Origin: Photorhabdus khanii NC19
Lineage (GTDB): Bacteria > Pseudomonadota > Gammaproteobacteria > Enterobacterales > Enterobacteriaceae
NCBI RefSeq assembly: GCF_000517265.1
Contig: NZ_AYSJ01000009.1
Coordinates: 1-34,560 of the forward strand
Length of the DNA: 34,560 bases
Direction of reading: 5' to 3'
The translations under genes and the position numbers were made by a program. Position 1 is the stretch's first letter. The number at the start of each line of letters is the position of its first letter. The notes below the pieces were generated by a model. The model was given only the letters and a program-made list of their open reading frames with translations. It was not told the DNA's origin and did no database searches. This document shows positions 1-34,560 of the stretch, one piece after another.

Positions 1-136
1 CTGTCGTTCGCGGTTTTTTTCAACAAAATGTGCATTTTTGGTTTTTTTTTACACAAAAACGGATATCATCGACAGTAATTATTCCCAAACTAAAGTAGTA
101 TAAATGAATAAATGCGGGAAAAGGTTCAAATCTACT

Positions 137-826
137 ATGCAATTTAAAGAACAAAGAAAAGCTTCCCAGAAAAACCTTTCTTATCTTTTAGCTGAAAAAA
201 TCGGACAACAGATTTTGTCTGGTGAATATAAAACTGAAACCATCCTCCCTGGTGAAATAGAACTCGCTGAACAGTTCAACGTCAGCAGGACCTCTGTTCG
301 CGAAGCGATAAAAATACTTGCAGCCAAAGGTATGCTATTACCTCGCCCACGTATTGGTACTCGCATCATGCCAACTATGCACTGGAATTTCCTTGATCAG
401 GATTTATTAAAGTGGTGGATGAATCGTGATAATCTTAACCAGGTGATTGAACACTTCCATATAGTGAGATTGGCAATAGAACCACAAGCTTGCTTTCTTG
501 CTGCAAAAAATGCCACACAAGAACAAAAGAAGCAGCTTTTACAACTAATAGATGAAATGTATCTGTTGAAAGAAAATTTCAACCGGGAAAAATGGATAGA
601 TATTGATTACCAGTTTCACCACACCATTTATAAATCCTGTGGAAACCCATTTTTAGGTTCCTTTGCCAACTTATTTCGTCCAGTTTATCAGAACTATTTC
701 GAAGCTATTATTTCCGACAAAGTTGTGCAACTGGAAGATCATAAAACAATTGTTGATTCAATCATCAAAGGTGACAGTCGCAGAGCACTTCTCGCTTGCC
801 AAAAGTTATTAACAGAGCATGAATGA
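137..826 (+). CDS. yieP: FadR-subfamily GntR transcriptional regulator YieP
   Basis: A 229-residue protein with an N-terminal winged helix-turn-helix (about residues 12-78, including the SRTSVREAIKILAAKGML recognition region) and a C-terminal all-helical FCD ligand-binding domain (about 95-220, with the metal-ligand type histidines of that family). It matches E. coli YieP in length and along its whole course, starting ten residues before QKNLSY. For that reason I chose the ATG at 137 over an in-frame ATG at 104; an AAAGG stretch ends 12 bases before it. It is followed after 68 bases by hsrA in the same direction, the same pairing as in E. coli. The ligand is not known to me. Function as a DNA-binding repressor or activator is inferred from the family. 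Confidence 0.88.
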   Translation: MQFKEQRKASQKNLSYLLAEKIGQQILSGEYKTETILPGEIELAEQFNVSRTSVREAIKILAAKGMLLPRPRIGTRIMPTMHWNFLDQDLLKWWMNRDNLNQVIEHFHIVRLAIEPQACFLAAKNATQEQKKQLLQLIDEMYLLKENFNREKWIDIDYQFHHTIYKSCGNPFLGSFANLFRPVYQNYFEAIISDKVVQLEDHKTIVDSIIKGDSRRALLACQKLLTEHE

Positions 827-894
827 TCTTATATAGTAATGTGTTAGATTAATATCTAATTGAACATTGGTTAATAAATACAGCAGGACGATTA

Positions 895-2292
895 ATGGTA
901 AAAACCGCTCGTAATATGGCGGGGCTACCCTGGATTGCTGCAATAGCTTTTTTTATGCAAGCTTTAGATGCAACAATTCTCAACACAGCATTGCCCGCTA
1001 TTGCTGAAAGCCTCGAACACTCACCTCTGGCGATGCAATCTGCTGTTGTCAGCTATACTCTGACTGTTGCTTTGCTAATTCCAGTCAGTGGCTGGCTAGC
1101 AGATCGTTTTGGTACCCGCCGGGTATTTATTTTTGCTGTGTCCTTATTTTCTTTCGGCTCCCTAGCCTGTGCTTTGTCAGGTAATTTGGCTTTTCTGGTT
1201 ATTTCCCGTGTAATTCAGGGAATTGGTGGTGCAATGATGATGCCGGTAGCCCGCCTTGCCTTATTACGCGCATACCCACGTAGTGAACTTTTACCCGTTA
1301 TGAATTTTGTCACCATGCCAGGATTAGTAGGGCCAATTCTTGGTCCTATGCTTGGTGGGTTACTAGTCACTTATGCTACCTGGCATTGGATATTTATTAT
1401 CAATATTCCAATTGGTTTATTGGGGATTATTTATGCTAAAAAGCATATGCCTAATTTCACAATGCCAAAGCGTTCATTCGACTTTTTCGGTTTCATACTT
1501 TTTGGACTGAGTTTAGTCATGGTTTCCGTTAGTTTAGATTTACTGGGGGAGAGTTCGTTACCAGGCTATATACCTCTCATAGTTATGGTCGGCGGTTTTA
1601 TGATATTATTTGGCTACCTGATGCATGCCAGAAAACACCCTCAACCACTTATCAGTCTGAAGTTATTCCGTACTCGCACATTTTCTATCGGTATTATCGG
1701 TAATATTGCTACGCGCCTGGGAACTGGGTGTATTCCTTTTCTGATGCCTCTGATGCTACAAGTTGGTTTTGGTTATTCAGCAATCCTTGCCGGGATGGCG
1801 ATGGCACCAACAGCTATCGGTTCTGTTATAGCTAAATCTTTTGTTACTAATGTATTAACACGTTTCGGTTATCGTAAAACTCTGGTTAGCATAACAGTCA
1901 TCATCGGATTAATGATTTCCCAATTTTCACTGCAATCACCAGAAATGTCCGTTGCTCTTTTAGTTATCCCACTATTTTTACTAGGTATGGCAGTATCCAT
2001 TCAATTTACTTCGATGAATACCATTACTCTGGCTGATCTGACCGATAATAATGCCAGCTCAGGAAATAGTTTATTAGCGGTAACTCAACAGTTATCTATT
2101 AGTTTCGGTGTTGCAGCAAGTGCGGCTATCCTCCGTTTCTATGAGTCTATACCTTATGGAACAACAGTCGATAATTTCCAAAACACTTTTATTACAGTGG
2201 GAATAATTACTTTACTCTCTTCTTCCACCTTCCTGTTATTACATAAGGAAGATGGAGATAATATGATCAAGGATAAGAAACAGAGTACTTAA
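895..2292 (+). CDS. hsrA: MFS multidrug-type exporter HsrA (DHA2 family)
   Basis: A 465-residue integral membrane protein of the major facilitator superfamily, DHA2 (14-TM drug:H+ antiporter) type. The N-terminus carries the family signature [14 protein letters not shown], and loop 2-3 has motif A ([13 protein letters not shown], about residues 62-74). Hydrophobic segments run through to about residue 450 and end in a short charged tail. It is close to E. coli HsrA/YieO along its length. AGGA at about 884-887 gives a good ribosome site. Its stop codon overlaps the stop codon of rbsR by four bases in convergent orientation, leaving no room for a terminator between the two transcripts. The substrate cannot be read from sequence; the name reflects homology only. 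Confidence 0.9.
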
Positions 2293-3290
2293 GAACGGGA
2301 AACTGAGTTACGCTCAATCAATGTTGGAGTTAATACTAACAACTTAGGATCACTCTCCGGGTTATCCATCCGACAAAGCAAAGTATCAACAGCCAGTTTT
2401 CCCAATTCATCTTTTGGCTGATGAATGGTTGTCAACGGTGGGATCATATAAGGGGCCAGGTCGATATCATCATAACCAATGATCGAGATATCATCCGGCA
2501 CGGAAAGCCCTGCTCGGTAAAGAGCCTGATAAGCACCAACAGCCATTGCATCATTGCCAGCAAAAACAGCTTCAGGCAGTTCTGGATTTTGCAGTAATTT
2601 TTGCATTGATTCAAAACCACCAGCAAATTCAAAATCACTATAAATTTCATATCCTTCAGGAATAACAAGGCCAGCATCTGCCATTGCCTTTTTATATCCT
2701 TCCAACCGATGACTAGCAGGCGTTTTATCTTGTGGACCTGCAATACAGGCTATTTTCTTAAAACCACAGCTAATAAGGTAATTAGTGGCCATCTCTCCTC
2801 CCAACAAGGAGTTGTCCTGAATTACATCGCTAACAATATCAAATGGAGACCAATCCATCATAACCATCGGCAAAGGGGGATAACGGCGCAAAACATCACA
2901 GGAATTGTGTTGGTTCTCAGTACACATGATCAACACCCCATCTACCCGCTTTTGCAGCAACGTTTCCATGCTGTAATCCATTCGTTTGGTATCACCTTCT
3001 GTATTACACAAGATAAGGCTGTAACCACGTTCATAACAGCTTCTTTCAACCCCTCTTACAATTTCAGCATAAAAAGGGTTATTACTGGTTGTTACCAACA
3101 TACCAATGGTTTTTGTTTGCTTGATTTTAAGACTTCGTGCAAGCGCCGATGGAGCATAATTTAATTGCTCAATAGCATCATTAACTTTCTTTTTTACACC
3201 ATCACTGACATAACGGTTATTATTAATAACATGAGACACTGTTGATGTGGAGACGCCTGCAAAACGAGCAACATCTTTCATTGTAGCCAC
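2289..3290 (-). CDS. rbsR: Ribose operon repressor RbsR (LacI family)
   Basis: A 333-residue LacI/GalR-family regulator. The N-terminal HTH ([23 protein letters not shown], so about residues 1-45 with the hinge helix ending near SALARSL) is followed by a periplasmic-binding-protein-like sugar domain that contains TGNDAMA- and IGYDDI-type motifs (here AGNDAMAVG and [12 protein letters not shown]). It is nearly collinear with E. coli RbsR. It lies two bases downstream of rbsK as the last gene of the rbs operon, so the operon is autoregulated: the perfect palindrome at 8124-8141 matches the operator known for this family. Ribose is expected to release it from DNA. Confidence 0.95.
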
Positions 3291-3292
3291 AG

Positions 3293-4222
3293 TCAGTCCT
3301 GTTCAGTTAAAAATGCATCAATTTCATTTCGCCACGGGACAGAAGGTTGAGCTCCCTGACGGGTTACCGCTATTGCAGCAGCAGAGTGGGCAAACCGTAC
3401 CGCAGATAACATTGCTTTTCCTTCCAGCAAAGCTGTCACAAACGCGCCATTGAAAGTATCTCCCGCCGCAATAGTATCTACAACTTTAACTTTAAATCCC
3501 GGAACAATTTCTCCTTTCTGACCTTTTTCACTCAACCATACACCACGGCTACCCAATGTGATAATAACTGTTTCAATACCTTTATCGTGCAATATCTGAG
3601 CCGCTTTTTCCGCACCTGAATCATCGTTTACTGTAATTCCAGTCAGGTATTCAGCTTCAGTTTCATTCGGAGTAATAATATCCACCAGCGAGAGCAGTTG
3701 ATCAGATAATTTTTGTGCCGGTGCCGGATTAAGTATTACTTTCGTATCATTTTTTTTAGCTATCTCTGCGGCAAGTTGTACAGTTTCCAATGGAGACTCA
3801 AGTTGCATTAATAATGCATCCGCCTCTTCAATAATATTTTGGTAGCGATAGAAATATTTCGGTGTCAGTGCAGCATTAGCCCCCGTATTGATACCAATCA
3901 CATTTTCACCTTGCTGATTAACGAAAATCAACGCTACACCGGTTGTTTCCCCTTCGATAACTTCAATGCCAGAAGTTTTAATATTATCCATTGCTAATTG
4001 CTGGCAGATACGGGAACCAATATCGTCCTCACCGACACAAGCAATAAATGCAATATCAGCACCACTGCGACCTGCTGCTACCGCCTGATTAGCACCTTTA
4101 CCACCAAAAGCAATCTGGTATTGTTTCCCGATCACCGTTTCACCCGGACGAGGGAACGATTCAAGATTCAAAATATGGTCAGCATTAATGCTGCCAAGCA
4201 CTGCAAGTTTTGCTGTACCCAT
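3293..4222 (-). CDS. rbsK: Ribokinase RbsK
   Basis: A 309-residue PfkB-family sugar kinase that phosphorylates D-ribose to ribose 5-phosphate in the cytoplasm, feeding the pentose phosphate pathway. The first PfkB signature ([17 protein letters not shown], about 39-55) and the second ([13 protein letters not shown], 249-261) are intact. Asp255 in AAGD sits at the position of the catalytic base. Its length equals that of E. coli RbsK. It lies between rbsB (62-base gap) and rbsR (2-base gap) on the same strand, in the standard rbs order. Confidence 0.97.
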
Positions 4223-4284
4223 TAAATCTATTCCTTTTCCATTATGCCGTTACCATCAATTAGCAACAGCACAGTAATACCGAT

Positions 4285-5175
4285 TTATTTTTTAATAACC
4301 AGCTCCAGTTCTACAGGAATAACAGCATCAACTTTTTTGCCTTTCAGCACCTTGTCCGCTGTCTGAATGCCAATGATACCAATCTGATCAGGACGCTGAG
4401 CGATTGTCGCGCCTAATTTCCCACCTTGAACAGCTTTGATACCCTCTGCCGTGCCATCAAAACCAACAACTAATACATCTCTTTTACCTGCTGTCTGTAA
4501 AGCACGCAGAGCCCCCAACGCCATCTCATCATTCTGAGCAAATACAGCTTGTATAGCCGGATGAGCTGTCAGTAAGTTCTGCATAACATTCAAACCCTTA
4601 GTACGGTCAAAATCAGCGGGCTGACTAGCCAGCACATTAAGCTTATGTTCTTGTACTGCTTTATTAAATCCTTCACCACGTTCACGGACAGCAGAAGTGC
4701 CAGTAATACCTTCTAACTGAATAATGTTGGCTTCATTCCCTAATTTTTCAGCAATAAAATCACCCGCTATTTTACCACCTAGGCGGTTATCAGAAGCAAT
4801 ATGGCTGACAACCGTACCTTTATTCGCTATCCGATCGAGAGTAATTACTGGAATTTTCGCATTGTTAGCTATGATAATGGCATTACCTACAGCATCAGAA
4901 TCAGTTGGGTTAATCAGCATTAGTTTAGTACCACGTACCGTCAAATCCTGAACATTAGCTAGTTCTTTCGCTGGATTATCCTGAGAATCCAATACAATTA
5001 GGTTATAGCCCAACTTATCCGCCTCTTTTTGAGCACTCTCTTTCATGGAGACAAAAAATGGATTATTTAGTGTAGAAATGACTAGCGCGATAGTATCTTT
5101 CGCTAACGCATTTACACTTATAGTCGCGCCTAGTACAACAGCAGATAAAATTGTGACTAATTTCTTCATTCTCAT
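4285..5175 (-). CDS. rbsB: Ribose ABC transporter periplasmic binding protein RbsB
   Basis: A 296-residue secreted solute-binding protein (periplasmic binding protein type 1). The signal peptide is clear: a basic start (MRMKK), a hydrophobic core and a probable cleavage after VNALA, leaving a mature protein beginning KDTIALVIS as in E. coli. The body carries the conserved [15 protein letters not shown] and [19 protein letters not shown] stretches that form the ribose pocket and the interdomain hinge. It binds D-ribose and delivers it to RbsAC; in E. coli the same protein also feeds the Trg chemoreceptor. It lies 24 bases downstream of rbsC. Confidence 0.97.
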
Positions 5176-5199
5176 TATATTATTTCCTGTAGGATGAGG

Positions 5200-6171
5200 T
5201 TATTTACCACTTTTGTTATCAACCAGAACTGCCAGCAATATTACACTTGCTTTAACAATCATCTGGTAGTTAGAAGAAATACCTAATAAATTTAAGCCAT
5301 TATTTAAAAAACCGAGGATTAGCGCACCAATCAAAGTCCCCGTAATTAATCCCTTACCACCAGCCAGACGGGTTCCGCCCAAAACGACAGCAGCAATAGC
5401 ATCCAATTCATAACCACTCCCCGCCATTGGTTGAGCCGAAGAAAGACGGGCCACTTCAATAATACTTGCTAATGCCGTCAGTAAACCGCATAAGGCGTAA
5501 ACGATAATCTTGATTTTATCGACACTGATACCAGACAAACGGGTAGCCGATTCATTACCACCCAGAGCATAAATATAACGACCTAAGCGGGTGTGGTGCA
5601 GGAGATACCATGCAATAACAAAAATGATCAACATCAGCCATATTGGAGTAGGAATTCCCAATGGGCGACCAATACCAAACCAGCCAAACAGATCCGCATT
5701 ATTACTGAATCCTGTATTTATTGGGCTACCATCAGTATAGACGCGGGTTATTCCACGAAGTAATAACATCATGACCAAAGTGGCAATAAAAGCCTGTACT
5801 TTACCTTTAGCAATGATTATTCCTGTACAAGCACCGATCGCAGTACCTAAAGCCAAAGCCCCCACTACAGCCACCAGCGCATTAACTTCCATACCAACCA
5901 ATGAAGCGGCTACTGCGCCTGTTAATGCAAGCAATGAACCAACAGACAGATCAATACCCGATGTTAAAATAACCAATGTCATCCCAACTGCCATAATGGC
6001 ATTGACTGATGTCTGTTGCAGAATATTAAACAAGTTATTTAACGTGAAAAAATTTGAGCTAAGAGAAGAAACTACGGCTATCAATACTAACAACGCAATC
6101 AATGACTTTTGCTTCAGTAACCACTCTTTAGTAAACCAACGCTTAGATGTCGGTGATATGTTCGAATTCAT
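5200..6171 (-). CDS. rbsC: Ribose ABC transporter permease RbsC
   Basis: A 323-residue inner-membrane permease of the BPD_transp_2 (RbsC/XylH/AraH) family. It has multiple hydrophobic segments and the family loop SGIDLSVGSLLALTGAV (about residues 70-86). A cytoplasmic coupling stretch near AIAAVVLGGTRLAGGKG (about 255-275) contacts the ABC subunit. Length and sequence closely match E. coli RbsC (321). The start codon lies six bases after the rbsA stop, which suggests coupled translation. Confidence 0.96.
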   Translation of the reverse strand: MNSNISPTSKRWFTKEWLLKQKSLIALLVLIAVVSSLSSNFFTLNNLFNILQQTSVNAIMAVGMTLVILTSGIDLSVGSLLALTGAVAASLVGMEVNALVAVVGALALGTAIGACTGIIIAKGKVQAFIATLVMMLLLRGITRVYTDGSPINTGFSNNADLFGWFGIGRPLGIPTPIWLMLIIFVIAWYLLHHTRLGRYIYALGGNESATRLSGISVDKIKIIVYALCGLLTALASIIEVARLSSAQPMAGSGYELDAIAAVVLGGTRLAGGKGLITGTLIGALILGFLNNGLNLLGISSNYQMIVKASVILLAVLVDNKSGK

Positions 6172-6177
6172 ACTGAA

Positions 6178-7683
6178 TTACTCCCGAATCGTTCCATATT
6201 GTTTGCCAACAGCCGCCGCCATCAAAATTTCTTGAGTTGCCTGTTCAGCAAAAAATTCTCCGCTGATATGACCTTCATACATGACCAAAATACGATCACT
6301 CATTCCTATCACTTCCGGCATTTCAGAAGAAACAAGGATGATACTCAAGCCCTCTTTTTTGAACTGATTAATGAGTTGATAAATTTCTTTTTTTGCACCG
6401 ACATCGACTCCCCGCGTCGGCTCATCCAAGATAAGAATTTTAGGTCTGGTCATTAATCCACGAGCAATTGCCACTTTTTGCTGATTACCCCCAGAAAGCA
6501 GGTTAATCGTCTGCTCCATTGAAGGTGTTTTGATATTAAATAACTTGATAAAGTCATTGACTGCCTGCTGCTCTTTTTTATGGTTCAGGCTACCTGATTT
6601 ATTACTAAAATAACGTAAAGCGGTAAGAGACATATTCTCTTTAACCGACATATCCAAAACTAATCCATCACACTTCCGATCTTCTGAAATATAAACAATC
6701 CCACAAGCTAACCCATCCTGAGAACGACGGGTTACAACAGGCACCCCATCCAGAGTAATTTGTCCTTGAGTTTTTGGCAACGCACCATAAATAATTTTCA
6801 CTAATTCAGTGCGACCAGCCCCCATCAACCCCGATATACCCAAAATTTCTCCACTATAAAGGGAAAAGCTAACATTTGTCACACCGGGACCAGAAATTTG
6901 CTTAACTTCAAGCCGCTTCTTACCACGAGGCAAATTTAGGCGAGGATATTGCTCTTCCAGTTTTCGCCCAACCATCATTTCAATCAGCGTCTCTTCTTTT
7001 AACTGCTTTACCGGCTTTTCACCAATAAATTGTCCATCACGGAATACTGTAACATCATCGCAAATTTCAAAAATTTCTTTCAGACGATGAGAGATATAAA
7101 CAATACCGCACCCCTGCAATGTCAGTTCACGTATTACGTTAAACAATGATTCAGTTTCTGTATCAGTCAGTGCATCAGTTGGTTCATCCATAATGATAAC
7201 TTTGGATTCAAAACTCAGCATCTTAGCAATCTCAATCATTTGCTGATCACCGATAGAAAGTTCAGCTACCCGCCAGTGACTGCTGTAACTTAAATTCAAC
7301 TTTTTCAAAAGGCGATCGGCTTCCTGATACATTTTTTTCCAATCAATGGCACCAAATTTATTAACGAATTCACGCCCCAGGAAAATATTTTCTGCAATAG
7401 TCAGTTGAGAAATAAGATTTAATTCTTGATGGATAATCCCAATACCCGCGTCCTGAGAGGATTTAGGACCAGAAAAAGTCACTTCTTTTCCCAAATAATG
7501 AATTGTGCCTGTATCTTTGGTATATATTCCGGTCAACACTTTCATCATCGTGGATTTACCTGCACCATTCTCCCCTACCAATGCCATGACTTTGCCCGGA
7601 TAAACACGTAGTGCAGCGCCGGATAATGCTTTAACACCAGGAAAAGATTTACTAATTCCTTTTAGTTCCAGTGCAGGTCGCAT
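6178..7683 (-). CDS. rbsA: Ribose ABC transporter ATP-binding protein RbsA
   Basis: A 501-residue protein with two fused ABC ATPase domains. The first has Walker A GENGAGKS (about 38-45), signature LSIGDQQM, Walker [12 protein letters not shown] and a switch ISHR. The second has GLMGAGRTE in place of a canonical Walker A, signature LSGGNQQK and Walker [13 protein letters not shown]. This asymmetry, with a degenerate second Walker A, is normal for sugar transporters of this group. I prefer the ATG at 7683 over an in-frame GTG at 7689. It is five bases after a GAGG ribosome site, and the resulting 501 residues equal the E. coli length. It energises ribose import with RbsC and RbsB. Confidence 0.95.
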
Positions 7684-7690
7684 AACCACC

Positions 7691-8110
7691 TCAAAATGTC
7701 ACACCAGCACAAAGGATGATATTAGCATAAGGAGAATTCTCTCCTGTGAGAATCATCGCTCGGCTATACTCCGTTTTCTCTTTCAATATATTATGACTGA
7801 TATATTCCACAATAATTGAATTCCCTTGTTGTTCCTCTAGTTCCTTAATCTGAGATAATATTAATTGATGTATCAAAGGATTATAGATAATGATCTCCTC
7901 TGCCAAAAATGCAGCTTCAACCTGCATTTCCTGAGTCACGACATTAAGAACGGATATAAAACTAGGGATCCCCTGGGTTAGCGCTAAATCAATCCGCTGG
8001 GCTGAAGAAGGAATTGGTAACCCAATGTCACCAATTGTAATCTGGTCAGTATGCCCCAGCCGAGAAATTACGGCTGAAATTTCAGAATTAAGTAATACAC
8101 CTTTTTTCAT
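7691..8110 (-). CDS. rbsD: D-ribose pyranase RbsD
   Basis: A 139-residue cytoplasmic enzyme that interconverts the pyranose and furanose forms of ribose, supplying the furanose that ribokinase uses. It equals E. coli RbsD in length and keeps the family's SRLGHTD motif (His20 is the catalytic histidine), the RIDLALTQG stretch and the C-terminal [16 protein letters not shown]-type end. Here the Cys of E. coli ECSPYANI is replaced by Asn (ENSPYANI). It is the first gene of the rbs operon; GGAA lies seven bases before the ATG. Confidence 0.95.
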
Positions 8111-8123
8111 TTTTTTATTCCAT

Positions 8124-8141
8124 TAGCGAAACGTTTCGCTA
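8124..8141. promoter_or_regulatory. RbsR operator (perfect 18-bp palindrome)
   Basis: The 16-bp core AGCGAAACGTTTCGCT (8125-8140) is an exact palindrome extended by a T/A pair on each side. It matches the known LacI-family RbsR operator core. It lies between the rbsD start codon and the predicted -10 element, just over the expected transcription start, so bound RbsR would block initiation of the rbs operon. Confidence 0.88.
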
Positions 8142-8148
8142 TTAAAGT

Positions 8149-8176
8149 AATATAGAAAGTAACATTTAAAATGCAA
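8149..8176 (-). promoter_or_regulatory. Predicted sigma-70 promoter of the rbs operon
   Basis: Read on the minus strand: -35 TTGCAT (8176-8171), a 16-base spacer, and -10 TATATT (8154-8149). The transcription start would be near 8142, directly abutting the RbsR operator. Spacing and position fit repression by RbsR and activation from the upstream CRP-like site. Confidence 0.65.
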
Positions 8177-8193
8177 CATTAATAATACAAAAG

Positions 8194-8219
8194 TGTGATC
8201 GTTATCGATAACGTTTCGA
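8194..8219. promoter_or_regulatory. CRP half-site and possible second RbsR-like operator
   Basis: TGTGA at 8194-8198 is one perfect CRP half-site; the second half (8205-8209, TCGAT) is poor. The centre, about 8201.5, lies near -60 from the predicted rbs start, the usual class I CRP position. Overlapping it is the palindrome CGTTATCGATAACG (8200-8213). TCGATAACGTTTCGA (8205-8219) has one half close to the RbsR operator (CGTTTCG), so an auxiliary operator about 80 bp from the main one is possible. E. coli rbs is known to be CRP-activated; binding here is inferred. Confidence 0.42.
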
Positions 8220-8376
8220 CAATAAAAAAACCAAAAATAAACGTTAACTGATTGAATATTTGACGCTGAATCGATTTTTAAGGTAAATATAGTCTTCATC
8301 AATAAATGATGATTAAAATCTATGAAGAAGAATGATTAGATTTTATTTATCCCAACAGATAACATTGGTATGAATT

Positions 8377-9876
8377 ATGCGAACAGTGGAAAAAATAGCT
8401 TGTTTAAGTAACTATCTGGAGAGTGGTCTGTATGAAAGACAACTGACGATTCGTTTATGCCTGCTAGCTGCACTGTGCGGGGAAAGCGTTTTCCTGCTTG
8501 GTCCCCCAGGGATCGCGAAAAGTCTGATAGCCCGCCGATTAAAATTTGCGTTTCGTGATGCCAGAGCATTTGAGTATTTGATGACCCGTTTCTCCACTCC
8601 CGAAGAAATTTTTGGTCCTCTTTCTATTCAGGCATTGAAAGAAGAAGGACGTTATCAGCGACTGACCACTGGCTATTTACCTGAAACTGAAATTGTCTTT
8701 CTCGATGAAATATGGAAAGCAGGCCCGGCAATTCTCAATACCTTGCTGACTGCAATTAACGAAAGAAAATTCAGGAATGGGGATACAGAAGAGAAAATTC
8801 CGATGCGATTACTGATAACAGCATCTAATGAATTACCTGAAACAGATAGCAGCCTTGAGGCTCTTTATGACCGAATGCTAATCCGTATTTGGTTGGATAA
8901 AATTCAAGAAAAACAGAACTTCCGGGCACTACTTACTAACCAAAAAGATGAAAATGATAACCCTGTCCCAGAAAATATTCAGATAACAAGTGAAGAATTT
9001 CATCAATGGCAACAAGAGATTAATAAAATAGTCCTACCAGAGAATTGTTTTGATATTATCTATCATCTACGCCAGCAACTTGATGCAACAGAACATTCAC
9101 CTTACGTTTCAGATCGGCGCTGGAAGAAAGCAATTCATTTATTACAAGCTAGTGCTTTCTTCAATGGCAGAAGAGAAATATCGCCACTTGATTTAATATT
9201 GTTGAAAGATTGTCTGTGGTATGATCTTCACTCTTTCAAATTATTACCTCAATATCTGAATACTCTCATGATCGAACAAGCCTATCAGCAAAGAGTATCA
9301 TCTCAGCAAATTGATTCACTTTATCACCAATGGATTCAAGCCCGTCAGGATAAAAATAATCAGCAGGCGTTGTACCTGGAAAAACAAACAGGCTTGTTTG
9401 GACGCAAAATACAATATTCGCTACCCGATCACATCAATGAAGAAAAATTGACTTTGTTCCTGCATACACCTCTTCATATCCATGATATTCAAGTTAATTT
9501 TATTGAAGCGGAAAAAAAGATGCTAAATACCTGGATAAATAAAGGTGGAAGTTTACCAGCCCGCTTGAACGGTATCGGTTTTCCACAAGATATAGCAGCC
9601 GAAATTAATTCAGCACATCAACCAGAGATTTTTGATATTAGCCGTCGTTCCTCTACTTTATATTTACCGGATAGTCAATATCAACAAAACGAAAAAAACA
9701 GCGAGTGGTTGGAAAAACTGGAAAAAATTAACCAAGAGATTCACCATCAACGCCAATTATTTAGTCAGCATCAACCATGTATATTCATTGAAAACCATTG
9801 GGTTGCTGCAATAGAACAAAGTTTTATCCAACTGACAGATAAAATCAACCAGTTGAAAATAAAAATGGGCAGTTAA
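8377..9876 (+). CDS. ravA: MoxR-family AAA+ ATPase RavA
   Basis: A 499-residue AAA+ ATPase of the MoxR branch (E. coli RavA is 498). Walker A is GPPGIAKS (42-49), Walker B EIVFLDE (105-111) and sensor 1 the Asn in LITASNELP (about 151). The C-terminal part, including the LARA-type domain, is present at full length. In E. coli RavA forms hexamers, works with ViaA, binds the lysine decarboxylase LdcI and is linked to respiratory complexes and aminoglycoside sensitivity. viaA follows after three bases, so the pair is co-translated. The ribosome site before the ATG is weak. Confidence 0.95.
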
Positions 9877-9879
9877 CAA

Positions 9880-11337
9880 ATGATTAGCCTAACCACTCTT
9901 GATCTTTTATTGTCAGTAAACGAAGGAGAACTGATAGAAGAGATCATATTAACTCTTCTGGCCTCACCTCAGTTAGCTATCTTTTTTGAAAAATATCCTC
10001 GTTTAAAACGTGCGCTACTGAAAGACATTCCCGGTTGGAAACAAGATTTACAACAAAGAATTAAAGAAGCGCTAATTCCTGCCCCCCTGGCAGAAGAATT
10101 TCAGTTATATCAACAAGTACTGTCTGCCAACACCAATAATTTTTATCTTAAACTTCCCGATATTCTGGAAATACTGAACCAAATTAAATCCCCTTTTATT
10201 GAAGAAGCACAGAAATTGGTAATCGGCACCACTGATCATTCAAATGCATTACAAATCCTGTTTATCCAACGATGGCGGCTCAGCCTGATCCTGCAAACTA
10301 CAACTTTCCACAAGAAATTACTGGAACAAGAAAAAGAGCAATTACTGGCAGAATTGCAACAACGGCTAACACTAAGCGGTAATCTTGATCCTGTTTTCAG
10401 TGAAAATGACAGGGCGGCGGGACGGTTATGGGATATGAGTAAAAGTCAGTTAAACCATTCCCGAAATGATGAACAGTTATTGATTCGCTACAGTGAATTT
10501 CTTCACCAACAACCCGAACTGGAAAAACTGGCTCAATTACTTGGTCGTAGCCAATCTGCAAAATCAAAACCACAGGAAAGCCATCTTCTCGAACCCTTTA
10601 CTACCATTGAACAGACACCTGATACCGTTCCTGAGCAGGTAAATGGCATAGGGCAAAGTGATGATATTTTACACCTGTTACCAACAGAACTGGCAATATT
10701 AGGAATTGAAGATCTGGAATATGAATTTTATCGCAGATTGGTGGAAAAGCGCTTATTGACCTATCGCTTACAAGGCGATAGCTGGCAACAGAAAACAACA
10801 TTACAACCAGTCACTCATTATAATAAGGAGGAAAAGCCAAGAGGGCCATTTATTGTCTGTGTGGATACTTCCGGCTCTATGGGAGGATTCAATGAAAAAT
10901 GTGCCAAAGCTTTTTGTCTGGCACTGTTGCGCATCGCACTAGCAGATGATCGTAACTGTCACATCATGTTATTTGCTACAGAAATTGTACACTATGAACT
11001 ATCTTCACCAGATGGTCTGGAGCAAGCTATTCGTTTTCTCAGCCAGACTTTTAGAGGAGGAACAGATTTAGCTTTTTGTCTGGCAAGTACAATAGAAAAA
11101 ATGAAAGAGCAATGTTGGAAAGATGCTGATGCTGTTGTTATTTCAGATTTCATTGTCCAGCGTTTACCGGACCCACTAATCCATCAGATAAAAAATCTGC
11201 AACAGCATCAGCAACACCGCTTCCATGCGGTCTCCATGTCCCAATATGGTAAGCCCGGTATTATGCGGATATTCGATCATATCTGGCGTTTTGATACCGG
11301 ACTCAAAAGCCGTTTACTGCGAAAATGGCGTCACTGA
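9880..11337 (+). CDS. viaA: VWA-domain protein ViaA, partner of RavA
   Basis: A 485-residue protein with a helical N-terminal half and a C-terminal von Willebrand factor A domain from about residue 320. The metal-ion-dependent adhesion site is intact (DTSGS at 329-333, preceded by FIVCV; the later Thr of FRGGTDL and the Asp of VISDF fit the MIDAS set). E. coli ViaA (483) stimulates RavA ATPase and associates with fumarate reductase and Nuo. The gene is three bases after ravA and convergent with asnA, with only a six-base gap between stop codons. Confidence 0.94.
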
Positions 11338-11343
11338 ATTGAA

Positions 11344-12336
11344 TCAGAGCATGCCTTCTACAGTTTCGCGTACTTCAGGTGACCATATGCTACATTGAAC
11401 CTGACCGATGTGTTTCATTTGCAGCAGTAACATCACCAAACGGGATTGACCAATACCTCCGCCAATCGACTGTGGCATATCGCCTTTGAGTAACGCCTGA
11501 TGCCAATCATATTGCAAGCGCCCTTCATCACCGGTCAGCCCTAATTGGCGCTCCAGCGCTTCTGCATCAACACGGATACCCATGGAAGAGATCTCAAAAG
11601 CGTCCTCTAATACAGGGTTCCAGACAATAATGTCGCCGTTCAGACCAGCAAAACCATCACTGTTTGGCGTCGTCCAGTCGTCATAATCCGGAGCACGAAC
11701 ATCATGTGCTTGACCATCAGATAATTTAGCACCAATACCAATGAGGAAAACAGCGCCCAATTCTTTAGCAATAGCACGTTCACGACCTTTTGCATCCAGA
11801 TCCGGATAGCGGCTCAGAAGCGTTTCACTGTGAACAAAGTGAATTTGATCTGGCAGGAACGGCGCCAGACCAAACTCTTTGCTGACAGCTTTTTCTGTTT
11901 CTTTTATTGCTTCGTAAATTTTGCCTACTGTCTGTTTTAGATAAGCAAGTGAGCGTTGCCCATCTCCCATCACTTTTTCCCAATCCCATTGATCAACATA
12001 AACAGAGTGGATTGGTGTTAAGCGATCCTCGTCCGGACGCAATGCTTTCATGTGAGTGTAAAGCCCTTGCTCCGGCTGAAAATCAAAACGACCCAATGTC
12101 TTACGTTTCCATTTAGCCAGTGAATGCACTACTTCGAAAGTTGAATCCGGTAACGTTTTCACTTTTACCTGAACAGCCTTTTCATGGCCGGACAAGTTAT
12201 CCTGAATGCCATCACCCAAGCAGCTTAGGATTGGCCCTTGTACTTCAATCAGACCCAGTTTGCTTTCCAGCAAACGGGAAAAAAAAGATTTCACGAAACT
12301 GATTTGTTGCTGCTTCTCAATAAATGACTTTTTCAT
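11344..12336 (-). CDS. asnA: Aspartate-ammonia ligase (asparagine synthetase A)
   Basis: A 330-residue ammonia-dependent asparagine synthetase, equal in length to E. coli AsnA. It makes asparagine from aspartate, ammonia and ATP through an aspartyl-AMP intermediate, on a fold related to class II aminoacyl-tRNA synthetases. The C-terminal [14 protein letters not shown] stretch corresponds to motif 3 of that fold. It is transcribed divergently from asnC, whose product activates asnA in E. coli when asparagine is low. A TATATT-like -10 for the asnA direction is visible around 12415-12420. Confidence 0.97.
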
Positions 12337-12501
12337 AATATTATTCTCAAATTCTTAGGTAGCCCTGATGTCCTGTTGAAAACATTAAGCAATAGAATGA
12401 GGTATAAATTCAATATACTTTAATAAAAATAGTCTTTATGCTTTATAAAATTCATTTTCAATAGAGTAAAAATGAAAATTCGATAAAAAATGGAGCTAGA
12501 A

Positions 12502-12963
12502 ATGGCAGATATTTATCAGATCGATAATCTGGACCGCGGCATACTTCACGCTTTAATGGACAACGCACGCATACCTTATGCTGAACTGGCAAAGAAATTT
12601 ACTGTCAGCCCAGGAACCATTCATGTTCGTGTAGAAAAAATGAAGCAAGCAGGGATCATCACCGGTACCAGAGTAGATATTAGTACTAAACAACTGGGTT
12701 ATGATGTTTGTTGCTTTATTGGCATTATTCTTAAAAGCGCTAAAGATTACCCATCAGCCCTAAAAAAATTAAGTAACCTGAATGAAGTCGTTGAGGTCTA
12801 CTACACAACAGGTCACTACAGCATCTTTACTAAAGTTATGTGCCGCTCAATTGAATCTCTTCAAGATGTACTTATCAACAAAATCCAGACTATCGATGAG
12901 ATCCAATCAACAGAAACCCTGATCTCCTTGCAAAACCCGATTATGCGAACAATCAAGCCATAA
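12502..12963 (+). CDS. asnC: Lrp/AsnC-family transcriptional activator AsnC
   Basis: A 153-residue Lrp/AsnC-family regulator with an N-terminal HTH (about residues 5-50, VSPGTIHVRVEKMKQAGII being the recognition region) and a C-terminal RAM ligand-binding domain (about 65-150). I chose the ATG at 12502. GGAG at 12492-12495 is six bases upstream, and the protein then begins like the 152-residue E. coli AsnC; an in-frame ATG at 12490 overlaps that ribosome site. It senses asparagine and controls the divergent asnA. The intergenic region of about 165 bases would hold both promoters and AsnC sites. Confidence 0.94.
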   Translation: MADIYQIDNLDRGILHALMDNARIPYAELAKKFTVSPGTIHVRVEKMKQAGIITGTRVDISTKQLGYDVCCFIGIILKSAKDYPSALKKLSNLNEVVEVYYTTGHYSIFTKVMCRSIESLQDVLINKIQTIDEIQSTETLISLQNPIMRTIKP

Positions 12964-12985
12964 GATAAAATTTGTTATAACCATA

Positions 12986-12994
12986 TTATCCACA
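12986..12994 (+). promoter_or_regulatory. DnaA box upstream of mioC
   Basis: TTATCCACA is a perfect consensus DnaA box, 23 bases after the asnC stop and in the mioC promoter region. E. coli mioC also has a DnaA box in its promoter, where DnaA represses transcription towards oriC. Confidence 0.8.
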
Positions 12995-12998
12995 GGTA

Positions 12999-13051
12999 GA
13001 TCCCAACAGATTCACAGCGTACAATAGCGGCTCTTGAAATCTGTTGGGATC
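12999..13051. repeat. 14-bp perfect inverted repeat around the mioC promoter and ribosome site
   Basis: The left arm GATCCCAACAGATT (12999-13012) and the right arm AATCTGTTGGGATC (13038-13051) are exact reverse complements with 25 bases between them. Each arm holds a Dam site. The loop contains TACAAT (13020-13025), a possible -10, and the right arm includes the GGGA ribosome site of mioC. If transcribed whole, the hairpin would hide that site. If the start lies inside the loop, only DNA-level binding is possible. Confidence 0.75.
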
Positions 13052-13054
13052 ACT

Positions 13055-13495
13055 ATGGCCACTATTACCTTAATCAGCGGCAGCACGATGGGCAGTGCTG
13101 AATACGTAGCTGAACATATGGCTGAAATTCTGGAAGGTGCTGGTTTTTCCACCGAAATGCTGCATGGCCCCTCTCTCGATGAACTTCCTCAGGAAGGATT
13201 TTGGTTAGTAGTCACATCCACACATGGGGCAGGGGAATTACCAGAAAATATACAACCACTGGCAGAAGAAATTTCTGAAAAAAAACCTGATCTCAGCAAA
13301 GTAACATTCGGTGCTGTTGGTATTGGCAGTTCTGAATACGATACTTTCTGTGGGGCGATAAGATCGCTTGATCAACTATTGGTGGAAAATGGGGCCAAAC
13401 GCCTCGGCGATCGTCTGGAAATTGATATCCAACAACATCAGATCCCCGAAGATCCCGCAGAAGAATGGGTTAAAATTTGGGCAAAGTCACTCTGA
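13055..13495 (+). CDS. mioC: FMN-binding flavodoxin-like protein MioC
   Basis: A 146-residue short-chain flavodoxin (E. coli MioC is 147). The N-terminal loop SGSTMGSAEYVA (8-19) binds the FMN phosphate, and STHGAGELPENIQP together with GIGSSEYDTFCGA form the flavin-ring loops. In E. coli it supports biotin synthase electron transfer, and its transcription runs into oriC. I chose the ATG at 13055, five bases after GGGA, over an upstream in-frame start at 13034, because the protein then begins MATITLISGS as expected. Confidence 0.94.
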   Translation: MATITLISGSTMGSAEYVAEHMAEILEGAGFSTEMLHGPSLDELPQEGFWLVVTSTHGAGELPENIQPLAEEISEKKPDLSKVTFGAVGIGSSEYDTFCGAIRSLDQLLVENGAKRLGDRLEIDIQQHQIPEDPAEEWVKIWAKSL

Positions 13496-13520
13496 TTTGA
13501 ACAAAAAAACAGCGAACGAT

Positions 13521-13529
13521 TGTGGATAA
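13521..13529 (-). promoter_or_regulatory. oriC DnaA box R4
   Basis: TGTGGATAA, perfect consensus, at the mioC edge of oriC, corresponding in position and orientation to the high-affinity R4 box of E. coli. Confidence 0.85.
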
Positions 13530-13559
13530 CTCATATAAAAAGCAGGGGTTAACCCGTAG

Positions 13560-13568
13560 TTATCCATA
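13560..13568 (+). promoter_or_regulatory. oriC DnaA box, R3-like
   Basis: TTATCCATA differs from the consensus at one base. It occupies the position of the weak R3 box in E. coli. Confidence 0.6.
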
Positions 13569-13594
13569 GTATAACTATCAGGCCATGATCGCAT

Positions 13595-13603
13595 TGTGAA
13601 TAA
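13595..13603 (-). promoter_or_regulatory. oriC DnaA box, R2-like
   Basis: TGTGAATAA differs from the consensus at one base. It has the place and orientation of R2 in E. coli, where the variant is TGTGTATAA. Confidence 0.65.
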
Positions 13604-13700
13604 CTTGCTGTTTAGATCCCAGTTTATACCGGCTAGGATCACGGATCATTCACAGCAAATGATCCTTTACAAGGTTATGATCTTTCTAAGTAAAAATAAC

Positions 13701-13709
13701 TTATCCACA
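13701..13709 (+). promoter_or_regulatory. oriC DnaA box R1
   Basis: TTATCCACA, perfect consensus, 14 bases from the AT-rich unwinding element, matching the R1 box that anchors DnaA next to the region opened first. Confidence 0.88.
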
Positions 13710-13722
13710 AAAGATCATGATC

Positions 13723-13765
13723 CTAATAAAAGATCTAATAAAGAGATCTTTAAATAAAAAAGATC
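13723..13765 (-). other. oriC DNA unwinding element: three GATC 13-mers
   Basis: On the minus strand three AT-rich 13-mers each begin with GATCT: GATCTTTTATTAG (13735-13723), GATCTCTTTATTA (13748-13736) and GATCTTTTTTATT (13765-13753). The first differs from the E. coli right 13-mer by one base. They are consecutive at about 13- and 17-base steps and end close to mnmG. Confidence 0.88.
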
Positions 13766-13875
13766 TTCTTTTAATTAGCGGCGATCTTACCTACTTGGTC
13801 TATCGCCGAAACTTGAGTAGAATTCTCTTCCCTTAATGCAACACTAAGCATTCTTATAACTGAAGGTTCATCACC

Positions 13876-15765
13876 ATGTTTTATCCAGAGCAATTTGACG
13901 TCATCATTATCGGTGGTGGTCACGCCGGTACTGAAGCTGCTATGGCAGCTGCTCGTATGGGCCGTCAAACCTTATTACTGACTCACAATATTGATACTTT
14001 GGGCCAAATGTCATGTAACCCAGCTATCGGTGGGATCGGTAAAGGACATCTGGTTAAAGAAATTGACGCTCTGGGCGGCTTAATGGCTAAAGCCACTGAT
14101 CAGGCTGGTATTCAATTTAGGACCTTGAATGCCAGTAAAGGACCCGCTGTTCGCGCAACACGTGCTCAAGCTGACAGAGTTCTTTACCGTCAAGCCATAC
14201 GAACAGCATTAGAAAATCAACCTAACTTAATGATTTTCCAACAACCCGTAGAAGATCTCATTGTTGAAAACGATACTGTCACTGGTGCAATAACTCGTAT
14301 GGGACTTAAATTCAGGGCCAAAGCCGTTGTTCTGACAGTAGGTACATTCCTTGACGGTAAAATCCATATCGGTCTGGAAAATTACAGTGGAGGGAGAGCT
14401 GGTGATCCTCCTGCGATCTCATTAGCACAGCGTTTACGTGATTTGCCTTTACGTGTAAACAGATTAAAAACAGGTACGCCGCCACGTATTGATGCCAGAA
14501 CTATTGATTTTAGTCAGCTAACACAACAACTGGGTGATAATCCAACACCTGTATTCTCTTTTCTTGGAAATGTGGGACAACATCCACAACAGATGCCATG
14601 CTACATTACTCATACCAATGAAAAAACGCACAATGTGATCCGCAATAATTTAGATCGCAGCCCAATGTATGCAGGGATCATTGAAGGGATCGGCCCACGT
14701 TACTGCCCTTCGATCGAAGATAAAGTCATGCGTTTTGCGGATCGCAATGCTCATCAGATCTTTCTTGAACCAGAAGGACTGACCAGTAATGAAATTTATC
14801 CAAATGGTATTTCTACCAGCTTGCCATTTGATGTACAAATGCAAATTGTTCATTCCATGAAAGGGATGGAAAATGCCCGCATTATTCGCCCTGGTTATGC
14901 AATAGAATATGACTTCTTTGATCCAAGAGATCTGAAACAGACACTGGAAAGTAAATTTATTCATGGCTTATTCTTTGCCGGGCAAATCAATGGTACGACT
15001 GGTTATGAAGAAGCTGCCGCTCAAGGGCTTTTAGCCGGACTTAACGCAGCCTGTTACGCTTCAGAAGAGGAGGGGTGGTTCCCTCGTCGTGATCAAGCTT
15101 ATATTGGTGTTCTGGTTGATGATTTGTGTACTCTGGGCACTAAAGAACCATACCGTATGTTTACTTCCCGGGCTGAATATCGCCTGATGTTACGTGAAGA
15201 TAATGCTGACCTTCGTCTGACAGAGAAGGGCCACGAATTAGGATTGGTGGATGATTACCGCTGGGAACATTACTGCCGTAAAGTGGAGATGATCGAACAG
15301 GAACGTCAGCGTTTGCGTAATATTTGGATTCATCCTCATTCAAATAATCTTGGTGACATCAACAACATATTAAAAATGCCATTATCGAAAGAAGCTAATG
15401 GTGAAGATCTATTGCGTCGCCCTGAAATAAATTATGAAATACTAACTTCATTACCACTGTTTTCACCTGGTCTTAAAGAACCGCAAGCAGCTGATCAGAT
15501 TGAAATTCAGGTCAAATATGAAGGGTATATTGCCCGTCAACAGGAAGAAATTGAAAAACAATTGCGTAATGAAAACACGTCATTACCGGTTGATCTTGAT
15601 TACCGTCAAGTTAGTGGTCTTTCTAATGAAGTTGTCGCTAAACTTAATGATCACAAGCCAAACTCAATTGGTCAGGCTTCACGCATTTCAGGGGTAACAC
15701 CTGCTGCAATTTCGATTTTACTTGTATGGCTGAAAAAACAGGGCTTACTGCGCCGTAGTGCCTGA
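13876..15765 (+). CDS. mnmG: tRNA uridine-5-carboxymethylaminomethyl modification enzyme MnmG (GidA)
   Basis: A 629-residue FAD- and NADH-dependent enzyme, identical in length to E. coli MnmG. With MnmE it places the carboxymethylaminomethyl group on wobble U34 of several tRNAs. The Rossmann FAD motif [17 protein letters not shown] starts at residue 13. Conserved [21 protein letters not shown], the cysteine in RYCPSIEDK and the C-terminal helical tRNA/MnmE-binding domain ([10 protein letters not shown]...PAAISILL) are all present. AAGG lies about 10 bases before the ATG. It borders oriC and is followed after 13 bases by rsmG. Confidence 0.97.
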
Positions 15766-15778
15766 GAGGATTTTTATT

Positions 15779-16399
15779 GTGCTTAATAAACTGGAATTTC
15801 TGCTGACTAAAGCAGGAATAGAGCTTTCACAACAGCAAAAACAGCAGCTCATGGCCTATGTTGATATGCTCAACAAATGGAATCAAGCCTATAATCTCAC
15901 GTCTGTCCGTGAGCCAGAGCAAATGCTGGTACGTCATATTATGGATAGCATTGTTGTCAGCCCTTATCTACAGGGTCATCGTTTTATAGACGTAGGCACA
16001 GGTCCGGGGTTACCGGGGATCCCATTAGCTATTGTTCGTCCAGATTCTCATTTCACATTGTTGGATAGTTTAGGTAAAAGAGTCAGGTTCTTGCGCCAGG
16101 TTCAGCATGAACTTGGTTTGGCGAATATCGAACCTGTACAAAGCCGGGTTGAAATGTACTCTTCTGAACCACCTTTTGATGGCGTTATAAGCCGTGCTTT
16201 TGCCTCATTACAGGATATGGTCTCTTGGTGCTGCCATTTGCCTGAATCTGTTCATGGACGATTCTATGCGCTTAAGGGCATGCTTCCTAAGGAAGAATTT
16301 ACCATGTTACCTTCCGGAATTGTTGTTGATTCAGTTATTCAGTTAGATGTTCCTGAACTGGAAGGGCAACGCCATCTGGTTATCCTTAAATCAAACTAA
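15779..16399 (+). CDS. rsmG: 16S rRNA (guanine527-N7)-methyltransferase RsmG (GidB)
   Basis: A 206-residue SAM-dependent methyltransferase that methylates G527 of 16S rRNA; loss gives low-level streptomycin resistance in other bacteria. The SAM-binding loop [20 protein letters not shown] and the [13 protein letters not shown] and SRAFASL motifs are intact. I chose the GTG at 15779. It is eight bases after a strong GAGAGGA site and gives the expected LNKLEFLL start, near the 207 residues of E. coli. An upstream in-frame ATG at 15758 overlaps the mnmG stop. Confidence 0.95.
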
Positions 16400-16435
16400 G
16401 TTTGTTATTTGTCAATAAAGTTATAAATAATTAGT

Positions 16436-16468
16436 GATGTTGAGCACAATTATACTGTGGTCAACATC
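16436..16468. other. Interrupted hairpin downstream of rsmG
   Basis: GATGTTGA (16436-16443) pairs with TCAACATC (16461-16468), and after one G-G mismatch CACA (16445-16448) pairs with TGTG (16456-16459) around a 7-base loop. No T-run follows, so it is not a standard intrinsic terminator. It could protect the rsmG mRNA 3' end or bind a protein. Confidence 0.5.
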
Positions 16469-16569
16469 GTCAATTATGATTTGTCTCGTTTCAGCTTTAA
16501 TTTACCACGTTATTACATAAAAATAACGTTATCTTGATATTAAGATAGTTGGGACTTTAAAAATCAGAT

Positions 16570-16600
16570 AAAGCGTTTTTTCATCAGATTCGCTTTTTTA
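16570..16600 (+). terminator. Weak intrinsic terminator candidate
   Basis: AAAGCG (16570-16575) pairs with CGCTTT (16591-16596), and T-rich sequence follows. The stem is only six base pairs with a 15-base loop, so termination efficiency is doubtful. The rest of 16400-16879 is AT-rich and holds no gene I can recognise. Confidence 0.3.
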
Positions 16601-16747
16601 AAGCAGCTAAAAATTAGCTTGGTAATTTAAGTCAATAATATAATAACCTTTTCCTATAAATTTAAATTAACTTATTGATTTAAATGTTGATATTTTTTAT
16701 TTTCATTCCCTGTAAATGTTAAATATAATTAACAAATGAAAATTTTA

Positions 16748-16763
16748 TGTGATTCAAATCACA
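16748..16763. promoter_or_regulatory. Perfect CRP core site upstream of atpI
   Basis: TGTGATTCAAATCACA is an exact TGTGA-N6-TCACA. Read as an FNR site (TTGAT-N4-ATCAA) it matches four of five bases in each half, so either regulator is possible. It lies about 158 bases upstream of the start expected from the best promoter at 16880-16907, too far for standard class I or II activation of that promoter. Confidence 0.62.
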
Positions 16764-16879
16764 CTTAAGTTTGAGAGTGTGAAATTATTAGAGAGAGAAA
16801 ATCAGCACAATAATTAGCTTACAATCTGGCACCAAAGTAAAAAATTTAAATAATTGTTCACCTTTTCGCTACTTATGGA

Positions 16880-16907
16880 TTGAATTCATTTTGGCTGCCC
16901 GTATAAT
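16880..16907 (+). promoter_or_regulatory. Predicted promoter of the atp operon
   Basis: -35 TTGAAT (16880-16885), a 16-base spacer, and a perfect -10 TATAAT (16902-16907). Transcription would start near 16914, giving an atpI leader of about 95 bases. Confidence 0.6.
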
Positions 16908-17008
16908 TTGCACGTTTTTGTCACTTGACACACTTAAGCAAAGGCAGTTTTATACAACATTTAGCAAAACCTGATATGCAAGGCGTGCAAGGGGAGAAAA
17001 TAAAAGTC

Positions 17009-17386
17009 ATGTCTGTATCCCTTTACAGCGGTAGAATTGCACTGAAACTGCTTTTTTTGCAGTTAATGACTTTTGTTGTTCTCAGTGTGGCTTTTTGTAC
17101 CAAAAGTATAGAATGGGGCATTTCTGCTTTTGTTGGTGGATTAGCATGTTGGTTACCTAATGCCATTTTTATGCTATTTGCCAGTTTTCAGAAAGTAAAA
17201 GAAGAAAGTGTTCCTGTACGTGTTGCATGGTCTTTCGCTATTGGCGAAGGGTTGAAGGTTATTATTGCAATAGCTGTGCTGGTTGTTGCTTTAGGCGTGT
17301 TTAAAGCGGCGTTTGCACCACTGGGTTTGACTTATTTAGCGGTGCTGGTTGTGCAGATCATCGCACCAGCTGTGATAAACGGTTAG
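17009..17386 (+). CDS. atpI: ATP synthase accessory protein AtpI
   Basis: A 125-residue membrane protein with four predicted hydrophobic helices. It is the first gene of the atp operon and helps assemble the c-ring. The start at 17009 (MSVSLYSGRIALKLL) aligns with the 126-residue E. coli protein. GGGGAG at 16991-16996 is the likely ribosome site, 12 bases away. An in-frame upstream ATG at 16925 would add 28 polar residues not seen in the family. The conserved WGISAFVGGLACWLPNAIFM and GEGLKV segments support the call. Confidence 0.88.
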   Translation: MSVSLYSGRIALKLLFLQLMTFVVLSVAFCTKSIEWGISAFVGGLACWLPNAIFMLFASFQKVKEESVPVRVAWSFAIGEGLKVIIAIAVLVVALGVFKAAFAPLGLTYLAVLVVQIIAPAVING

Positions 17387-18241
<855 letters not shown>

Positions 18242-18261
18242 TTTTTACCACAATAACTGTG

Positions 18262-18529
<268 letters not shown>

Positions 18530-18587
18530 TTTGCAGAAAAAATCCGAAACTACGTCAACTCATTAATTTTAAAAGAGGTATTGTGCT

Positions 18588-19058
18588 GTGAATCTTAATG
18601 CAACAATCCTCGGCCAGGCCATTGCGTTTGTCCTGTTTGTTATGTTCTGTATGAAGTTTGTATGGCCACCAATCATGGCGGCCATTGAAAAGCGTCAAAA
18701 AGAAATTGCTGACGGTTTATCTTCTGCGGAACGCGCCAAAAAGGACCTGGACTTAGCGCAAGCCAATGCGACCGACCAAATGAAGAAAGCGAAAGCGGAA
18801 GCTCAGGTCATCATCGAACAGGCTAATAAACAAAAAGCCCAGATCCTTGATGATGCAAAAGCGGAAGCTGAGCAGGAACGTAACAGAATCGTAGCGCAAG
18901 CTCAGGCAGAAATTGATGCCGAACGTAAGCGTGCTCGGGAAGAGTTGCGTAAGCAGGTCGCTATGTTGGCTATCATAGGTGCCGAGAAAATCATCGAACG
19001 TTCCGTGGATGAAGCTGCTAACAGCGACATCGTTGATAAACTGGTCGCTGAACTGTAA
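18588..19058 (+). CDS. atpF: ATP synthase F0 subunit b
   Basis: A 156-residue subunit with one N-terminal membrane helix (about residues 5-25) and a long charged, alanine-rich right-handed coiled coil (about 30-140) that forms the peripheral stalk as a dimer. It starts with GTG at 18588, as in E. coli, with AGAGG about nine bases upstream. It ends VDKLVAEL, the region that binds the delta subunit. Confidence 0.97.
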
Positions 19059-19070
19059 GGAGGGAGGGGC

Positions 19071-19604
19071 ATGTCTGAATTCGCTACTGTAGCTCGCCCC
19101 TACGCCAAAGCAGCTTTTGACTTTGCTGTGGAAAAACAATCGCTAGAACAATGGCAAAATATGCTGGTGTTCACAGCTGAAGTGACTCGTAATGAGCAAG
19201 TTGGTGAGCTGCTTTCTGGTTCATTGGCATCGGAAACATTAGCCAATGCCTTTATCGCAATTTGCGGTGAACAGGTTGATGAACATGCTCAGAACTTTAT
19301 TCGTGTTATGGCAGAAAACGGCCGCTTATTGGCGTTACCTGAAGTTTTGCAGCAATTTATTCAATTGCGTGCGTTACTTGAATCAACTGTTGATGTTGAA
19401 GTGATTTCTGCTGCCGAACTGAGTGAACAACAGCTGGCTAAAATTTCTGCGGCGATGGAAAAACGTCTGTCACGCAAAGTTAAGCTGAATTGCAAAATTG
19501 ATAAGTCTGTTATTGCTGGTGTGGTAGTCCGCGCAGGTGATTTGGTGATCGATGGCAGTATTCGTGGCCGTTTAGATCGCTTAACAGACGTCTTGCAGTC
19601 TTAA
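19071..19604 (+). CDS. atpH: ATP synthase F1 subunit delta
   Basis: A 177-residue OSCP/delta subunit that joins the b-dimer stalk to the alpha3beta3 head. The N-terminal six-helix domain ([15 protein letters not shown]) and the C-terminal motif [22 protein letters not shown] are intact. GGAGG lies six to ten bases before the ATG, 12 bases after atpF. Length matches E. coli. Confidence 0.97.
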
Positions 19605-19618
19605 GGGGACTGGAGCAT

Positions 19619-21160
19619 ATGCAACTGAATTCCACCGAAATCAGCGAACTGATCAAGCAGCGCATTGCTCAGTTCAATGTAGTGAGTGAAGCTCACAATG
19701 AAGGTACGATTGTATCCGTTAATGACGGTATCATTCGTATTCACGGTTTAGCCGAAGTTATGCAGGGTGAGATGATCGCTCTGCCTGGCAATCGTTATGC
19801 AATCGCATTGAACCTGGAGCGCGACTCCGTAGGTGCGGTTGTGATGGGCCCGTATGCTGACTTAGCAGAAGGCATGAAGGTCAAATGTACTGGCCGTATT
19901 CTTGAAGTTCCTGTTGGTCGTGGTCTGCTTGGTCGTGTGGTAAACACGCTGGGTGAGCCAATTGATGGCAAAGGTCCTGTTGAGCATGATGGTTTCTCTG
20001 CTGTTGAAATGATTGCTCCGGGCGTTATCGACCGTCAATCCGTTGATCAGCCGGTACAGACTGGTTATAAATCTGTTGACGCCATGATCCCTATCGGTCG
20101 TGGTCAACGTGAACTGATTATCGGTGACCGTCAGACGGGCAAAACAGCACTGGCTATTGACTCAATCATTAACCAGCGTGACTCAGGCATTAAATGTGTT
20201 TATGTCGCAGTTGGTCAGAAAGCTTCTACTATTGCGAACGTTGTTCGTAAATTAGAAGAGCATGGTGCTCTTGCCAATACTATTGTTGTTGTTGCGACTG
20301 CTTCAGAATCTGCTGCATTACAATACCTGGCGCCATATTCTGGTTGTGCGATGGGCGAATATTTCCGCGATCGCGGTGAAGACGCATTGATTGTTTATGA
20401 TGATTTGTCTAAGCAGGCTGTTGCTTATCGTCAAATTTCCCTGTTGCTGCGTCGTCCGCCAGGGCGTGAAGCATTTCCAGGTGACGTTTTCTATCTGCAT
20501 TCCCGTTTGCTGGAGCGTGCTGCGCGTGTTAACGCTGAATATGTAGAAAAATTCACTAATGGTGAAGTGAAAGGTAAAACGGGTTCTCTGACCGCTCTGC
20601 CTATCATTGAAACTCAGGCAGGTGACGTATCAGCATTCGTACCGACAAACGTTATTTCAATTACTGATGGTCAGATCTTCTTGGAATCCAGTCTGTTCAA
20701 CGCGGGTATTCGTCCGGCAGTTAACCCAGGGATCTCTGTATCCCGTGTCGGTGGTGCAGCTCAGACTAAGATCGTGAAGAAGTTGTCTGGTGGTATCCGT
20801 ACTGCTTTGGCTCAGTACCGCGAACTGGCAGCGTTTTCTCAGTTTGCTTCTGACCTTGATGATGCAACCCGTAAGCAGTTGGATCATGGTCAAAAAGTCA
20901 CTGAGTTGCTGAAACAGAAACAGTATGCGCCAATGTCTGTTGCACAGCAGTCACTGTCTCTGTTTTCTGCGGAGCGTGGTTATCTGGAAGATATCGAAAT
21001 TGCTAAAGTTATTGATTTCGAGTCTGCGCTGCTTGCGTATGCCAGCCGTGAACATGCTGATCTTCTGAAAGAGATTGACCAGTCTGGTGGTTACAATGAA
21101 GAGATCGAAGCGAAGCTGAACGCTCTGCTTAACTCCTTCAAAACAACTCAGTCCTGGTAA
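19619..21160 (+). CDS. atpA: ATP synthase F1 subunit alpha
   Basis: A 513-residue non-catalytic nucleotide-binding subunit, same length as in E. coli. The P-loop GDRQTGKT is at residues 169-176, and the arginine finger lies in the conserved [14 protein letters not shown] region (Arg near 376). Beta-barrel, nucleotide-binding and helical C-terminal domains are complete. Confidence 0.98.
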
Positions 21161-21167
21161 CACTATT

Positions 21168-21194
21168 CGGCCCGGTTTAATTAAACATGGGCCG
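21168..21194 (+). other. Intercistronic hairpin between atpA and atpG
   Basis: CGGCCC (21168-21173) pairs with GGGCCG (21189-21194), and the inside adds GTTT/AAAC around an AATT loop with a small internal bulge. There is no T-run, so it is not a terminator. It probably tunes mRNA stability or lowers atpG translation relative to atpA, matching the 3:1 alpha to gamma ratio (inference). Confidence 0.6.
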
Positions 21195-21218
21195 TCTGGT
21201 TAATGAGGAGAATCAGGA

Positions 21219-22082
21219 ATGGCCGGCGCAAAAGAGATACGTACCAAGATCGCCAGCGTGCAAAACACGCAAAAAATCACTAAAGCGATGGAGATGGTTG
21301 CTGCGTCCAAAATGCGTAAAACGCAGGATCGCATGGCGGCCAGCCGTCCTTATGCAGAAACCATACGCAGCGTGATTGGTCACCTTGCGTTAGGTAATCT
21401 GGAATATAAACACCCATACCTTGAAGAACGTGCAACCAAACGTATCGGGTATCTGGTTGTTTCTACCGATCGTGGCTTGTGCGGTGGTTTGAACACTAAT
21501 CTGTTCAAAAAACTGTTGTTAGACATGAAAGACTGGTCTGATAAAGGTGTCCAGTGTGATCTGGCACTTATCGGCTCTAAGGCGACCTCTTTCTTTGCTT
21601 CTGTTGGGGGCAATGTTGTTGCTCAGGTAACAGGCATGGGAGATAACCCTTCACTGTCCGAATTAATCGGGCCGGTTAATATCATGTTGCGAGCATACGA
21701 TGAAGGACGTCTGGATAAATTGTATGTGGTGACAAATAAGTTCATCAATACAATGTCTCAGGAACCTACTATTACTCAGTTGTTGCCTCTGCCTGCCGGA
21801 GATGATGAGACACTGAAGAAGAAATCCTGGGACTATTTATACGAACCTGATCCTAAGGCGTTGCTGGATATACTGCTGCGTCGTTATGTCGAATCGCAGG
21901 TTTATCAGGGCGTCGTTGAAAACCTGGCTAGTGAACAGGCCGCACGAATGGTGGCGATGAAAGCCGCGACTGATAATGGTGGCAGCCTGATCAAAGAGCT
22001 GCAGTTGGTTTATAACAAAGCTCGTCAGGCCAGCATAACTCAGGAGCTGACCGAGATTGTCTCGGGTGCTTCCGCGGTTTAA
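21219..22082 (+). CDS. atpG: ATP synthase F1 subunit gamma
   Basis: A 287-residue central rotor subunit (E. coli 287). The N-terminal helix [20 protein letters not shown] and the C-terminal helix ending [11 protein letters not shown] form the coiled-coil shaft inside the alpha3beta3 head; [15 protein letters not shown] is the conserved middle motif. GAGGAG lies upstream of the ATG. Confidence 0.98.
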
Positions 22083-22089
22083 CAGCTAG

Positions 22090-23499
<1,410 letters not shown>

Positions 23500-23520
23500 T
23501 ACGGCTGACCGGAGGTTGAC

Positions 23521-23943
23521 ATGGCTGCAATGACTTACCATCTGAATGTTGTCAGTGCTGAGAGCCGGATGTTTGAAGGCTTGGTACAGAAAATTCAGGT
23601 GACAGGTAGTGAAGGTGAGTTGGGTATTTACCCGGGACATGCTCCACTACTTACTGCCATAAAACCTGGCATGGTACGTATTGTTAAGCAGTTCGGTGAA
23701 GAAGAGGTGATTTACCTTTCTGGTGGTATCCTTGAGGTACAACCGAGCGGCGTTATCGTACTGGCTGACACTGCAATCCGTGGTAAAGATTTGGATGAAG
23801 CTAAAGCGCTGGAATCTAAGCGTAAAGCTGAAGAACACATCCGTAATTCTCACGGTGATGTTGACTATGCTCAGGCATCAGCTGAATTGTCTAAAGCGAT
23901 TGCAAAACTTCGTGTAATCGAGCTGACAAAAAAGGCGATGTAA
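23521..23943 (+). CDS. atpC: ATP synthase F1 subunit epsilon
   Basis: A 140-residue subunit with an N-terminal beta-sandwich (about 1-88, [21 protein letters not shown]) and a C-terminal two-helix inhibitory domain (about 90-139). It couples rotor and c-ring and inhibits ATP hydrolysis when its helices extend. GGAGG sits six bases before the ATG. Last gene of the operon, followed by a strong terminator. Confidence 0.97.
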
Positions 23944-23960
23944 TACAGGCAGTTAAAGAA

Positions 23961-23994
23961 AAAAGCCAGTTGGTGAAAGCTAACTGGCTTTTTT
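23961..23994 (+). terminator. Intrinsic terminator of the atp operon
   Basis: AAAAGCCAGTT (23961-23971) pairs with AACTGGCTTTT (23982-23992) around a 10-base loop that can add two more pairs, and the 3' arm continues into six T residues. It ends the atp operon 18 bases after the atpC stop, before glmU. Confidence 0.92.
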
Positions 23995-24071
23995 GTATTG
24001 CGAAATATGTAGTAATTTATCTCGCAAACAGGTTTACTTTTTTTTCTTAAATTGGAGTTATCAGGTTTCTT

Positions 24072-25442
24072 ATGTCTAACAGTGCAAAAAGTGTTGTGAT
24101 CCTTGCCGCGGGTAAAGGAACCCGCATGTATTCTGATCTCCCTAAAGTACTGCACTTGCTGGCCGGTAAACCTATGGTTCAGCATGTGATTGATACTGCA
24201 ATGGCGTTGGATGCTAAAAATGTTCATCTGGTTTATGGGCATGGTGGTGATCTGATGAAGCATGCCTTATCTGATCAAAAGTTGAATTGGGTATTGCAGT
24301 CAGAGCAGTTAGGGACTGGACATGCAATGCAACAGGCTGCACCCTATTTTACTGATGATGAAGATATTCTGATACTGTATGGCGATGTGCCTCTGATTGG
24401 AGCAGATACCCTTGAACGTCTGCTGGTGGTTAAACCTGAAGGTGGTATTGGTTTACTGACAGCAATTCTGGATAATCCAACGGGTTATGGTCGCATTGTT
24501 CGTGAGAACGGAGAAGTAACCGGAATCATTGAGCAAAAAGACGCGACTGAAGATCAACGAAAAATCAATGAAATCAACACAGGTATTCTGGTCGCTAATG
24601 GTGGTGATTTAAAACGTTGGTTATCCCAATTAAATAACAACAATGCTCAAGGTGAATATTATCTTACTGATGTGATTGCTTTGGCTTATAAAGAAGGCCG
24701 GAAAATTGAAGCAGTACATCCAAGCCGCTTGAGTGAAATGGAAGGTGTGAATAACTGCCTCCAGCTTTCCGCTCTTGAGCGTATTTATCAATCTGAACAA
24801 GCAGCAAAATTATTACTGGCGGGCGTTATGCTGTTGGATCCTGCTCGTTTTGATTTACGCGGTACACTGACTCATGGCCGTGATGTAGTTATTGATACCA
24901 ATGTCATTATAGAAGGTAATGTAGCCCTTGGTAATAACGTGCAGATTGGCACAGGTTGCATATTGAAAAATTGTATTATCGGCGATGATTCTGTTCTTAG
25001 TCCATATACTGTTGTTGAAGATTCTGAAATGGAAGTTGGCTGTACTGTTGGGCCTTTTGCCCGTTTACGTCCTGGTTCTAAACTCGCTGAAAAAGCCCAT
25101 GTAGGGAATTTCGTTGAGATGAAGAAATCTTATCTGGGTAAGGGCTCTAAAGCGGGACATCTGACTTATCTTGGCGATGCTGAGATTGGACGTAATGTAA
25201 ATATTGGTGCGGGTACTATTACCTGTAACTATGATGGTGTTAATAAATTCAAAACCGTTATTGGCGACGATGTTTTTGTTGGTTCTGATACTCAGCTTGT
25301 TGCGCCAGTGACTGTTGCCAAAGGCGCTACAATTGGTGCGGGGACAACAGTGACAAAAAATATCGCTGAAAACGAATTAGTAGTAAGCAGAATTAAGCAA
25401 ACCCATATTCAGGGTTGGAAACGCCCTGTAAAGAAAAAATAA
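24072..25442 (+). CDS. glmU: Bifunctional GlcNAc-1-P uridyltransferase / GlcN-1-P acetyltransferase GlmU
   Basis: A 456-residue enzyme, same length as in E. coli. The N-terminal pyrophosphorylase domain (about 1-228) opens with the nucleotidyltransferase signature [18 protein letters not shown]. The C-terminal half (about 250-456) is a left-handed beta-helix of hexapeptide repeats that carries the acetyltransferase, with the conserved [12 protein letters not shown] and [10 protein letters not shown] active-site stretches. It makes UDP-GlcNAc for peptidoglycan and LPS. It is transcribed into glmS across a 107-base gap. Confidence 0.97.
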
Positions 25443-25468
25443 AATAATAATCCCCACTCTACAGGCTC

Positions 25469-25540
25469 GGGGACCGGCAAAGCCGGAAAACAATCAGGTT
25501 CGTGACATATAAAGGGCTTTCATCAGCCCTGTTTTTAGGA
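25469..25540 (+). promoter_or_regulatory. glmU-glmS leader with two hairpins
   Basis: The 107-base gap holds a perfect hairpin CCGGC-AAA-GCCGG (25474-25486) and then AGGGCT/AGCCCT (25513-25518 with 25525-25530) followed by GTTTTTAGGA, which contains the glmS ribosome site. In E. coli the glmUS mRNA is processed after glmU, and the sRNA GlmZ opens an inhibitory hairpin before glmS. The layout here fits that scheme, but the pairing itself is inferred. The second stem with its T-run could also cause partial termination. Confidence 0.45.
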
Positions 25541-25549
25541 ATAAAACTG

Positions 25550-27379
25550 ATGTGTGGAATTGTTGGTGCAGTAGCACAACGAGATATTGCTGAAATCCTG
25601 ATTGAAGGGCTTCGTCGTTTGGAATACCGTGGTTACGACTCCGCTGGGCTGGCGGTTGTTGATAACGAAAATAATATGCTTCGCCTGCGTGAAGTCGGTA
25701 AGGTGCAAATACTTGCTGATGAGGTTGACAAGCAACCAGTCCTTGGTGGGACAGGTATTGCTCACACCCGTTGGGCTACACACGGTGAACCAAACGAGAA
25801 AAATGCTCACCCGCATATATCTGATTATATTGCTGTTGTTCACAACGGCATTATTGAGAATTACGAAGAATTGCGGATTCAGTTAATTGAGCGCGGTTAT
25901 CAGTTTACATCAGATACTGATACAGAAGTTATTGCCCACCTTGTTCATTGGGAGCAAAAACAGAGTAGTACTTTGCTGGAGGCTGTCCAGCATGTTATTC
26001 CTCAACTTCGTGGTGCTTATGGCGCAGTTATCATGGATAGCCGCGATCCTGGAACAATAATCGCTGCGAGATCGGGTAGCCCTCTTGTTATTGGCTTAGG
26101 CGTTGGGGAAAACTTCCTTGCATCTGATCAATTGGCTCTGCTGCCAGTTACCCGTCGTTTTATCTTTCTTGAAGAAGGTGATATTGCGGAAGTAACTCGC
26201 CGTACTGTGCATATTTTTAATACTCAGGGCGAACCGGTTGAACGGGAGCAGATCGAGTCCAATATTCAGTATGATGCTGGTGACAAAGGTGTTTACCGTC
26301 ACTATATGCAAAAAGAGATCTATGAACAGCCAATGGCAATCAAAAGTACTCTGGAAGGGCGCTTAAGCCATGGGCAGGTAGATTTGTCTGAACTTGGCCT
26401 TAATGCAGCTGAATTGTTATCTAAAGTTGAACATATTCAGATTGTTGCCTGTGGTACATCCTATAACGCTGGTATGGTTTCCCGTTACTGGTTTGAAGCA
26501 TTGGCGGGTATTCCTTGTGATGTGGAGATTGCTTCTGAATTCCGTTACCGCAAATCAGCACGTCGTCCAGGAAGCTTATTAATTACATTGTCTCAATCAG
26601 GTGAAACAGCAGATACACTGGCAGCACTGCGTTTATCCAAAGAGCTTGAATACCTCACATCGTTGACGGTTTGTAACGTAGCAGGCTCTTCCTTGGTGCG
26701 TGAATCTGATTTTGTTTTGATGACCAAGGCTGGTGCAGAAATTGGCGTTGCTTCAACTAAAGCGTTCACAACCCAGCTGACAGTATTGCTAATGCTGGTG
26801 GCTTATCTTGGGCGTTTAAAAGGTGTTAATGCTGAACAGGAGCAAGAAATTGTTCATGCATTACATGCACTGCCAAGCCGCATCGAAAGCATGCTGTCGA
26901 AAGATAAAATTATCGAGGCGCTGGCAGAAGATTTTTCTGATAAACATCATGCTCTATTCCTTGGCCGTGGTGATCAGTATCCGATTGCGGTTGAAGGTGC
27001 GCTGAAATTAAAAGAAATTTCTTACATCCATGCAGAGGCTTATGCCGCAGGCGAATTAAAACATGGCCCATTGGCACTGATTGATGCAGATATGCCAGTC
27101 ATCATTGTAGCTCCAAATAATGAACTGCTGGAAAAATTGAAATCCAATATTGAGGAAGTACGTGCTCGTGGCGGATTGCTATATGTGTTTGCTGATCAGG
27201 ATGCGGGTTTTACAGACAGCGAAGGAATGAAAATCATCCCATTACCACATGTTGAAGAACTGATTGCTCCAATATTTTATACTGTGCCGTTGCAACTGCT
27301 CTCTTATCATGTTGCGCTGATTAAAGGAACTGATGTTGATCAGCCTCGTAACCTGGCTAAGTCAGTGACTGTAGAATAA
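25550..27379 (+). CDS. glmS: Glutamine-fructose-6-phosphate aminotransferase GlmS
   Basis: A 609-residue enzyme (E. coli 609) that makes glucosamine 6-phosphate from fructose 6-phosphate and glutamine, the entry step to amino-sugar synthesis. The N-terminal glutaminase needs the cysteine exposed by removal of Met, here [13 protein letters not shown] therefore chose the ATG at 25550, preceded by AGGA, not the earlier in-frame start at 25502. Two SIS isomerase domains follow (CGTSYNAG and [31 protein letters not shown]) and the C-terminus is LAKSVTVE. Confidence 0.98.
27331..27379 (+). other. attTn7: Tn7 target sequence (attTn7) in the glmS 3' end
   Basis: The last 49 bases of glmS encode [17 protein letters not shown], the conserved segment that TnsD recognises in other bacteria. 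The insertion point would fall about 25 bases past the stop, inside the glmS terminator. No Tn7 end or duplication is visible there, so the site appears unoccupied. Confidence 0.6.
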
Positions 27380-27404
27380 TCGCTTTATAATAAGAAGTTA
27401 AAAT

Positions 27405-27437
27405 AAGCCCCTGTACATTAAAAATACAGGGGCTTTT
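27405..27437 (+). terminator. Intrinsic terminator of glmS
   Basis: AAGCCCCTGTA (27405-27415) pairs with TACAGGGGCTT (27424-27434) around an 8-base loop, followed by TTT. An 11-bp uninterrupted stem, a strong terminator 25 bases after glmS. Confidence 0.93.
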
Positions 27438-27499
27438 TGTGTTTAATTGAGAGAGTTTCTCATTATTTTCTTGATGATAAAAATAAATTGCGATATTGT

Positions 27500-27518
27500 A
27501 ATGTTATATTATTACATT
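27500..27518. promoter_or_regulatory. Zur box (zinc-uptake regulator operator)
   Basis: AATGTTATATTATTACATT is a 19-base palindrome centred on 27509 with one mismatched pair. It is one base away from the enterobacterial Zur core AATGTTATANTATAACATT. It overlaps the likely -10 region of rpmE2, 12 bases before its start codon. Zinc-loaded Zur would block transcription, so the downstream pair is made only in zinc starvation. Confidence 0.85.
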
Positions 27519-27530
27519 TGTGGTGAAGTT

Positions 27531-27785
27531 ATGAAACCAGATATCCATCCAAACTACCGGGTAGTCGTATTTCACGATACCAGTGTTAATACCTACTTTA
27601 CAGTTGGCTCCACTATTCGTACTGAGCGGACAATTACCTTGAATGGAGAAGAGTATCCGTATGTGACTGTTGATGTATCATCGGAATCACATCCTTTCTA
27701 TACAGGTAAGCAGAAAACTTTATTTCAAGAAGGTAGCACAGCACGATTCCAGAAAAAATTTGGGCGTTTTATTGGCAATAAATAA
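27531..27785 (+). CDS. rpmE2: Zinc-independent ribosomal protein bL31 type B
   Basis: An 84-residue type B L31 (YkgM in E. coli). It starts [20 protein letters not shown] and lacks the four-cysteine zinc ligand set of the ordinary L31, having no cysteine at all. When zinc is scarce it replaces the zinc-bearing L31 on the ribosome and frees zinc. I chose the ATG at 27531 because upstream in-frame codons run through the Zur box. It forms a two-gene operon with rpmJ2, 17 bases downstream. Confidence 0.93.
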
Positions 27786-27802
27786 ATTGAGGGATCGTAA
27801 AA

Positions 27803-27943
27803 ATGCAGGTGTTAAGTTCACTTAAAACGGCGAAAACCCGTCACCCAGATTGCAAAATCGTACGCCGTTGGGGCAGGTTGTATGTTATCTGTAAATCCAA
27901 TCCGCGTTTTAAGGCTGTTCAAGGGAAGAAAAAGAAACGCTGA
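27803..27943 (+). CDS. rpmJ2: Zinc-independent ribosomal protein bL36 type B
   Basis: A 46-residue protein ([20 protein letters not shown] then [20 protein letters not shown] and a lysine-rich tail), almost the same as E. coli YkgO. It is the zinc-free paralogue of bL36: only two cysteines remain and the CxxC...CxxxxH zinc set is lost. GAGGGA lies upstream of its ATG. It is the second gene of the Zur-controlled operon. Confidence 0.92.
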
Positions 27944-27955
27944 TACTAATAGTAG

Positions 27956-27990
27956 AACTCGTAGCTTATAACTGCGGGTTTCTTTTCTGT
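27956..27990 (+). terminator. Intrinsic terminator of rpmE2-rpmJ2
   Basis: AACTCGTAG (27956-27964) pairs with CTGCGGGTT (27972-27980), nine pairs including two G-T, around a 7-base loop, followed by the T-rich TCTTTTCTG. After it, 27991-28282 is AT-rich; I see no convincing gene in it. Confidence 0.7.
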
Positions 27991-28282
27991 ATTTTATTTG
28001 TAATTATCTTGAGAATAACTAATCTAACCTAAACTTTGTTTGAGAAGGGAGTTAGCATCATTAAATTCCAGATGAAGAAAAGTTATATTTTACGCAAAAT
28101 GAAACCTTATAAATGTTTGCTGTATAGTCTAGAATTAAACCTTCAATTGGTTGTTATTGCTACAAATCTACCCTAAAAAATAGTTCATAATTTACTCTTA
28201 TTAACGTATTTCTCTATAAACCATTATCTTGGTCATTTATTGATACCCGAATATAGCCAATCTTCGTCATGTGTAACCCTGC

Positions 28283-28367
28283 TTAATACCAATAAGAGAC
28301 TATTTTTATGGGAATTATCATGGATTGAGCTATTTTGTAAAATATAGTTTAAAAGAAGCTGCTAAAC
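28283..28367 (+). repeat. Left copy of the 85-bp inverted repeat flanking the fibre cassette
   Basis: Begins TTAATACCAATAA and ends GCTAAAC. By hand alignment it matches the reverse complement of 29408-29493 with about 14 differences and one single-base gap. It contains the degenerate crossover site at 28333-28357. Confidence 0.85.
28333..28357 (+). other. Degenerate invertase crossover site (left)
   Basis: This 25-base stretch occupies the place of the right-hand site in the inverted repeat. It keeps the outer arms TTTTG...AAAA and GTTTAAAAGAA, but the central CCTTGG is replaced by TATAG and one base is missing. The two-base crossover core of this recombinase family is thus lost. Confidence 0.6.
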
Positions 28368-28832
28368 GTGATATAGGAAACAAAGGTAATCAGATTCCAG
28401 ATGCCTGTTTTTTTCCAGTAATTTCAGTGATGATAAAGGCTGGTGGATGAGTCCTAATGGAATTATAGAACAGTATGTAAAAGTCATTTTGACAAAGAGC
28501 GATGTACATAATCGGAGTAATACGCATCAAGAAAGAATGAAAAACATATCTTTTCCAATTGTTTTTCCTGTTGCTTTTCTTGGTGCATCGGTGACTAATC
28601 TTGATACTCCCTGGATTTATATTGAAACATCATGGGTGTCAGATGTAAGTAAAACTTCGATTACTGTGTGGGCTGGAATTTATCTTCCAGTAAACAGAAA
28701 TGATGTTTTGTCAGAATCAGATGTAACAATTTATTTGCGAGTATGGGGGAAATAAAAAAACCTTGTTGAAGTCGATCAGCTATGACTCGCATAACTACTA
28801 TTAACTGTTTCAATCAATAGTTATTGCAGAAT

Positions 28833-28921
28833 AATATCCACCATTGCCATAACTAACAAAAAGACCGGGGATAGAATGTATAGTGCCCGGTCTTCCTTTA
28901 AGTTACGATAATGGTGGAATT
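28833..28921. repeat. Long imperfect palindrome between the fibre fragments
   Basis: The arms of about 36 bases (28833-28869 and 28886-28921) share TCCACCATT/AATGGTGGA, TAAC/GTTA and AAGACCGGG/CCCGGTCTT around a 16-base loop. It lies centrally in the 28756-29075 gap, where I see no gene. It could be a small palindromic repetitive element or simply the shared bidirectional terminator of the two opposing fragments. Confidence 0.6.
28856..28894 (-). terminator. Intrinsic terminator, minus strand
   Basis: The perfect 9-bp stem AAGACCGGG/CCCGGTCTT is followed on the minus strand by TTTTTGTT (run through 28856), so it should end leftward transcripts from the right fibre fragment. On the plus strand the following bases are TCCTTTA, a weaker stop. 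Confidence 0.65.
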
Positions 28922-29075
28922 GGTCAGTCAATCTCTAGTATTTTTGAAATACCAATTTGGTTAACTATTCCATTCTTCGTTCATCAGAATGTTTTGCATG
29001 ATAGGGCAAATTTTTCATAGAAAGATAACCAGCTTTTAACGTATCTGGGTGAAAACCCTAAGTTGTTGAGTATAT

Positions 29076-29441
29076 TTAATACCCAATAGCTATAATAAGT
29101 GGATAACATAGACCTTGACTTCCTGTACCAAACCATTGTGGGAATACTTTTACTTCTGAATTAGTCCAAGAGGATACTTGAAACACTTGATCCGAGAACT
29201 TGGTGTCATCGCCTTTTGTTGCGGTTAGAGCTATTAAGCACATATTCGGGAAAGCAAGTGGAAACTGTAATACTGGGTAAGTTACATCTTCTTTATTACA
29301 AATTGGGCCTGTCATCCACTGAAATATCCACTTCTTTGGTACACCATTAACTATCATAGGAATAGTTATATAACCATCGGAGTTTAATAATCCTTCAGCA
29401 GCAGCTAGTTTAGCCCCTTCTTTTAAACCAAGGTTTTTCAA
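29076..29441 (-). pseudogene. Tail-fibre 3' fragment (right cassette, opposite orientation)
   Basis: 121 codons open from a TTG, beginning LKNLGLKEGAKL. This is the same motif as in the left fragment, so the TTG is unlikely to be a true start; TAA closes the frame four codons upstream. The C-terminal part has YPVLQFPLAFPNMCLIALTA, SSWTNSEVKVFPQWFG and ends IIAIGY, matching the gp53-like fibre C-terminus (xFPxxFPxxC...xxxAIGY). It faces the left fragment tail to tail. It would become an expressed fibre tip only if joined to an N-terminal fibre part by inversion or recombination. Confidence 0.72.
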
Positions 29442-29493
29442 AATTAGTTAATCCGTGATAATTTCTATAAAAATAGTCTTTTATTGGTATTAA
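29408..29493 (-). repeat. Right copy of the 85-bp inverted repeat
   Basis: Reverse complement of the left copy at 28283-28367, with about 14 differences and one gap. It ends 12 bases before the invertase start codon, so the repeat also covers the promoter region of the invertase. Confidence 0.85.
29418..29443 (+). other. Hin/Gin-family (dix-type) crossover site
   Basis: A 26-base site of the enteric DNA-invertase type. It has the central AAACCAAGGTTT, with AA as the two-base crossover core, flanked by TTCTTTT on the left and TTCAAAA on the right. By memory it matches the Salmonella hixL site at about 22 of 26 positions. In the reverse reading it encodes the fibre motif LKNLGLKE, as is usual for invertible fibre genes. 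It lies 62 bases from the recombinase start. Confidence 0.82.
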
Positions 29494-29505
29494 CAAGGAT
29501 CACAC

Positions 29506-30078
29506 ATGGCAAAGATTGGCTATATCCGGGTGTCAACAAATGACCAAAACAGTGATTTACAGAGAAATGCGTTGATAAGTATAAATTGCGGGCAGATTTT
29601 TGAGGATAAAATCAGTGGAAAAACAGCCAATAGACCGGGTTTAAAAAGGGCTTTAAAACAACTTAAAAAAGGCGATACTTTAGTCGTTTGGAAATTGGAT
29701 CGACTAGGGCGTAGCGTAAAAAATATGGTCACTTTGATTTCTGACTTAAGTGAACGTGGTGTTCATTTCCAGAGCCTGACTGACAGTATTGATACCAGTA
29801 CCTCTATGGGGAGATTTTTCTTTCACGTTATGAGTGCACTGGCTGAAATGGAACGGGAATTGATCGTTGAAAGAACAAATGCAGGATTGATAGCAGCCCG
29901 AGCTCAGGGGAGAATTGGTGGCAGACCAGTATCGTTTTCATTTGCTGAACAACAACAAGCCGCGAGATTACTGGCGAAAGGCCACACACGGAAGCAGTTA
30001 TCATTAATTTACAACACATCGTTATCTACGATATATAAATATTTTCCGGTAAATAAAATGGATTGTTCATCAGCTTAA
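29506..30078 (+). CDS. Serine DNA invertase of the Hin/Gin/Pin family
   Basis: A 190-residue site-specific recombinase. The N-terminal resolvase domain has the nucleophile Ser10 in YIRVSTNDQNSDLQR and the conserved arginines in KLDRLGRSVKNM (about 65-76). It also has the long E helix with MERELIVERTNAGL and a C-terminal helix-turn-helix (about 140-185, HTRKQLSLIYNTSLSTIYKY). Length and architecture are those of Gin, Cin and Pin, which invert segments between dix sites with Fis. AAGG lies seven bases before the ATG. With a crossover site just upstream and two opposed fibre tips beyond it, its role was to switch tail-fibre specificity. Confidence 0.93.
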   Translation: MAKIGYIRVSTNDQNSDLQRNALISINCGQIFEDKISGKTANRPGLKRALKQLKKGDTLVVWKLDRLGRSVKNMVTLISDLSERGVHFQSLTDSIDTSTSMGRFFFHVMSALAEMERELIVERTNAGLIAARAQGRIGGRPVSFSFAEQQQAARLLAKGHTRKQLSLIYNTSLSTIYKYFPVNKMDCSSA

Positions 30079-30094
30079 TATTTGCAGGGCAATT

Positions 30095-30110
30095 AACTAA
30101 ATGTTTAGTT
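30095..30110. other. AT-rich palindrome AACTAAA-TG-TTTAGTT
   Basis: Perfect 7-bp arms around a two-base centre, 17 bases after the invertase stop. The loop is too short for a good RNA hairpin, so a protein-binding site is more likely. A related half, TTTAGT, occurs at 30988-30993 upstream of the CI gene. The rest of 30111-30361 shows no convincing gene. Confidence 0.35.
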
Positions 30111-30361
30111 TTATACTGTGTAACACTCAAGAGTAATTTATGCAAAATATATTGTTTTTCTTTTCCAAGTGGAAAACGTTAGCACTGTTCTACAAAAAAC
30201 TAACAGATGAAGACAAAAACCCGATATGCAAGTACTGCTGGCAAAAAAAAAGCTTATTGTATGTGAAATCCACTGCATCAGGGCATTCTTGAACAAAAAA
30301 TTGCCATTAAGCATAGGATTTACATACTTGAGAATTGATTTATTAACAATGGAAAAGGTTG

Positions 30362-30949
30362 TCAGCACCTGGAAATCATTAGGCAAACTCGACCAATGAA
30401 ATTAATTTCATTAATTGCACAGTCAAAAGTTACATCGTGATCACAGACACGAATTTTACCGCCCGGGATTTTTATGATCTTTTTAATGCTATGCATCCCT
30501 TCAATATCAATCAACCATAAACCATCCTGAATATCAGGTTCTTCTGCATCCAACAAATACCAAGAGTTGTTGTCATCAATAATGAGAGGTTTTTTAATTT
30601 CTCCGGCGATAAGTTCATTATCTAAAATTACAGGGTTTTCAACATTCAGCCTTCCTCCTACTAATTTAACGCGTGGGATTGTCGGTGCAATAATATTTTC
30701 TAAAGATTCTTTTTCCTTTTCTCCATCAGGGAACATTTCTCCTTGTCCTGTGCTTAGCCATGACAATGAAGCATTAGTTTCAAGATTGCATTGAATAATC
30801 CAGTCTGCTGGAAAGCTATCTCTTAAATAACGATTTGCCATTGTACTCTTAGACACACCCAAATGGTCGCTAAGTGCCTGACGTGATTTGAATCCATATG
30901 CATGGACAAGACGCTCGATAGCTTGTTTTCCTCCACTATCTGCACCCAT
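30362..30949 (-). CDS. Phage CI repressor, coliphage 186 type
   Basis: A 195-residue repressor with an N-terminal phage CI HTH (RLVHAYGFKSRQALSDHLGV then SKSTMANRYLRD, about residues 12-45) and the NASLSWLSTGQGEMF linker motif. The C-terminal oligomerisation domain (about 85-190) is close to 186 CI in GLWLIDIEGMHSIKKIIKIP and INEINFIGRV. 186 CI is not self-cleaved in SOS; it is inactivated by the DinI-like antirepressor Tum. I prefer the ATG at 30949, with AGAG seven bases upstream, over one at 30976 without a ribosome site. It faces away from the LexA-controlled genes and probably represses the tail operon. Confidence 0.82.
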   Translation of the reverse strand: MGADSGGKQAIERLVHAYGFKSRQALSDHLGVSKSTMANRYLRDSFPADWIIQCNLETNASLSWLSTGQGEMFPDGEKEKESLENIIAPTIPRVKLVGGRLNVENPVILDNELIAGEIKKPLIIDDNNSWYLLDAEEPDIQDGLWLIDIEGMHSIKKIIKIPGGKIRVCDHDVTFDCAINEINFIGRVCLMISRC

Positions 30950-31034
30950 TTTTATCTCTGTTATGTTTTTTTTCATTAAAAGTACAGTTTAGTGAGTTTG
31001 TTATCTTCACAAAGCTCTCTGATTAAGAACTATA

Positions 31035-31223
31035 GTGATCCTAAATGAATTTATTAGAATATTGCATCATGAACACTCAAATTTCAATCTGTATATATAT
31101 CATCCAAATAATGGGAAAGAATTTTTCAAGTTTAAAAATAAGAAAAATTTATCAATTATAGGGAGTTGCGATCGAAAAGAAACCTTTTTAATAATTAATT
31201 ATTTCAATAAAAACAATAATTAA
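31035..31223 (+). CDS. Doubtful small hypothetical ORF
   Basis: 62 codons from a GTG, rich in Asn, Lys, Ile and Phe (ends NYFNKNNN). It lies divergent to the CI gene, in the place where lambdoid and 186-like phages carry cro or apl, but it shows no helix-turn-helix pattern and no clear ribosome site. Its composition follows the local AT-rich DNA. I give it low weight. Confidence 0.2.
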   Translation: MILNEFIRILHHEHSNFNLYIYHPNNGKEFFKFKNKKNLSIIGSCDRKETFLIINYFNKNNN

Positions 31224-31295
31224 TATATTAACACTATCAAATATAGTTATCAAAAAAGATAAGAAACTACTTTAACTTTTTCTAATCAACGTGTA

Positions 31296-31311
31296 CTGTT
31301 CTTATATACAG
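31296..31311. promoter_or_regulatory. LexA box (SOS operator)
   Basis: CTGTTCTTATATACAG is an exact CTG-N10-CAG with an AT-rich centre and is flanked as TACTG...CAGTT, close to the LexA consensus. It lies 22 bases before the small gene at 31333. DNA damage would release LexA and switch on the small gene and the DinI-like frame after it. Confidence 0.82.
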
Positions 31312-31332
31312 TTATGTTATACGGAGGTAAGT

Positions 31333-31515
31333 TTGTCAGTGGACTTTCTTATGGAATCAGTAATAGCGCAACGTATTAATTTTATCGCCAGAATGGCAAC
31401 AAGCTGTGAATGTAATCATGCTGAAGATAAAGAACTGGCTTTAGCTTGGATTGCTGAGTTATCAACACCACTTGCAAAACAACTTGTTAACCATCACGAA
31501 ACGCTTGATGAATAA
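31333..31515 (+). CDS. Small SOS-controlled protein of unknown function
   Basis: 60 residues if it begins at TTG 31333, which is five bases after a perfect GGAGG (31323-31327). GTG at 31339 and ATG at 31351 are in-frame alternatives; starting at the ATG gives 54 residues beginning MESVIAQRINFIARMATSCE. The protein is helical and acidic near the middle, with a CECNH cluster, and continues ELALAWIAELSTPLAKQLVN. I do not recognise the family. Small proteins of similar build occur in the early region of P2-like phages. The LexA box just upstream places it in the SOS response. Confidence 0.6.
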   Translation: MSVDFLMESVIAQRINFIARMATSCECNHAEDKELALAWIAELSTPLAKQLVNHHETLDE

Positions 31516-31550
31516 GTGTAACAAAAGAATAAATGTGATAGGTAAATGAT

Positions 31551-31646
31551 ATGCATTTGGAAATTCTATTTGATAAAAAATCTAAATTTTCTCAGTCAGT
31601 TATGATTACATTGAAAAATGAACTGAAAAATAGATTTTTCTTATGA
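31551..31646 (+). pseudogene. Truncated DinI/Tum-like reading frame
   Basis: 31 codons: MHLEILFDKKSKFSQSVMIT then LKNELKNRFFL and TGA. The start, a short beta strand with MxxEI followed by a helix with LKNELKNR, resembles the first third of DinI/TumB-family proteins (about 80 residues). The second strand and the C-terminal helix are missing. After the stop the same frame goes on FSKSEKTIVEL, possibly a relic. AGG lies eight bases before the ATG, and the frame sits 35 bases after the small SOS gene. In phage 186 a DinI-like protein (Tum) relieves CI repression. Assignment rests on a short match. Confidence 0.4.
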
Positions 31647-31678
31647 TTCAGCAAATCTGAGAAGACGATAGTTGAACT

Positions 31679-31700
31679 AGCCACTGGAAGGTGGCTTTTT
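31679..31700 (+). terminator. Intrinsic terminator of the SOS transcript
   Basis: AGCCAC (31679-31684) pairs with GTGGCT (31691-31696) around TGGAAG, followed by a run of T to 31700. It closes the LexA-controlled unit before the tail genes. Confidence 0.8.
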
Positions 31701-31753
31701 GTTTTCGTTTGTACTATTCCCTTAACAATGTTGCCTGGTTGTTTCTTCCTATC

Positions 31754-31773
31754 TTGTTAGCACACCATAACAC
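31754..31773 (+). promoter_or_regulatory. Possible Ogr-type activator site before gene X
   Basis: TTGT-N12-ACAC contains the TGT-N12-ACA pattern of P2 Ogr/Delta sites. The best -10 (TAATAT, 31796-31801) would place it near -44, not the usual -55, and P2 has no late promoter at this point, so I rate it low. Confidence 0.28.
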
Positions 31774-31815
31774 TCTAATTTAATAAAATTTTCTGTAATA
31801 TAGAGGGGATACTTA

Positions 31816-32052
31816 ATGAAAATAATTTCACAGCAAAATGATACTGTTGACGCTTTATGCTGGCGTCACTATGGCCGAACTCAAGGTATGACTGAACGAG
31901 TTTTAGAAGCTAATCCAGGGTTGGTTGAACTGGTATTTAAAAAATTCCCTGAATTGTCTGAATATAGCGTAATCCTGCCACATGGCACTGAAGTCGAAAT
32001 GCCAGAGGTTATATCAGCCACAACAAAACCTATTCTGCAACTATGGGATTAA
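31816..32052 (+). CDS. P2-type tail protein X (LysM-like)
   Basis: A 78-residue homologue of phage P2 gpX (67 residues), a small LysM-like tail protein needed for tail assembly. It has DTVDALCWRHYGRTQGMTER, VLEANPGL and ILPHGTEVEMPE in the P2 order and ends LQLWD. About ten extra residues (roughly VFKKFPELSE) lie between NPGLVEL and the LPHG motif. A strong AGGGG at 31804-31808 precedes the ATG. In P2 the lysis genes, R and S follow X; here they are absent and V comes next. Confidence 0.9.
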   Translation: MKIISQQNDTVDALCWRHYGRTQGMTERVLEANPGLVELVFKKFPELSEYSVILPHGTEVEMPEVISATTKPILQLWD

Positions 32053-32248
32053 AGATAACAGACGGATAAAGACAACCATATTACCTTGATTGCTTTTTCA
32101 ACAGAATTATTACCTTATATTAGGAATCGTCAACAATCAAGCCAAGTAAAATTACCTGTAACACTGTACCCAGTATTTGGTCAGGTAGTACAAAATTGAA
32201 ATTCTTTTAATTATCGTGTCAAACTCTGACTATAACTATAGATTATAT

Positions 32249-32285
32249 AAAAGCCTTTCTCAATTGTGGGAAAGGCTTTTTAATT
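32249..32285 (+). terminator. Intrinsic terminator between X and V
   Basis: AAAAGCCTTTC (32249-32259) pairs with GAAAGGCTTTT (32270-32280), an 11-bp perfect stem with a 10-base loop, followed by TAATT. It separates the X transcript from the V-W-J transcript. The 368-base gap 32053-32420 also holds the Ogr-like site and a 46-codon open frame without a start (32059-32199). Confidence 0.85.
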
Positions 32286-32317
32286 CATATTGTTATAGTT
32301 TTTCCCTCCCAAGAAAT

Positions 32318-32337
32318 TTGTCTGATCTTTCCTACAA
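32318..32337 (+). promoter_or_regulatory. Ogr-type late promoter site (PV-like) before gene V
   Basis: TTGT-N12-ACAA, the symmetric pattern of P2-family Ogr/Delta activator sites (TGT-N12-ACA). Centred at 32327.5, it predicts a start near 32382 (-55 spacing), 38 bases before the V start codon, with a poor -10 around 32371-32376. P2 likewise has its PV promoter directly before V. No ogr gene is in the window, so the activator must be elsewhere. Confidence 0.55.
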
Positions 32338-32420
32338 TTCACCTTTAATGTCTACCGCTACCTTTAATGTCATTCTTCCAAACATAAACCCATAACTACC
32401 TATATGGCATTTTTCCGAAT

Positions 32421-33260
32421 ATGGATACACAACTAACAGAACTTCTACGCTTATTGCGTAACCTGATCAGAACTGGTGTTGTTACTGAGGTAGATCATGC
32501 CCGAGGTATGTGCCGGGTCGCGACAGGTAATCTTAAAACTGACTGGCGGCCTTGGTTGACAATGCGAGCAGGTCATTCCCGTACCTGGTGGGCCCCCAGT
32601 GTTAGTGAGCAGGTTTTATTACTATCCGTTGGTGGAGAGCTGACCACCTCCTTTGTATTACCGGCTGTTTATTCCGATCGATTTCTAGCTCCATCAGTTT
32701 CTTCCGAAGCTGTCCATATTGCTTTCCCTGATGGGGCCGTAATGGTGTATGAGCCGAAATTCGGTGCCTTAACCGTAAAAGGTATTAAGACTGCTAATGT
32801 GCAAGCTTCATATTCCATAACACTTGAGGCAACGAATATAACACTAAAAGCACACGATAAAATCTCAATGTCGGCAAATAACAAAATTGGATTGACATCG
32901 CAAAACGAAATCTCAATGTTGGCAAATAACAAAATTGGATTGACATCGCACAACGAAATCTCAATGTCAGCAGATAACAAAATTGGATTGAAATCGCACA
33001 ACGAAATTTCAATGGGAGCAGACATCAAAATTGGACTAAATGCAAAAAAATCACTTTCACTGAGCTCACATGAAGTCAAGTGTGAAGCAAAAAAAGAAAT
33101 GGAATTGAAAGCACCAGAACTGGCTCTGAAAGGAAAAACTAAACTGGAAGGTGATGTTGAAAATACCGGCGGAAAACTCAGCTCTAATGGTGTGACCCTA
33201 CATTCTCATAAACACACTGGAGTCATGTCCGGCGGTGCAACAACAGGAGACCCAACATAA
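32421..33260 (+). CDS. P2-type baseplate assembly protein V (tail spike)
   Basis: A 279-residue homologue of P2 gpV (211 residues), the trimeric membrane-piercing needle at the tail tip. The N-terminal OB-like domain (about 1-95) keeps the P2 features IRTGVVTEVD, DWRPWLTMRAGHSRTWWAPS and GELTTSFVLPAVYS. A triple beta-helix follows from about residue 110. The apex carries LHSHKHTG (His261, His263, His265), the HxH motif that binds iron in P2. The extra length is a 4 x 16-residue tandem repeat (145-208). There is no clear ribosome site before the ATG. Stop and the W start overlap as TAATG. Confidence 0.93.
   Translation: MDTQLTELLRLLRNLIRTGVVTEVDHARGMCRVATGNLKTDWRPWLTMRAGHSRTWWAPSVSEQVLLLSVGGELTTSFVLPAVYSDRFLAPSVSSEAVHIAFPDGAVMVYEPKFGALTVKGIKTANVQASYSITLEATNITLKAHDKISMSANNKIGLTSQNEISMLANNKIGLTSHNEISMSADNKIGLKSHNEISMGADIKIGLNAKKSLSLSSHEVKCEAKKEMELKAPELALKGKTKLEGDVENTGGKLSSNGVTLHSHKHTGVMSGGATTGDPT
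32853..33044 (+). repeat. Four tandem 48-bp repeats inside the spike gene
   Basis: Four in-frame 48-bp units encode 16 residues each: HDKISMSANNKIGLTS, QNEISMLANNKIGLTS, HNEISMSADNKIGLKS and HNEISMGADIKIGLNA. The DNA is nearly identical between units 1-3 (AACAAAATTGGATTGACATC recurs) and more diverged in unit 4. Each unit probably adds one or two beta-helix rungs, lengthening the spike. Confidence 0.92.
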
Positions 33261-33601
33261 TGATGTATATTGGAATGAACAGGCAAACTGGCCGCAGCCT
33301 GACGGATTTGGCACATGTGCGGCAATCTGTCAGCGATATCTTATCAACACCAGTAGGTAGCCGTGTGGAACGGCGTACTTATGGTTCTCTGTTACCTGAA
33401 TTGATTGACTGGCCACAGAATGCAGCTCTGCGTCTGCAAGTTATGGCAGCCAGTTATACAGCGATCAGCCGCTGGGAACCGCGCATCAATCTGACATCTA
33501 TAACCATCAATACCCTACAAGACGGCAAAATGACGGTAGATATAGCCGGCCATTATCAGCAGTCCGCCGGAGCGTTTTCTCTATCCATCCCTGTGAGGTA
33601 A
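33260..33601 (+). CDS. P2-type baseplate wedge protein W
   Basis: A 113-residue homologue of P2 gpW (115) and T4 gp25, a lysozyme-like fold that initiates sheath assembly at the baseplate. Visible are MNRQTGRSLTDLAHVRQSVS, ILSTPVGSRVERRTYGSLLP, the EPR of SRWEPRINL (the EPR core motif of the gp25 family) and the C-terminal strand. It overlaps V by one base (TAATG). ATG 33263 is an alternative start. Confidence 0.94.
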   Translation: MMYIGMNRQTGRSLTDLAHVRQSVSDILSTPVGSRVERRTYGSLLPELIDWPQNAALRLQVMAASYTAISRWEPRINLTSITINTLQDGKMTVDIAGHYQQSAGAFSLSIPVR

Positions 33602-33605
33602 AACA

Positions 33606-34560
33606 ATGCCAACCATTGACCTGAGCCAATTGCCACCACCTGATGTAGTCGAGCCACTGGACTATGAAAGCCTGTTAGCTGAACGCAAAGCTGAATTGAT
33701 CTCTCTTTACCCTGAAGAACAACGAGATGCTATTACTCGAACATTGGAACTGGAATCTGAACCTCTGGTTAAATTACTTGAGGAAAACGCTTATCGGGAA
33801 TTGATATTGCGTCAGAGGGTTAATGAAGCTGCCCGTGCAGTAATGCTGGCTTATGCAACTAACGGCGATTTGGACCAATTGGGAGCGAATTACAACGTTA
33901 CTCGGGCAGTTATGGAACCGGATAATACCTTCCGTGATCGAATCCAAAGAGCCTTTGAAGGACTAAGTGTTGCAGGTCCGATAGGTGCGTATGAATATCA
34001 CACCCTTAAAGTTAATGAAGGTATTCATGCTGATAAAGATGAATATAAAGGTGAATATCAAACTGTAGCGGATGTTTCCGTCATCAGCCCATCTCCTGCC
34101 AATGTGACTGTAACTATTTTGTCACGGAAATGGAAATGGGAAAAAGGTAAAAAAGATGAAGAGGATACAGAACATAAAGGCGTGGCTTCACAAGATTTAC
34201 TGGATAAAGTGGTTGTAGCACTTAATGACGAAAATGTTAGACCAGTTGCTGATCGGGTAAAAGTACAGTCAGTACAAATAGTGGAATACCAGATTGATGC
34301 TGTGCTTTATCTCTATCCGACACCTGAGTCTGAACCTATCCGTAAATTGGCTCAACAAAATATGGATAAATATGTGCAAGATCAACATAAGTTGGGAAGG
34401 GATATCCGGCTATCTGCCATTTATGCCGCACTGCATGTGGCTGGTGTACAGCAGGTGGAACTAAGAGCACCGGCGAAGGATATTATTTTATGCAAAGATC
34501 AAGCTTCTTATTGCACCAGCGCAAAACTGGAACTGGGTAAAACTCAAACTTCCGATTGTT
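33606..34560 (+). CDS. P2-type baseplate protein J (partial, runs off the window)
   Basis: At least 318 codons are open to the window end. It starts MPTIDLSQLPPPDVVEPLDY, as in P2 gpJ (302 residues), the baseplate wedge protein related to T4 gp6. The conserved RQRVNEAARAVMLAYATNGD, LDQLGANYNVTR, FRDRIQRAFEGLSVAGP, RPVADRVKV, DIRLSAIYAALHVAGVQQVE and DQASYCTS follow. A charged insertion (KWKWEKGKKDEEDTEHKG, about residues 177-194) is not part of P2 J as I remember it. GAGG lies seven bases before the ATG, four bases after W. The stop should be just past the window. Confidence 0.92.
   Translation, partial: MPTIDLSQLPPPDVVEPLDYESLLAERKAELISLYPEEQRDAITRTLELESEPLVKLLEENAYRELILRQRVNEAARAVMLAYATNGDLDQLGANYNVTRAVMEPDNTFRDRIQRAFEGLSVAGPIGAYEYHTLKVNEGIHADKDEYKGEYQTVADVSVISPSPANVTVTILSRKWKWEKGKKDEEDTEHKGVASQDLLDKVVVALNDENVRPVADRVKVQSVQIVEYQIDAVLYLYPTPESEPIRKLAQQNMDKYVQDQHKLGRDIRLSAIYAALHVAGVQQVELRAPAKDIILCKDQASYCTSAKLELGKTQTSDC

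Follow-up and report, generated by a model that had tools for sequence, protein, structure and literature searches.

Probable inversion of a baseplate-operon body between stationary fibre tips at the R-tailocin locus of Photorhabdus khanii

The fibre switch at the R-tailocin locus of Photorhabdus khanii NC19 probably works by inversion of the whole baseplate-operon body, here named K, past fibre tips that stay in place, and in this species the switch is likely to have two sites. The window analysed here, of 34,560 nucleotides, comprises bases 1-34560 of contig C9 (195,187 bp). An earlier sequence-only reading of it had described a tail-fibre cassette locked by loss of one crossover site. The locked part appears to be one worn-out corner of a larger switch, which looked dead because the window ends 1.3 kb short of the partner site.

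The tailocin locus and the predicted invertible body

In the window, glmS (25502-27379) is followed by a fibre-switch region and then by a P2-type tail operon (V from 32421, W from 33260, J from 33606). By its genes, the locus would be a P2-type R-tailocin (photorhabdicin) in the glmS-asd interval. P2-like tail and baseplate genes at this place gave Pfam matches for V, W, I, H and a fibre assembly protein, and gene order and synteny agree. The names J and FI are presumed from P2 gene order. The features of the window are as follows.

28175..28270, minus strand: inverted invertase 5'-end fragment in the outer-left arm (tblastn 59% over residues 1-32, one stop)
28339..28350, plus strand: decayed outer-left crossover site AAAATATAGTTT, core destroyed
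28351..28755, plus strand: broken left-pocket tip, with an open frame at 28447-28755 that carries a Gp53-like C-terminal domain
29076..29441, minus strand: tip E, an alternative fibre tip pointing away from the centre site (Gp53-like_C; relatives 80-89% identical)
29418..29443, no strand: centre crossover site, 26-mer TTCTTTTAAACCAAGGTTTTTCAAAA, with an intact core AAACCAAGGTTT at 29425-29436
29431..34560, no strand: window part of the predicted invertible body K, which continues to about C9:35910
29506..30078, plus strand: Gin-type serine invertase (Pfam Resolvase, 2.1e-47, and HTH_7)
30362..30976, minus strand: CI-like phage repressor within K (Pfam Phage_CI_C and Phage_CI_repr)
32319..32336, plus strand: TGT-N12-ACA element upstream of V, inside K (motif scan)
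32421..33260, plus strand: gene V, baseplate spike (Pfam Phage_base_V)
33260..33601, plus strand: gene W, baseplate wedge gp25 (Pfam GPW_gp25)
33606..34560, plus strand: gene J, between W and I, cut at the window end

A run of 21 N lies inside gene J directly past the window end (C9:34561-34581).

The facing open reading frames at 28447-28755 (plus strand) and 29076-29441 (minus strand) both match Gp53-like_C (E values of 9.2e-6 and 8.6e-7), and thus both look like fibre C-termini. They lie tail to tail between inverted arms (28189-28354 and 29422-29587; 166 nt, 81% complementary) with the invertase adjoining, as had been read from the letters. That reading was also borne out in finding a good right site (29425-29436) and a left counterpart (28339-28350) with a destroyed core. 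Inversion within the pair around 28340-29440 is very probably impossible now. The left tip is broken as well: read from the left site, its frame ends after 36 codons, and a different frame holds the 28447-28755 ORF. A BLASTP comparison of this ORF with tips of more than 60 aa gave no match at E<=1.

The target fibre gene had been suspected to lie past J, beyond the window, and gene H is indeed found there (C9:35228-36367), with a stem (Pfam Phage_tail_fib and Phage_fiber_2) followed by a collar tip. The KNLGL codons of H, at the stem/tip border, carry a site (C9:35905-35916) that is a perfect partner of the 29425 site in opposite orientation, 1.3 kb beyond the window end. The centre and H cores are 6,480 bp apart; the two 26-bp sites are inverted, have matching two-base cores (both AA in the direction of the arm) and are alike at 21/26 positions. 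The genome search for further sites that had been proposed found AAACCWWGGTTT at 5 places in the 5.23-Mb genome, including the inverted partner in H, versus 2 for a reversed control, so that the motif by itself is not rare. What goes beyond chance is that two of the five places are inverted 6,480 bp apart in one locus, and that the centre and H sites are both intact in 12/12 genomes where both were read.

The other three matches lie elsewhere in the genome. One is at C14:106492, and one at C4:139074 was judged to be a chance match, being inside a 275-aa ORF (L014:880-1707) that does not look like a fibre. The match at C13:697505, well away from the tailocin locus, belongs to an orphan tip cassette: the surrounding stretch (L017, 1134-2272), which includes N bases, contains a solitary fibre-tip frame bearing a perfect AAACCTTGGTTT site, preceded by a degenerate 5' piece of an invertase.

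The invertase has a Resolvase catalytic domain and a C-terminal helix-turn-helix and is close to Gin, which places it in the Din (Hin/Gin/Cin/Pin/Min) family. It is 69% identical to Mu Gin, and its best PDB chains are 4m6f and 3uj3 ("DNA-invertase"; E<=3.5e-80). A crude consensus scan of 29441-30500 for a Fis enhancer gave 6 Fis-like matches, with no pair 46-50 bp apart. The invertase 5' fragment of the outer-left arm adjoins glmS in relatives too, and a third invertase 5' copy (68% over residues 1-22) lies to the right of the fibre genes, beginning at C9:37715. We infer that the locus invertase is the agent of inversion; other genomic invertases could act in its place. The best other copy in the genome, at C14:88169, is 84% identical and lies beside sheath-like genes of another contractile particle cluster (L011, C14:80001-99000, at 8160-8717); it could act on the same sites. 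A further phage-like cluster (L010, C7:8001-26000) has a second fibre gene with an NAFVKNLGL motif (4793-5293), and at C7:16268-16762 there is a broken invertase (65% identical, 3 internal TAG) with an invertase 5' piece adjoining.

As predicted, K (6,480 bp) holds the invertase, the CI-like repressor and, together with a late promoter element of its own, the V-W-J-I-H' operon. The Gin-type invertase within K would invert DNA between oppositely oriented sites. A flip between the centre and H sites would thereby turn V-W-J-I-H' together with promoter element, repressor and invertase, and the stem would gain the inner tip of the other pocket. With both outer sites decayed, the switch of the window's species would choose between tip A, now on H, and tip E (29076-29441). 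Such body flipping needs a promoter layout that tolerates inversion, and the locus has one late promoter element per operon. We take TGT-N12-ACA to be of the P2 late promoter (Ogr) type. The FI operon has its own such element at C9:37868, outside K, and the element was found before V in 13/13 loci and before FI in 11/11 (11 genomes each), with 0.08 expected per 260 bases. With separate elements for the V and FI operons, both would retain a promoter in either orientation of K.

From the loss of the left site, the sequence-only reading had further concluded that the locus is either fixed or useful solely as a tip donor. This is improbable. In its favour, the left tip and both outer sites are broken, and the genome's own assembly has a single arrangement, with each junction half found once except for a 2-mismatch match at the decayed left site. 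However, the centre site pairs with C9:35905, both sites of this pair are intact, relatives show both orientations, and tip E shares the reading frame of the H stem. Moreover, tip E gave dN/dS values of 0.13, 0.17 and 0.34 in three comparisons and looks kept by selection. The preferred reading, that K inverts between the centre and H sites, can be extended by inference to the window's own strain, where K would still be inverting.

Four-site form in relatives and its decay

We observed up to four sites of alternating direction in relatives, with two tail-to-tail tips in each complete pocket. The full form would consist of an outer-left (>), a centre (<), an H (>) and an outer-right (<) site, with K in the centre and a two-tip, tail-to-tail pocket on each side; a pocket flip would swap the tip that faces K. 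Across the genus, we lean towards a rotating-body switch in which one invertase turns a full baseplate operon between two fixed two-tip pockets, giving 16 arrangements (a number obtained by arithmetic for the four-site form) and access to any of four tips. It would be worn to two states in some lineages, including that of the window, and a one-base variant of the outer arm would mark the strand exchange.

Tip families (A = C0, B = C1, C = C2, D = C3, E = C4, F = C5, G = C7) shift site and side between species. G006 has the B/D pocket on the glmS side, whereas G007, G008 and G009 have it on the FI side, turned over in the case of G009. The A/G pocket is right in G002 and left in G003, and the A-like/F pocket is left in G002 and right in G003, where the A-like tip forms its own cluster. 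In P. australis, an identical 95-base tip start occurs just twice in the genome: on C43 it meets the centre arm, and on C11 the outer-right arm. C43 stops at the tip, so that only the tip start is visible. The outer sites are usually AAACCAAGATTT and the centre site AAACCAAGGTTT, the differing base being on the arm side of the core. This variant base stays with the arm during tip exchange, which places the exchange at the core.

The sequence-only reading had treated the left site as a former dix site, and the comparison of relatives agrees. The equivalent on the glmS side is recognisable in 10/13 genomes (AAACCAAGGTTT in 3, AAACCAAGATTT in 7), with 2 decayed and 1 lacking the arm; P. akhurstii, in which the glmS side is off the contig, is left out of this count. 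The left site thus appears to have been a real crossover site that was worn out in the window's species. The outer-right site is recognisable in 9/14 genomes (4 decayed, 1 absent), and both outer sites are lost in the window's species and in P. heterorhabditis. At four of the lost sites (right in G000, G001 and G005, left in P. heterorhabditis) only the arm half survives, breaking off no more than a base or two from the core. Faulty recombinase joining as the cause of these half-site losses is speculation on our part.

In G001 (L027, about 15374-15455), N bases occupy the stretch of arm from the centre site to the start of the invertase, which is where the centre arm departs from the outer arms; they are perhaps a mixed consensus of two arrangements. 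In G011 (L043, 6540-8788), the tail operons are lost and one pocket is kept between glmS and asd (tip E and family A type tips), with the deletion end within two bases of a site.

Orientation of K in the genus

The orientation of K was determined in 14 Photorhabdus genomes, from a DNA search over 12 of the genus with stretches from 11 relatives, plus two named assemblies, with glmS (left) or FI (right) as the reference point. It was as in the window in 7 genomes, opposite in 4, both ways in 1, unlinked in 1 and lost in 1.

K as in the window: G000, G001, G002, G005, G006, G010, P. akhurstii
K opposite: G003 P. australis, G008 P. namnaonensis, G009 P. noenieputensis, P. heterorhabditis
K both ways: G007 P. 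luminescens DSM 3368, with the assembly broken exactly at the sites
K unlinked: G004 P. caribbeanensis, in which a 6,418-bp contig (C67) is almost exactly K
K lost: G011

Of the genomes compared, the P. luminescens assembly comes nearest to direct evidence of both orientations in one culture. Its contig C16 aligns to its contig C9 without a mismatch for 5,368 columns (15 gap openings), after which it continues as the reversed far end of K (4,937 columns, 1 mismatch, 41 gap openings). These two pieces overlap by 22 bp, with the site within the overlap, and gene I is 100% identical on both contigs. The many gaps in C16 suggest a low-coverage contig.

The stem-tip junction is less variable than the rest of the locus. 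Tip family A is carried at 12/13 junctions (12 genomes; the G003 junction, on two contigs, was counted once), though K and other pockets turn over. Together with the one arrangement in the genome's own assembly, it counts against free switching. Whole-block inversions could instead come from homologous recombination between arms. In its full form, this explanation would have the differences between species as old structural changes, mostly inversions of this kind, with tip A fixed and the other tips being fossils. The frequency of tip A would fit, the arms share invertase 5' sequence, and apparently one whole-block inversion separates G002 from G003 in its C43 state. We nevertheless consider it unlikely, since P. 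luminescens has both K orientations with identical flanks and only 22 bp in common at the junction, and since the P. australis tip changed arms at the core. Moreover, dN/dS was 0.09-0.35 for families B, D, F, G and H, indicating that tips not joined to H are under purifying selection, among the pairs listed; for family A it was 0.11-0.63 among these pairs. The pairs listed for families A and B are only those with G000 or G006, and for family C there are none. That C16 of P. luminescens is an assembly artefact or a true second copy, which would leave two orientations in one strain unproven, is very doubtful: it is short (11,495 bp), has many gaps relative to C9 and duplicates glmS, and, in other species, repeats alone could account for the contig ends and N bases that coincide with sites, but a chimera is not expected to break exactly at both sites with inverted polarity, and K orientation differs among independent assemblies too.

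The genus forms a natural series that runs from four sites down to two, in which one may ask why tip A is at 12/13 junctions and what preserves the silent tips.

Comparison with known fibre switches

Inversion at the photorhabdicin locus is not new. According to the part of PMC2717986 available, the R-type pyocin of strain TT01 appears to include invertible regions that carry alternative tail fibre genes, and their arrangement is different in P. asymbiotica. For the tail locus of TT01, the available part of PMC2530875 mentions mixed subpopulations, citing a 2004 FEMS paper. The photorhabdicin locus of PMC2717986 is very probably the same as that of the window. The flipping segment and the number of sites are not stated in the available parts of either source. 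Excerpts of the literature on related fibre switches likewise contain no text naming the flipping segment, and the geometry may already be in print. The body-flipping geometry, the table of states and the reduction in the window's species are apparently new.

Two R-tailocins offer a comparison. Carotovoricin of Pectobacterium (Ein) has invertase-driven fibre inversion, as proposed here, according to the part of PMC13195805 available; there, the stem (the N-terminal half of the fibre gene) is in a conserved block outside the rearranged region, unlike in Photorhabdus K. The P2-type xenorhabdicin of Xenorhabdus has fibre-tip blocks inverted between sister strains, and the available part of PMC13280938 reports no invertase gene in any locus, unlike in Photorhabdus. 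Among 78 named loci, many of them cut by contig ends or by the 10-kb flank, an invertase match of more than 100 aa outside Photorhabdus was found in 3 (Dickeya oryzae L066, Mixta theicola L102 and Ca. Pantoea varia L103). In all three the invertase lies between H and FI, and the body-flipping layout is therefore seen only in Photorhabdus. The invertase fragment before FI and the working copy upstream of V in Photorhabdus suggest how this layout arose.

The closest known likeness is to the G segment of phage Mu (AF083977), which also has a Gin-type invertase, 26-bp sites and tail-to-tail tips. The centre site is 20/26 like Mu gix, and a site lies 81 bp upstream of the invertase start in the Photorhabdus locus and 73 bp upstream in Mu, whereas the two-base core is AA in Photorhabdus and GA in Mu. 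The Mu/P1 type has tips inside and the stem outside. In Mu the tips are in the flipping segment, with stem and gin outside it, whereas in Photorhabdus the predicted flipping segment consists of stem, baseplate genes and invertase: the conserved pair encloses stem and operon, with the tips outside. Pocket flips, where outer sites survive, would fit the Mu/P1 type. Min of p15B, from the same recombinase family, acts on several crossover sites and serves several tips, the stem staying put while only tip segments move, and in the P1 fibre switch the tips move past a fixed stem. In Photorhabdus, the body appears to move while the tips stay, the opposite of Mu, P1 and p15B.
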